Source: an uncultured Erysipelotrichaceae bacterium
Lineage (GTDB): Bacteria; Bacillota_I; Bacilli_A; RFN20; CAG-826
Length of the DNA stretch: 55,462 nt
Assembly (NCBI GenBank): GCA_900315885.1
Contig: ONAT01000006.1
Location: 1 to 55,462, forward strand
Reading direction: 5' to 3'
Positions 1 through 55,462 of this stretch are shown one piece after another; position 1 is the first letter of the stretch; the number at the start of each line of letters is the position of its first letter. The notes under the pieces were generated by a model. That model was not told the origin of the DNA. It made no database searches and worked only from the letters and a program-made list of their open reading frames with translations. The position numbers and the translations under genes are program-made.

Positions 1-115
1 ATATACTAGTTAATGAGTTAAAAAGAACATAATTTTTTGGTATTGTAATAATAAAATTTACATTTATGAAGCATCTGGTAAGATATATGCTGTATCTGGC
101 AGAAATGATTTCCCA

Positions 116-937
116 ATGCACATAATGTATAAAGGATATTACTATGATGAAGAGACAAAACTTTATTATTGTATTTCAAGATACAATAGTCCTGAATTCA
201 GAAGATTCATAAGTCCTGACAAATGCAATTATTTAGAAGCAGAAGAACTTAATGGATTGAATCTTTACTGCTATTGTGGGAATGATCCAATAAACTATGC
301 CGATCCTTCTGGACATATTGCTTTTTTTGTTGTGACTGCAATTATTGGTGCAGTAGTTGGATTTGGATTGGCTGCATATAATGATTATCGTGATGATGGT
401 GTTTGGTTTAATGGTAGTGTTGGAAGTTATATTTGGTACACACTTGGTGGAGCTGCTATTGGAGCGATTGCAGGTTTAGGAACATCTGCGTTATTGGCTG
501 GTAATTTTTTTGCAAGCGTTGGCTCTGTTGCAAAAGGCACAGTACTGACATATCAAATGTTAAAAGCCGGGGGATTTGGTGCAACAATGTTGATGCTAGG
601 AGATAATTTAAGTAGTGCATTTAATAATTTCACCCATGTCTTTTGGTCGGGTGGTGATATCTCGATGAATGGTGGAAACTATTTGGCTAATGATGTTGGT
701 GGAAAAACTTTGGAAATGACTAGACTAGGTCAATATTTAACAAAACATTCAGCTGAATATGATGCCTGGAAAATTGCTAGTGCAAATTTTGCAAACCAAG
801 TTTCAAATGGTTGCACAGTATTTGTTATGCAAAATATAAATGGAGTTGGTATCGCAAGTACATGGGCAACTACAGAGTATCCTATTTTAGCAAAAAAAGT
901 CATTGAATTTATTTATGAGATTATTGGAGGAATTTAG
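116..937 (+). CDS. C-terminal tip of an Rhs-family polymorphic toxin, truncated
   Basis: Residues 1-66 match the end of an Rhs core: GYYYDEETKLYYCISRY, then RRFISPD, then NGLNLYCYCGNDPINYADPSGH, the hallmark before a variable toxin tip. About 205 variable residues follow, with two Gly-rich hydrophobic stretches (about 67-87 and 105-131) and a polar end containing GGKTLEMTRLGQYL that I cannot assign to a toxin family. Rhs-like codons continue upstream of the ATG (reading YEASGKIYAVSGRND), but TAA and TGA at 11-16 close the frame. The long YD-repeat shell and secretion part are therefore absent, and this is an orphan or displaced tip. The next gene starts directly after its stop. A contact-dependent toxin role is family knowledge; activity and expression are unknown. 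Confidence 0.7.
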   Translation: MHIMYKGYYYDEETKLYYCISRYNSPEFRRFISPDKCNYLEAEELNGLNLYCYCGNDPINYADPSGHIAFFVVTAIIGAVVGFGLAAYNDYRDDGVWFNGSVGSYIWYTLGGAAIGAIAGLGTSALLAGNFFASVGSVAKGTVLTYQMLKAGGFGATMLMLGDNLSSAFNNFTHVFWSGGDISMNGGNYLANDVGGKTLEMTRLGQYLTKHSAEYDAWKIASANFANQVSNGCTVFVMQNINGVGIASTWATTEYPILAKKVIEFIYEIIGGI

Positions 938-1393
938 ATGAAATTTTTTTTGATGAGTAAGAGATTTGATAAGCAAAGTCCCTCTGATTTTGGCTTGGAA
1001 TATATCAATGGTAAATTTGTTTCTTTGAATGATGGTTCAGAATGGGTGCAATGCCAATTATATGATTATGGATGGGGCAAAGAAAATGGTTATTATAAGA
1101 AACCATTAGGCTCATTTGATGAATTAATAGAAATAGTTATAGATGTTACTGATGACGAGGATTCTTATGGAGCCGCCGCTATTATTGAAGATATGTATCC
1201 TAATGAGTTAAAACAATTTTTGTTAGACCTTATGCATTATCAACCTTCTAGAAAAATTAAAATTAGATTATGTAATTTGTTTAAACTTAATTTTTCTATT
1301 AATAGAACATTTAATAAAGATTATTCTTTTGAAAAAAATGAAAATGAATATCAAGAGTGGAAAAAAATAAGTGAGTTTTATTCCAAAAAATAA
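938..1393 (+). CDS. Putative immunity protein paired with the Rhs tip
   Basis: This gene encodes a 151-residue soluble acidic protein with no signal peptide or membrane segment. Its ATG follows the Rhs stop codon immediately, and its Shine-Dalgarno GGAGG lies inside the last Rhs codons, so the two are translationally coupled. That arrangement is typical of a polymorphic toxin and its cognate immunity gene. I do not recognise the family. The middle (SYGAAAIIEDMYPNELKQF) looks like an amphipathic helical region and the C-terminus is Lys/Glu-rich. The immunity role is inferred from position only. It could instead be a cargo gene. Confidence 0.6.
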   Translation: MKFFLMSKRFDKQSPSDFGLEYINGKFVSLNDGSEWVQCQLYDYGWGKENGYYKKPLGSFDELIEIVIDVTDDEDSYGAAAIIEDMYPNELKQFLLDLMHYQPSRKIKIRLCNLFKLNFSINRTFNKDYSFEKNENEYQEWKKISEFYSKK

Positions 1394-1400
1394 AGAAAAA

Positions 1401-1553
1401 ATGAAGAATACAAAAATTACTTTAGTTAAAAATTTGTTAGGTAAGTATATTGTTACTCTTTGGTTGGATTATGAATATGGTAAATTTTCAGAGCGACAGT
1501 CTTTTAGTGATAAGGATTTGGCCGCTGCTTGGCTACTAATTCAAAAATTATAA
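1401..1553 (+). CDS. Small hypothetical protein behind the immunity gene
   Basis: A 50-residue ORF starts at ATG 1401, just after the putative immunity gene, and reads MKNTKITLVKNLLGKY at its N-terminus. An in-frame upstream start at 1371 would overlap the preceding gene. The Shine-Dalgarno is weak (AAAGAAAAAATG). It has no membrane segment and no recognised motif. It may be a third member of the toxin-immunity cassette or a fragment of a second immunity gene. AT-rich composition resembles the flanking accessory genes. Confidence 0.4.
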   Translation: MKNTKITLVKNLLGKYIVTLWLDYEYGKFSERQSFSDKDLAAAWLLIQKL

Positions 1554-1702
1554 AATTAACACAAACTTGCATGAGTATAGCTATCATTTAGATATACTTA
1601 TAAGTAAAATTATAAATAATACTCAATGATATTTTAATAAGATAGCTACTTCACTAGTTTGTGAATAATTATTACTTTTTGGTTTTAAAGGAGAATAGAT
1701 AT

Positions 1703-2467
1703 ATGAATATTCAAGAAAAACTTATTCAGAATTATCCATTAGTTAATAAGATTGATTCTGAATTAAATTGTTATTTACTGGATAAAAAGAGATACTTAGT
1801 ATTTTGGGATGAATTAATTAAAAAAGATTCAATAGAAGAAGTATTAAATTATTTAGAAGAAAAAACAAAAAATACAAATTTTACAGAGTATAAAACATTA
1901 ATAGTGGTTGGTAAAACAAAAGATAAATTTACAAAATCAGATTTACTTTATTTTAATAGCGTTAATAAAATTGTAGTGTTTTATTTGATTAATGAAGAAA
2001 CTAACGATGTATATATGGATGATTCTTGGATTTCATTTTTAGGATTAAATTACAAGAAATATGTTAGAAAGATAAACGAAATTATAAATAAATCAAAGGA
2101 GAATTATTTGAAACAAAATTTAGATGACACATTAAAATATTATTGTAAAAAAGAACTTGAAGAGTTTGTAAGTAGTTCCATTTATTCTAAATTGAACAAA
2201 TTAGTTGAATCCCATAGGCTTAATCTTAAATTAGATTTTGGAAACGCTGTGGATGAAAAAGATAAAAACTTATATTTAAGTTTATCGGTTTTTGATAAAA
2301 ATGGAAACTTAGTAGAAATTTTTGACGACGGATTTTTAACTACTTCAACAACGTTAATTATGGTTGATAAAAAAGATAGATATAAATTCTTTTCTTGGAA
2401 AGGCAAAGAATTTATTGATGATTTAAACTGGATTATAAAAAATATAAAAGAAATTAATAATGAATAA
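1703..2467 (+). CDS. Hypothetical 254-residue protein in the accessory region
   Basis: I do not recognise this protein. The start at 1703 is chosen because AAAGGAG lies nine bases upstream; an earlier ATG at 1661 lacks such a site. It is soluble, Lys/Glu/Asn-rich, with a central stretch (KTLIVVGKTKDKF) that could be one beta-alpha unit and an acidic C-terminal half. There are no transmembrane segments, metal-binding clusters or nucleotide-binding motifs. It stands alone between the Rhs cassette and the Crp-type regulator, preceded by about 150 bases of very AT-rich spacer. A recent arrival with the toxin cassette is plausible but unproven. Confidence 0.6.
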   Translation: MNIQEKLIQNYPLVNKIDSELNCYLLDKKRYLVFWDELIKKDSIEEVLNYLEEKTKNTNFTEYKTLIVVGKTKDKFTKSDLLYFNSVNKIVVFYLINEETNDVYMDDSWISFLGLNYKKYVRKINEIINKSKENYLKQNLDDTLKYYCKKELEEFVSSSIYSKLNKLVESHRLNLKLDFGNAVDEKDKNLYLSLSVFDKNGNLVEIFDDGFLTTSTTLIMVDKKDRYKFFSWKGKEFIDDLNWIIKNIKEINNE

Positions 2468-2484
2468 TTATTAATAACAATAAA

Positions 2485-2637
2485 ATGAAAGTTTATGATT
2501 TTCATTTATTAACAAATAATAAGTTTTATCAAAAAAGAAGTAGTTTGATTTTATGGAATAGCGAAATTGATATTAACGAAGTTAAAAGTTATTATCCGCA
2601 ACATATGTATTTAAAAAACGTCTTAGAGTCATTCTAA
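2485..2637 (+). CDS. Possible 50-residue ORF or gene remnant
   Basis: This short open frame begins MKVYDFHLLTNNKFYQKRSS. It starts 18 bases after the preceding gene and ends inside the downstream terminator stem. There is no clear Shine-Dalgarno. It may be the first part of a gene whose remainder was deleted, or chance coding. It is listed because its codon use resembles the preceding gene. Confidence 0.2.
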   Translation: MKVYDFHLLTNNKFYQKRSSLILWNSEIDINEVKSYYPQHMYLKNVLESF

Positions 2638-2647
2638 GGCGTTTTTT
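2613..2647. terminator. Bidirectional terminator between convergent genes
   Basis: The arms are 2613-2627 and 2633-2647 (AAAAAACGTCTTAGA against TCTAAGGCGTTTTTT) around a five-base loop, with A and T runs on the two sides. It can end transcription from both directions. The stop codon of the regulator gene lies within it. Confidence 0.8.
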
Positions 2648-3249
2648 GTTATTTTGAATTGTTTATTTGTGTATGTTATTTTCTCTTCTCTAACAAGCTT
2701 AGAAACGATTCTAGAAACTGTTTCGCGTGGTAAAGATAATTCACTTGCAAGATTAGTAATAGATTTAACATTATATACTCCATTATTACTATTGATTCGA
2801 AATAAAATGTAACTATATACTCTCTTATAAGTGTTATTGATTGCCATAATACGTAATCTTGAAGATAACTCAATTGATTTATTAGCGATAATCATTAAAT
2901 AAAGTTTTAAGAATTTATCATTACTCTTTAATAAAAATAGCAGACCATCTTGATTAATACGATAAAGAGAAACATTACTCATTGCGATAACATCGCCCAT
3001 ATATTTTTTAGAAGTAGAGAATATTAAATTATTACCAAAGATATTTGGAGCATTAAGATAATTAAAAGTAGTCTCATTACCATTAATATCAATGTTAGAC
3101 ATTTTTATTTCTCCATGTACTAAGATATCTATACCTTTACATTCATCATCTTGAAAGTGAATTATATCGTTTGTTTTATATTCGAAAAATTTAAGATATT
3201 TAAACTCATCCGCGGATAAAACACTTAACATATCAATAATTTGTGCCAT
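2629..3249 (-). CDS. Crp/Fnr-family transcriptional regulator
   Basis: The 206-residue protein has the Crp/Fnr layout: an N-terminal cyclic-nucleotide-binding-type beta roll (about residues 15-120), a long dimerisation helix, and a C-terminal winged helix whose recognition region reads ASELSLPRETVSRIVSKL. Only one Cys lies in the N-terminal half, so it lacks the four-Cys cluster of oxygen-sensing Fnr. The effector is unknown. It is transcribed away from an ABC uptake operon and both share a perfect palindrome at 3263-3278, so autoregulation and control of the neighbour are likely. AGGAGG precedes the ATG. Confidence 0.85.
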   Translation of the reverse strand: MAQIIDMLSVLSADEFKYLKFFEYKTNDIIHFQDDECKGIDILVHGEIKMSNIDINGNETTFNYLNAPNIFGNNLIFSTSKKYMGDVIAMSNVSLYRINQDGLLFLLKSNDKFLKLYLMIIANKSIELSSRLRIMAINNTYKRVYSYILFRINSNNGVYNVKSITNLASELSLPRETVSRIVSKLVREEKITYTNKQFKITKNALE

Positions 3250-3262
3250 AATACCTCCTAAA

Positions 3263-3278
3263 TGTGATATTTATCACA
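3263..3278. promoter_or_regulatory. Crp/Fnr-type operator palindrome
   Basis: The sequence TGTGATATTTATCACA is an exact TGTGA-N6-TCACA inverted repeat, the canonical Crp/Fnr family target. It lies between the regulator gene and the divergent ABC operon. Its centre is about 41 bases upstream of the start expected from the rightward -10 element (class II activator position). It lies just downstream of the start expected for the leftward promoter (autorepression position). Confidence 0.75.
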
Positions 3279-3289
3279 GTATTATTCTT

Positions 3290-3304
3290 ATTATAGCATA
3301 TAAT
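3290..3304. promoter_or_regulatory. Overlapping divergent -10 elements
   Basis: TATAAT occurs on the plus strand at 3299-3304, with no good -35 box upstream, as expected for an activator-dependent promoter. TATAAT on the minus strand occupies 3295-3290 and would serve the regulator gene. The operator sits where each inferred promoter would be controlled in opposite senses. Confidence 0.5.
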
Positions 3305-3325
3305 AATTCTGGGAGAATTATAATT

Positions 3326-4303
3326 ATGAAAAAAAGAAATATTACATTAACATTAATCGCTATGTTACTAGCGGGTTGTAACAACACTACAAGCAGTAGT
3401 ACAAGTAACACAACTTCAGCACCTATAAGCAATGAATCAAATGTCATTAGCAGTAGTGGAGATGAACAAATCTTAAATCCTACAATCATTGCTCCAAACG
3501 GCACACCAATGATTGCTATGTCAAATTACTTTATAAATCATATGGATACATTGACAAAAGCAAGTGGGGCACAAGAACTTGTCGGAGCATTTGGTAACGA
3601 AGAAATGGACATGATTGTGGCACCAATCAATTTAGGTGCTTTACGTTTTAGCGCTAAAAAGACATATGGTCTATATAAAACACTTGTCTACGATAACTTA
3701 TATATCGTTTCAAAAGAAGAAATTAATACACCTAGTGATTTACAAGGCAAAGATATTACAAACTTCTCAAGTGGTTCAACACCTCAAGTAGTCCTTGATA
3801 CAATCCTAAAGAAGAACAACGTAACCGCGAATGTCACATATGCTTCGAATGTTGTTAACGCAAACTCAATGTTTGAAAGTGGAGAAAGTGATATTATCAT
3901 CTCGGCACAACCTAACGTTACATCACTTAAAAAAGATGGAGTATATATTAAACCATTAATTAGCTTTTGGAAAGAAGCAACAGGATTAGATACATATCCT
4001 CAAGCAGGTTTATTTGTTAAGATTAGTGAATTTGCTAGACTTAAGACAGCTTTAGAAGAAATAGATGCTGGCTATGAACTATTAAGTAAAGACGTAAGTG
4101 CAAGTGCTAAAAATGCACATGAAGTCACAGGTACATTCCCAGAAGCAATGCTTAAGAATGTCATCCCACAATGTGGTTATAAAGTCGAGCCTAATGGAAA
4201 AAAGATTGTTACAGGTTATTATCAAGCTTTAATTGACTTAGGATTAGCAAAAAATATAGGAGGTAAATTGCCCGATGAAGACTTCTACCTCACTAATAAG
4301 TAA
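3326..4303 (+). CDS. ABC transporter substrate-binding lipoprotein (TauA/SsuA/NMT1-like)
   Basis: This is a 325-residue exported lipoprotein. A short Lys/Arg-rich start and hydrophobic segment lead to the lipobox LLAGC with Cys18, followed by a Ser/Thr/Asn-rich linker to about residue 50. The rest has the periplasmic-binding fold of the TauA/SsuA/NMT1 kind, with features such as INTPSDLQGKDITNFSSGST. That family binds sulfonates, taurine or thiamine-pyrimidine-like small molecules; the ligand here cannot be read from sequence. The permease gene overlaps its 3' end by 29 bases. No ATPase gene follows. Confidence 0.8.
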   Translation: MKKRNITLTLIAMLLAGCNNTTSSSTSNTTSAPISNESNVISSSGDEQILNPTIIAPNGTPMIAMSNYFINHMDTLTKASGAQELVGAFGNEEMDMIVAPINLGALRFSAKKTYGLYKTLVYDNLYIVSKEEINTPSDLQGKDITNFSSGSTPQVVLDTILKKNNVTANVTYASNVVNANSMFESGESDIIISAQPNVTSLKKDGVYIKPLISFWKEATGLDTYPQAGLFVKISEFARLKTALEEIDAGYELLSKDVSASAKNAHEVTGTFPEAMLKNVIPQCGYKVEPNGKKIVTGYYQALIDLGLAKNIGGKLPDEDFYLTNK

Positions 4304-5039
4304 ACTTGTTTCTCTCTTATCAATATTATTATTAGCTTTTGTTATTTATCTTGTTTCTAATTCTAAACAAGATGCTCAATTATATCCTACTTTAGATCAA
4401 ATCTTTTCATCGATTTATCTTAATGTTAGTAGTGGTAAAACAATTCTAGCATTTCTTAACACTATCTTACGAGTTATTATTGTTCTATTTGTCTCGTTTC
4501 TAAGTGCTTTATTAATATCTTTCTTATATTATTATTCACGTTATACTTTAGACTTTATTAAGCCCTTATTAACCATTATGAAAGCTGCCCCGTTAGCAGC
4601 AATATCTGTTTACATCTTTATGACTGTAAAAGGCAAATTAGGAACGCCATTAAGGCCATACTTAATTACATACCTTGTAACATTACCAATAACCGTAGAA
4701 GGCTTTATAAGTGCGATTGATGATATCTCGCCTTCGATTCTTTGTGAATTAAGAATAACGCAAGGTCCAAAGTATCTAAAATTTAATAAAATATATTTTC
4801 CATTAATGCGAAGACACATAATCTTAACTTTATTACAAACTATTGGTTTAAGCTTTAAAGTAATGATTATGGCTGAATACTTATGTCAAACCAAGAATAG
4901 CGTGGGAATAATTATTTATGATTCATTTACAATATTAGATATGTCTAATTTAATCGCCGTAATCATAGAAGTGGTAATCATTGTTATTATCGGAGAAGCG
5001 ATTATTAAACAACTTAAAAAGAAATTAATTAACGACTAA
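4275..5039 (+). CDS. ABC transporter permease (TauC/SsuC-like)
   Basis: This 254-residue integral membrane protein has about six hydrophobic helices, starting at residues 9-29, and belongs to the binding-protein-dependent permease family. The coupling region is recognisable around residues 150-190 (SPSILCELRITQGPKYLKFNK, where the EAA loop is expected). It overlaps the lipoprotein gene by 29 bases with an AGGAGG site upstream, so the two are coupled. A terminator overlaps the stop codon. The transporter therefore lacks a local ATP-binding subunit and must share one encoded elsewhere, or be incomplete. Confidence 0.8.
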   Translation: MKTSTSLISKLVSLLSILLLAFVIYLVSNSKQDAQLYPTLDQIFSSIYLNVSSGKTILAFLNTILRVIIVLFVSFLSALLISFLYYYSRYTLDFIKPLLTIMKAAPLAAISVYIFMTVKGKLGTPLRPYLITYLVTLPITVEGFISAIDDISPSILCELRITQGPKYLKFNKIYFPLMRRHIILTLLQTIGLSFKVMIMAEYLCQTKNSVGIIIYDSFTILDMSNLIAVIIEVVIIVIIGEAIIKQLKKKLIND

Positions 5040-5057
5040 CCATCGTTAATTTTTTTT
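5028..5057 (+). terminator. Intrinsic terminator of the ABC operon
   Basis: The arms ATTAACGA (5028-5035) and TCGTTAAT (5043-5050) are followed by a run of seven T. The permease stop codon sits in the loop. Confidence 0.85.
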
Positions 5058-5103
5058 CGTATTTTTTTATTTAATCAACTATATGTAATATGTGAGGTAA
5101 TAT

Positions 5104-5628
5104 ATGAGATACAAATTTAGATGCGACGAAACAAATTACATGGATGAAGAAACAAAGAAAAAATATAATATGATGAATAACTTAAAGCAACAATTAGAGT
5201 GGGTGAAAAGACAACTCGAATATATAAGTTATCAAGAAAAATATGAACCAAGCCTTGAATTAAAAGTTGGCGAAATTTATGAATTCGATTGGGGTGTTAA
5301 TGTTAACTGCGAATTTTCAAATCGTCATTATGGAGTTGTCTTGGCGGATAGTCACGCGAACAATCCTTTAGTAATTGTCTGTCCTCTTAAGTCAAATAAG
5401 TATGGTGCGAATCCTTGTAGCGATATTAATCTTGGACACATTGAAGGATTGGTAACTGAACGCGAGACGCTCGCAATCGTGAACCAAATTAGAGCGCTCG
5501 ATAAGATGAGATTATACGTTCGCCCAATTATAAATGATACTAAAGATGAGAACGCAAAGATAAAACTTAACGATGTGCAAATTAAAAAATTAATTGATGG
5601 CTTAAAACATGTTTTTATTAAGATTTAG
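5104..5628 (+). CDS. MazF/PemK-like protein with an N-terminal extension, no antitoxin gene
   Basis: Residues about 50-174 carry the MazF/PemK fold: VGEIYEFDWG, then NRHYGVVLADSH, then VIVCPLKSNK, then VNQIRALDKMRL. Family members are mRNA-cleaving toxins. The conserved Arg is present (NRHYGVV). The Thr usually found after strand 3 (the T of a PLT/AIT motif) aligns with Lys in CPLKSNK, so catalysis may be altered. The first 50 residues are an added charged helical segment (NNLKQQLEWVKRQLEYI) not found in short MazF. No antitoxin ORF lies upstream; the gene is alone with its own GAGG site. The antitoxin may be elsewhere, or the protein may have another role. Confidence 0.75.
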   Translation: MRYKFRCDETNYMDEETKKKYNMMNNLKQQLEWVKRQLEYISYQEKYEPSLELKVGEIYEFDWGVNVNCEFSNRHYGVVLADSHANNPLVIVCPLKSNKYGANPCSDINLGHIEGLVTERETLAIVNQIRALDKMRLYVRPIINDTKDENAKIKLNDVQIKKLIDGLKHVFIKI

Positions 5629-5633
5629 TCGTT

Positions 5634-5677
5634 TTAGTAGTTAATTAGTATTTAATTAGTATTGTTTTAGTTATCAA
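5634..5677 (+). repeat. Four tandem 11-bp units beginning TTAGTA/TTAGTT (copy 1)
   Basis: TTAGTA begins at 5634, 5645 and 5656, and TTAGTT at 5667, each exactly 11 bases apart. The same 11-base phasing and a terminal TTAGTT unit recur at 14520-14563 and on the minus strand at 50667-50635. Confidence 0.7.
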
Positions 5678-5904
5678 AATTATGTGGAAAAGTACACAAA
5701 ACCCACATTACATCGTAAATAATCAATATTTAAAAAATGCGATATAATGGGCTTTTACCTCTTATTTAGTTTACATAATATACATTATGCGAAGTTGATA
5801 TACTCACGAAATTAAGGTCGATTAATGTCTAATTGGCAATAATAAAGAAAATTAACAAGTCTTTTCGGACTTGTTCTAATGACTATATCCATATCCCTAA
5901 TTTA

Positions 5905-5946
5905 ACAAAAAGAAAACTGCAATAATCAAACCTGACTATTACAGTT
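5905..5946 (-). terminator. Terminator of the yqeG-yqeH-yhbY-nadD operon
   Basis: The arms at 5915-5928 and 5933-5946 pair over 14 bases with two wobble pairs around a four-base loop. On the minus strand they are followed by TTTTCTTTTT. Confidence 0.8.
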
Positions 5947-5957
5947 ATTACTTCTTC

Positions 5958-7046
5958 TTATTTTAAATATTGATTCATACAATCAAGAGTCAACTGATTG
6001 TATATATCTTTACCATGTTCAAGGAGATAAATCTTATTTGCCTTTAAGACTTCAACAAATCCTTGATAGTAATCTGTAATCATTCCTTCAATTAATTTTC
6101 TTGAATCAAATCCTCGTGTTGGTTCAATTTTATCAGAAGCGTAAATCACCATTCCTAATGGTGACATATCTTTCTTTCCTGTCGCATGATATTCAATGGC
6201 CTCTAGTTCTTCTTTCTTATTAACACCAAAATCTTTATGCGCTAAATAGCTTCCAACAAATTGGTGATAAGAGAATTTGGGATAATTAACATATTCTTTA
6301 AAATGCTTATTCATAATCTCTAGACTTTGATTAAGATCTACTTCTTTTCCTATATCATGAAGTAAGCCAATTTTAAATGCGTTGAAGTCATTTAACTTAT
6401 TCGCATGAGCAATTAATTTAGCTAGGAGGGCAACCTCAACAGAATGGTTATATCTATCTATAGATAAATACTCTTGAATTTCTTTTGCAAAATATAATCT
6501 GTTATCTAAAATATAACGTAAGACATTAGGATTAACATCTATACTTTTAAAGTCTCTAATACGCGTAGATGATACATTGTAGTAAGGACCATTAATAATC
6601 TTAATATTATATTTTTTAATATTATCGATATTAAGTTCCTCATTTGTTTTACGGTTATATGCCACTACTTGCACTAATTTGGATAGTTCATCTGCTTTAT
6701 ACCAATCATGTAATTTATTTAATTGGTCATAACCAATAAGAAAGAACAATTTATCATTTGGATACTTCTTCTTAAAATAAAGGATAGTATTATAAGAATA
6801 ATTTACTTCTTCTTTAGAATCAAATTCATATAAATCAATATCAAAGTCCTTATATGGTTCTAAAGCTATTTTTAGCATATTTAAGCGATGAAAAGAATCT
6901 ACATTAGGAGTTTTCCATCTTGGTGCTTTTGCAAGCTCAAAAACGACTTTATCAATAGATAAAGCCTTTTTAATCTTCTTTGCAACTTTAATATGTCCAT
7001 TATGTATTGGATCAAATGATCCACCATAAATTAAAATATTAGCCAT
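5958..7046 (-). CDS. nadD: Fused nicotinate-nucleotide adenylyltransferase (NadD) and YqeK HD phosphohydrolase
   Basis: This single 362-residue protein joins two enzymes that are separate neighbours in Bacillus. Residues 1-185 are NadD, which makes deamido-NAD from nicotinate mononucleotide and ATP: GGSFDPIHNGH at 8-18 and the SSTRIRD nucleotide motif at 159-165. Residues about 190-362 are YqeK, a HD-domain hydrolase of the symmetric Ap4A family: His201, HD at 230-231, His261, His287 and Asp305 are the metal ligands expected. The fusion occurs in Mycoplasma-like bacteria. It is last in an operon with yqeG, yqeH and yhbY. rsfS, which normally follows yqeK, is absent. Confidence 0.92.
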   Translation of the reverse strand: MANILIYGGSFDPIHNGHIKVAKKIKKALSIDKVVFELAKAPRWKTPNVDSFHRLNMLKIALEPYKDFDIDLYEFDSKEEVNYSYNTILYFKKKYPNDKLFFLIGYDQLNKLHDWYKADELSKLVQVVAYNRKTNEELNIDNIKKYNIKIINGPYYNVSSTRIRDFKSIDVNPNVLRYILDNRLYFAKEIQEYLSIDRYNHSVEVALLAKLIAHANKLNDFNAFKIGLLHDIGKEVDLNQSLEIMNKHFKEYVNYPKFSYHQFVGSYLAHKDFGVNKKEELEAIEYHATGKKDMSPLGMVIYASDKIEPTRGFDSRKLIEGMITDYYQGFVEVLKANKIYLLEHGKDIYNQLTLDCMNQYLK

Positions 7047-7047
7047 A

Positions 7048-7341
7048 CTATTTTACCAACTTAATAACTGGTTTTTCATTGTTTTGGCGATATAAGACAA
7101 TAACATGTCCTATTTCCTCTACTACATCTGCTTTTAAGGCACTAGAAAGGTCGAGGGCTATTTGATTAATTGGTGATAAAACTGAGTTAAGAACACTAAT
7201 CTTAATTAGTTCGCGTGCGGTAAGAGCCTTGTCAAGCATCTCAAGCGTATTATCACTTATCTCGTTCTTACCAATTTGATATAAAGCCGCTTCTTTCATT
7301 GCTAAGCCTTTAAGTTGCCTTTTTTGTTTTGAATTCAACAT
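7048..7341 (-). CDS. yhbY: YhbY/YqeI-family CRM-domain RNA-binding protein
   Basis: This 97-residue protein forms a single CRM domain, a small RNA-binding fold associated with pre-50S ribosomal subunits. The N-terminus (NSKQKRQLKGLAM) and the middle (LTARELIKI) match the family well. The usual GxxG loop reads IGKNEIS, so the second Gly is replaced. It lies one base upstream of nadD-yqeK and six bases after yqeH, matching the Bacillus order without aroE. Confidence 0.88.
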   Translation of the reverse strand: MLNSKQKRQLKGLAMKEAALYQIGKNEISDNTLEMLDKALTARELIKISVLNSVLSPINQIALDLSSALKADVVEEIGHVIVLYRQNNEKPVIKLVK

Positions 7342-7347
7342 AATTAA

Positions 7348-8466
7348 TTACCTCTGAAACTTTGCATCATCGTGCGTTACTTTAACATCCTTTGGGGTAT
7401 AAACCTTAAAGACTTGTCCATTTCCTTTATAAGAAATCCAACATAATCCCGCAATAATGATATCTTGTTTTGTATCTTTTGTTTCTTTAATGCGTGTCAT
7501 TTTATAACCATCAATTTCTTTACTTATAGGTTTAATCTTCTCTTTATCAATCAAATTCTTTTTAATGGTTTCTAAGTTATCAATTTTTGCACGATGAACA
7601 TCGACTGTGCGGGCTACATAAACAGTAACGCCAGTACGTGGTCCATCAATGTATTCAATACGCGCCAAATTACCAAATAAAAGCATATTACCTTTATTAA
7701 GTTGATAAGTAATAGGTTTAATCTCTAATTTAGGAATAATATGCTTAATTACTTCTTTTTCCACGTTACAAATCATTGAACTCTTTGAATCAATACCTGG
7801 AGTATCATAAATTGAATTCTTATCCGTTAATGGAATCTCAATTAAACGTGATGTTGTTCCTGGATAACAAGAAACAGTAATTATTCGCTCTGTATCATTC
7901 TTATAATTCTTTAAGAACTTATTAATGAAAGTTGATTTGCCACTGCTTGCTGCACCGATAACATATATATCTTTATTTTTGGCGTAGTGCACAAAAGAAT
8001 TATATACTTCATCGATATTATAGTTCTTTTTAGCGGACATGATAATAACATCAACTGGATCTAGTCCTGCTTCTTTTGCTCTTCTTATAACATATTCTTT
8101 GATAACATCATTATTAAATGATTTGCATAAGATATCGCGCTTATTAGCTAGAAGAATAACTTTTGAGCCTTTAATAATATCATTAATCTCACGATCAAAT
8201 GTTGCTTCAAAATTAAATAAATCAATGATATAAGCAAATATAGCTTTCTTTTTAGTTGCATCATATAAAATTTTAGTTAAATTATCTGAAGGCATAAAAT
8301 CAGCGTTATCATCGTTATAATGTTGCAATCTAAAGCAGCGACGGCACAAATCGACAGTCCCGCGCTTATAAACTTCTTCGGGCATGTAGCCTTTTTGTTT
8401 TGGATTAGTGTATTGTAAAACTTCACCGCACCCTTTACAAATTCTTACCTTTTCTTTAGACATCAT
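7348..8466 (-). CDS. yqeH: Circularly permuted ribosome-biogenesis GTPase YqeH
   Basis: The 372-residue protein has the YqeH layout: an N-terminal treble-clef zinc site (CKGCG near residue 10 and CRRC near residue 41), then a permuted GTPase with G4 (ANKRD) before G1 (GAASSGKST) and G3 (DTPG), then a C-terminal RNA-binding part. It takes part in 30S subunit assembly. GGAGGG is seven bases before the chosen ATG, which overlaps the end of yqeG, so translation is coupled. Confidence 0.94.
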   Translation of the reverse strand: MMSKEKVRICKGCGEVLQYTNPKQKGYMPEEVYKRGTVDLCRRCFRLQHYNDDNADFMPSDNLTKILYDATKKKAIFAYIIDLFNFEATFDREINDIIKGSKVILLANKRDILCKSFNNDVIKEYVIRRAKEAGLDPVDVIIMSAKKNYNIDEVYNSFVHYAKNKDIYVIGAASSGKSTFINKFLKNYKNDTERIITVSCYPGTTSRLIEIPLTDKNSIYDTPGIDSKSSMICNVEKEVIKHIIPKLEIKPITYQLNKGNMLLFGNLARIEYIDGPRTGVTVYVARTVDVHRAKIDNLETIKKNLIDKEKIKPISKEIDGYKMTRIKETKDTKQDIIIAGLCWISYKGNGQVFKVYTPKDVKVTHDDAKFQR

Positions 8467-8987
8467 AATTTATCCCTCCAGTCTACTAGTTTGCCTTTTT
8501 TAGCTAAGTGTCTTCTTATTGGACGATCAAATATTCTATTGATATGTGTTGTCCATTGATCTTCTTTGACAAGCTTTTCAGTTAATAAGACTCTTAGTTT
8601 TGCATTATTTGCCATTAAGACATCAGTGATTAATTGATCACCCACAAGCATAGTGCTACTAATATCAATATTATTTTCTTTGATAAACTTTTTTAAACGA
8701 CGCGTAAATGGCTTATGCGTACTAAATAAGAATCGAACACCTAGTTGTTGTGCATAACGAGAAACCCGCTTCTCCTTATTATTTGATATAACAATTAATT
8801 CGATGTTTGCCCTATCTAAAGCGCTTTTTAAATCTAATACGCGTTTAGAGGGTTCAATCGCACGATAACTATCAAGCGTGTTATCAAGATCAACTAAAAG
8901 AGTTTTAATATTATGAGAGACGAAAAAAGTAATATCTACATCAAAGATATTTTGTCCATGAGCGTATGGAATAAACTTTTTGCACAT
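8463..8987 (-). CDS. yqeG: YqeG-family HAD-type phosphatase
   Basis: This 174-residue protein belongs to the YqeG HAD-IIIA group. Motif I is DLDNTL near residue 32, motif II is in VISNN, and motif III includes GDQLITDV near residue 117. The physiological substrate of YqeG is not established. It is first in the operon with yqeH, yhbY and nadD-yqeK and overlaps yqeH by four bases. The start is 129 bases from the divergent sigK gene. Confidence 0.9.
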   Translation of the reverse strand: MCKKFIPYAHGQNIFDVDITFFVSHNIKTLLVDLDNTLDSYRAIEPSKRVLDLKSALDRANIELIVISNNKEKRVSRYAQQLGVRFLFSTHKPFTRRLKKFIKENNIDISSTMLVGDQLITDVLMANNAKLRVLLTEKLVKEDQWTTHINRIFDRPIRRHLAKKGKLVDWRDKL

Positions 8988-9052
8988 ATTACCATCTCCT
9001 AACTTTATTTTAAGTTAATTTATTAATAAATTAAAGCACAAATATATAAAAA

Positions 9053-9082
9053 GACATTATTTGATGTATTTCTACATAATAT
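9053..9082 (+). promoter_or_regulatory. Possible mother-cell sigma-type promoter of sigK
   Basis: GACATTAT (9053-9060), a 14-base spacer and CATAATAT (9075-9082) partially resemble the sigma-E/K consensus (gKMATATT, CATACAnT), with three and two mismatches respectively. In this AT-rich spacer a chance match is quite possible. Confidence 0.25.
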
Positions 9083-9116
9083 CAATGGATTCTAAATAAA
9101 ATATATTGGTGAAATT

Positions 9117-9809
9117 ATGAATTTATTATTTGATTTATTATTTAGATTTAAGTTTTTAGTAGGTTTTATTAATAATGGAGTCTTTAAAGAGAAATTAAGC
9201 GATGAAGAGGAAGAATATTGGCTTAATAAGCTATTTGACGCTGAAACACATGAAAAAGCTCGTGAAGTGCTAATTGAACACAACTTAAGGCTTGTCGCTC
9301 ACATTGCTAAAAAATACGATAACACCGATGAATCTAACGAAGATTTAATTTCAATTGGCACGATTGGTCTAATCAAAGCAATTGACACTTATTCTCCGAA
9401 TAAGAATGTTAAACTCGCCACATACGCCGCCCGATGCATTGAAAACGAAATATTAATGAATATTCGGGCAAACAAAAAATATTCTAAGAACATTTCAGTT
9501 TATGAGCCAATTGGCATGGATAAAGATGGTAGCGAAATAACAGTTATCGAAACGCTTGGTGATGATGATTACTCGATACCAGATGAAATAGATAAATCAC
9601 ATAAACTCAAGTGTTTACAATCATATTTAAAAGTCTTAGATGAACGTGAATTAATGATTATTACTTTAAGATATGGACTTAATAATACGAAAGAACTCAC
9701 ACAACGTGAGATTGCTAAGCAATATAAAATCTCAAGGTCTTATGTTTCGCGTATTGAAAAAAGAGCGTTAACAAAGTTATTAACCGAATTTAAGATGCAT
9801 AACAAATAA
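9117..9809 (+). CDS. sigK: RNA polymerase sporulation sigma factor SigK with pro-sequence
   Basis: The 230-residue protein matches Bacillus SigK over its whole length. Region 2 spans about 53-122 (IEHNLRLVAHIAKKY, DLISIGTIGLIKAI, LATYAARCIENEIL) and region 4 spans about 170-225 (REIAKQYKISRSYVSRIEKR). Residues 1-16 (MNLLFDLLFRFKFLVG) are a hydrophobic pro-sequence, slightly shorter than the 20 residues of Bacillus. This suggests membrane tethering and proteolytic activation by a SpoIVFB-type protease. In spore formers SigK directs late mother-cell genes such as coat genes. The frame is intact, with no skin-like interruption. It has its own promoter region and a terminator shared with parC. 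Confidence 0.93.
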   Translation: MNLLFDLLFRFKFLVGFINNGVFKEKLSDEEEEYWLNKLFDAETHEKAREVLIEHNLRLVAHIAKKYDNTDESNEDLISIGTIGLIKAIDTYSPNKNVKLATYAARCIENEILMNIRANKKYSKNISVYEPIGMDKDGSEITVIETLGDDDYSIPDEIDKSHKLKCLQSYLKVLDERELMIITLRYGLNNTKELTQREIAKQYKISRSYVSRIEKRALTKLLTEFKMHNK

Positions 9810-9831
9810 AAAGGCACTTAGTAGTGCCTTT
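9810..9831. terminator. Bidirectional terminator between sigK and parC
   Basis: The arms AAAGGCACT (9810-9818) and AGTGCCTTT (9823-9831) are exact complements around a four-base loop, with A/T runs on both sides. Confidence 0.8.
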
Positions 9832-9839
9832 AAATTTAA

Positions 9840-12434
9840 TTAGTCACCTAAATCATCAAAAATTGAGATTTGTTCGTAACCTTTATCTTCTTTTTCTTCT
9901 TTCTCTTCAACGTGCGAGACTTTAAATGTACCAATGCTATTTTTAGGTTTGAGTGGTTTAAAGTTTTCATCCACATACTCAACTTTTTCTTCATAACCTA
10001 GTAAGACATGTTGATTGGCTTTTAATATATCCATATTACGTTTTGCATACTTATCAACTGGTGTTGGTCTAAAGTCATCAATCTTAAGATTTAAAACGCT
10101 CTTATCATCTAAAAGAAGATTGACATTTATAGATTCAGTATTACGTGTTGTCTTTGATATATAACTAATGTTATGTGGATCAGATTTAAAGCTCTTAAAT
10201 GCATATTGTTGTTTACCTAGACGTGGAGTTAATACTAAATATGAAGAATCAAAGATTCTTTCGCAGCCATTATCGGAAATAATAACGAATTTTGCTTTTT
10301 CTTCTGGTAACATACCAAACATACGCACGATTTCATTATCACCTTTTAAAGGCATGGATTTCACGCCACTAGTCTTGATACCAGTTAAGGCTAATTCTGA
10401 TTCATTAAAGTATGTACATTGTCCATTTTTAGCAAATAAGACAATATTGGTATCACCTGTTAATGCGATAGCGTCAACAAGTTCATCGTCACGCAACAAA
10501 CGCATTGCGCATAACGGACGAGAATAACGGGTGGTTTCAAATTCGGAAAGTTTAGTCTTTTTAATTTGTCCGTTTTTAGAGACAAGACAAATTGCTAAGT
10601 CATCTTTAAATTCTGAAACAGCGATAACACGCACAATCTTTTCATCAGAACCTAAATTACAGACGTAAGAAATGTGTTTACCTTCTTCTTTCCAACGTCC
10701 TTCTTGTAATTCGTGAACTGGAATAAAGCAATAATTACCACGGCTTGTAAAACATAAGACATAATCTAATGTATTAAGCACTTGCGCACACATTAAGGTG
10801 TCGCCTTCTTTTAAGCCTGGAAGTGCTCCATCACTTGATTTTTGTGATTTTAAACTTGATCTTTTGGCGTAGCCATCTTTTGTTACGACAACATAGACAT
10901 CTTCTTTAGCAATAAGGTCACGTTTATCAATGACAATTGTTTCGCCTTTTTCTTCAATGGAAGTACGGCGGTCATCACCATATTTATCAGCGATTGCTTT
11001 TAAATCGCGAATAATAACTTTATGTAACTTCTTTTCATCACTTAAGATTTGTTTAAGTTCTTCAATTGAGGCTTCTAAAGCCTTCTTTTCGTTAACAAAT
11101 GTTGTGATATCAGTATTTGATAATTTGTATAATTGTAAGTTGACAATAGCTTCCGCTTGTAACTCAGAAAAGCCGAAAGCACTCATTAAATTCTTTTTCG
11201 AGTCTTGTTTATCTTTTGAAGCACGAATAATCTTAACGACTTCATCCACAACGGAAACAGCCTTAATAAGACCATCTAAGATGTGTAAACGATTGCTTTG
11301 TTTCTCTAAATCAAATTTTGATTTACGTGTTACAACATCAATTTGATGGTTGCAATATGCTTCAATAAATGATTTTAAATCAAGAGTTTTAGGCCTTCCA
11401 TCGACAATTGCGACCATATTCGCAGTGTAAGATGATTTAAGTTTAGTCTTAGCGAATAAGTAATTTAAGACGATATCCGCTTTTGCATCTTTACGTAAGT
11501 CAATAGCGATACGTAAACCTTTACGGTCGGATTCATCGCGAACCTCTAACATTCCATCAACATCGTGATCATGACAGATTTTATCGATTTCATAAACTAT
11601 CTCGGATTTTAAAGTGCCATAAGGAATTTCATTAATAATAATTTGTTTGATATTTTTATCTTCAACGATTGAAGTGCGAGACACTACTTCCACTCTACCT
11701 TTACCAGTTGTATAGATAGATTCTAAGCCTTCGCCTTTATAAATAATACCACCTGTTGGGAAGTCAGGACCTTTAACAAATTGCATTAAATCACTATTTT
11801 GTACATTTTTATGTCCTAAAAAGTATATTGTAGCGTCAATAACTTCACGGAGGTTATGTGGTGGGATGTTCGTGGCAACTGCAACTGCAATACCTTCACT
11901 ACCATTAACAAGTAGGTTAGGAAAACGCGATGGTAAGACTACTGGTTCAAGCATCGTATCATCAAAGTTTAGTTGCATATCAACAGTGTCTTTATTTAAG
12001 TCACGAATTAATTCATCAGATACTTCTGCAAGTCGAGCTTCAGTATAACGATAAGCCGCTGGATCATCACCATCAATTGAACCATTGTTACCTTGGAAAT
12101 CAATTAAAGGTAAACGCACTTTCCAGTCTTGTGACATACGTGCTAACGCAAGATAAATTGAGGAGTCGCCATGTGGGTGAAATTTACCCATAACAGCACC
12201 GACAGTGTGTGCGCACTTTCGTGTTGGCTTATTTGATAAGTTACCATCAAGATACATTGCATAGATTATACGTCTTTGAACAGGTTTAAGTCCGTCACGG
12301 ACATCAGGAATTGCACGGTCTTGAATAACGTACTTTGCATAAGTAGCAAAGCGATCACCCATGATAAATTCTAGAGGTGAGTCTTGGATATTTTCTTGAA
12401 AAACTTCTTCTTCAACAACTTTTTTCTTAGCCAT
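9840..12434 (-). CDS. parC: DNA topoisomerase IV subunit A
   Basis: This 864-residue subunit breaks and rejoins DNA. The winged-helix segment carries HPHGDSS (87-92) and the catalytic Tyr130 in AAYRYTEARL. The C-terminal beta-pinwheel has ParC-type blades (VTKDGYAKRSS, FTSRGNYCF) and lacks the GyrA box, which favours ParC over GyrA. At the position of the quinolone-contacting acidic residue (Glu84 of E. coli ParC and S. aureus GrlA) there is Leu95, while the Ser80 equivalent, Ser91, is kept. It follows parE with touching stop and start codons. The first 18 residues are an unusual acidic extension. Confidence 0.95.
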   Translation of the reverse strand: MAKKKVVEEEVFQENIQDSPLEFIMGDRFATYAKYVIQDRAIPDVRDGLKPVQRRIIYAMYLDGNLSNKPTRKCAHTVGAVMGKFHPHGDSSIYLALARMSQDWKVRLPLIDFQGNNGSIDGDDPAAYRYTEARLAEVSDELIRDLNKDTVDMQLNFDDTMLEPVVLPSRFPNLLVNGSEGIAVAVATNIPPHNLREVIDATIYFLGHKNVQNSDLMQFVKGPDFPTGGIIYKGEGLESIYTTGKGRVEVVSRTSIVEDKNIKQIIINEIPYGTLKSEIVYEIDKICHDHDVDGMLEVRDESDRKGLRIAIDLRKDAKADIVLNYLFAKTKLKSSYTANMVAIVDGRPKTLDLKSFIEAYCNHQIDVVTRKSKFDLEKQSNRLHILDGLIKAVSVVDEVVKIIRASKDKQDSKKNLMSAFGFSELQAEAIVNLQLYKLSNTDITTFVNEKKALEASIEELKQILSDEKKLHKVIIRDLKAIADKYGDDRRTSIEEKGETIVIDKRDLIAKEDVYVVVTKDGYAKRSSLKSQKSSDGALPGLKEGDTLMCAQVLNTLDYVLCFTSRGNYCFIPVHELQEGRWKEEGKHISYVCNLGSDEKIVRVIAVSEFKDDLAICLVSKNGQIKKTKLSEFETTRYSRPLCAMRLLRDDELVDAIALTGDTNIVLFAKNGQCTYFNESELALTGIKTSGVKSMPLKGDNEIVRMFGMLPEEKAKFVIISDNGCERIFDSSYLVLTPRLGKQQYAFKSFKSDPHNISYISKTTRNTESINVNLLLDDKSVLNLKIDDFRPTPVDKYAKRNMDILKANQHVLLGYEEKVEYVDENFKPLKPKNSIGTFKVSHVEEKEEKEDKGYEQISIFDDLGD

Positions 12435-14380
12435 TAACGTTTTACCTCCTTCATGAATTCATCTTTGAGGTTGAAATCAACATTTTCTTCAACCCATTTT
12501 TTTCTTAAGGATGTATCATTGCCCATTAAAACTCCAACACGGTATTCAACAAGCAATGGATCTTCGATATTTACTTTAATTAGTAAACGTGTTTTTGGAT
12601 TCATTGTGGTATCCCATAATTGCTCGGAAGACATTTCTCCAAGGCCTTTATAACGTGAGACAGAATAGCCAGGACCAATTTTAGCTTTAGCTTTTTCTAA
12701 GCCTTCATCATCCCAAGCATATTCAAATATTTCTTTTTTATCTTTGTATTTAAAGACACGATATAAAGGTGGTACTGCAATATATACTTTTCCCGCTGTA
12801 ATTAAACCACGCATATAATGATAAAAGAACGTTAATAAAAGTGTTTGAATATGTGCACCATCCGTATCAGCATCGGTCATGATAATAATTTTGCCATAAT
12901 GTGTTTCTTTTTCATCAAAGTTTGAACCATAACCAGCACCAATTGTGTTAATTAAAGTTGCAAATTCTTCATTTTTAAGCATACGGTCCATCGTTACGTT
13001 ATCCGTATTTAATGGTTTACCACGAAGTGGTAATATACCTTGATGTAATCTATCACGGCCAGTACGGGCTGTTCCGCCAGCGGAATCACCTTCGACGATG
13101 AATAGTTCATTTTTCGCATAGTCTTTTGATTGAGGTGGTGTTAATTTACCAGATAAGATAACTTCAGATTTAAGTTTCTTATTGGTGTTACGCGCTTCTT
13201 CTCTTGCTTTACGAGCTTGAATACGGGCGTTTTGTGATTCGACACACTTTTTAATTAAACGGACAGCGAATTCTTTATTTTCATTTAGATAGTATGTGAA
13301 TTTACTATAAACAAAGTTATTAACAAGAGGTAAAGCCTCTGGTGTATTTAACTTTCCTTTAGTTTGTCCTTCAAATTCAAGATTATCTTCAGGAATTTTT
13401 AAAGAAATAACCGCGGTTAATCCTTCACGAATGTCGCTACCTTCAAGTTTAATCTTATTTTTTAATAAATTATTAGTCGTAGCAAAGTCATTAACTGCAC
13501 GAGTAATACCCATTCTAAAGCCTGTTTCATGTGTACCGCCATCACGTGTACGAACGTTATTAACATAAGATAAAATGGTCTCGCTATAATCTTGTGAACA
13601 GTATTGGAAAGCAAGATCAATCTTAATATGTGAGACTGGATCTTCAAAACAAATAATTGGACTTAATGGTGTCTTATTAGCATTTAAGACAGAAACATAT
13701 TCTCTTAAACCATTCTCATAATAAAATTCAGTTGATTCATTAGTGCGTTCATCTTTTAAGATAAAATGAACACCACGTAATAAGAATGCCGATTCTTGTA
13801 AACGATTGTAGATTGTGTCCCATTTAAATTCGACAGTAGTAAATACTTTTGCATCCGGTTTAAAGCGGACAAATGTACCATGTCTATTAGTTTTACCCAC
13901 TACTGCTAATGGTTCAACAATTTTCCCTCCATTAGCGAATTTGATATGGTGGATTTCTCCATCACGATAAACATTACATTCAAGCCATTCACTTAATGCG
14001 TTAGTGACTGAGGCACCAACACCATGTAAGCCAGCACTTGTGGTATATGCTTTATCAGAGAATTTACCACCAGCATGTAATTCAGTAAAAACTAATTCAA
14101 TCGCAGATTTTTTAGTAGCTTTATTTACTCCAGTTGGAATACCACGTCCCTCATCTTGAACAGACAAAGAACCATCTTTATAAATTGTAACAGTAATATA
14201 CTTACCAAAGCCTGACAATGCTTCATCAACGGCGTTATCAACGATTTCCCAGACTAGATGATGCAATCCCATGGTGTTAACTGAACCAATGTACATAGCA
14301 GGTCTTTTCTTAACACCTTCAAGCCCTTTAAGTAACACTATGTCATTTTCATCATACGTATGTGTATCTGTTTTTGGCAT
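12434..14380 (-). CDS. parE: DNA topoisomerase IV subunit B
   Basis: The 648-residue ATPase subunit of topoisomerase IV decatenates chromosomes with ParC. The GHKL ATPase carries Glu45 and Asn49 in EIVDNAVDEAL and the GLHGVGAS lid. The TOPRIM part has VEGDSAGG and IIMTDADTDGAHI. LPLRGKPLNT and the lack of GyrB-type features support ParE. AAGGAG precedes the ATG. The gene has its own promoter region with a palindrome at 14426-14443 and an 11-bp repeat array further upstream. Confidence 0.95.
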   Translation of the reverse strand: MPKTDTHTYDENDIVLLKGLEGVKKRPAMYIGSVNTMGLHHLVWEIVDNAVDEALSGFGKYITVTIYKDGSLSVQDEGRGIPTGVNKATKKSAIELVFTELHAGGKFSDKAYTTSAGLHGVGASVTNALSEWLECNVYRDGEIHHIKFANGGKIVEPLAVVGKTNRHGTFVRFKPDAKVFTTVEFKWDTIYNRLQESAFLLRGVHFILKDERTNESTEFYYENGLREYVSVLNANKTPLSPIICFEDPVSHIKIDLAFQYCSQDYSETILSYVNNVRTRDGGTHETGFRMGITRAVNDFATTNNLLKNKIKLEGSDIREGLTAVISLKIPEDNLEFEGQTKGKLNTPEALPLVNNFVYSKFTYYLNENKEFAVRLIKKCVESQNARIQARKAREEARNTNKKLKSEVILSGKLTPPQSKDYAKNELFIVEGDSAGGTARTGRDRLHQGILPLRGKPLNTDNVTMDRMLKNEEFATLINTIGAGYGSNFDEKETHYGKIIIMTDADTDGAHIQTLLLTFFYHYMRGLITAGKVYIAVPPLYRVFKYKDKKEIFEYAWDDEGLEKAKAKIGPGYSVSRYKGLGEMSSEQLWDTTMNPKTRLLIKVNIEDPLLVEYRVGVLMGNDTSLRKKWVEENVDFNLKDEFMKEVKR

Positions 14381-14412
14381 AATATCAACTCCTTGTACTT
14401 CATAACTTTAAT

Positions 14413-14443
14413 ATTATAACAAATTTTTACATATATATGTAAA
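14413..14443 (-). promoter_or_regulatory. parE promoter with an overlapping perfect palindrome
   Basis: On the minus strand an extended -10 (TGTTATAAT, TATAAT at 14418-14413) lies just downstream of the perfect 18-base palindrome TTTACATATATATGTAAA at 14426-14443, which covers the -35 region. It is a candidate operator site; the regulator is unknown. Confidence 0.5.
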
Positions 14444-14519
14444 GGTTTTTTAAGTAATTGAAAAACTAATTATTTGTCAATTGTGGTGAAATTTTAACAA
14501 ATTTAACAATTTCACTAAA

Positions 14520-14563
14520 TTAGTAGTTATTTAGTAAATATTTAGTAACGTTTTAGTTTTTTG
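14520..14563 (+). repeat. Four tandem 11-bp units beginning TTAGTA/TTAGTT (copy 2)
   Basis: TTAGTA begins at 14520, 14531 and 14542, and TTAGTT at 14553. Units are closely similar in order to copy 1 (TTAGTAGTTAT here against TTAGTAGTTAA there). It lies between the yneF terminator and the parE promoter, pointing away from parE. Confidence 0.7.
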
Positions 14564-14580
14564 TGCTATTTTTTGACAAA

Positions 14581-14605
14581 AATAAAAATCCTGAATTAAT
14601 CAGGA
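14581..14605 (-). terminator. Terminator of yneF
   Basis: The arms TCCTGA (14589-14594) and TCAGGA (14600-14605) are followed on the minus strand by TTTTTATT, immediately after the yneF stop. Confidence 0.65.
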
Positions 14606-14608
14606 CTT

Positions 14609-14839
14609 TTACTTATTCTTATTAATAGAATTCATGACTTGGCGAATTTGTGCTTCAGAAGGTTTACGTCCCATTTGCATAAACATCGCACGAATCATAT
14701 TTTCATTAATTGGTGGGTTCTTCTTTAATTCTTTTTTGATTAATGATCTAGCAATCATAAATCCTGCAACACCACCAACTACTAAACCTATAACTAGGTA
14801 TAAAACAGATGACCAATCAAAGCCTGCTAATATAATCAT
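14609..14839 (-). CDS. yneF: YneF-family small membrane protein
   Basis: This 76-residue protein belongs to the YneF (UPF0154) family of Firmicutes and Mollicutes. One transmembrane helix occupies about residues 11-31 (LYLVIGLVVGGVAGFMIAR). A conserved soluble tail follows, with NPPINENMIRAMFMQMGRKP and SEAQIRQVM. The function of the family is not established. It is monocistronic with its own terminator. Confidence 0.88.
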   Translation of the reverse strand: MIILAGFDWSSVLYLVIGLVVGGVAGFMIARSLIKKELKKNPPINENMIRAMFMQMGRKPSEAQIRQVMNSINKNK

Positions 14840-14898
14840 ATTTTCACCTCACAAGTATTTTACATTATTCTTGAAGGTATTACAAACAAAATGATTAA

Positions 14899-15387
14899 TT
14901 AACGAAATCTTACATAAATTTGGCGGAATTGATTATCTAAATAGAACGAATCGATGCATTCCATAATCGTCAAAGCTTCTTCTTTTGTTTTAGTTTCTGA
15001 GATAGCTAAAACATCAATTGATTTATCTTTAACTTCTACGAACGCGGATGGGAATCCAAGTTCTTTTACTGATGTTCGCATTTCTTCTTCGACATCTAAT
15101 AATTTTTCAATTGCCTCTATTCTTTCCGCTGCAACGCACTTTTCTGTGGCACTATATGATGAATTAGCCATAATCTCAAGTTGTGATTCCAAATCCTCAT
15201 TTAAAGAAGTTTTACGTTCTAAAATAATACTTTCTATATAAGGGTCTTCCGCATTCGTGATAATGTTACCTACCGTACTAGCATCATCAATCGGCACATT
15301 ATTCCCCATTGGTAACATAACGTAATAAATGGAAAGTACCATAACAAGAGAAAACAAAGATAAAAATGTTATAACGCGCTTATTCAT
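14899..15387 (-). CDS. spoIIIAH: SpoIIIAH-like sporulation protein
   Basis: The 162-residue protein has the SpoIIIAH layout: a single N-terminal membrane anchor (residues 5-24, LSLFSLVMVLSIYYVM, close to the Bacillus anchor), a short linker and a C-terminal ring-forming domain of the SctJ/FliF type (about 55-160). In spore formers SpoIIIAH sits in the mother-cell engulfing membrane and binds forespore SpoIIQ to form a channel. The linker is much shorter than in B. subtilis, whose protein is 218 residues. The upstream neighbour is efp, as in Bacillus, but the genes spoIIIAA to spoIIIAG that should lie between are missing. AGGAGG precedes the ATG. Confidence 0.8.
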   Translation of the reverse strand: MNKRVITFLSLFSLVMVLSIYYVMLPMGNNVPIDDASTVGNIITNAEDPYIESIILERKTSLNEDLESQLEIMANSSYSATEKCVAAERIEAIEKLLDVEEEMRTSVKELGFPSAFVEVKDKSIDVLAISETKTKEEALTIMECIDSFYLDNQFRQIYVRFR

Positions 15388-15489
15388 AATATCCTCCTAT
15401 TCATTAGATTTTACGCATGCAAGATATAAAAAAGAACAAATATATTATGAAATATTTAAGTGTCGAAACAACTAGAATTGCGTCACAAA

Positions 15490-15513
15490 TAAAAAAGTTC
15501 GGTTAGCCCGAAC
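15490..15513 (-). terminator. Terminator of efp
   Basis: The arms GTTCGG (15497-15502) and CCGAAC (15508-15513) are followed on the minus strand by six T. It separates efp from spoIIIAH. Confidence 0.8.
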
Positions 15514-15545
15514 AATTTTATTAATTATTAACAATTAAAGTAGAA

Positions 15546-16109
15546 TTATTTTTGTTGACGTCCATCATATTCGCCATTATCTGTACGAACAATGATAACT
15601 TCGCCAGCAGAAATAAATAATGGGACACGAACTTTAAAGCCAGTTTCTGTAACTGCTTCTTTCATAGCCTTATTAACTGTGTCACCACGGACAGCTGGTT
15701 CGCATTCAGTGACTTCTAAAGCGACTGTGGTAGGTAAAGAAATACCCATAATTTCATCACCATAGAATACGACTTGAACTTCTTCATTTCCTTTTAAGAA
15801 ATTACATTCCCATTTCATACGCTCTTTAGAAATTTCAATTTGATCATAAGTGTTTTGATCCATAAATACTAAAGCATCACCAGAGTCATATAAGTATTGC
15901 ATTTTTTTCTTATCAAGGTGAATAAGTTCAATTTTGTCTCCACCAATAAAAGATAAGTCTAAAACGTTACCAGTACGAAGATTTTTTGATTTTACTTTAA
16001 CTTTCATTTTTGCCATTGCGGTCTTATTTAAAGCAATGTCAATGCAAGTGTAAACATTTCCTTCGTATTCAAATGAGTTACCAGGTCTTAATTCAGTAAC
16101 ATTTATCAT
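15546..16109 (-). CDS. efp: Elongation factor P with a KTAM tip loop
   Basis: EF-P relieves ribosome stalling at polyproline. The start at 16109 gives 187 residues, the usual length, with GGAGA upstream; longer readings extend into the preceding gene. The three beta-barrel domains are complete (NLRTG at 43-47, DKKKMQYLY, and the C-terminal VTETGFKVRVPLFISAGE). The tip loop reads NKTAMAKM, with Met32 where B. subtilis has the modified Lys32, so no Lys- or Arg-type tip modification is expected. Mycoplasma EF-P has a similar KTAM loop. Its ATG overlaps the TGA of the upstream membrane gene (ATGA), indicating coupling. Confidence 0.95.
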   Translation of the reverse strand: MINVTELRPGNSFEYEGNVYTCIDIALNKTAMAKMKVKVKSKNLRTGNVLDLSFIGGDKIELIHLDKKKMQYLYDSGDALVFMDQNTYDQIEISKERMKWECNFLKGNEEVQVVFYGDEIMGISLPTTVALEVTECEPAVRGDTVNKAMKEAVTETGFKVRVPLFISAGEVIIVRTDNGEYDGRQQK

Positions 16110-16549
16110 TTTAACATCTCCTTTTTTTCTATTCTTTGATATTCTATCAAATTTGAATAAAATATGGAATAACAATTAATAACTTTTAAGATAATTATTA
16201 CCGAAAATAAGCATATTTGCGTTGTTAAGTATTGAATTTTAGGAAAATAATTAAAAATTTTCATGACGCCAATTAATAAAACATAGTCAACAATTCCTAA
16301 AATAATATACTTATGTAAATGATTAAGCCACATAAATCTCTTCGATAACAAATAGTTATAAAGTAAATAAAAAAGATAAAATCCAAATAACTCAATAAGT
16401 AAAGCTAAAATGGTGACATTAACAATGTTACTTTTAATAAATAGAAACGGCGAAAAAATCGTAAAATTTAATAAATAAGATAATTCAAATAATAACAAGC
16501 TTAAAATTGTTAAATAAAGACTAAGTAAAGCATTTTCTACAAATTTCAT
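16106..16549 (-). CDS. Hypothetical four-helix membrane protein coupled to efp
   Basis: I do not recognise this 147-residue protein. It consists of about four hydrophobic helices with short loops and a charged C-terminus (EYQRIEKKEMLK). The start at ATG 16549 is chosen over a GTG at 16561. The only Shine-Dalgarno-like sequence (GGGTGA) is the 3' arm of the terminator hairpin of the upstream MBL gene. Its stop codon overlaps the efp start (ATGA), so it probably sets up translation of efp. It may be a lineage-specific gene. Confidence 0.65.
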   Translation of the reverse strand: MKFVENALLSLYLTILSLLLFELSYLLNFTIFSPFLFIKSNIVNVTILALLIELFGFYLFYLLYNYLLSKRFMWLNHLHKYIILGIVDYVLLIGVMKIFNYFPKIQYLTTQICLFSVIIILKVINCYSIFYSNLIEYQRIEKKEMLK

Positions 16550-16550
16550 A

Positions 16551-16580
16551 AAAAAAATCACCCATTTTATTTTGGGTGAT
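16551..16580 (-). terminator. Terminator of the MBL gene overlapping the next translation start
   Basis: The arms ATCACCCA (16557-16564) and TGGGTGAT (16573-16580) are followed on the minus strand by seven T and then the ATG of the membrane-protein gene two bases later. The same hairpin arm supplies the likely ribosome binding site. Confidence 0.75.
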
Positions 16581-16583
16581 AAT

Positions 16584-17213
16584 TTATTTTATATTCCTCA
16601 TATAAAAGTTTTTCTCTACTTCTCTTTTTAGTGTGGTGTTTTCTCCGTGTCCTGGATAAACATTCATATCTCCATATTTTTGATAAATGTCTTTTAGTCT
16701 TTTTAAAGATTCATCAATGAAGCGGGCACAAGAAGTTGGTAAATCGCACCTTCCAATCACACTTTTAAACAAAGTATCGCCAGTAATTAAGTCTTCGTGA
16801 TTAATCATATAGCACACAGAGCCAAGTGAATGAAACGGAGTATTAATAGCTTGAATCTCAACATTATCAATTTTGATAATATCTAAATCATTTAAAGCAA
16901 TATAAGGATTATCAATGATTACATGCGTTCCTTCACTTGAACAATTCTTATAAGGGTCAGTTAATAATATCGCATCTTCATTGCTTATATAAAGAGGTAT
17001 ATCTTTAGATATAAATTTTAAGCCACAAATATGATCAAAATGCCCATGTGTAATAAAAATAGCTTTCAGATTTAGATTATGATTTTCTATATAACGCTTA
17101 AAAGAGTCATTTCTTTGCCCTAAATCAAACGCAACGACATCTCTATCATTAAGAAAGAGCAAATGAGTATTCGCTACTAAATCGCCTGTATAAGTTAAAG
17201 TTACTATTTTCAT
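16584..17213 (-). CDS. Metallo-beta-lactamase-fold hydrolase (glyoxalase II-like)
   Basis: The 209-residue protein has the zinc hydrolase signature THGHFDH (about residues 55-61), a downstream metal His in NTPFHSLGSV, the bridging Asp in ITGDTLF, and a final His in YPGHGENT. This matches the short YqgX-like MBL group, which hydrolyses thioesters such as S-lactoylglutathione analogues; the actual substrate is unknown. It follows rpmG by 29 bases and probably shares its transcript, ending at the 16551-16580 terminator. Confidence 0.85.
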   Translation of the reverse strand: MKIVTLTYTGDLVANTHLLFLNDRDVVAFDLGQRNDSFKRYIENHNLNLKAIFITHGHFDHICGLKFISKDIPLYISNEDAILLTDPYKNCSSEGTHVIIDNPYIALNDLDIIKIDNVEIQAINTPFHSLGSVCYMINHEDLITGDTLFKSVIGRCDLPTSCARFIDESLKRLKDIYQKYGDMNVYPGHGENTTLKREVEKNFYMRNIK

Positions 17214-17242
17214 ATAGATAATAAAAAAATAAAGCCAAAGCT

Positions 17243-17392
17243 TTATTTCTTTTCCTTATGTACTGTCATCTTATTGCATTTTGGGCAGAATTTCTTAATT
17301 TCCATACGATCTGGATGATTACGTTTATTCTTTGTACCAATATAATTCTCGTTTTGACATTCTGTACAACGATAAATAATGTTATCTCTCAT
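17243..17392 (-). CDS. rpmG: 50S ribosomal protein L33
   Basis: A 49-residue ORF reading [17 protein letters not shown] at the start and [13 protein letters not shown] at the end is L33. Two CxxC pairs (CTEC and CPKC) form a zinc ribbon. This is therefore the zinc-containing form, whereas many genomes also have a zinc-free paralogue used under zinc limitation. GGAGGTG precedes the ATG. It heads the transcript that includes the MBL gene. Confidence 0.93.
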
Positions 17393-17587
17393 GAGTGACA
17401 CCTCCAATAGAAAATTACGCTAAATAATAATAGCATATAAAAAATATTTATGCTATATTTTTTCTTCATTTTTCTTTATTTTCTTTTTTATGACTCTGCC
17501 TAAGGCTTAAAACTAATATATAAGAAAAATAAATGAAATTAAGAGAATTAAATTAAATAATTTGTTATAATTTAAAAGGTGATAATT

Positions 17588-18637
17588 ATGAATAGATTAG
17601 AAACATGTCAAGTTAAAGTTGGTAACATCTCTATTGGTCATTCTAGTGAAGTTAAAATACAATCAATGTGCAACATTAAAACTTCAAATTACGAAGATGT
17701 AATCAAACAAATTCTTGATTTAGAAAAATTAGGTTGCGATATAATTCGCGTTTCTGTAATGGATGAAGATGACGCACATGCGATTAAAGAAATAAAGAAA
17801 AAAATACATATCCCTTTAGTTGCCGATATTCATTTTGATTATCGTTTGGCTCTTCTTTCTATTGAAAATGGCGTTGATAAGATTCGCATTAATCCCGGTA
17901 ATATCGGAAGTATTGAAAATGTTAAAAAAGTCGTAGCGGCTTGTAAAGAAAAACATATTCCAATTCGTATTGGTGTTAATTCTGGTTCTTTAGACAAAGA
18001 AATTCACGATTACTCAACTTTATATTGTGCAAAAGATTTGGTGGATTCCGCTAAAAAGCATGTTAAGATTCTTGAAGATTTAGATTTTCATGATATTGTC
18101 ATATCTTTGAAAGGTTCTGATGTCTTAACCACTATTGCCGCATATCGCTTGGCGAGCAAAGAATTCCCTTATCCTTTACATTTAGGAATAACCGAAGCTG
18201 GAACAAAAGAAATCGGAATTATCCGTTCAGTCGCAGGTCTAGCGCCTCTTCTATTAGAGGGAATTGGCGATACTGTTCGTATTTCTTTAAGTGGTGATCC
18301 TCGCGAAGAAGTAATTGCCGCTAAAAGAATGCTCCACGATTTAGGATTATATAAAAACTATCCTACACTTGTTGCTTGCCCTACTTGTGGAAGAACTCGT
18401 GTTAACGTTGAAAAGGTTGCAAACAAGGTTTTAAACATTTTAGAAAAAGTAAATAAGCAAATAACTGTCGCCGTCATGGGTTGTGTTGTTAATGGTCCAG
18501 GTGAAGCTAAAAATGCCGATATTGGTATTGCTGGTGGTAACGGCGAATGGATTTTATTTAAAAAGGGTAAAGTCATCTGTACTTTAAAAAATGATGATGA
18601 AGCCATTAAAAGACTTGAAAAAGAAATAAATCAATAA
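17588..18637 (+). CDS. ispG: 4-hydroxy-3-methylbut-2-enyl-diphosphate synthase IspG
   Basis: IspG is the [4Fe-4S] enzyme of the penultimate step of the MEP isoprenoid pathway. Its partner IspH is encoded about 3 kb away. The start at ATG 17588 has AAAGGTG upstream and gives 349 residues. The TIM-barrel half includes VKIQSMCN and RINPGNIGS. The cluster ligands are Cys264, Cys267 and Cys299 (ACPTCGR and MGCVVNGPGE) with Glu306. An extended -10 (TGTTATAAT) lies at 17563-17571. It corresponds to Bacillus yqfY and lies at the end of the conserved yqf block. Confidence 0.96.
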   Translation: MNRLETCQVKVGNISIGHSSEVKIQSMCNIKTSNYEDVIKQILDLEKLGCDIIRVSVMDEDDAHAIKEIKKKIHIPLVADIHFDYRLALLSIENGVDKIRINPGNIGSIENVKKVVAACKEKHIPIRIGVNSGSLDKEIHDYSTLYCAKDLVDSAKKHVKILEDLDFHDIVISLKGSDVLTTIAAYRLASKEFPYPLHLGITEAGTKEIGIIRSVAGLAPLLLEGIGDTVRISLSGDPREEVIAAKRMLHDLGLYKNYPTLVACPTCGRTRVNVEKVANKVLNILEKVNKQITVAVMGCVVNGPGEAKNADIGIAGGNGEWILFKKGKVICTLKNDDEAIKRLEKEINQ

Positions 18638-18679
18638 CCAAAAACATAAATTGTAATATGCTATAAAGAGGTCTAATTC

Positions 18680-18925
18680 ATGAATCAAAATCTTATTGCT
18701 TATTACATTAATCAAATGACTTTAACTGATGCACTTAAACTTGCTAAACAATACAATGTAGAAATTAGTCAAGATGAGGCTACTAAGATACTTGATTTCT
18801 TAAAAAAGAATCGTTTTAAAGTCAATAAAGAAAATAAAAATGCCTTACTTAAAGAAGCAAGACATTTAGTTAAAGAGTCAACTTATCAAAAAGCAACTGT
18901 ATTGCTTGATCAATTACTTAAGTGA
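18680..18925 (+). CDS. yqfT: YqfT-like DUF2624 protein
   Basis: This 81-residue helical protein has a repeated short-helix pattern (MTLTDALKLAKQYNVEISQD and then KATVLLDQLLK) like the DUF2624 family, for which Bacillus yqfT is the local example. Assignment rests partly on position, since in Bacillus yqfT follows nfo and cshB. Here it is transcribed the opposite way, overlapping the 3' end of nfo by 12 bases. Function is unknown. A GAGG site precedes the ATG. Confidence 0.65.
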   Translation: MNQNLIAYYINQMTLTDALKLAKQYNVEISQDEATKILDFLKKNRFKVNKENKNALLKEARHLVKESTYQKATVLLDQLLK

Positions 18926-19789
18926 CGAATTAAAGATATTACATCTAAGCGCCGCAATCTCATCTTTGTAAGGCGCTTTTTCATTTATATATGGAGTTTC
19001 TAAAATTTTTGGAATATCATTGAAAGCTTCGTGATGGGCAAAGCGAGATAATGCTTCAAATCCTATAAAACCATATCCAATATTCTCGTGACGATCTTTA
19101 TGCGCCCCACGAGGATTTTTTGAATCATTTATATGTATAGCATAAATATTTGCTAAACCAATAATTTCATCAAGCATTTTAACCATACCTTCTGTATCGT
19201 TAATATCATAGCCAGCATCGGATAAGTGGCATGTATCGAGGCAAACGCCAATACGATCTTTATCTTCTACTCCAGAAATGATTTGATGTACTTGTTCTAG
19301 GGTGATACCTATTTCGCTACCTTTGCCCGCCATTGTTTCAATTAGAATACGAACTTTACATTCCTTTGTAGCAGCAATAGCAAGATTTAATCCTTTAATT
19401 AATTGTTCAATGCCAAGTTCTGCTCCAGCTTTAACGTGGCTTCCTGGATGAAGCACTAATTTAAAATATCCTAATGCTGCAACACGATTAATTTCATCAA
19501 TTAAAGCTTTTAAAGAGAATTCAAAAATCTCAGGTTTTGTGACATTTGCTAAATTAATAAAGTATGGAGCGTGCACGACAACATTACTCAATAATATATT
19601 GTTTTCTTTTAATAGTTCTAAAGCTTCTTTTCCTTTTAGTTCACTAACGGGTCTACGAAAAGAATTTTGTGGAGCACCAGTATAAAACATTAAAGCATTT
19701 GCCCCATAGCTAAGAGCTTCTTTAACTGAACCTAAAACAAAATCTGGGGCTTTGTTGTCAACATGACTTCCTATATAAAACTTATCCAT
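18914..19789 (-). CDS. nfo: Endonuclease IV (AP endonuclease)
   Basis: The 291-residue TIM-barrel enzyme cleaves DNA at abasic sites in base-excision repair. The zinc-binding motifs of the Nfo family are present: VVHAPYFIN, LHPGSHV, ILIETMAGKG, VCLDTCHLSDAGYD, AIHINDSKNPRGAHKDRHEN and ILETP. It overlaps the upstream cshB gene by eight bases, so the two are cotranscribed, as in Bacillus (yqfR-yqfS). Confidence 0.96.
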   Translation of the reverse strand: MDKFYIGSHVDNKAPDFVLGSVKEALSYGANALMFYTGAPQNSFRRPVSELKGKEALELLKENNILLSNVVVHAPYFINLANVTKPEIFEFSLKALIDEINRVAALGYFKLVLHPGSHVKAGAELGIEQLIKGLNLAIAATKECKVRILIETMAGKGSEIGITLEQVHQIISGVEDKDRIGVCLDTCHLSDAGYDINDTEGMVKMLDEIIGLANIYAIHINDSKNPRGAHKDRHENIGYGFIGFEALSRFAHHEAFNDIPKILETPYINEKAPYKDEIAALRCNIFNSSLK

Positions 19790-21137
19790 TTCTTCTTGCC
19801 TCTTCTTTATAACGTTTTACTCTTTGTTTACGTATATCTTCTTTAATTTTTTGACGATGATGTTTACGTTTTACTTTTTCTACTGCGACACGAACGGCTT
19901 TCTTATAACCTGGTTTTACTTTTTTCTTACGTGTTTCAATAACTGCACGACGTATATCGCGGTCTAAGGCTTCATCCACATTTTTGTGTTTGCGTTTAAC
20001 TTTAACGATTTCTTTACCTTCTTTTAATTCGCCATTTTTTAAAACTAAATAATCAAATTTAACATTCATATCAATAAGTTTTAAAATGCTTTCTGTCGCA
20101 TCATCATTATAGAAAGTAAAACAATTGCCAACGTTATTAAAACGACCTGTTCGACCTGCACGATGGAAATAGAATGATAAATCTTTTGGTAAATCAACAT
20201 TTAAAACATCTGAGACATTATCAATATCTAAGCCACGTGACGCCATATCTGAACAAACAACGATTTGGAATTCCATAGCGTTGATACGTTTCATAACATT
20301 TTTACGTTCACGCTTTTCTAAATCGCCATGAATTATTGTCACATTGTATTTTCGGGTTTTTAAATATTCATAAATCCTTTTAACATCATTAATGCGTGAA
20401 GCAAAAACTAAAAGGAAATATGGTTCTATTGCATCAATAAAGTCTTTTGTTGCTTCTAAAATATCTTTATGTCTAATGTCGATAGCGTAATGTTTAACAT
20501 TTGCATTTGTGTAATTATCTAGTGTTATCACGTGTTCCGCACCAATATATTTTTCAATCAAACGAGATAATTTAGAATTTATAGTCGCCGAGAACACTAA
20601 TTTGGTTGCATCTTCTAAATTAGAAAGGAGAGTATTGATATCATCTAAAAAGCCTGAATCCATAAACATATCAGCTTCATCAAGTACAATAAATTTTGTT
20701 GTCGACAAATTAGCAACGTTATTAGTTATTCCTAAATCTAATAATCGCCCTGGTGTCGCCACGATTATTTGTGGAGCATTGCTTAATTTATTTTCGTTTT
20801 TACTTTTTTCCACTTGTGAAGTTAATAAAGCAATACGTAAATTTGGAAAATATTCTTTAAAAGCACGCGCAAAATCATAAGTTTGTTTTGCAAGTTCTCT
20901 AGTCGGAGCAATAATAATAGCTTGAATTTGATTTAATGAAAAATCTAACGAGTCAATAATAGGTACTAAAAAAGAATGGGTCTTACCAGATCCAGTTTCA
21001 CTAGTCACCACTAAAGATTCTCTTTTTAAAACATGTGGTATTACAAGTTCTTGTACTTTTGAAGGGCTCTTATAACCTAACTTTTCAAGAGCGGTTGTCA
21101 TTTGTTTGCTTAAAGCAAAACTTTTAAATGTTGTCAT
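19782..21137 (-). CDS. cshB: DEAD-box RNA helicase, CshB-like
   Basis: The 451-residue ATP-dependent RNA helicase carries motif I SETGSGKT (about 51-58), motif II DEAD, motif III SAT, and the C-terminal HRAGRTGR. A Lys/Arg-rich tail of about 80 residues (such as KVKRKHHRQKIKEDIRKQ) probably binds RNA. The position next to nfo, yqfQ and ispH is that of Bacillus cshB (yqfR), which acts in ribosome assembly and cold adaptation. It heads a two-gene operon with nfo. Confidence 0.93.
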   Translation of the reverse strand: MTTFKSFALSKQMTTALEKLGYKSPSKVQELVIPHVLKRESLVVTSETGSGKTHSFLVPIIDSLDFSLNQIQAIIIAPTRELAKQTYDFARAFKEYFPNLRIALLTSQVEKSKNENKLSNAPQIIVATPGRLLDLGITNNVANLSTTKFIVLDEADMFMDSGFLDDINTLLSNLEDATKLVFSATINSKLSRLIEKYIGAEHVITLDNYTNANVKHYAIDIRHKDILEATKDFIDAIEPYFLLVFASRINDVKRIYEYLKTRKYNVTIIHGDLEKRERKNVMKRINAMEFQIVVCSDMASRGLDIDNVSDVLNVDLPKDLSFYFHRAGRTGRFNNVGNCFTFYNDDATESILKLIDMNVKFDYLVLKNGELKEGKEIVKVKRKHKNVDEALDRDIRRAVIETRKKKVKPGYKKAVRVAVEKVKRKHHRQKIKEDIRKQRVKRYKEEARRNG

Positions 21138-21277
21138 AAATCATCACTCCTTCTCAATTATACACAAAACTTTAACTTATGTTAATTAACACTTTTAATA
21201 AATCATCAAAGCACAAAGCACAAAAACTTAATTAACAAAGTCTAGGCGAAAACATATAAATATAAGGGAGGTAAAAT

Positions 21278-21673
21278 ATGTTTAATCCAAATTATAATCC
21301 TTACTATAACCCTTATTACAATCGTCAGTTTAATGGATTTAATAATCCGATTCGCACTCCGACAAATAAAAATCCAATCATTAATACTCCAAAGCGTAGC
21401 GCAACAAAGTTTACATTATCAAAGTTATTATCTGGTTCACAAGAAGTAATTGCCACTATCTCAACTGCAATTCCGCTATATACACAAGTTAAACCTTTGT
21501 TAGCGGGAGCAAAAAATGTAACAAAATCACTAACTAGTTCTCTCTTTAAAAAGAAAGAGACCGTTGCAAAGCATGAAGTAATTGATAACCCAGAAATTAT
21601 TACACCAAAAAAGGAAAAGCCAAAGCAAGAACAATTTGAGGAACAAACTCAACCTAATAGACCATTTTTTTAA
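21278..21673 (+). CDS. yqfQ: YqfQ/VrrA-like spore-associated protein
   Basis: The 131-residue protein has an N-terminal Asn/Tyr/Pro repeat (NPNYNPYYNPYYN), then a core of about 50 residues resembling YqfQ (TLSKLLSGSQEV, then AIPLYTQVKPLLAGAKNV), then a charged tail ending with Glu/Gln/Pro. In Bacillus yqfQ (vrrA in B. anthracis, known for variable repeats) is a spore-related protein encoded between ispH and cshB. The gene here has exactly that place. The family match is modest in sequence but strong by position. GGGAGG precedes the ATG. Confidence 0.6.
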   Translation: MFNPNYNPYYNPYYNRQFNGFNNPIRTPTNKNPIINTPKRSATKFTLSKLLSGSQEVIATISTAIPLYTQVKPLLAGAKNVTKSLTSSLFKKKETVAKHEVIDNPEIITPKKEKPKQEQFEEQTQPNRPFF

Positions 21674-21703
21674 TTTATGATAAAATAAGAATCGGTGAAA
21701 ATC

Positions 21704-22564
21704 ATGAGAGTAGAAATATTAGAGCCATCTGGATGTTGTCAAGGTGTTAATAACGCAATTTCCCTCGCCTTAAAAGCACGTTCAGAACATAAAGATAAAA
21801 ATGTTTATATCTTAGGAATGCTTGTTCATAACGAAACTGTTATTAATGAGTTAACTAAGCATCATATTGAAACTATTATTGCTCCAACTCTTTTCGATGC
21901 CTTAAATAAGGTTAATGACGGAGTTGTTATTTTTACTGCGCATGGACATGACGAAAAACTTAATGCTTTAGCGACTAAAAAAGGCTTAATCGTGTACGAT
22001 TCTACTTGTGCTTTTGTTAAAGTCAATCATCATCATATCCAAAATGCAATCAAAGACAATCATCAAGTTATTTTTATTGGTAAAAAGAATCATCCTGAAA
22101 CCGATGCTTCTTTAGCTATTTCTCCCGAAGTTATTTTATTTGATATAAAAGATGGTCTGGATTATAAAAAAATAATTGACCAAGAGCCAGTTATTGTATG
22201 CCAAACCACTTTATCTATTTATGAAGTTAAAGATATTCAAGAAGATATATTTAAACATTTTCCAAAAGCTAAAGCTTTAAAATCTGTTTGTAATGCTACT
22301 TACGAACGTCAAAAAGCCCTTAATAACATCTCTTCTTCTTGTGATTTAATTTTAATCGTAGGCTCAAACAACTCTTCAAATACTTCAAAATTATACGAAA
22401 TATCTAAAAAGCTATATAAAAATAAAGAAATTAGACAAATAAAAACTGTCAAAGATCTATTTGACAGTAATTTAGATAAATATCATTACATCACCATTGT
22501 AGGTGGTGCTTCAACACCAAAGAATGTTTTAGAAGAAATTAAAGAATATCTTCTTACAAAATAA
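21704..22564 (+). CDS. ispH: 4-hydroxy-3-methylbut-2-enyl diphosphate reductase IspH
   Basis: The last enzyme of the MEP pathway converts HMBPP to IPP and DMAPP using a 4Fe-4S cluster. The start at ATG 21704 is preceded by CGGTGA; a GTG at 21695 is less likely. It gives 286 residues, slightly shorter than Bacillus YqfP. The three cluster Cys are Cys12 (GCCQGV), Cys102 (DSTCAFV) and Cys196 (SVCNATYERQ). His42 and His80 of the active site are present. It follows yqfQ by 30 bases and its 3' end overlaps the convergent yqfO gene by 11 bases. Confidence 0.95.
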   Translation: MRVEILEPSGCCQGVNNAISLALKARSEHKDKNVYILGMLVHNETVINELTKHHIETIIAPTLFDALNKVNDGVVIFTAHGHDEKLNALATKKGLIVYDSTCAFVKVNHHHIQNAIKDNHQVIFIGKKNHPETDASLAISPEVILFDIKDGLDYKKIIDQEPVIVCQTTLSIYEVKDIQEDIFKHFPKAKALKSVCNATYERQKALNNISSSCDLILIVGSNNSSNTSKLYEISKKLYKNKEIRQIKTVKDLFDSNLDKYHYITIVGGASTPKNVLEEIKEYLLTK

Positions 22565-23324
22565 CTTTCGGCATTTTTTCATGATCCAAGATTATAACTT
22601 CTAAGCTTGGGTCTATTTTTTTAATTATCTCCTTCATTGCACCCATAAAAGCTCTTTCGACTTCATGAGGGACATCTAGATAATTAAATTTATCTGCGAC
22701 TATAGCGCGTCTTACATGATGAGGCGCATCGCCAGAAATGTAAATATCCGCATTTTCTTCTTTAGCGACAACGTAGCTACGTGAGCCTCCTCCACCTATA
22801 ATAGCGACTTTTTTAATATCTGCATTACCATAATTAACAAGTAAAGCGTAATCAACATTTAGTTTTCTTTTGGCGTATTCTGCGAATTCTAAAACAGGCA
22901 TTGACTCATCTAGAGAACCAACGCGCATCATTGGTTCATTAATAGGAGCGTAAACATCTTTTAGATTTAATAAACCCGCTAAAGCATCGTTCATACCACC
23001 TTTTCCTTCATCAAAATTTGTGTGAAATGAAACTAAAGCAATGTTGTTTTCTTTTAATTTTTCATTTAGATAAGCCTTATGTTCATCATATTTTAAAATT
23101 TTAGTTTTTGAACCAAAAAAGAATGGGTGATGCGTAAAAATAATATCTGGTTTTATTTCTAAAGTCGTAGCTAAAATTTCTTCATCAAAATCTAAGCATA
23201 AAACGATTTTATGAACTTCTGAAGGTACTGGTCCCACCATTGTACCGACAAAATCGTGATTTTTTTTCGCTATTGAATGCGGAAATTGTTTAGCAAGCCT
23301 AATTAATAAAGCACGTGTTTTCAT
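22554..23324 (-). CDS. yqfO: Nif3-like dinuclear metal centre protein (YqfO)
   Basis: This 256-residue Nif3/YqfO family protein has metal-site motifs THHPFFF (about 64-70), SFHTNFDEGKGGMND and ISGDAPHH, with the C-terminal DVPHEVERAF. Bacillus YqfO is longer because it carries an inserted PII-like domain, which is absent here. The family is linked to GTP cyclohydrolase-like or nucleotide-related functions, not firmly settled. It follows trmK with a four-base overlap and ends the dnaG-rpoD-trmK-yqfO operon. Confidence 0.93.
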   Translation of the reverse strand: MKTRALLIRLAKQFPHSIAKKNHDFVGTMVGPVPSEVHKIVLCLDFDEEILATTLEIKPDIIFTHHPFFFGSKTKILKYDEHKAYLNEKLKENNIALVSFHTNFDEGKGGMNDALAGLLNLKDVYAPINEPMMRVGSLDESMPVLEFAEYAKRKLNVDYALLVNYGNADIKKVAIIGGGGSRSYVVAKEENADIYISGDAPHHVRRAIVADKFNYLDVPHEVERAFMGAMKEIIKKIDPSLEVIILDHEKMPKVIL

Positions 23325-23968
23325 AAAGATTTTATCCTCTCTAATTGATTTAAAACTTCTTCTTTTCTCTCTTTTGATAAATTATTATGTAAAAGTTCTT
23401 TTAACGAGTTAATGTCTTCTAAATATTTATTTTTGAACGTTTCACATTTTTCTTTACGTAAAATCGGACCAAATTCATAATCTAAATCATCATATTGTCT
23501 TTGGCCTTTTTTGAATTTTATTATCTCATAATAATGCTTGTCAAAAATGATACTCTCCGACACAATATAATAACCAATACTTGTCATAAATTTACGAACT
23601 TCTTTAGTGTTAGTGTTTGGTGCTAAAACAAGTGTTTCAACATTTTTTAATTTATCAATGTCATCGTTCAATATCTTAACTATTAAATCTCCACCCATAC
23701 CAGCGATTACAATACAATTAATGTAATTAGGTAAAGCACTTATACCACTAGATAAAGAAACATCAACATTCGTGAGGTTATATTTTGATATATTGTTTTT
23801 TAAGATTGTAAAAGGTCCTACTTTGTTATCGTTACAAAATAGTTTTGAGTTCTTATTTTGTTTTGCAAATTCTATGATTAGTTGACCATGATCCGCTCCA
23901 ATATCAGCGACATTTGAGTTTTGTTCAAGCATATCATATATTTCACTTAATCTATGCGATAATTTCAT
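23321..23968 (-). CDS. trmK: tRNA (adenine(22)-N(1))-methyltransferase TrmK
   Basis: This 215-residue SAM-dependent enzyme methylates A22 of tRNA. The SAM-binding motif VADIGADHGQL lies at about 20-30, the catalytic region contains IVIAGMGGDLI, and the C-terminus is a helical coiled-coil domain (KNKYLEDINSLKELL). Its ATG shares a base with the rpoD stop codon (TAATG), so translation is coupled. The rpoD-trmK-yqfO order matches Bacillus. Confidence 0.94.
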   Translation of the reverse strand: MKLSHRLSEIYDMLEQNSNVADIGADHGQLIIEFAKQNKNSKLFCNDNKVGPFTILKNNISKYNLTNVDVSLSSGISALPNYINCIVIAGMGGDLIVKILNDDIDKLKNVETLVLAPNTNTKEVRKFMTSIGYYIVSESIIFDKHYYEIIKFKKGQRQYDDLDYEFGPILRKEKCETFKNKYLEDINSLKELLHNNLSKERKEEVLNQLERIKSL

Positions 23969-25170
23969 TATTTTGCATCACGATAGTCACCAAAGCGTTT
24001 TGCACGTGTTGGGTGACGTAATTTTCTAATTGCTTTTGCTTCAATTTGACGAATACGTTCACGGGTAACACCGAATTCTTTACCAACTTCTTCCAAAGTA
24101 TGAGGGTGATTATCATCCAGACCATAACGCATACGAAGAACTTTTTCTTCACGATCAGTCAAATCTTTCATTACTGAATATAGTTCATCCTTTAATAAAG
24201 ATTTAGTCGCATATTCAGTTGGAGATTCTGTTTCTTTATCTTCGATAAAGTCTCCTAATCTTGAGTCATCTTCTTCACCAATTGGAGTTTCTAGTGATAC
24301 TGGGTCAACAGCAATGCTTTGAATATCTCTAATCTTTTCGGGTGAGATTGCGCCATCCATTTTTTCAGAGATTTCTTCCGCAGTTGGTTCACGACCTAAT
24401 TCCTGAACTAATTGACGTTGGACACGAGTGATTTTATTAATTGTTTCAACCATATGTACTGGAATACGAATTGTACGCGCTTGGTCGGCAATCGCACGAG
24501 TAATTGATTGTCTAATCCACCATGTTGCGTAAGTAGAGAATTTATAGCCTTTTGTGTAATCAAATTTTGAAACAGCTTTAATTAAGCCTAAGTTACCTTC
24601 TTGGATTAAGTCTAATAAGAACATTCCACGTCCGACATAATTCTTAGCAATATTAATAACAAGACGTAAGTTTGCAGTAATGAGTCGATTTTTAGCTTCT
24701 TCATCACCTTCGGCGCATCTTTTTGCTACTTCTTGTTCTTCATCGCCTAATAATTTTACTTTGCCGATTTCTTTTAAATACAATTTTACTGAGTCGTTAA
24801 CTTTAACATCAGAACTTGCGTATTTATCAACATCTTCAATGTCATCAGCAATTTTTTCTTTGACATATGAATCGCCATATACATCGTCATCATCGATGAT
24901 GGAACTACCATCTTCAAGTTGTTTTTCATCAAGTTCGATATTGTCATCATCAAGTGGCTCATCTTCATCAGTTTCAATTTTAATCTTTTTGCTTGCAAAG
25001 TAATTGATTAAATCATTCATTTCATCATCTGATAAATCTAGATGTGCTACTGAATCAAAGATATCTTCTTGATTTAAAGAACCTTCTTCTTGCCCTTTTT
25101 TAACAAGTCTTTCCTTGATTTCATCAAGTGTTTCAAATTCTTCCATTTCTTTCTTCTTTGTTCTTGCCAT
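23968..25170 (-). CDS. rpoD: Primary sigma factor RpoD (SigA)
   Basis: The 400-residue housekeeping sigma factor has an acidic N-terminal region 1.1 (about 1-100, rich in Asp and Glu), regions 2.1-2.4 ([51 protein letters not shown]), region 3, and region 4 ([34 protein letters not shown]). It is encoded 11 bases after dnaG. The chromosomal order dnaG-rpoD-trmK-yqfO is conserved across Bacilli. Confidence 0.97.
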
Positions 25171-25181
25171 AATAATTCTCC

Positions 25182-26969
25182 TTACTTTTTATTTAATTGC
25201 GCATTCTTTTTAATATTTCTTTCGCGCAAAATTCTTAGTTGTTCTACGTCACTTTTACCTTTAGTTGATTCTTCAAATATAAAATTATCGTATTCTTTTG
25301 CTCTTTCCTTTTGAATGATACTATATAACTCATTTAACAAATCGTTAGAGCATTCTGGGTAACGATTCTCAAATGATAACTCTGTGATTGAAGAAACAAT
25401 GACATCTTTTTCTTTATCACCACTTTGAGCTACACTATTGATTAAATCGTTAATCGTCATATTTTCGTGGTTGCGGTAATATTCCATAATATAACTAGCA
25501 ATTTTTGAAAATATTTCGTTTGACAAAGGTACATCTTTATCTTTATAAAATTCTAATGCCTTTTTTGAATAAAGCATTTGGTACACAAACATACGTTCAG
25601 TTAACTGTAATCTTTTAAGTGCTTTTCGTTCTGGATGTATATCAAGAGTAATATTTGCATTTTCTTCATGAGTATTATTTTTCTTATATTTTTCTAATGC
25701 ATTAGTGATAACTTTACGGTCGAAATTTGTAATTTTTGCAATATTAACAATATATTCCTCAAGTTCAAGCTCACTATTAACATTCTTTAAAAATGGTAAG
25801 AAATCAAGAATAAATCTTTTGCGTTCATCAATCGTATTAAGAGGATTTGTTCTAGAAAAATAATTCATAGCAAATTGCACTTTATCAATTAAAATGTTAA
25901 GCCATTTAATAAGATTTTCTTTGCCGTATTTATCTAATATTTCATCAGCGTCTTTTGGTCCATTTGAACGACGTACAATACGATATTTAACATTGGACTT
26001 ATCAAATAATTCAATGGCTTTTAATGTCGCCATCTGACCTGGATTATCCGAATCTAAACACAAACGAATTTCGACATTAAGACGTTTTAATAAATTAACT
26101 TGTTGCATTGTTAAAGCCGTTCCCATAAGGGCAACCGCAGATTTAACACCTGCTCGATATAAAGCAATAACATCCATAAAACCTTCAAGTAAATAGCAAT
26201 AGCCATCTAATCTCGCAGTCTTTTTTGCGTTAGCGTAGTTATAAATGATATTACCTTTTTGGAATAATGGCGTCTCGGGTGAGTTAACATATTTAGCCTC
26301 ATCAGAATTGTTAATTTTACGTGCAGAATATCCAACAACTTTTCCGTTAATATCTGTTAATGGGAAGACGACACGTCCTGCATTCTTATCAACATATTGT
26401 CCATTGCTATGTCCTGCAACTCCAATAGTTTCAATATCTTTTAAAGTACAATTCTTAGCTTGCAAATATTTAATGGATATAAGCGGATTATTTGGACAAA
26501 AGCCAATTCTAAATTGCTTGATTACCTCATCATCAATAAAGCGTTCAGTAAGATACTTTTTGCCTTCTTCTCCTTCTTTAGCAAGCAAAGTCATCATATA
26601 AAATTTTGTTAACTCTTCACAAGTTACATATAATGGAGCATTTGCTTCCTCTTGTTTGCTAGCAGTAGATTTGATGTTGAGTCGCGCATCTTTATATCCG
26701 ATAAGTTCTGCTAATTTCTTAACAGCGTTTTCAAAAGAAATATTTTCATATTTTTGGATAAATGTAATAGCGTTACCACCTGTACCACATACAAAGCACT
26801 TAAAGATTTGTTTTTCTTTTGAAATCATCATTGAAGGATTCTTATCATCATGGAACGGACAAACCGCCACATAATTTCGGCCTTTTTTGATGACATTAAT
26901 GTAAGAAGAAATGACATCGACAATGTCGGCGTGTTTTAAGATATCTTCTATAATACTTTGGTCAATCAT
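25182..26969 (-). CDS. dnaG: DNA primase
   Basis: This protein makes RNA primers for replication. The start at ATG 26969 follows GAGAGGAG; a GTG three codons earlier is less likely. The 595-residue protein has a CHC2 zinc ribbon ([10 protein letters not shown] then [10 protein letters not shown], about residues 38-65), a TOPRIM domain around 255-340 ([24 protein letters not shown]), and a C-terminal helicase-binding region. It is followed by rpoD and preceded by glyS, as in Bacillus but without ccpN and yqfL. Confidence 0.96.
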
Positions 26970-27002
26970 TGATGTCACTCCTCTCTTTTAGATTAAATTC
27001 TT

Positions 27003-28373
27003 TTAGAAAAATATTTTTTCACTAATATAGTCTTTTAATTCATCAATTTTTATACGAATTTGTTTCATTGAATCACGTTCACGGATTGTTACTGAGTTAT
27101 CATTTGCACTATCAAAGTCAACAGTAATGCAGAATGGTGTACCAATTGCGTCTTGACGGCGATATCTCTTGCCAATACTTCCCGCTTCATCATAAGTAAC
27201 TGGGAAATATTTAGCTAAGTCACTATAGATAGTTCTACCTTGTTCAGATAATTGTTTTGATAAAGGTAAGATACATGCTTTATAAGGTGCAACTGCATAA
27301 TTTAAGTGCATAACAATACGAGTATCGTTTTCTAATTGCTCTTCATCATAAGCATTGCATAATAATGCTAAAACCAAACGGTCACAACCGAGTGATGGTT
27401 CAACACAATATGGAACATATTTTTGATTTGTTTCTGGATCAAGATATTCTAGAGATTGCTTAGAATATTCCATGTGTCTTTTTAAATCATAATCTGTACG
27501 ATCAGCAATGCCCCATAATTCTCCCCAACCAAATGGGAATAAAAATTCAATATCAGTTGTGGCTTTAGAATAGAAAGCAAGTTCTTCTTTTTCGTGATCA
27601 CGATATCTTAAAACATCATCTTTAATTCCCAAATCATTTAAGAATTTTAATGCGTAAGATTTCCAGTAGTTAAACCACTCTAAATCCGTTCCTGGCTTAC
27701 AGAAGAATTCCATTTCCATTTGTTCAAATTCACGAGTTCTAAATGTGAAGTTACCTGGAGTAATTTCATTTCTAAATGCTTTACCAATATTACAAATACC
27801 AATAGGTAATTTTCTACGTGTTGTACGCACAACATTTTTAAAGTTAACAAACATACCTTGAGCAGTTTCAGGCCTTAAATAGACTAAAGACTTACTATCA
27901 TCTGTAACACCAATATGAGTTTTAAACATCATATTAAATTGACGGATATCAGTAAAATTAGATTTACCACAATTTGGACAAGTTACATGATTTTCACGTA
28001 TAAATGCCATCATTTCATCGTTAGTCATCTTGTTAACATTAACATCAGGGAAACTTGCTTCAATTAATTTATCTGCACGATGTCTTGTTTTACATTCTTT
28101 ACAATCAATAAGTGGATCATTAAATGTAGAAACATGTCCTGTTGCTTCCCAGACACGAGGATTCATTAAAATTGCTGCATCTATTCCAACGTTTGTCGGT
28201 GATTCTTGAACAAATCTTTTCCACCATAACTTTTTAACATTATTTTTAAATTCTGAGCCAAGCGGACCATAATCCCATGTATTAGAAAGTCCACCATAAA
28301 TTTCTGAACCTTGATACACATATCCTTGTGTTTGCAAATGTGTTACTATTTTTTCAAAATCAAATTTTCCCAT
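27003..28373 (-). CDS. glyS: Glycyl-tRNA synthetase, class II dimeric type
   Basis: This 456-residue enzyme is the single-chain alpha2 GlyRS found in Staphylococcus and Mollicutes, not the glyQ-glyS heterotetramer of B. subtilis. Class II motif 2 is visible as [21 protein letters not shown] and motif 3 as [14 protein letters not shown] zinc-binding insertion has CKEC and CPNC. The leader is only about 35 bases with a hairpin ending at the Shine-Dalgarno, and there is no T-box. It lies between recO and dnaG. Confidence 0.96.
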
Positions 28374-28381
28374 AAAAAACT

Positions 28382-28412
28382 CCTTATATTTTCACTTTGT
28401 GAAAACACAAGG
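28382..28412 (-). promoter_or_regulatory. Hairpin abutting the glyS ribosome binding site
   Basis: On the minus-strand RNA, 28412-28399 pairs with 28395-28382 over 14 bases with two G-U pairs around AAA. Its core TTTTCAC/GTGAAAA is a perfect palindrome in DNA. The last bases (AAGG) belong to the AAGGAG site of glyS, so the stem can occlude it if transcription starts far enough upstream. Confidence 0.5.
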
Positions 28413-28415
28413 AAT

Positions 28416-28443
28416 ATTCTACTAAATATTTTAATCTTGTCAA
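28416..28443 (-). promoter_or_regulatory. glyS promoter
   Basis: On the minus strand, a perfect -35 TTGACA (28443-28438), a 16-base spacer and -10 TAGAAT (28421-28416) lie just upstream of the hairpin. Expected transcription start is near 28408. Confidence 0.65.
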
Positions 28444-28460
28444 CCTACTATGAGTGAATT

Positions 28461-29183
28461 TTATAATATTTTTACCAAAAGTTCAAAATTCTTTAATTTT
28501 ATGTCTAATTGTTCACTTAAAAAGTGATAAAAATCACGGAAAAGAGCGTTGCATTCAAACTCTGGAAGTGCTTTTTCAACTACTTCTTTTAAAGGTGCAA
28601 TCATCACATAACGCGCCATTTTGATGTATAAAGGTTTATGTTGAATATCAGTTGATAATAAGCACTTATGGCAAACAAATCCCCCATCAACATATGATAA
28701 AGAAATTATTCCTTTTTTACTTCCGCATCTTACACATTCATTAACATTTAAAGTTAGGCCAACATTATTGATGATATGTGATAAAAAAGCAAGCCTAATT
28801 GTACGTAAATCTTTTTGCATTAATATTGCATCTAGACAAACTAAAATTGCTTCATAAATACTAGATATATTCTCTTCATCTATTGTTTTTTTAGCTAATT
28901 CAATGATAAAGCCTAAAGTTAACATTGCTTCGATATTTTCATACAAATTTTTGTATGATTTTAAAGTCTCACCGCTTTGTAAAGTGTAATGTGCACTCTT
29001 TTTGTTTTGTGATAAATCAACTTTTACAACATTATAAAGTTGGCAAAGTGAAGTAAGTTTAGCATTTATCTTTAAAATGCCATGTGCTGTAAAAGTCACA
29101 AAGCCGTTCTTAGTTAAAAGATTAACAATGCCATCAGATTCACGATACGCCGTGACACTTGTAACAATGCCTTCAAATTCCAT
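28461..29183 (-). CDS. recO: DNA repair protein RecO
   Basis: RecO loads RecA and anneals SSB-coated single strands in recombinational repair. The 240-residue protein begins with an OB-fold (about 1-80, EGIVTSVTAYRESDGIVNLL). A helical region follows, with a zinc finger CVRCGS and CHKC (about 155-185). It lies two bases after era and follows the era-recO order of Bacillus. Confidence 0.93.
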   Translation of the reverse strand: MEFEGIVTSVTAYRESDGIVNLLTKNGFVTFTAHGILKINAKLTSLCQLYNVVKVDLSQNKKSAHYTLQSGETLKSYKNLYENIEAMLTLGFIIELAKKTIDEENISSIYEAILVCLDAILMQKDLRTIRLAFLSHIINNVGLTLNVNECVRCGSKKGIISLSYVDGGFVCHKCLLSTDIQHKPLYIKMARYVMIAPLKEVVEKALPEFECNALFRDFYHFLSEQLDIKLKNFELLVKIL

Positions 29184-29185
29184 AA

Positions 29186-30064
29186 TTATTTATCTTGGTA
29201 GCCGAATTCTCGTAAGCAACGAGTAGAATTGCGCCACTCCTCTTCAACACGCACAAATGTTGTTAAATTAACTCTTTTATTTAAGTAAGTTTCGATGTCT
29301 TTGCGTGCTAAAACACCAATCCTTTTAATCATTTTTCCACCCTTACCAATAAGTATTCCTTTTTGGGTGTCCCTTTCAACAACAATCGTAGCATAAATGT
29401 TATATTTATCTTTCTTTTCTTCGATTTTTTCAACGTAAACTGCAACTGAATGAGGTATTTCTTGCTTAGTTAAATAAAGTATTTTTTCTCTAATAAATTC
29501 AGATATGACAAATGCATTGTCTTTATCTGTAACTTGTTCACGAGGGAAGAATTGTGGTCCTTCACTTAAACAGTTTTTTAGTTCTTTAATTAAGTCATCA
29601 ATTGAAACATTATTTAAAGCAGATATTTCAATAAATTTTGAATTAGGGAACAATTCGCGATATTTTTCTTTTAATCTCGTAATTAATAAAATATTTGTCA
29701 AATCAATCTTATTAAAGGCAACAAAAATTGGTGCATCACTATGAATGTGATCCACTAAATATTGGTCTCCTTCGCCAAATTCAAGTGATGAGTCAACGAG
29801 TAAAACAATAGCTTCGACATCACGAGTGGAGGCAAAAGCTACCTTATTCATATATTCGCCTAACTTAAAATAAGGTTTATGAATACCTGGCGTATCCACA
29901 AAAACAATTTGTGATTCTTCATCGTTATAGACACCCATAATAGAGTTACGAGTTGTTTGAGGTTTAGGTGATATAATCGATACTTTTTTATTTAAAATGG
30001 CATTGAGTAATGTTGATTTTCCAACATTAGGTCTACCAATAAGTGCAACAAAACCGCTTTTCAT
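29186..30064 (-). CDS. era: GTPase Era
   Basis: Era binds 16S rRNA during 30S maturation. The 292-residue protein has G1 GRPNVGKS (residues 10-17), G3 DTPGIH, G4 NKID, and a C-terminal KH domain with GKGGKMIKRIG. The full length matches the family. Its ATG overlaps the end of the ybeY-cdd gene at base 30064. It is followed by recO. Confidence 0.96.
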   Translation of the reverse strand: MKSGFVALIGRPNVGKSTLLNAILNKKVSIISPKPQTTRNSIMGVYNDEESQIVFVDTPGIHKPYFKLGEYMNKVAFASTRDVEAIVLLVDSSLEFGEGDQYLVDHIHSDAPIFVAFNKIDLTNILLITRLKEKYRELFPNSKFIEISALNNVSIDDLIKELKNCLSEGPQFFPREQVTDKDNAFVISEFIREKILYLTKQEIPHSVAVYVEKIEEKKDKYNIYATIVVERDTQKGILIGKGGKMIKRIGVLARKDIETYLNKRVNLTTFVRVEEEWRNSTRCLREFGYQDK

Positions 30065-30915
30065 TATAAATCACTTGAATCAAAGGCAAATGGGAGTAAT
30101 TCTTCAACAGATGTTTCTTTGATTTTTCCTTTTAAATTACCCATAATAATTTTTCCTTCACGAGGGAATAATTCTGAGATAACTTGGCGGCAAGCTCCAC
30201 ACGGAGAACATACATCTTCCGTATCAGCAACAAGTGCTAAAATTGCGATATCATCTTTTTTGTAGCCATTCATATATGTGTGATATAGAGCGTTTCTTTC
30301 AGCGCACATACAAAGTGGGTAACTTGCATTTTCGATATTTGCGCCAAGGAAATGATTTCCATCTTTCGTAACCACAACCGCTCCAACTTTAAAATGTGAA
30401 TAAGGGGTGTAAGCTAATTTGCGAGCTTCTTTTGCTAATTCAATTAATTCTTCATCTGTCATAAAAACTTCTCCTTTTAGTATTTCTTCTTGTAATGAAA
30501 ACATCACTACTTCATCTTCTTTTTTCATATGGTCATAGCCAAGCAAATGTAATAATCCATGCACAAACAAGAAACACATTTCGCGTTTAATAGAGTGTCC
30601 ATAAGATTTAGCTTGTTCTAATGCTTTATCAACAGAGATAAAAATTTCACCAAGTAAAGTGGGAATACTACCCTTAATTTTTACTTCGCCTTCAACTTCA
30701 TCAAGGAAGGCAAAACTAATAACATCTGTAGGACGATCAATATGTCGATATTCCTTATTAATTTCATGAATTCTTTCGTTATTAATTAACGAGACATCAA
30801 CCTCATAATCAGCCTTAATTTTGAGACGTTTAAAAGTTTTCTTCATTAAGGCTAAATATATCTTTTCATACTCATCGTATTTAGGATTATATTCATTTTC
30901 AAATTCTAACTGCAT
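30064..30915 (-). CDS. ybeY: Fusion of rRNA-maturation endoribonuclease YbeY with cytidine deaminase
   Basis: The 283-residue ORF joins two enzymes. Residues 1-151 are YbeY, the zinc RNase of 16S 3'-end maturation (RPTDVISFAF and the metal motif HGLLHLLGYDH). Residues 152-283 form a full cytidine deaminase of the small tetrameric type (CAERNAL and PCGACRQ zinc motifs, SHFKVGAVV). In Bacillus ybeY, dgkA and cdd are separate neighbours; here dgkA is lost and ybeY runs in frame into cdd. A strong AAAGGAG lies eight bases before the Met152 codon, so free Cdd may also be made. No stop or frameshift separates the halves. Confidence 0.93.
   Translation of the reverse strand: MQLEFENEYNPKYDEYEKIYLALMKKTFKRLKIKADYEVDVSLINNERIHEINKEYRHIDRPTDVISFAFLDEVEGEVKIKGSIPTLLGEIFISVDKALEQAKSYGHSIKREMCFLFVHGLLHLLGYDHMKKEDEVVMFSLQEEILKGEVFMTDEELIELAKEARKLAYTPYSHFKVGAVVVTKDGNHFLGANIENASYPLCMCAERNALYHTYMNGYKKDDIAILALVADTEDVCSPCGACRQVISELFPREGKIIMGNLKGKIKETSVEELLPFAFDSSDL
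30460..30477 (-). promoter_or_regulatory. cdd: Internal ribosome binding site and start for cdd
   Basis: On the minus strand AAAGGAG (30477-30471) lies eight bases before ATG (30462-30460) inside the fused ORF. It coincides with the usual cytidine deaminase start and would give a 132-residue Cdd. Confidence 0.6.
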
Positions 30916-30965
30916 ATTATCACCATGATTATTTTATCACATAAGTGATAAATTAGAAATAGAAA

Positions 30966-32051
30966 TTATAAGTTGTTGCTTTTTATAAAACTTATTTTGT
31001 CATCAATTAAAAGAATCTTTGTGATGGTAAAATAAGTTAAAGCGTTGAGAGTAAATTGAAAAACAATGTAATCAACACCAATTAAGTTTTTCGTAATCAT
31101 TTGAAGTAAGCAAAGTAAAATATTAACAATAATTAATGCGATTTTTTGAAATAAAATGACATTTCCAAATCGTTTGCTTGCCTTTAAGGTTTCATCAATA
31201 TTCCATTTTATGTTTTCTAAAAATTCAATACGATTCTTTTCTTTGTTCGTTCCATTTGTAATAAGAAAAAATCCAAAAGACAAAATAGTCACTAAAACAA
31301 AAAAGATATATCCTTTTTCAAGTGAAGTTATAAACAAAAATAACAAACCAAAAAATGTAATAATATGTGTAGGAATTATAATAATATTTTGAATTATATT
31401 TTGTTCATATTTATTGACAATTACTAGATTATTATAGTTTAAATTAAGTCGCTTATTTGTCGTTTCAATAAACTTAAAAGAATATGTTTTTTGTAGCCAC
31501 AAAAACATAACTCCTAAAATAGTAAGCAAGACAAAATTTATAATATTATTTAAAAAGAGAAATGAAAGAAAAAATGATAAAGAGGCAAATAAATTCATAG
31601 AAGTAGCTATAATCAGTTCTTTATTCATTGGCTTTTTGCTTGCCTTAAATTTTATATTTCCAACATCTTCTACTACTAAGATGTTACCGCAAAAAACGCT
31701 TTGAAATATGTCTTCTTCTAATGATAATTCACCAATACTAGGATCAAATATTTCATATTTATTTTTTGTTATACTTGTTAATAAAATGTAATGAAAATGT
31801 TTGTCTATTTTTATTAAACATATTATCGGTAGATTTTGTGTACTTAAATCAGACAAATTATTTGTTTCATACCCTTGTAAATCAACATTATATTCTTTAG
31901 CGATTTTTTTAATATCAAGCATTGATAAATTATTCTTTTTCTTATTATCTAAAAATAAAAAATCTTTATTCTTGTGTAAATTCGCTAACAAAACTTTTAA
32001 AACAGCAAACCCGCAATCACTTTCACAACTTTGTAAAACACTATATTTCAT
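30966..32051 (-). CDS. C39-peptidase-like membrane protein without an ATP-binding domain
   Basis: Residues 1-130 resemble the C39 double-glycine peptidase domain of peptidase-containing ABC exporters: Gln7, Cys13 (SCESDCGFAVL), His87 (HYILLTS) and Asp103 (IFDPSIG) form the expected oxyanion hole and triad. Residues about 145-350 contain roughly six hydrophobic helices like an exporter membrane domain. The protein ends at 361 residues with no Walker motifs, so the motor is missing. It sits between yqfD and ybeY-cdd, where Bacillus has phoH and yqfF. It could process a peptide or be an adapted half-transporter with a separate ATPase. The sporulation link is inferred only from position. Confidence 0.7.
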   Translation of the reverse strand: MKYSVLQSCESDCGFAVLKVLLANLHKNKDFLFLDNKKKNNLSMLDIKKIAKEYNVDLQGYETNNLSDLSTQNLPIICLIKIDKHFHYILLTSITKNKYEIFDPSIGELSLEEDIFQSVFCGNILVVEDVGNIKFKASKKPMNKELIIATSMNLFASLSFFLSFLFLNNIINFVLLTILGVMFLWLQKTYSFKFIETTNKRLNLNYNNLVIVNKYEQNIIQNIIIIPTHIITFFGLLFLFITSLEKGYIFFVLVTILSFGFFLITNGTNKEKNRIEFLENIKWNIDETLKASKRFGNVILFQKIALIIVNILLCLLQMITKNLIGVDYIVFQFTLNALTYFTITKILLIDDKISFIKSNNL

Positions 32052-32080
32052 AAAAACCTCCTATTATACATATAGGAGGA

Positions 32081-33007
32081 TTAATTGGTAATTCCGATAT
32101 TTTCGAGACAAGTAAAATGAATTGAAAGAACATATTTGTTATTTGTTTTGTTAAATTTTAAGACTTTTTCCTTAATTATCTTTTCTTTTTCGTTAAAGCC
32201 TTTACACATTACACTTTTTGCTTCTTCTAGACACTTAATAAATGCTTCTCCTTCATCATTAAGAGTGGAACTTGTCTCCACAATATTCCATGTTTTCGCA
32301 TATACTTCTCCTAGCGCTCCAATAAAAATTGCGTTACCTTGAGCATCGAGTATAGAATCACTAATTAACAAATCACCTTGTCTTACATATTGCCCTTCTT
32401 CAATCATCTTTACGCCACTAGTCAAGACATAATATTGAATTAAACCATTCTTTTTGGCATATAAAGAGGTGTCACTTTCAGGAATTGTTACTACTTCTTT
32501 ACGCATTTTATAATTGATATTTACTACTGTACCTTTTAAGGTCACTTCTACAAAATCAATTTCATTTCTAAACTCTGTTTTAAGATTATTTTCTATGGTT
32601 TTTAATTCATTAAAATTTGGTTTTTCACTATATTTTTTTAAGCCATATTCATTAGTTTTTAAGGCTATTTGATTATTCATTGCCTTATTTTCTCCATTAA
32701 TATTAATCGAAGAAATTCGTGAATTTAACAAGAAAAAGAAAGTAAGAGAAACAATAAGCGCCACTAAAGTTATGCGATACATTAATAAATTACGAAAACG
32801 GGATAACAAACCCACACGATTAATCACTTTTGCATCTTTATATAGTTTTAAAATCTTCTTCTCATTAAAAATATCAATTGATAACGTATAAAGATAATCA
32901 GAATTCTTTTTAAAATTATAGACAACAATATTATTATTCTTTAAATTTTCTAACATGGAAAGTGAAGAATATGCTTTAACTTGCACAATAATTTTATTAT
33001 TTATCAT
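32081..33007 (-). CDS. yqfD: YqfD-like sporulation protein
   Basis: The 308-residue protein follows the YqfD family plan: a soluble N-terminal part, a short Arg-rich segment (VGLLSRFRNLLMYRITL), one transmembrane helix near residues 76-95, then an extracytoplasmic part with ININGENKAMNNQIALK, EVTLKGTVVNINYKMRKE and RQGDLLISDSI. In Bacillus yqfD belongs to the mother-cell regulon and is required for efficient sporulation, with unknown biochemistry. It overlaps yqfC by 11 bases and is followed by the C39-like gene. Confidence 0.8.
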   Translation of the reverse strand: MINNKIIVQVKAYSSLSMLENLKNNNIVVYNFKKNSDYLYTLSIDIFNEKKILKLYKDAKVINRVGLLSRFRNLLMYRITLVALIVSLTFFFLLNSRISSININGENKAMNNQIALKTNEYGLKKYSEKPNFNELKTIENNLKTEFRNEIDFVEVTLKGTVVNINYKMRKEVVTIPESDTSLYAKKNGLIQYYVLTSGVKMIEEGQYVRQGDLLISDSILDAQGNAIFIGALGEVYAKTWNIVETSSTLNDEGEAFIKCLEEAKSVMCKGFNEKEKIIKEKVLKFNKTNNKYVLSIHFTCLENIGITN

Positions 33008-33242
33008 AGCCTAACCTCACATCTTCAATTATTCCTTTGACATCAATTTCATTTTTATCAAAAAAACAAATAGTTAGATTTATACCAATAACACTAAGTA
33101 TGATATTTTTCATATCAATAATTATTTGATTTTCATCGACACTAATGAGTTTTTTATATCCGACAACTTTTAATACTCCGTTTTCATAAACAAACATGCT
33201 ATCACCATTTAAATATATGGTAAAGCAAGTAAAAAAAGACAA
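32997..33242 (-). CDS. yqfC: YqfC-like sporulation protein, N-terminally short
   Basis: The reading frame matches the YqfC core (NGDSMFVYENGVLKVVG, then the LTICFFDKNEIDVKGII end). Family similarity reaches upstream of the best ATG at 33197 (GGTGAT upstream), into codons that can start only at TTG 33242. That TTG lies in the T-run of the rpsU terminator with no ribosome binding site. About 25 residues normally present at the N-terminus are missing. Either the protein starts at 33197 and is 66 residues long, or the gene is degenerating. It overlaps yqfD by 11 bases. Confidence 0.6.
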   Translation of the reverse strand: MSFFTCFTIYLNGDSMFVYENGVLKVVGYKKLISVDENQIIIDMKNIILSVIGINLTICFFDKNEIDVKGIIEDVRLGYDK

Positions 33243-33266
33243 AAAAAAGCACCCTTTCAGATGCTT
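33241..33266 (-). terminator. Terminator of rpsU
   Basis: On the minus strand AAGCATC (33266-33260) pairs with GGTGCTT (33253-33247) with one wobble pair, followed by T8 at 33248-33241, the first two of which lie in the stem. Confidence 0.75.
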
Positions 33267-33270
33267 AATA

Positions 33271-33444
33271 TTAATAAGATTTGCGACGAGCTTGCTCGGA
33301 TTTAAGTTTACGTTTAATTCCAGGCTTTAAATAGAATTCGCGTTTACGTGCTTCAGCGAGTGTACCTGCCTTGTTTACTTGTCTCTTGAAACGGCGAAGT
33401 GCGTCATCTAATGATTCATTATCGCGTACGATTGTTCTTGGCAT
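33271..33444 (-). CDS. rpsU: 30S ribosomal protein S21
   Basis: S21 is a small basic ribosomal protein. The start at ATG 33444 has GGAGGGAG upstream and gives 57 residues ([20 protein letters not shown], then a Lys/Arg-rich C-terminus with KREFYLKPG). Upstream in-frame codons are excluded by the ribosome binding site. As in Bacillus it lies upstream of yqfC and yqfD, though yqeY, yqfA and yqfB are gone. It has its own terminator. Confidence 0.96.
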
Positions 33445-33655
33445 TTGTCTCCCTCCTTCTGAAGCCGAATGGCTAAACAACAAAATAATTATAACATAGT
33501 TAACTTCAAATGCAATATATTTTTATTTTCTTTTTTATGTGAATAAATGGTTTATTTTTAATAAAAATTACTATTAATGATACTTTTATTAACAACATTT
33601 TTAAGTTATATCAATACATCGTCAAATATTAATAAATATTTAACTTTAATAAACA

Positions 33656-33680
33656 AATAAAAGGCGCGAGAAATCGCACC
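33656..33680 (-). terminator. Terminator of deoC
   Basis: On the minus strand GGTGCGA (33680-33674) pairs with TCGCGCC (33669-33663) around a four-base loop, followed by TTTTATTT. Confidence 0.7.
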
Positions 33681-33685
33681 TAAGT

Positions 33686-34321
33686 TTAGATAATTTTTGG
33701 GCCTGCAGATGTTCCAATACGATTTGCCCCTGCTTCAATCATAGCTAATAAGTCTTCGTGTGTACGGACTCCACCAGATGCTTTAACACCCATGTCGTCG
33801 CCAACAGTTTTACGCATTAATGCTACATCGTGAACAGTTGCTCCACCTGTAGAGAAACCAGTTGAAGTTTTAACAAAGTCAGCGCCTGCTTTTTTAGCTA
33901 ATAAACACGCACGTACTTTTTCTTCATCTGTTAATAAACATGTTTCAATAATTACTTTTAAGACTTTGCCAACGCAAGAACGTCTTACTTTTTCAATTTC
34001 TTGGTATACATAGTCATCATTTTTTGCCTTAAGCATTGTAACATTGATAACCATATCAATTTCATCTGCACCTTCCATAACAGCTTCACGAGTTTCAAGT
34101 GCTTTAACTTGTGGTAAAGTTGCTCCTAACGGAAAACCGATAACTGTGCAAACTTTTACATCGCTACCTTTAAGTTCTTCTTTACATAAACTAATATAAG
34201 CAGGATTTACGCATACTGACATAAAGTCATACTCTTTAGCTTCTTGACAAATTTTCTTAATTGCTTCAATAGAAGCATCTGGTTTTAAAATTGTGTGATC
34301 AATCAATTTATTGTATTTCAT
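33686..34321 (-). CDS. deoC: Deoxyribose-phosphate aldolase
   Basis: DeoC cleaves 2-deoxyribose 5-phosphate to glyceraldehyde 3-phosphate and acetaldehyde in nucleoside catabolism. The 211-residue TIM barrel begins with [12 protein letters not shown]. It carries the Schiff-base Lys in [17 protein letters not shown] (about 147-163) and the conserved KASGGVRT near residue 181. It is separated from rpsU by a 240-base AT-rich spacer and probably shares a transcript with the Sel1-repeat gene upstream. Confidence 0.94.
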
Positions 34322-34383
34322 AGTTTTTAACCATCCTTATATAACTATTCTATCATAAAAAACAATTATGCAAAATACTTTTA

Positions 34384-35490
34384 TTAAGCACGTTTATCGA
34401 CACTTTTTTCTAAATTCTCTGCTATTTCTTCAAATTCTGCAGCTTTTTGAGCATTTTGGTCTACACCAACACCAAATTTATAGCAACGGAATAGTTCTTT
34501 ACTAGCACTTTTCTCACCAAGATTATAAGCTGTAAGATAGTGATTAAAGGCAACTTTCTTATTCATAAATACGCCAAAGCTTCCAGATTCGAAAATTCTA
34601 CCCATATATAAAGTTGCACTTGGATCTTGTAAAGATACCGCACGTTTAAGATATTCAAGTCCTTCTAAATATTTAAAGAGGCGATGAGTGTTATCTAAAC
34701 ACATTGTGCCATAAATGAACATTCCTTTAACAGAGCCTGTATCCGCATATTTTTTCATATATTCAGCCTCTTTAGTTAAATCTTTGGTCACATAAATACC
34801 TTGACCATAGAAGAAAGCTAAATTACGGAATGCTTCTGGGTAATTATATTTACTTGCTTTTTCAAAATATTCAAATGATTTCTTTTCATCAACTTCTACG
34901 CCTCGTCCTTCATGATATAAAGTACCTAGGACGAATAAAGATTCAACATCTCCAGTTTCAACAGCCTTTTCATAATATTTGACTGCTTCTTTGCCATTAG
35001 CTTCTGTACCAAGTCCATTTAATAAGCAGTCGGCATAAAGTTTATAAGCGATAGGATTTTTAGAATCTTTGGCTTTATCTAAATATGTAAATGCTTTATT
35101 GACATCAGCCTCACAACCTGCACCAATAAGCAAACATCTTGCATACATGATAATAGCGTTAATATCATTGTTATTTGCGCCTTTTTCAAAAAGTTCAAAA
35201 GCCTTAACTTCATCTTTACTAACGGTACCTAAACCAAAAGAGTAAAACAAACCTAAATAGTAATTTGTTTCGTTTGTGGTTTCTGCTTCGTTTAATTGAC
35301 GAAAAGCAACATCAAAATATTCACTAGCAAGATTAACATCTTTCTTAACCATTAAGCCTTGATTGTACATTTGGGCTAATTGGTAAGAAGCATGATAATC
35401 ACCTTTTTTTGAAACCTCATCAAGTATCTCTATTCCTTTATCAATATTATTATTTTGTAATTCTTTTATTCCATCAACATAAGTTGCCAT
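34384..35490 (-). CDS. Sel1-repeat (TPR-like) protein
   Basis: The start at ATG 35490 has AGAGG upstream (a TTG two codons earlier is unlikely) and gives 368 residues. About ten Sel1-like repeats of 33-38 residues span nearly the whole chain, with recurring signatures such as YLGLFYSFGLGT, LYADCLLNGLGTEANG, VLGTLYHEGRGVEVD and LAFFYGQGIYV. There is no signal peptide, so it is cytoplasmic. Such repeats form scaffold solenoids that bind other proteins; the partner is unknown. It is absent from the corresponding Bacillus region. Confidence 0.85.
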   Translation of the reverse strand: MATYVDGIKELQNNNIDKGIEILDEVSKKGDYHASYQLAQMYNQGLMVKKDVNLASEYFDVAFRQLNEAETTNETNYYLGLFYSFGLGTVSKDEVKAFELFEKGANNNDINAIIMYARCLLIGAGCEADVNKAFTYLDKAKDSKNPIAYKLYADCLLNGLGTEANGKEAVKYYEKAVETGDVESLFVLGTLYHEGRGVEVDEKKSFEYFEKASKYNYPEAFRNLAFFYGQGIYVTKDLTKEAEYMKKYADTGSVKGMFIYGTMCLDNTHRLFKYLEGLEYLKRAVSLQDPSATLYMGRIFESGSFGVFMNKKVAFNHYLTAYNLGEKSASKELFRCYKFGVGVDQNAQKAAEFEEIAENLEKSVDKRA

Positions 35491-35553
35491 AAACAAAACC
35501 TCTTTTCATCTTAAATTATATAAGAAAAGTCCGATATAATCTATATTTATATT

Positions 35554-35579
35554 TAAAAAGTCTTGCAAACTGCAAGACT
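35554..35579 (-). terminator. Terminator of rpmF
   Basis: The arms AGTCTTGCA (35559-35567) and TGCAAGACT (35571-35579) are exact complements around a three-base loop. A T-run follows on the minus strand. Confidence 0.8.
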
Positions 35580-35586
35580 AATTAAA

Positions 35587-35784
35587 CTATTTAGTTTCTT
35601 TCTTATCTTCTTTAACTTCAATAACAGATTTACCGTCATAATATCCACATTTTGGGCAAACATGGTGAGCTTTAACCATTGCTCCACATTTTGGGCAAGT
35701 TGCAATGCCTTCAACGGCTAATTTGAAATGAGTTCTACGCATTCTTTTTGAAGTTTTAGATGTTCTTCTAAATGGTACTGCCAT
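35587..35784 (-). CDS. rpmF: 50S ribosomal protein L32
   Basis: The 65-residue protein has the L32 N-terminus ([19 protein letters not shown]) and a zinc ribbon made of CPKCG and CPKCG (residues about 30-48). It is the zinc-containing form. The acidic C-terminal tail ([10 protein letters not shown]) is a modest extension. AGGAGG precedes the ATG and a terminator follows, so it may be monocistronic. Confidence 0.95.
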
Positions 35785-35904
35785 ATACGTACACCTCCTA
35801 GTTTTTTTACTTACAAGGTAAATTATAAATGTTTTTCTTTTAAAGACAACTATTTTTTTGACATATTATGAAAAAGTTAAGAAATATGCCGATATAATCG
35901 CATG

Positions 35905-37185
35905 TTATTTTTTTACACTGTCTAGTTTTTTATAAATTACATCAAGCATGACATTATGTAAATTCTCATCACTTTCATGATAGACAAGCAAATAATTAGA
36001 AGAATGTCCTTTATACATTTTCGTAGCTTCATCAAATTCTTCAAAAATGACACTTAATGGTTTGCCAATAAATTTAGATTGATATTCGTTTTCTAATTTA
36101 TTTGATAAAGATATTAATCTACGCACTCGCTCTTTTTTTATATCGCCTGGTATTTGATTTGGCATCTTACTTGCTACTGTTCCTGCACGACTAGAAAAAG
36201 GGAAAACGTGAATCTTAGCAAAATGACAAGTACGCGCAAATTCCATAGTGCTTAAAAACTCTTCTTCTGTTTCTCCTGGAAAACCTACAATAATATCCGT
36301 AGTTATCGCAATATCAGGAATTGCTTCATATATCTTATTAATTTTAGCTAAGTATTGCTCTTTATTATATTTACGATTCATGCGCTTTAAAACGCCATCA
36401 GAGCCTGCTTGTAAAGGAATATGTAAATGTCTTGCTAATACGTCATTATCGCGTAATAAATTAATGAAGTCATCATCAATTTCGCTTTCTTCAATTGAGG
36501 AAATGCGTAAGCGTTTTAATCTCTTATCTTTTAAGATATCCTTTATTAAATCAACAAAACGATAATTTTCTAAATCTCTACCATATCCCGCAGTGTGAAT
36601 TCCCGTTAAAACAATTTCTTTAAAGCCGTGATCTAATAACTTTTTAACTTCTTCTAAAACTTGTTCTTTTGGTCTAGAACGCATCTTTCCTCTTGCAAAA
36701 GGAATAATGCAATAAGAACAGAAATTATCGCATCCATCTTGAATCTTTAAAAACGCTCTTGTGTTTTCGTAATATGAAGAAACTTCAAGTGCTTCATAGG
36801 GAACTTGACGGTTCCCAGATTCAACAATATTAATTTGTTTATGATTTTTTTTAAAGTCATCTACCAATTTAGGAATAAGGTGTCGGTTGTTCGTTCCAAC
36901 AATGATATTAACGCCTTCGATATCTTTAATAGATTCTGATGCCATTTGAGCAAAACAACCCATAACAACCATAATTGCTTGAGGGTAAGAACGAATTAAG
37001 CCACGAATTTTTTGACGACATTTTTGGTCGCTCGTGGAAGTAACTGAACATGTATTAACAACGATTACATCAGGACTTTCGCCTTCATTTACTTGTTGAT
37101 ATCCTTTTTCATCAAACAAAGTTTTTAATGCTTCTGATTCATAAGTATTAACTTTGCAGCCTAATGTCACAACTAAATATTTCAT
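35905..37185 (-). CDS. mtaB: tRNA threonylcarbamoyladenosine methylthiotransferase MtaB
   Basis: MtaB adds a methylthio group to t6A37 of tRNA. The 426-residue radical-SAM protein has the first cluster Cys in LGCKVNTYE, NTCSVTS and MGCFAQ, and the SAM cluster in CDNFCSYC (about 146-153). A C-terminal TRAM-like part completes it (KPLSVIFEEFDEATKMYKG). Its ATG overlaps the upstream gene stop (ATGA). It corresponds to Bacillus yqeV. Confidence 0.94.
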   Translation of the reverse strand: MKYLVVTLGCKVNTYESEALKTLFDEKGYQQVNEGESPDVIVVNTCSVTSTSDQKCRQKIRGLIRSYPQAIMVVMGCFAQMASESIKDIEGVNIIVGTNNRHLIPKLVDDFKKNHKQINIVESGNRQVPYEALEVSSYYENTRAFLKIQDGCDNFCSYCIIPFARGKMRSRPKEQVLEEVKKLLDHGFKEIVLTGIHTAGYGRDLENYRFVDLIKDILKDKRLKRLRISSIEESEIDDDFINLLRDNDVLARHLHIPLQAGSDGVLKRMNRKYNKEQYLAKINKIYEAIPDIAITTDIIVGFPGETEEEFLSTMEFARTCHFAKIHVFPFSSRAGTVASKMPNQIPGDIKKERVRRLISLSNKLENEYQSKFIGKPLSVIFEEFDEATKMYKGHSSNYLLVYHESDENLHNVMLDVIYKKLDSVKK

Positions 37186-37955
37186 TTACTTTTCCTCCCT
37201 TCAATACGATGATATATATGCGAAGAAATGAATTTTTGTTTATATAATTCTTCTTCAAATTCTTCTTTTGTTAAATTAAAATATGCATAAGATATTTTAT
37301 TAACTCGTTTCATTATTTCTGTAAGATTAAATTGATGTAAGTGGCGGTCAAATAAACATATTTTTACATCTAATCTACCTTGCTTATTGATGATATAAAG
37401 ACAATAGTCATCGACGTTAAAAAAGCCATTCGCACTTTTATCACCACTAGTCTTAATCATTTTAGAAAAGAACGAATCATATAACTTATAATTATATACA
37501 TCAAATAAATCAATTATTGCGGAAGAGAAATCCTCTAATAATGCATTATAAGGATATGTTAATAATTTCTCTGGTTCATCAACATACATAATATTAAGTG
37601 ATTTAGAAAATATAGGAATATAAATGCGATGGTTTTCTTCATCATTAAGATATGGTAAATCTCTAATTGCGTTATCAACACATTCTTTAATACCTATTTT
37701 TGTTACTTCAATTTTTTCGTTTTCGCATTTATCTTTATAAGCTTTAATTGAAGCATCAATTATTTCTTTGTTTTTTAAAGCACGAATAATAATATTAGCT
37801 TGAATTATTTTAAAATCAGAGTCACGCGTAATTAAACGTGAAAAATATGGATATTTATGTAATAAATATTCATTTTCTCTGTAATAAATATATTCAATGC
37901 TGCGCGATTTTCTTCTTCGCTTGCTATTTCTTTTTAATACATCAAATAAACGCAT
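37182..37955 (-). CDS. Hypothetical protein between rsmE and mtaB
   Basis: I do not recognise this 257-residue protein. The first 20 residues are very basic (KRNSKRRRKSRS), which suggests nucleic-acid or ribosome contact. The rest is soluble, with aromatic-rich segments (YIYYRENEYLLHKYPYF, VDDYCLYIINKQG). No membrane segment or signal peptide is seen. It starts six bases after rsmE and overlaps mtaB by four bases, so it is part of a tight translation-related operon. Conservation of the operon argues for a function in RNA modification or ribosome biology, an inference only. Confidence 0.7.
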   Translation of the reverse strand: MRLFDVLKRNSKRRRKSRSIEYIYYRENEYLLHKYPYFSRLITRDSDFKIIQANIIIRALKNKEIIDASIKAYKDKCENEKIEVTKIGIKECVDNAIRDLPYLNDEENHRIYIPIFSKSLNIMYVDEPEKLLTYPYNALLEDFSSAIIDLFDVYNYKLYDSFFSKMIKTSGDKSANGFFNVDDYCLYIINKQGRLDVKICLFDRHLHQFNLTEIMKRVNKISYAYFNLTKEEFEEELYKQKFISSHIYHRIEGRKSK

Positions 37956-37961
37956 AAATCA

Positions 37962-38678
37962 TTACCTACTTAATGTAAAATTTAAGATGCTCATAAAATA
38001 TATAGCCGCGGTTTCACTACGTAATATACATTTTCCTAATGAAACATTTTCAAAACCTAAAGTATTACTAAAAAGCACTTCGTCTTCGGAAAATCCACCT
38101 TCGGCGCCAACAAGAATAGAAATAGATTCATGTGGTTTTATCATACATAATTTATCAAATAACGTAGATTCATTTAATGCTTCTTTTTCATAAGCTATAT
38201 AGTTATGATTAGAAATATATTTTCCGATGTTTTTATAGTCAATAATATCTTCAAATTGTGGTAAAAAAGATCTTTTTGATTGCTCACAAGCTTCTTTAAT
38301 AATCTTATTGTAACGTATTAATTTTTTTTCTTTGTCTTTAGCGTCTACACGAACAATCGTTCGTGTAGAAATAACACCCACAATACGTTTTACTCCTAAT
38401 TCCGTGGTTTTTTGAATAACTAAATCTAATTTATCGCCTTTAGGAAGGCAATATAATAACGTAATGTCATTATTAAGTTCACGGTTTTCAATGATTTCTT
38501 TAATAATTTCTACTTTTAAAGGAGTTAATGAAATAATTTTAGCTAAATATACTTTTTCATTTAATACAACTTCAATTTCATCATTAACTTTAAAGCGCAT
38601 TACTTTTGTAATATGAAAAACATCTCCTTCTAAGAAAGAGACTTCTTCAATATTCCCATTAACAAAATAACGCTGCAT
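37962..38678 (-). CDS. rsmE: 16S rRNA (uracil(1498)-N(3))-methyltransferase RsmE
   Basis: The 238-residue SPOUT methyltransferase has an N-terminal PUA-like domain (about 1-70, HITKVMRFKVNDEIEVV) and a knotted C-terminal domain with KTTELGVKRI, ILVGAEGGFSEDEV and SLGKCILRSETAAI. It modifies U1498 of 16S rRNA. In Bacillus (yqeU) it also lies upstream of mtaB. prmA, which normally precedes it, is absent. Confidence 0.95.
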   Translation of the reverse strand: MQRYFVNGNIEEVSFLEGDVFHITKVMRFKVNDEIEVVLNEKVYLAKIISLTPLKVEIIKEIIENRELNNDITLLYCLPKGDKLDLVIQKTTELGVKRIVGVISTRTIVRVDAKDKEKKLIRYNKIIKEACEQSKRSFLPQFEDIIDYKNIGKYISNHNYIAYEKEALNESTLFDKLCMIKPHESISILVGAEGGFSEDEVLFSNTLGFENVSLGKCILRSETAAIYFMSILNFTLSR

Positions 38679-39104
38679 CTATTCAAGTACATCTCCATTC
38701 GCATCAAGAGAATTTGTAAATAAAATAATTAAGCCATGGATTATGTTAAATAAGAAAATGGCAAGAACAATAATTAAAGCAATGCTTAATGTGGATAATG
38801 AAGGAATAAGCATATGAATAAATATTGATGAAACAATAAGTAAAACATTTAAAACAATAAAGAATATACCTGTTTTACGATATCCTAAATAGAATCTTCC
38901 TAAGCCAATAATATCAAGCATAGTTAAAAGACCTGCGGTTAATTTCTTTTTATAGTTAAAACCCACAATATCTTTAACCTCAGTAATATTAATTGTTAAA
39001 TCTGATGTTTTATGGGAATAATCACAAGGATTAGGACATCCACATACTGGACACACAGTTGCTTTTGCATCCACTTTTGAATCACATATACGACACTTTG
39101 GCAT
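38679..39104 (-). CDS. Zinc-ribbon TM2-domain membrane protein
   Basis: The 141-residue protein has an N-terminal zinc ribbon (CRICDSKVD, then CPVCGCPNPC, residues 4-27). A TM2-type region follows, with LTAGLLTMLDIIGLGRFYLG and two to three transmembrane helices to about residue 133. The family is widespread and functionally undefined. It is one base upstream of rsmE and probably in the same operon. The CPVCGCPNPC part is typical of double-zinc-ribbon proteins in low-GC Firmicutes. Confidence 0.78.
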   Translation of the reverse strand: MPKCRICDSKVDAKATVCPVCGCPNPCDYSHKTSDLTINITEVKDIVGFNYKKKLTAGLLTMLDIIGLGRFYLGYRKTGIFFIVLNVLLIVSSIFIHMLIPSLSTLSIALIIVLAIFLFNIIHGLIILFTNSLDANGDVLE

Positions 39105-39194
39105 AAAAAGACCTCTCTTTTAACATATTATACAAAATTATTCAAACAAAAAAAAGAAATATATATTTCTTTCTCATGATTTTTGTAAGCAAAT

Positions 39195-39236
39195 TACAAA
39201 AAGACCAAATACACACTTGAATATGTACTTGGTCTT
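39195..39236 (-). terminator. Terminator of the lipoprotein gene
   Basis: The arms AAGACCAA (39201-39208) and TTGGTCTT (39229-39236) are exact complements. Inner partial pairing closes the loop, and TTTTTG follows on the minus strand. Confidence 0.75.
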
Positions 39237-39243
39237 CATAATA

Positions 39244-40971
39244 CTACTTTAAAGTTAAAGTAATTATAAACTCGACACCAATAAACGCTTGAACTTCTAA
39301 ATCAACACGGTATTTATTGTCTTTAACATATGAGTCAGTGCCATCTTCTTGGTAGCCATAGCTAAATACTAAATCAAAGAAATATGAACTCTTTAAGTCG
39401 TTAGCAGCATCTTCACTATCACAAGTAATTCTTATTTCCACAGAATCACTATAAACCATAAATGATGTGCCATCAGCAGAAATGAATGGTAAAATGCTGT
39501 CTAAATCTGCACCAATAAGAGCATCTGCTTCTGCTTTTGCGCTTGGATCTAATTCAGCCCAGTTTGTGGCTTTTGAATATTTAACATAATCAGTTTCAAT
39601 ATTAAATGGTAACACTGTTGTTCCTAAATTTGTTAATTCTACTTTTCTAACACCATAGCCTTTTAATCCTTTAAAGATATATGTATATGTGATAGAAGAT
39701 AAATCATCTGCGACATTAAATGTCAAAACATTTACACCAAACAAATAAGTAACATCAACTGTATTTGCGTCAGGAATTAATGTTGTTACTTCTTGATAAG
39801 CATCTTTTAAGACATAGCCATCACTTGTTTTTTCGAACAAATCAACACTATAATCCGCTGCTGGATAGTATTCATTTACTGAAGAATTTTCATATTCTTT
39901 AGCAGTACCAACCGCTGTAACCTTTCCTGTGCTTTTATCTTCAACAATTTGAATTTCAGCACGATTGTTTCCGACATTAATCATTCCATATGGCGCATCA
40001 TCAGTTGTTTCATTTTTAACAATAAAGCCATTTGGAGTAACTTTTGCGGATATATTTGGTGTTAATCCATCATTTACAAATGAACTATATAATTTCATTT
40101 CGTAGTTATGATTTTTAATTAGATCTAAAGCACTTTGTAATTTTGACATGTCTTCAGTATTTTTAGCGTAAGGATATGTTGGAACTTTTAAAGCATCTTT
40201 TGTAACAAAATCAGCCTCATAATTATAGGTATAAACATAATCGACACGGCTTACTTTTTTATCATATCTTGCCCCAACAATACTTATATGAGTTGGAGTA
40301 TTATTTTCACTATAAGTAATAACCATTTTTTCAGCTGGAACATCATATCCAGTTAAAACATTATAAACTAAGTTTCCTAATGTTGAAGCACCGACTTCTT
40401 TAGTCAAATTGAATGTTGCTGTATGAGCAGTAGATTCAACAAAATCAGTTTCACTTACAAAAGTAAATGGATTTGCAATTGCTTCATCATACATTAAAGG
40501 AACTTTTTCTGCACTACTTGTTGTCTTATAAACAATTTGTTCACTCACAGCATTTGCGTGATCAACAGTTTTCTTAATTAATTGTCCTTCACTATTTTTG
40601 AAATAGTGTAAGTTAATCGCATCAACGCCATTATCATAAGTTCCTAAAGCATAATATTCATCATCACCAACATAAGCTTTAGAAGAAATGGTTTGTTCAC
40701 CTTTTTGAGTAACATCATTAAGTTGATAATAATTAGCTTTTAATGAGCCTTCTAAAGATAAAGATGCTACTTTTTGAATACCATCTAATGCTTCTTTAGC
40801 AGTCATTGGCTCTTCAACAACACTACTAGGTGTTGAAGGTGTTGGTGTTACGGATGGAACACCGCTAGTTCCTCCATTTGATGCAGGAGTTGAAGGAGTT
40901 TGTTCACAACTTGTTAACATTAATCCTGCAATTAAAGTCATGAACGCAAAAAGATTCTTGTTTTTTTTCAT
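39244..40971 (-). CDS. Large putative lipoprotein of unknown function
   Basis: This 575-residue exported protein has a Lys-rich start and hydrophobic stretch ending in the lipobox LMLTSC (Cys22). A Pro/Thr/Ser linker with short tandem TPSTPS units follows, to about residue 55. The mature part is predicted beta-rich (many alternating segments such as EIRITCDSEDA) and shows no recognised catalytic motif. A consensus promoter and a near-consensus cre site lie upstream, suggesting carbon-catabolite control. It is in the block between dnaJ and rsmE that has no Bacillus counterpart. Probable roles are surface binding or adhesion; function is unknown. Confidence 0.7.
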   Translation of the reverse strand: MKKNKNLFAFMTLIAGLMLTSCEQTPSTPASNGGTSGVPSVTPTPSTPSSVVEEPMTAKEALDGIQKVASLSLEGSLKANYYQLNDVTQKGEQTISSKAYVGDDEYYALGTYDNGVDAINLHYFKNSEGQLIKKTVDHANAVSEQIVYKTTSSAEKVPLMYDEAIANPFTFVSETDFVESTAHTATFNLTKEVGASTLGNLVYNVLTGYDVPAEKMVITYSENNTPTHISIVGARYDKKVSRVDYVYTYNYEADFVTKDALKVPTYPYAKNTEDMSKLQSALDLIKNHNYEMKLYSSFVNDGLTPNISAKVTPNGFIVKNETTDDAPYGMINVGNNRAEIQIVEDKSTGKVTAVGTAKEYENSSVNEYYPAADYSVDLFEKTSDGYVLKDAYQEVTTLIPDANTVDVTYLFGVNVLTFNVADDLSSITYTYIFKGLKGYGVRKVELTNLGTTVLPFNIETDYVKYSKATNWAELDPSAKAEADALIGADLDSILPFISADGTSFMVYSDSVEIRITCDSEDAANDLKSSYFFDLVFSYGYQEDGTDSYVKDNKYRVDLEVQAFIGVEFIITLTLK

Positions 40972-41010
40972 AATTATATGTACCTCGCTTACTCTTTTTG
41001 AGATACGAAA

Positions 41011-41039
41011 ATAATAACACCTTTTATTTTTTTGTTCAA
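41011..41039 (-). promoter_or_regulatory. Promoter of the large lipoprotein gene
   Basis: On the minus strand, -35 TTGAAC (41039-41034), a 17-base spacer and -10 TATTAT (41016-41011) with an upstream TG lie 40 bases before the start codon. Confidence 0.65.
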
Positions 41040-41103
41040 TAAAAAACGCAATACTTTTTTTACAATTTGTTACTATTTTTTTATAAAAAAATAGACTTTT
41101 TTA

Positions 41104-41117
41104 TGAAAGCGTTTACC
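41104..41117. promoter_or_regulatory. Candidate CcpA cre site
   Basis: TGAAAGCGTTTACC matches the cre consensus TGWAARCGYTWNCW at 13 of 14 positions. It lies about 106 bases upstream of the inferred lipoprotein-gene start, a position more typical of activation than repression. Confidence 0.5.
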
Positions 41118-41134
41118 TAAATTATCAAGCCTAT

Positions 41135-41166
41135 ATAAAAAGACTGAGTACAATTAATACTCAGTC
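41135..41166 (-). terminator. Terminator of the subtilase gene
   Basis: The arms GACTGAGTA (41142-41150) and TACTCAGTC (41158-41166) are exact complements, with TTTTTAT following on the minus strand. Confidence 0.8.
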
Positions 41167-41186
41167 ATAAATATTTAAATTATTGA

Positions 41187-42860
41187 TTATTCAACAATAT
41201 TTGCTTTTTTCTTTTTTAAAGAAATAAAGACCATTACACTTGCAAGAACCACTACAACAGCAGAGCAGATAATGACCGCGATTAATAATGGATTTGAAGT
41301 GTTTGTAACAAGAGAAAGTTGATTTTCTATTGTATTGATACTCAAACTCGAAGCATCAGCAATATATTTCATTGATGTTCCAATAGTGATATCTACGCCA
41401 TCAGAACCTGTAACATCATAAGTGCTATTAAGAATTTCTCGAGTTAATGAATCTAAGCCATTGTATGTATCAACGATTGCTCGTGCTTTTGTTTCATTAC
41501 TTACAGTGTCACAAATAGATAAATCAACATTATTAGCTCTTCTAACAGCTTTTGCTGTTGAAGATGTAGTTTTAATACGAACACTCTTATACCAAGTATC
41601 TGCCAAGAAGTTATAAGCGTTGTGAATTGGTGTCACATATTCATATTTATTTAGTTCAGGAGCGGTTGAAGCATTATTTTTGATAAATGTATCCATTTCA
41701 TCAATTGATGTCTTAATCGCGCTTAAATCCGTAGGATCTGTTCTCTTTTCAGCAAATTTTGCAATTACCGCTGAGATGTCGTATGCAGTTGCATTAGAAA
41801 TATTTAATAAGCGATCACCATTAATCATACCATTTCCAGCCCAACCAGGATAAGTTGAACTATTAGTAATAGAATCACATGAAGCATAAAGAGCTTCTGT
41901 CATTGATTTATTAGTTGCATCAGGATTTGCTTGTTTATATAAAGCAAGTAATCCTGCGGTTAAAGGTGTAGAGAATGATGTTCCATACCAATCACTCTTA
42001 TATGTATCAGTTGAACCTTTATATGTTGACATAACATAACCAGGAGCAACGACATCAATATTATCAATTCCATAGTTACTAAATGGTGCTTTCGCTGTTT
42101 TATCGTCTTTAGAAACTGAACCAACAGAGATAACATTAGTACTATTTGCAGGGTAAGATGGTTCACTTGTGTTATAGTTACCAGCTGCCGCTAATAATGT
42201 ACAACCTAAATTGTAGTCAGCAAGTGTATATTTATTAAAAGCAGTTTTTTGAAGTGAGTTGCCAGTCATTGTTGAACCATTATAAGTTACGCTATTTGCA
42301 TATGATTGTATGGACATTGAGATAATGTCAGCGCCATTATTTGCCGCATATGTAATAGCAGTTTGAATATAATTATTTGGGAAGGCGTTATTTGCATCGA
42401 CTGCTTTAATAAAGATAATGTTTGCTTTTGGAGCAATACCAACAATACCTTTGCCGTTAGGTTGAGCAGCAATTAAACCAGCAACGTGCGTACCATGACC
42501 AACCTTGTCATCTAAGGCACTTGCCCAAGCAGATTCAGATGAGTAGTCCGAACGTTTTTTCCAAGTATTCGAGCCAGTTATAACACAGGATAATTCAGAG
42601 AAAATTGTATTTCCTGAGCTGTCTTTGAATTCTTCGTGATCAAAATTAACACCTGTATCAATGATAGCGATAGTAACACCACTCCCATCATAAGTTTCCA
42701 TTAATTTCTTACTAACATTCATTTGAGCAAGATGAAAAGAATTATTATATTCTGTGTCCGTAATAGTGGTTTCAGCTTTAACTTGTACTGGTTCTTCACT
42801 ATTCATTGCACCGAAAGTTAATAAAGACATAATCATCGCTGTTAAGACTAATTTTTTCAT
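41187..42860 (-). CDS. Membrane-anchored S8 subtilisin-like serine protease
   Basis: The start at ATG 42860 has AAAGGAAA upstream and gives 557 residues. The protein has a signal peptide (about 1-20) and no clear I9 prodomain of full size. The S8 catalytic domain has Asp68 (IIDTGVNFDHEEF), His122 (GHGTHVAG) and Ser295 (YGTSFSTPLTAG). A helical stalk follows to about residue 515, then a transmembrane helix near 525-548 and a KKKK stop-transfer sequence. There is no LPxTG, so anchoring is by the helix and the protease faces outside. It may process surface or secreted proteins. It sits between dnaJ and the lipoprotein gene. Confidence 0.88.
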   Translation of the reverse strand: MKKLVLTAMIMSLLTFGAMNSEEPVQVKAETTITDTEYNNSFHLAQMNVSKKLMETYDGSGVTIAIIDTGVNFDHEEFKDSSGNTIFSELSCVITGSNTWKKRSDYSSESAWASALDDKVGHGTHVAGLIAAQPNGKGIVGIAPKANIIFIKAVDANNAFPNNYIQTAITYAANNGADIISMSIQSYANSVTYNGSTMTGNSLQKTAFNKYTLADYNLGCTLLAAAGNYNTSEPSYPANSTNVISVGSVSKDDKTAKAPFSNYGIDNIDVVAPGYVMSTYKGSTDTYKSDWYGTSFSTPLTAGLLALYKQANPDATNKSMTEALYASCDSITNSSTYPGWAGNGMINGDRLLNISNATAYDISAVIAKFAEKRTDPTDLSAIKTSIDEMDTFIKNNASTAPELNKYEYVTPIHNAYNFLADTWYKSVRIKTTSSTAKAVRRANNVDLSICDTVSNETKARAIVDTYNGLDSLTREILNSTYDVTGSDGVDITIGTSMKYIADASSLSINTIENQLSLVTNTSNPLLIAVIICSAVVVVLASVMVFISLKKKKANIVE

Positions 42861-42945
42861 ATGTTTATTTCCTTTCGACAATCGTATTATGCGATTATCT
42901 ATAATTTTGCATAGCAAAAGCAACTACACAACAAATTAATTATAA

Positions 42946-42972
42946 TAAAAAAGCCTTGACATAGTCAAGACT
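42946..42972 (-). terminator. Terminator of the hrcA-grpE-dnaK-dnaJ operon
   Basis: On the minus strand AGTCTTGAC (42972-42964) pairs with GTCAAGGCT (42960-42952) around a three-base loop, followed by T6. Confidence 0.8.
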
Positions 42973-42981
42973 AATTTTTTT

Positions 42982-44124
42982 CTATCGCTTAAATAATCGA
43001 CGGAATTTATCAAAGATTGTTTCGGACTTCTTATCGATTTCACGATATTTTTCCAAAAGTTCTTTTTGTTCTTTAGTAAGTGAAGTTGGTGTAACAACTT
43101 TAATATGGATGAATTCATCACCATATGAACCAGTACGTACATTCTTAACACCTTTGCCACGAATCTTAAGGATTTGGCCAGGTTGGGTACCTGCCGGAAC
43201 TTTGACATCAACATCTCCATATACTGTTGGAACAGTAATTGTAACGCCTAAACTTGCATCCACGAATGAAATAGGGACTTCAATGTGGATATTATCGCCA
43301 TCACGCTCAAAACTATCATGTGGTTTGATTGTGACTTCGATAATTAAATCGCCATTAGGTCCACCATTGACGCCTCGTTCACCTTTGTTAGGAATACGAA
43401 TTTGTTGTCCTTCATTAATGCCAGCAGGAATTTTAACATCAATTTTGGTATGCACATGGTTATAACCTTTTCCTCCACATGCATCACACTTGTTTTTAAT
43501 TGTTTTACCTGTTCCGTTACAATCCGGACAAACAGATTGCGATTCAAAGACACCAAATGGTGTTTGTTGTCTAGTTCTTACTGTACCAGTACCATTACAT
43601 GTATGACATGTTTCAACATCACTAGCACTCTTAGCACCTGTACCATGACATTTACCACATTGTTCATCTAAATCAAGAGGAATTGTAATTGTCGTGCCGT
43701 TAATCGCATCCATAAAGTTAATACGAACACGCATAAAAGCGGCATTGCCTTGTTGTGGTCCAGTATTTGCTCTTCTTTGACGTCTTCCTCCTCCGAAGAA
43801 TGAACCAAAGATATCTCCTAAATCGACATCTTGGAAACCACCTTGGAAGCCATTAAAGCCATTGAATCCGCCACCAAAACCACCAGCACCAGCATTTTGA
43901 TCAAAAGCAGCGTGACCAAATTGGTCGTAAGTGGCACGTTTATTATCATCATAAAGAACATCGTATGCCTCTTGAACTTCTTTAAATTTTTCTTCAGCAC
44001 CCGGCTCTTTATTAATATCTGGGTGATATTTTTTTGCTAATTTACGATAAGCACTTTTAATTTCATCTTTAGTTGCTGATTTAGTTAATCCAAGTACTTC
44101 GTAATAATCTCTTTTAGTAGCCAT
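42982..44124 (-). CDS. dnaJ: Chaperone protein DnaJ
   Basis: The start ATG 44124 follows GGAGGATGATG and gives 380 residues. The co-chaperone stimulates DnaK ATP hydrolysis. It has the J domain with HPD (about residues 33-35), a Gly/Phe linker ([15 protein letters not shown]) and four CxxCxGxG zinc repeats ([32 protein letters not shown]). C-terminal substrate-binding domains follow. It is last in the heat-shock operon. A stem-loop without a T-run separates it from dnaK. Confidence 0.96.
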
Positions 44125-44151
44125 TAGCATCATCCTCCCTATTACAACTTA

Positions 44152-44173
44152 ATGGGGCAAGTGAATGCCCCAT
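44152..44173 (-). other. dnaK-dnaJ intercistronic stem-loop
   Basis: On the minus strand ATGGGGCA (44173-44166) pairs exactly with TGCCCCAT (44159-44152) around a six-base loop. No T-run follows, so it is more likely a processing or mRNA-stability element, or a weak attenuator lowering dnaJ, than a full terminator. Confidence 0.55.
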
Positions 44174-44183
44174 ATAAGCTTAA

Positions 44184-46031
<1,848 letters not shown>

Positions 46032-46038
46032 TTATATT

Positions 46039-46644
46039 TTAGTTCCCATTGGAACTATTATTGTCATTTTTTACTTCTTCTTGCGCTTCATTTTCTTTTT
46101 TCTCTTCTTTTTTACGTGAGACAATGACCATTGCTGGTTTTATCACACGATCTTTTAATTTATAACCTGCAGATAATACTTTAAGTACTAAATTAGGTTC
46201 TAAATCACTTTCCTCTGAATCGAGAGCGTGCATATATGAAGCATCAAATTTCGCATGTAATTCAGGTTCGAGTTTTGTGACTCCTTCATTTTCTAATACC
46301 GAGAGGAGATTTTTATAAATATATTCAAATCCCACTAAGAAGTTTTTCATCTTTGGATCGTCAACCTTGATTTGCAAAGCACAATGGAATGAATCTAAAG
46401 CTGGCATGAGATTTTCAACAAATCCCGCCGCACGATACTTAATAATTTCCGAATGTTCTTTTTCTAAGAGCTTTTTGGTGTTTTGTGTATCGGCGTAAGC
46501 CATATAATACTTATTTTTCCACTCATCAGCTTCTTGACGAACTTTCTTAAGTTCTTCTTCAAGTTTGGCAGATTTTTTCATTTCTTTTTTAGAAATTTTT
46601 TCTTTAACTTCTTCTCTTAATTCTGTTTCTTTATTTTCTTCCAT
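46039..46644 (-). CDS. grpE: Nucleotide exchange factor GrpE
   Basis: The start at ATG 46644 has AAAGGACG upstream and gives 201 residues. The exchange factor drives ADP release from DnaK. It has an acidic Lys/Glu-rich N-terminal tail, a long coiled coil (about 20-80, RQEADEWKNKYYMAYADTQN), and the C-terminal beta domain (VTKLEPELHAKFDASYMHAL, RVIKPAMVIVS). Its start overlaps the hrcA stop by 14 bases, so the two are translationally coupled. Confidence 0.94.
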   Translation of the reverse strand: MEENKETELREEVKEKISKKEMKKSAKLEEELKKVRQEADEWKNKYYMAYADTQNTKKLLEKEHSEIIKYRAAGFVENLMPALDSFHCALQIKVDDPKMKNFLVGFEYIYKNLLSVLENEGVTKLEPELHAKFDASYMHALDSEESDLEPNLVLKVLSAGYKLKDRVIKPAMVIVSRKKEEKKENEAQEEVKNDNNSSNGN

Positions 46645-47665
46645 CTTTCGTCCTTTCCTTTGCAAAGTATTTTTCTAATTCTTTTGCTACATACTCAAGA
46701 GCATTTATAACTCTTTCGTAATCCATTCTCTTTGGTCCTAATAGAGCAATTGTGCCTTCATTTTCACCAGGCATCTTAATCTTTGAGGTTATAACTGAGA
46801 CATCGGCGTATTCATCATTATCATTAATGCAAACATTGATGTCTTTATTCGAACCATCACTAATTAACATATGCTTCATACGCTCTGGAGAATTAAATAA
46901 AGTAAATAATCTCCTTAACGTTTCAGCATCACCTGCTAAATCAGGTTGATTGATAAGCTCACCTTCACCAAATAACGAAACACGGTCACGAGCAAATTTA
47001 ATAAATGCATCCATGAATACTTGATATAAACGATCATTATCAGATATATAATCTTCTAATACAGGTTTAATAGCTTCCATTTTATCGATTAGGTTACTAA
47101 CCGCGGTTCCTTTTAAACGGTCATTAAGAATTTTTACACATCCTTCAATATCTTTTAAATCAATGTCATCATCAAAGACAAAGGTCTTATTCTCAACATA
47201 TCCTTTATCAGTAACAAAGACCACAGTTGCAGTCTCACTTGAGATTGGGATAAGTTGTACAGAGATAAGATGTTCTCCTTTAGCATCAGGTCCAAGCACC
47301 ACAGTTGCTAAATTCGTCATATGTGAGAGAATTTTGCAAGATTGAGTAATTGCTTGTTCGACAGTTAAAGATTTCTCTGAGAGCAATGTCGCAATTTGAT
47401 TTTGGATTTTCGTATCAACACGCTCATTACGTAAATGATCAATGTAGTAACGATATCCTTTTGAAGATGGGACACGACCACTTGAGGTATGAGTTTTTTC
47501 AAGGAATCCTTCTTTTTCAAGAGCGAACATTTCATTACGGATTGTAGCGCTTGAAACATCTAGATTATATTCTTCAATTAATTGTTTGCTTGAAACTGGA
47601 TTCGCTGTTTTAATGAACGATTCCACAATTAGTTTAAGAATCAAGTCTCTTCTTGATAGACTCAT
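46631..47665 (-). CDS. hrcA: Heat-inducible transcriptional repressor HrcA
   Basis: This 344-residue repressor of class I heat-shock genes has an N-terminal winged helix (SFIKTANPVSSKQLIEEYNL, SSATIRNEMFALEKEG) and a GAF-like core with a dimerisation part (LLGPKRMDYERVINALEYV). HrcA binds CIRCE, and two such sites flank the promoter upstream of this gene, so the whole operon is autoregulated. HrcA activity usually depends on GroEL, not encoded in this window. The start follows GAGGTGAGACATT. Confidence 0.96.
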   Translation of the reverse strand: MSLSRRDLILKLIVESFIKTANPVSSKQLIEEYNLDVSSATIRNEMFALEKEGFLEKTHTSSGRVPSSKGYRYYIDHLRNERVDTKIQNQIATLLSEKSLTVEQAITQSCKILSHMTNLATVVLGPDAKGEHLISVQLIPISSETATVVFVTDKGYVENKTFVFDDDIDLKDIEGCVKILNDRLKGTAVSNLIDKMEAIKPVLEDYISDNDRLYQVFMDAFIKFARDRVSLFGEGELINQPDLAGDAETLRRLFTLFNSPERMKHMLISDGSNKDINVCINDNDEYADVSVITSKIKMPGENEGTIALLGPKRMDYERVINALEYVAKELEKYFAKERTKDGRK

Positions 47666-47680
47666 AATGTCTCACCTCTT

Positions 47681-47707
47681 TTAGCACTCTTATTCCCTTA
47701 GTGCTAA
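47681..47707 (-). promoter_or_regulatory. CIRCE operator, proximal copy
   Basis: TTAGCACTC-N9-TAGTGCTAA matches the HrcA operator with one mismatch in the second arm (consensus GAGTGCTAA). It covers the inferred transcription start and the region before the ribosome binding site. Confidence 0.92.
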
Positions 47708-47711
47708 TTAT

Positions 47712-47739
47712 ATTATATGCTAATTTTTAGCACTGTCAA
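47712..47739 (-). promoter_or_regulatory. hrcA operon promoter
   Basis: On the minus strand, TTGACA (47739-47734), a 16-base spacer and TATAAT (47717-47712) form a consensus vegetative promoter located between and overlapping the two CIRCE elements. Confidence 0.85.
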
Positions 47740-47753
47740 CCAAAAAGTGCTAA
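47727..47753 (-). promoter_or_regulatory. CIRCE operator, distal copy
   Basis: TTAGCACTG-N9-AAGTGCTAA matches the CIRCE consensus with one mismatch in each arm. The -35 box lies inside its spacer. Centre-to-centre distance from the proximal copy is 46 bases. Confidence 0.85.
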
Positions 47754-47778
47754 TTTTTTTAAATTTTTTTCAAGATAA

Positions 47779-47804
47779 TAAAAAAGCACCGATTGCATCG
47801 GCAC
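47779..47804 (-). terminator. Terminator of hemW
   Basis: On the minus strand GTGCCGAT (47804-47797) pairs with ATCGGTGC (47793-47786) with two wobble pairs, followed by T6. It insulates the heat-shock promoter from upstream transcription. Confidence 0.7.
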
Positions 47805-47862
47805 AATTTCATAAAATATTTTTTAATTTTTTTGTTTTTTTATTAGATTTTTATTAATTTAT

Positions 47863-48969
47863 TTATTCGAGTGCTAAAAACAAATCAAGTAAAATATGGT
47901 CTAGCATCATCATTCCTTCATAAGTTGTTTTTAAATAATACTTATTACTAATTAATAACTTGTTATTTACTAGTTCATTAATCTTTTCTTTTAAGATTTC
48001 TCCTATTTCAACACCAAAGCGTTTTTTAAACTCTCTTTTATTTATTCCTTTGCTCATTCTTAAATTGAGCATAATAAATTCTTCCATCATTGAGTTTCTT
48101 GATAATGTTTCTTTATCCTTAATATAATTCTCATTTAAATATTCTTTAATGTTTGATGTGTTTTGATAACGAACATCGCCTTCATATCCATGAGCACCTA
48201 AACCTAAACCAATATAATTATTATCTTTCCAATAATTGATATTATGTTTTGATTCGTAACCTCTTAAAGCAAAATTAGATACTTCGTAACGATAAAATCC
48301 TTTTTTCTTTAATTCTTTATATAATAAGTCATAATATTCACGCGATTTGTCTTCATCTACTTCTTTTATACCATTGTTATAAAACGCTGTTCCTTTAGAA
48401 ACAGTTAAAGAATAAGAAGATATATGTTTAATCTTTAAAGAAGTTGCAATGTCAATATCTTTTTTAAACATGGTAAGAGTTTGATTAGGTAAGCCATATA
48501 TTAAATCTATATTAATATTCGTTAAATTAACGGAATTTAAATAATTAATCCAATATCTAACCATGCGAACGCTATGATGACGGTTAATCTCTTTTAATAT
48601 ATCATTATTAAAGCTTTGAACTCCCATAGAAATACGATTAATACCATATTTTTGCATAATGGCTATTTTATTTTTACTTAATGATTCAGGATTAACTTCA
48701 ATTGTGAATTCAGACTTATTTTTCAAATGTGAAGATAAACTTTTTAATAATTTTTCAAGTAAAAATGGTGATAAAGAGGACGGTGTCCCTCCACCTATAT
48801 AAATAGTGTTAAATTTAGCATCTTTTAAATCATCAATTTGTAAGCACAAAACATTAATGTATTTACTAACGTATGAGCGTAAATAAAACATCTTTGTAAA
48901 ATCGCAATATTCACAAAGATGTTCACAAAACGGAATATGGATATAAAGACTATTTATCTTCCTTTTCAT
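47863..48969 (-). CDS. hemW: Radical SAM protein HemW (coproporphyrinogen III oxidase-like)
   Basis: The start at ATG 48969 is chosen because family similarity begins there (INSLYIHIPFCEHLCEYCDF); upstream codons overlap the preceding gene in another frame. The 368-residue protein has the radical-SAM cluster motif CEHLCEYC and the glycine motif IGGGTPSSLS. HemW proteins are annotated as HemN-like but act as heme chaperones. No heme biosynthesis genes are seen in the window. Order lepA-hemW-hrcA matches Bacillus. It overlaps the preceding small gene by 20 bases. Confidence 0.9.
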   Translation of the reverse strand: MKRKINSLYIHIPFCEHLCEYCDFTKMFYLRSYVSKYINVLCLQIDDLKDAKFNTIYIGGGTPSSLSPFLLEKLLKSLSSHLKNKSEFTIEVNPESLSKNKIAIMQKYGINRISMGVQSFNNDILKEINRHHSVRMVRYWINYLNSVNLTNINIDLIYGLPNQTLTMFKKDIDIATSLKIKHISSYSLTVSKGTAFYNNGIKEVDEDKSREYYDLLYKELKKKGFYRYEVSNFALRGYESKHNINYWKDNNYIGLGLGAHGYEGDVRYQNTSNIKEYLNENYIKDKETLSRNSMMEEFIMLNLRMSKGINKREFKKRFGVEIGEILKEKINELVNNKLLISNKYYLKTTYEGMMMLDHILLDLFLALE

Positions 48970-49195
48970 TGTCTTTATTTTCGTCTTTATTTTCTTTCTT
49001 CTCATCTTCAATTGGGACAAGAATACGATCAAGACTTTCTTTCGCGGCTTGCTCTTCTGTTTCTGGTTTTTTGATATCATCATCACGTAAAGATGGAACA
49101 TGCTTTCTTAGAATGAAAACAATTAGCGCTAGAGCACCAAATATAGCGACAATAATAAGTAAAAAGAGCACTGGATGCATAGATAATGTAATCAT
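48950..49195 (-). CDS. Small single-pass membrane protein
   Basis: I do not recognise this 81-residue protein. It has one transmembrane helix near residues 8-29 (LFLLIIVAIFGALALIVFIL) and a highly charged cytoplasmic tail ending in repeated Glu/Lys/Asn/Asp residues. It overlaps the hemW start by 20 bases and lies nine bases from the pseudo-Fic gene, so the three are likely cotranscribed. Confidence 0.65.
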   Translation of the reverse strand: MITLSMHPVLFLLIIVAIFGALALIVFILRKHVPSLRDDDIKKPETEEQAAKESLDRILVPIEDEKKENKDENKDNEKEDK

Positions 49196-49204
49196 ATAAA
49201 ATAC

Positions 49205-50587
49205 CTACTTTCTTGGAATTGGAGTATAAACAAATTTATTTTTAATCATTTCCTTGCGATAATATCCTTCGCTAGCTAAATGATCCATTGAGGTTCTAGC
49301 TGTTTCATATGCACATTCATTAACAGTTTTGAATTGTTGAATCGTGTAATATTTACCAACTGTGCAGTGATGAGCGTAGAACATTGCCTCACCTTTTTTC
49401 AAATTAGGATTAAGTTCTAATAAATGTTCCGCGATGTAATTAGCATCTTTTTCATCAAGCCCAATTGGGAACTTTGGAAGCGCAACACGCACCTCATAAT
49501 CTACATTATGCAACACTTTTTCATCATTTACGAGTGTTTCATTAATTTTTTGTGTATTTTCTTCTTTTATTTCTTTTTGATTATCTTCACCTTTGAAGAA
49601 TTCTTGCATAATATCTTGAGCATTGTTTTTAGCAAGATAAGATAGCATTTCATCGATAGAAGGAATTAATAATTCAATAATCTTATTTACAATATAAGTT
49701 ACATCATTACTTCTTAAGACTTCTTTAATGAGTTGTCCTTGTTCTTCTGATAAATCATCAATTAAAGTCTCTAAATCAAGTAAAATACCAACTTCATCGA
49801 AATCGTTATGCGCTAAAATGGATTTAGCAACAAGAATTGCAATTTCTTCAGAAAAATAATTAAATGGCTTCATCATTATTAGATAGAAATAGGAAACAAT
49901 CGCACGTATGACACTCGAATAAGTTTCATCATTAATAAATTCTAATAAATCATTAATCATTGGTTGTATTCTTTCAAGTGGCGCGGCACTATAGACACGG
50001 TCAATAACAAGACGTGAATTACGGTCTTCAATCTCTTCTTTACGATATAAATCATCAAAAGAATTAATACCACTTAAAATACTAGCAAATTTATAAAAAG
50101 TATTTTCATTAATTGGATCTGCGTAATATTTTTCAATTTCTTTTAAAGCATCATAATAATTCTTAATAGATATTTGATTAGGTAAAGATGGAGAGAAATC
50201 GCCATTAACCATGCTTGTTAAAACATTGTCTTCAATACTAATATTGTATTTATTTGCAATGTGCCTTAATGATTTAATCATATTGTTATTGCGTAATGAA
50301 AAACGTGCGACATCATTAGGTCCAAGTTTTTCATATCTAATCATTAATTTTGATAGTTTTCTTTCAATAGAATTAACATTATTTAAGATAAGTGGTGTAA
50401 GCACTATATTAAATGGTGTTCTCTCAATATCGCGTAAATTAAGTTTACGAGCAAAATTACTACGATAAGCCAAAATGTTATTCCAAAAACCATCTATATT
50501 ACTACCAATATGTAACGCTTTTGCTACTTCTTGCTTAGTCGCGTAACTTTTATTTGAGAAAATCTCACAATATTCATCGATATTCAT
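49205..50587 (-). CDS. Degenerate Fic-fold protein with a C-terminal winged helix
   Basis: The start ATG 50587 has GAGGTGAAACC upstream and gives 460 residues. Around 198-260 the sequence follows the Fic pattern: VYSAAPLERIQPMINDLLEF, a helix, then IMMKPFNYFSEEIAILVAK. That last segment lies where active Fic AMP-transferases have HPFx[DE]GNGR. The catalytic His (Lys240 here), the GNG loop and the Arg are all lost, so AMPylation is unlikely. The C-terminus (FKTVNECAYETARTSMDHLA, then YYRKEMIKNKF) resembles the winged helix of many Fic proteins and may bind DNA. A charged linker lies near 360-385. The best guess is a regulatory or scaffold protein. An 11-bp repeat array lies upstream. Confidence 0.6.
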   Translation of the reverse strand: MNIDEYCEIFSNKSYATKQEVAKALHIGSNIDGFWNNILAYRSNFARKLNLRDIERTPFNIVLTPLILNNVNSIERKLSKLMIRYEKLGPNDVARFSLRNNNMIKSLRHIANKYNISIEDNVLTSMVNGDFSPSLPNQISIKNYYDALKEIEKYYADPINENTFYKFASILSGINSFDDLYRKEEIEDRNSRLVIDRVYSAAPLERIQPMINDLLEFINDETYSSVIRAIVSYFYLIMMKPFNYFSEEIAILVAKSILAHNDFDEVGILLDLETLIDDLSEEQGQLIKEVLRSNDVTYIVNKIIELLIPSIDEMLSYLAKNNAQDIMQEFFKGEDNQKEIKEENTQKINETLVNDEKVLHNVDYEVRVALPKFPIGLDEKDANYIAEHLLELNPNLKKGEAMFYAHHCTVGKYYTIQQFKTVNECAYETARTSMDHLASEGYYRKEMIKNKFVYTPIPRK

Positions 50588-50634
50588 GGTTTCACCTCGT
50601 AGTAATTTTAGCAAATATCAAGGGTTAATTCCAT

Positions 50635-50667
50635 ATAAAAACTAAAAAAATACTAAAAATCTACTAA
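50635..50667 (-). repeat. Three tandem 11-bp units beginning TTAGTA/TTAGTT (copy 3)
   Basis: On the minus strand TTAGTA begins at 50667 and 50656, and TTAGTT at 50645, 11 bases apart, 48 bases upstream of the pseudo-Fic start codon and downstream of the lepA terminator. It has the same ordering, ending in TTAGTT, as copies 1 and 2. Confidence 0.6.
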
Positions 50668-50688
50668 CAAGATATTACAAAATCAAAC

Positions 50689-50711
50689 AAAAAAGCACGA
50701 AATTCGTGCTT
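50689..50711 (-). terminator. Terminator of lepA
   Basis: On the minus strand AAGCACG (50711-50705) pairs with CGTGCTT (50699-50693) around a five-base loop, with T6 starting at the stem end. The lepA stop codon lies in the stem. Confidence 0.75.
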
Positions 50712-52521
50712 ATTCGTCATCATCGATAGCAAGTAAGGACATAAAGGCTTCTTGTGGCACTTCCACAGAGCCAATTTTCTTCATGCGCTTCTTACCTTCT
50801 TTTTGCTTATCAAGAAGCTTACGTTTTCTTGAGATGTCGCCACCATAACACTTAGCCAAAACATCTTTACGTACAGCCTTGATATCAGTTCGAGCAATAA
50901 TCTTACCATTAATTGCGGCTTGAACTGGTACTTCAAATTGTTGACGTGGAATAACTTCTTTCAATTTTCTTGTAATGAGATTTCCACGATTATAAGCGCT
51001 CGGCTTATAAACAATCAAACTTAAAGCATCAATGACATTTCCATTTAATAAGATATCCATCTTTGCTAAATTTGAGGCGCGATATTCACTTAATTCATAA
51101 TCAAATGAAGCGTATCCTTTGGTGTAACTCTTTAATTTATCAAAGAAGTTATAGACTATTTCACTTAATGGTATTTCATATTTTAAAATCATACGAGTAT
51201 CATCAAAATATTCTAAATCTAGATAAATGCCTCTTTTTTCTTGGCATAGTTCCATAATAGCCCCCACATATTCTTTAGGAGTCATAATTGAAGCCGTAAC
51301 ATATGGCTCTTCAATTGCTTTAATTAAGCTAGGATCAGGCATTTTTGAAGGGTTATCTAATTCCAACACATCGCCATTTGTTAAATAAACTTTATAAATA
51401 ACTGATGGAGCAGTTAAGATTAAATCGATGTTATATTCTCTTTCAAGTCTTTCTTGAATTACATCCATATGCAATAAGCCTAAGAAACCACATCTAAAGC
51501 CAAAGCCAAGAGCTTGCGATGTCTCTGGTTCAAACACTAAACTTGAATCGTTTAGACATAACTTTTCTAATGCCTCTTTTAAATCTAAATACTTTTTAGA
51601 ATCAACTGGATATAAGCCACAATAAACCATTGGATTAATATGGCGGTACCCTGGTAAAGGATCACTTGTAGTATTATTTTTTAATGTTACTGTTTCACCA
51701 GGATGCACATCTTTAATATCTTTAATTTGTGCGCATAAATAGCCAACTTCCCCAGCGTATAAGACATCTCTTTTTTCTTCTTTTGGTGTTCTTATACCTA
51801 ATTCTGTTACTTGATAGTCTTTGTTCGCAGCACATAAATGAATGATATCGCCAACTCTAACTGTTCCTTCTTTTAAACGAATATTAATAACTACTCCGCG
51901 ATATGAGTCATAACTTGAATCAAAAATTAATGCCTTTAAAGGAGCATTTATATCACCCGTTGGAGCAGGTATATCTTCGACAATTTTAGCAAGAACTTGT
52001 TCTACGTTTAAACCAGTTTTAGCTGAAACATTAACAGCATCTTTACAATCAATGCCAATACGCTTTTCAATATCTTCTTTCACACGTTCTGGGTCGGCGC
52101 TTGGTAAATCAACTTTATTAATAACTGGTAAGATAACTAGATCGTTATCCACCGCTAAATAGACGTTAGCAAGAGTTTGGGCTTCCACTCCTTGCGTTGC
52201 ATCTACAACTAATAAAGCGCCTTCGCAAGCCGCTAATGAACGCGATACTTCATAAGTAAAATCGACGTGTCCCGGAGTGTCAATCAAATTAAAAACATAA
52301 TCATTTCCATCCGTGTGATGATATGTTAAAGTAACAGCATTCAACTTAATTGTAATGCCTCTTTCTCTTTCTAAATCCATTGAATCGAGCAATTGCTCTT
52401 TCATTTCTCTTTTATCAACACTGCCAGTTAGTTCTAATATTCTATCCGCTAGAGTGGATTTGCCATGGTCAATATGTGCAATAATAGAAAAATTTCTTAT
52501 TTTCTTTTGATCAAAAGCCAT
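50710..52521 (-). CDS. lepA: Elongation factor 4 (LepA)
   Basis: The 603-residue translational GTPase back-translocates or remodels ribosomes under stress. It has G1 AHIDHGKST (residues 15-23), the switch region [11 protein letters not shown]3 DTPGHVDF and G4 [10 protein letters not shown], and domains III-V and the LepA-specific C-terminal domain are complete ([20 protein letters not shown]). It is followed by the Fic-like gene and hemW. AGGTGTG precedes the ATG. Confidence 0.97.
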
Positions 52522-52622
52522 TTATCACACCTCCAACTTGTTAAAGTATAGCAAAATTATTAAATATATAAAATATTTTTAATAAAATTATTAAAAAGAT
52601 AATCATCAAACTAATAATTAAT

Positions 52623-53237
52623 CTATTTTTTATTAAACTGCGACTTTATTTCTGTAACTTCGAATAATTCACCAATTTCATTTAAATCGTCAAGTTTGAG
52701 TTTTACACCATTTTTCCCTTTTTCTAAAAAAAACAGGCGTAGCTCATGTTCGTATTTAAATTCTTCTTTTTTTTGAAAACAATTTAAAAATTTTTCATCT
52801 TTTTTATAATCAACTAGCGCTATTGCTAAAGTGTGAAGTTGTTTTCCCTTTGTTTTTACAATTTTTAAAAAGAATGAACGAATGTCGTCAATAATACAGA
52901 CATATTCGCCATAATATTTAATGCATTTCATTAAATCTTCATATGTACAATTTTGATCATAACATGAAATACAAAAAATGTAGTTTTTTAAACTAATATG
53001 TTTTATTTCATAAAAACTATCATTCTCATTGAGACTAATAATGATTTTTTCATTATTCAATCCAAAAACATCTGTGTTTTCAAATATAGTATTTACGCAT
53101 AATTTAACCTTGTTAATTATTTTACCCTCGATTTTATCTAATTTAGCAAGCGGGGCATTTCTTATTTTTTCTAAACTTGAGCAATAAATTTTATTTTCTT
53201 TAAAGCAGTCAATTTCATTATCTTTTCTAAACTTCAC
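52623..53237 (-). CDS. Hypothetical DUF2971-like protein with a damaged start
   Basis: The 204-residue ORF starts at GTG 53237 with no ribosome binding site. DUF2971-like features are an early NKIYCSSLEKIRNAPLAK segment and a late EFKYEHELRLFFLEKG segment (the usual Glu/Arg motif). Similarity to the family continues upstream in the same frame (KYEKIKFNDLLNKLKTT) to a TGA, but the only ATG near the promoter (53308) is in another frame. A one-base frameshift near the start is suspected. DUF2971 proteins often lie in defence islands. Family assignment is tentative. Confidence 0.45.
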   Translation of the reverse strand: MKFRKDNEIDCFKENKIYCSSLEKIRNAPLAKLDKIEGKIINKVKLCVNTIFENTDVFGLNNEKIIISLNENDSFYEIKHISLKNYIFCISCYDQNCTYEDLMKCIKYYGEYVCIIDDIRSFFLKIVKTKGKQLHTLAIALVDYKKDEKFLNCFQKKEEFKYEHELRLFFLEKGKNGVKLKLDDLNEIGELFEVTEIKSQFNKK

Positions 53238-53323
53238 AAGGCAATTTGTTGTTTTTAATTTGTTAAGTAAATCATTAAATTTAATTTTTTCATATTTACT
53301 GTTTTCATTCGTTCAAGCGAATA

Positions 53324-53352
53324 ATTATATAGAATCTCCCTCCTTGATTCAA
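53324..53352 (-). promoter_or_regulatory. Promoter of the DUF2971-like gene
   Basis: On the minus strand TTGAAT (53352-53347), a 17-base spacer and TATAAT (53329-53324) form a near-consensus promoter with expected start near 53317. Confidence 0.6.
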
Positions 53353-53501
53353 GCATAACAAGAACTTGTAATTTTTTTATAAAAGCCATTTAGTATGATA
53401 TACATATCGTAACTTAGATTCCATATTTCAAAGTAATTTCAATAATAAGACAATTGTTTACGAAGTCAAGTAAATTATTTGAATTTTAAAGCACAAAAAA
53501 T

Positions 53502-54263
53502 TCAATAGATAATTTCTATTATTCCTAAATCAAGTAATGACAAGATAAGTAATGATAAGGTTATATAAGTTTCGTGATTAAAGTAATAGTTTTCTTCCAT
53601 ATTCAGTATTTTATTATTTGTATTACCAAACTTATCTAGTAACGCTACATCAAAGTTTTTATCATCTATTCTTTTGTAAATATTAAGAAATTCTTTCGTA
53701 GCCTTTAAAAGTGAATTTTTATCTAATTCTTGTAACAAAAATTGTTTCGTATATCTTTTAGCTTCTTTTCCATTTGCTAATCTAGTTTCATCACTTCTTG
53801 CGTTACAATAAAATGCTTCGATACAGGGATAACTTAAAAGAAATAAACCATTCATATTATTGTCATTATCACGTGAATTTTCATATTTTAAAATCTTATC
53901 TTTGATAAACTTTTTAGAGTTACTTTGTCTATCGCGGTCAAAGATAAAATATAACGCATTATTTTCAACATCTAAATTGTAATTATGCGTTAAGAGGCGA
54001 TAAATATAAGACATATATTCGAGCGAACTTTTCTCTTCTAATAAACTTATCTGTGGGTGTTTAGCGGTAATGACATAAACAAAAGAATACTTATCATCAC
54101 TTTTATTTAAAGACATTATCTCTCCATCTTTAACAGTTAAAGTATTGTACCCTAAGATGTTTTGATAAATATGTCGAATTAGTTCAGGTTCAGTTTTTTC
54201 TCCTTCGACGACATAAATAACACTTCCGATGCGCTTATGAGGATTAATAATTAAACTACTCAT
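53502..54263 (-). CDS. RloB-like TOPRIM-type nuclease subunit
   Basis: The start ATG 54263 overlaps the ATPase gene by eight bases (ATGAGTAG), with GGAGG upstream; an earlier ATG at 54293 is less likely. It is a 253-residue RloB-type protein. VYVVEGEKTEPELI (Glu20 region) and YFIFDRDRQS (Asp109 to Arg112) form the two acidic TOPRIM-like motifs. RloB proteins pair with an AAA ATPase in abortive-infection and RloAB defence systems, probably acting as the nuclease. Specificity cannot be read. It follows the ATPase in a two-gene operon. Confidence 0.82.
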   Translation of the reverse strand: MSSLIINPHKRIGSVIYVVEGEKTEPELIRHIYQNILGYNTLTVKDGEIMSLNKSDDKYSFVYVITAKHPQISLLEEKSSLEYMSYIYRLLTHNYNLDVENNALYFIFDRDRQSNSKKFIKDKILKYENSRDNDNNMNGLFLLSYPCIEAFYCNARSDETRLANGKEAKRYTKQFLLQELDKNSLLKATKEFLNIYKRIDDKNFDVALLDKFGNTNNKILNMEENYYFNHETYITLSLLILSLLDLGIIEIIY

Positions 54264-55356
54264 AAAGAGGAATACCTCCAAAGACACCAGCAAGATACAT
54301 TTTTTCTAAGTTTTGGGATTCACGAGGATTTTCACTTGAAAACTTTCTTAATATACTTCCATCCTCACCAAAGTCTACAGAATATATTTGATCAGGTCTT
54401 AACAAACTTGTTTTTAATAAATTAGTAGAATGAGAAACGAAAAATAATTGGGTGTTTTTTGAGCTTTCAAACACGTAGCGAATAAGTAATTCTTCAAGTT
54501 TATTGTGAAGGCCATTACAGAATTCATCTAAAGCAATAATCCCACCTATTTTAGTTACACTAAAAATCATTGGTAAAACACTTACTAAAGTCATATTACC
54601 TTTAGATTCTAAAAATAATGGTATTTCTTTATTTGCGCGCACAAACTTTAACGCCATCATAAGAGGCACATCTTCTTTATTATCATATTTTAAGGTAAAC
54701 GGAAATTTATGATTAATTAAGAAATCATTCATTTCGTTAACACCATTTTTCTTTAGATATTTTTCCAGATAAGATTTATCTTTCTTAACTAAATTATTCA
54801 CGCTACAAGAATCAGTTGTGTCTAAAGCAAAAGAATTCTTTAAATATTTAAACCAAGCATCTAATATTTTGTTATTTGTCTTTTTCTTTATTATTTCTTT
54901 TAAATATACACCTTGTTTAAACTTAGTATTTTTTAAAATAGAATAAGGATCTAAAATATGTTCTTTTTCGTAACTATAAATCAAAATATCATCGATAGAA
55001 AGTGTTTCCTTTTTTAACTCACCTTTACGATTAACCAGAAAATAATAAGTGATTTCTTTGTTTTCAATTACAAATTTGTATTCAAAATACATTGTCTGTT
55101 CTTTGTTTTTATAATCAAAGAATGTGACACAATTTTCAAAATTGATTTTCTTATCAAACAAAATGTGCAGCAATAAAGTAATCGCATTCAAAGCATTACT
55201 TTTACCTGATGAATTAGAGCCAAAAAAGCAACAACCTTTTAATAAATTGTTATATGTATTTGTGGATTTTAGTATCTCACTACTATCTGCGATTAAATCA
55301 ATTGTTGTTTCTTGGGTAAACGATTTGTAATCTTTAAAACGTACACTCTTTAACAT
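54256..55356 (-). CDS. AAA/ABC-type ATPase of an RloA/AbiL-like defence pair
   Basis: The start ATG 55356 has AAGGTGAC upstream and gives 366 residues; an earlier ATG at 55386 lacks it. It is an SMC/ABC-type ATPase: Walker A GSNSSGKS (46-53), Walker B IIALDE (273-278) with the signature-like region nearby, and the switch SHS (308-310). It has no long coiled coil. Such ATPases form pairs with RloB-type proteins and sense phage or nucleic acid. A perfect palindrome overlaps its promoter region at the window edge, so it may be tightly repressed. Confidence 0.85.
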   Translation of the reverse strand: MLKSVRFKDYKSFTQETTIDLIADSSEILKSTNTYNNLLKGCCFFGSNSSGKSNALNAITLLLHILFDKKINFENCVTFFDYKNKEQTMYFEYKFVIENKEITYYFLVNRKGELKKETLSIDDILIYSYEKEHILDPYSILKNTKFKQGVYLKEIIKKKTNNKILDAWFKYLKNSFALDTTDSCSVNNLVKKDKSYLEKYLKKNGVNEMNDFLINHKFPFTLKYDNKEDVPLMMALKFVRANKEIPLFLESKGNMTLVSVLPMIFSVTKIGGIIALDEFCNGLHNKLEELLIRYVFESSKNTQLFFVSHSTNLLKTSLLRPDQIYSVDFGEDGSILRKFSSENPRESQNLEKMYLAGVFGGIPLYE

Positions 55357-55435
55357 ATTGTCACCTTGTAGTATAGAATTACTCAATTAAAAGAATAGTT
55401 CTATAACATTCCTTTCTTTGAGAACTGAGTGTTTA

Positions 55436-55462
55436 ATTATACCATCTGGCCAGATGGTATAA
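55436..55462 (-). promoter_or_regulatory. Palindromic operator overlapping the -10 region of the ATPase operon
   Basis: Positions 55437-55462 form a perfect 26-base palindrome centred on CTGGCCAG (TTATACCATCTGG on one arm). On the minus strand TATAAT at 55441-55436 overlaps its inner edge as a -10 element, with an expected start near 55429. The element may continue beyond the window. Confidence 0.6.

Follow-up and report, generated by a model that had tools for sequence, protein, structure and literature searches.

The window considered here, a 55,462-nucleotide stretch of DNA from an uncultured Erysipelotrichaceae bacterium, carries a gene for a C39 peptidase that sits after yqfD and before ybeY, at a place where phoH and yqfF are both missing. 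This raises the question of what the peptidase acts on and whether its function has anything to do with its neighbours. The first-pass annotation had put the gene in the phoH/yqfF place and had proposed a membrane peptidase coupled either to sporulation or to a small secreted peptide. As to the place, both genes are indeed missing there, but one f4 genome (locus L142) has the order yqfD–phoH–C39–ybeY with a short C39 gene, and since phoH still lies between yqfD and the C39 gene in that locus, the slot occupied is that of yqfF.

The open reading frame (positions 30966–32051, minus strand) begins with ATG behind an AGGAGG Shine-Dalgarno sequence and encodes 361 amino acids. Pfam, profile and fold matches describe its product as a C39 peptidase joined to an ABC-type membrane domain without an ATPase. 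Peptidase_C39 (PF03412) is the sole Pfam match in the ORF and covers residues 4–128 with an E-value of 2e-21. The peptidase domain (31668–32042, minus strand; Pfam and conservation) contains Gln7 and the triad Cys13, His87 and Asp103, all intact and correctly placed in the first-pass annotation, and these four residues are invariant in 39–40 diverse family proteins that share about 20% identity. In a wider sampling there are exceptions: three g24 genomes have no alignable Gln, and a few genomes of f5 and f4 have lost Gln or Asp. Of the six membrane helices that had been proposed, all fit the helices of an AlphaFold2 model of the 361-residue protein (pLDDT 91.9, pTM 0.85), but simple hydropathy clearly shows five. 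The ATPase had been reported absent and is: the ORF stops at 361 residues, and neither an ABC_tran match (Pfam scan of the ORF) nor a C-terminal domain with Walker A and B motifs is found in it. The ORF is confirmed as a real gene, and no second C39 protein turned up in the host genome (1.32 Mb, 97% complete).

Fold and profile comparisons both lead to peptidase-containing ABC transporters (PCATs). The best PDB fold match of the model is PCAT1 (E = 1e-12, query TM 0.6), and the family profile aligns to PCAT1 over the C39 and membrane domains (model positions 5–301, E = 2e-18), with a 12-residue gap over ‘hvlklpmnffns’, a segment we take to be the first ATPase-docking (coupling) helix of ABC exporters. 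PCAT1 and related transporters (PDB 4ry2, 6v9z) have the same N-terminal C39 domain, the same catalytic residues and a homologous membrane domain. In contrast to them, the family described here has no ATPase, the presumed docking-helix segment is missing from its profile alignment, its candidate substrate gene is not adjacent, and the protein is conserved across a whole order. Among NCBIfam models the best match is NF045998, for the Mbov_0121 family peptidase-domain ABC transporter of mycoplasmas (residues 7–177, 2e-20); the score is 72, where the cut-off is 500, and the model has 673 positions, the ATPase region among them. The likeness to Mbov_0121 extends to location, in that C39 proteins of a family reading TGA as Trp hold the same slot before ybeY–era. 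There a gene directly upstream of ybeY–era (L138:7012–8829 and L139:6987–8786, both plus strand; translation table 4) encodes a C39 protein some 600 residues long in which Pfam recognises neither of the ABC domains, which would fit a degenerate ATPase.

Full-length PCATs are present in other orders of the class. At the short end, the C39 proteins of f2 and f4 have about 120–170 residues and one helix or none; they keep Cys, His and Asp, and those of f2 keep the Gln too. The best explanation, judged from these comparisons, is that the C39 protein descends from a PCAT that lost its ATPase and whose membrane domain is eroding, and because the catalytic residues have outlasted both changes, we regard it as a putative PCAT-derived maturation peptidase. 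What appears to persist along this presumed reductive series is the peptidase and not the transporter. In f17, which belongs to another order, a double-glycine peptide of some 55 residues is conserved next to a full-length PCAT at 10/10 loci (L128–L137). The core of this peptide is ...G...G..IRR......C, its gene often lies just before rpsU (for example L132:5277–5447, minus strand, and L137:9538–9702, plus strand), and it belongs to no Pfam or NCBIfam family; a regular-expression search for an IRR...C peptide of this type in the examined loci of the present order found none.

A candidate substrate emerged when 39 genomes were searched with TIGR01847, a bacteriocin leader model. The search returned a 58-residue ORF in several genera, the only order-wide double-glycine ORF seen, plus Nif11-like peptides in a few genomes. 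The genomes G007, G009 and G017 (L147–L149, L159–L172) encode several paralogous peptides in which a long, Nif11-like leader that ends in GG precedes a Cys-rich core resembling a zinc ribbon. A profile of the 58-residue peptide has matches in 143 of the 147 genomes of the order and in 120 of its 121 high-quality genomes, the host included. The host gene (G000 contig C20:48340–48517; profile match at C20:48343–48516) has valS on one side and radC directly after it, followed by minC and minD, and the host copy of the peptide is MHKLSDFELSKLKGGEAITIATVMAILAIALVTVITYRLFASKSGNATFPGGFKFTWD. The peptide starts with a leader of the double-glycine type, continues with a single membrane helix and has a conserved tail, PGGFxFxW. 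The Gly at −1 is kept in all tabulated peptides except that of G206, and in this genome the Gln of the C39 protein is not alignable either. Position −2 holds Gly, or in most or many f1 genera V, S, T, P, A or C. AlphaFold2 predicts, with modest confidence (pLDDT 75), a single long helix and a beta-hairpin at the C-terminus. The ratio pN/pS is about 0.1–0.2 in close pairs, and the peptide is evidently under purifying selection.

No curated family covers the peptide, its matches to class II bacteriocin models are weak and confined to the leader, and its close relatives come from MAGs of uncultured Bacilli, Bacillales or Erysipelotrichales. An open-access literature search found no description of the C39–peptide pair, and one elsewhere is possible. 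Most often tens of kilobases separate the two genes; in G122, G128 and G140 they are close together, but whole blocks lie side by side there and we gave this proximity little weight. The suggested coupling to a small peptide is thus borne out insofar as an order-wide 58-residue peptide with a C39-type leader exists, its cleavage being a prediction. As for a double-glycine peptide close to the C39 gene, the conserved candidate lies elsewhere in the genome and not next to it.

The region directly ahead of the C39 gene (32052–32096, minus strand) contains a promoter-like element common to the peptide gene, comEA–comEC and dprA, with CGGAATTA at 32089–32096 and CTATAT at 32070–32075 in the spacing CG-N19-CTAYNT. 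An inverted repeat, CCTCCTATATGTATAATAGGAGG (32057–32079, minus strand), overlaps the Shine-Dalgarno sequence and is common to the C39 and peptide genes; in 753 kb of the host genome, only these two genes have CCTCC-N-GGAGG just upstream of the start. Within a genome the two upstream regions are alike, and between genomes they change together, the closest pairs being those of G053, G028, G007 and G032. Over 59 genomes the summed alignment score of matched upstream regions was 752, against 485 ± 17 (maximum 568) in 20,000 permutations, and with the Shine-Dalgarno sequence masked it was 606 against 418 ± 14, figures whose permutation p-value is an upper-end measure of strength since related genomes are not independent. 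In the host genome the C39 upstream region was the best of 11,074 windows, and in 25 of 48 genomes (3.9 expected) it outscored every control gene of its own locus. About half of the genomes have two upstream regions without significant similarity. C39 genes of g24 without a Shine-Dalgarno sequence still have CTAYNT roughly 12–17 nucleotides before the start (by eye, uncounted), and for this reason we prefer to read the CCTCC/GGAGG repeat as a likely promoter and not as the RNA hairpin hiding the Shine-Dalgarno sequence that we had first assumed.

A weight matrix made from seven C39 and peptide upstream regions of the genus only, with the Shine-Dalgarno sequence excluded, was run over 739 ORF upstream regions in 753 kb, or 57%, of the host genome. 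The two training genes took the top two ranks, dprA was fourth (15.6 bits) and comEA–comEC fifth (15.4 bits) of the 739, and from rank 7 onward scores were 8.6 or lower. The CG-N19-CTAYNT spacing is common to the C39, peptide, comEA and dprA genes of the host. ComEA was identified by SLBB and HHH_3, DprA by PF02481 (4e-67), RadC by PF04002, and ComEC by its Lactamase_B domain, its size and its place after comEA. At rank 3 stands a nucleotidyltransferase-like gene, AbiEii-type by eye (L307:6106–7068, minus strand; 20.0 bits), and at rank 6 a MazF/PemK-like ORF in the window (5104–5625, plus strand; PF02452, 2e-7) with a weaker element (10.6 bits); with such genes at these ranks, the element may serve more than competence alone. 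In streptococci comEA, comEC, dprA and radC are core genes of the SigX regulon (PMC5069739). Since the element is common to comEA–comEC and dprA, which are SigX core genes in streptococci, the genes for the C39 protein and the peptide probably belong to a competence regulon, a placement drawn from one genome. Within the 57% of the genome read, a ComG pilus and a sigma factor were not found, and a T2SSE query from f17 for ComGA or another pilus ATPase had no match.

Taken together, we favor the reading that the C39 protein is a membrane-anchored competence-regulon maturation peptidase that cuts the leader from the 58-residue membrane peptide, and we give it a probability of roughly 60%. As we infer the steps, from cleavage through membrane insertion and competence induction to a structural role in uptake, the cytosolic C39 domain would cut the peptide after Gly and so remove the double-glycine-type leader, and the mature 43-residue peptide would stay inserted, with the N-terminus of its helix on the inner side of the membrane and a short hairpin as its tail. 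The C39 gene, peptide–radC, comEA–comEC and dprA would be read from one promoter type as a natural-competence regulon, and the mature peptide might act in the DNA-uptake machinery as a pilin-like component. Against this reading, the −2 residues other than Gly in f1 are unusual for C39 substrates, a few genomes have lost the peptidase Gln or Asp, and the two genes usually lie far apart, with about half of their upstream pairs not significantly similar.

The membrane domain, homologous as it is to that of PCATs, would also suit a split exporter, in which the C39–membrane protein works with a distant ATPase to export a double-glycine bacteriocin, a fratricin of the CibAB kind or a pheromone. The chief rival, in our view, is a fratricin or signal role, since in streptococci CSP and CibAB are double-glycine peptides tied to competence and handled by ComAB (PMC6560143), and the weak leader-level matches of the peptide to class II bacteriocin models agree with it. 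We nevertheless think such an exporter unlikely: the presumed ATPase-docking helix segment is missing from the profile alignment, the membrane domain itself has been lost in two other families, a full PCAT, where present, is additional to the C39 protein, and the peptide, tail included, is conserved order-wide at a low pN/pS, unlike diversifying bacteriocins and pheromones. The streptococcal ComA/ComC (CSP) and CibAB systems share with the present pair a C39 peptidase, a double-glycine peptide and a tie to competence (PMC6560143), but ComA keeps its ATPase and exports, whereas no exporter is seen here, and CSP and Cib differ between strains or species, whereas here there is a single conserved membrane peptide.

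The other side of the locus offers a different candidate for the function of the peptidase. In nearly all of 39 family loci the C39 gene lies directly upstream of ybeY–cdd–era–recO–glyS–dnaG–rpoD, a few loci having one or more extra genes inserted or being interrupted by a contig end. The constant downstream neighbour, ybeY–cdd (30064–30915, minus strand; Pfam and locus comparison), is one fused ORF of 283 residues in the window and two separate genes in both other loci of the genus. C39 homologues occur in 133 of the 147 genomes of the order; matches are missing in G002, G030, G130, G212 and G232, where ybeY is likewise not recognisable, so these five absences look like assembly gaps and not losses. 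The ybeY–cdd–era–recO neighbourhood is constant across the order, the same slot is held in the TGA=Trp family and peptide cleavage is a prediction, all of which would agree with another housekeeping substrate tied to ybeY–era, the peptide merely being under the same promoter. We consider this improbable, as no other order-wide double-glycine ORF turned up in the 39-genome leader search and the upstream elements of the C39 and peptide genes co-vary genome by genome.

Upstream of the C39 gene lie yqfD (32081–33007, minus strand; Pfam YqfD, 6e-40) and yqfC of the YabP family (32997–33242, minus strand; Pfam). The C39 gene is present in three of the four genomes of the genus, at 34–38% identity and in the order rpsU–yqfC–yqfD–C39–ybeY–cdd, and yqfC–yqfD precede it in f3 and f4 as well, the only other groups in which yqfD keeps this place. 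The linkage is therefore not unique to the host genome, and the C39 gene has no exporter ATPase next to it; the recurrence is narrow, however, in that a recognisable YqfD occurs in 3 of 196 family genomes. Although yqfC–yqfD adjoin the C39 gene in these groups and spo0A is in the host genome, we rejected the first proposal, that of a mother-cell sporulation protein coupled to YqfD, as highly improbable, given that the C39 protein occurs in 171 of the 196 family genomes, 168 of them without a recognisable YqfD, and that the element between yqfD and the C39 gene points to competence genes. The presence of yqfC–yqfD at this place reads as an old neighbourhood retained and not as coupling; the host may sporulate, since Spo0A is present, yet the C39 gene does not track yqfD.

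Under the maturation-peptidase reading, the pair would resemble a prepilin peptidase acting on ComGC or Flp pilins, with which it has in common a small precursor, a predicted cytosolic leader cut after Gly, a hydrophobic helix and the link to competence; the modelled peptide is a long helix with a beta-hairpin. In Micrococcus luteus, Flp pili, made of small Flp pilins, are used for transformation (PMC4322843). In contrast to prepilin systems, the peptidase here is a cysteine peptidase of the C39 type and not an aspartyl A24 peptidase, the peptide has its Glu at +1 behind a double-glycine-type leader where the class III pilin leader has Glu at +5, and a T2SSE search over 57% of the host genome turned up no pilus ATPase. 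That the competence pilus of the order is a 43-residue mini-pilin whose leader is cut by C39, replacing ComGC and the aspartyl ComC, is a tentative and rather doubtful extension.

The C39 protein would be an exporter-derived peptidase that has become an order-wide fixture without its motor, paired with a small peptide present in nearly every genome. If the competence link is true, C39 processing would serve DNA uptake without export, and the pair would offer a testable entry into DNA uptake by the reduced genomes of uncultured gut bacteria.
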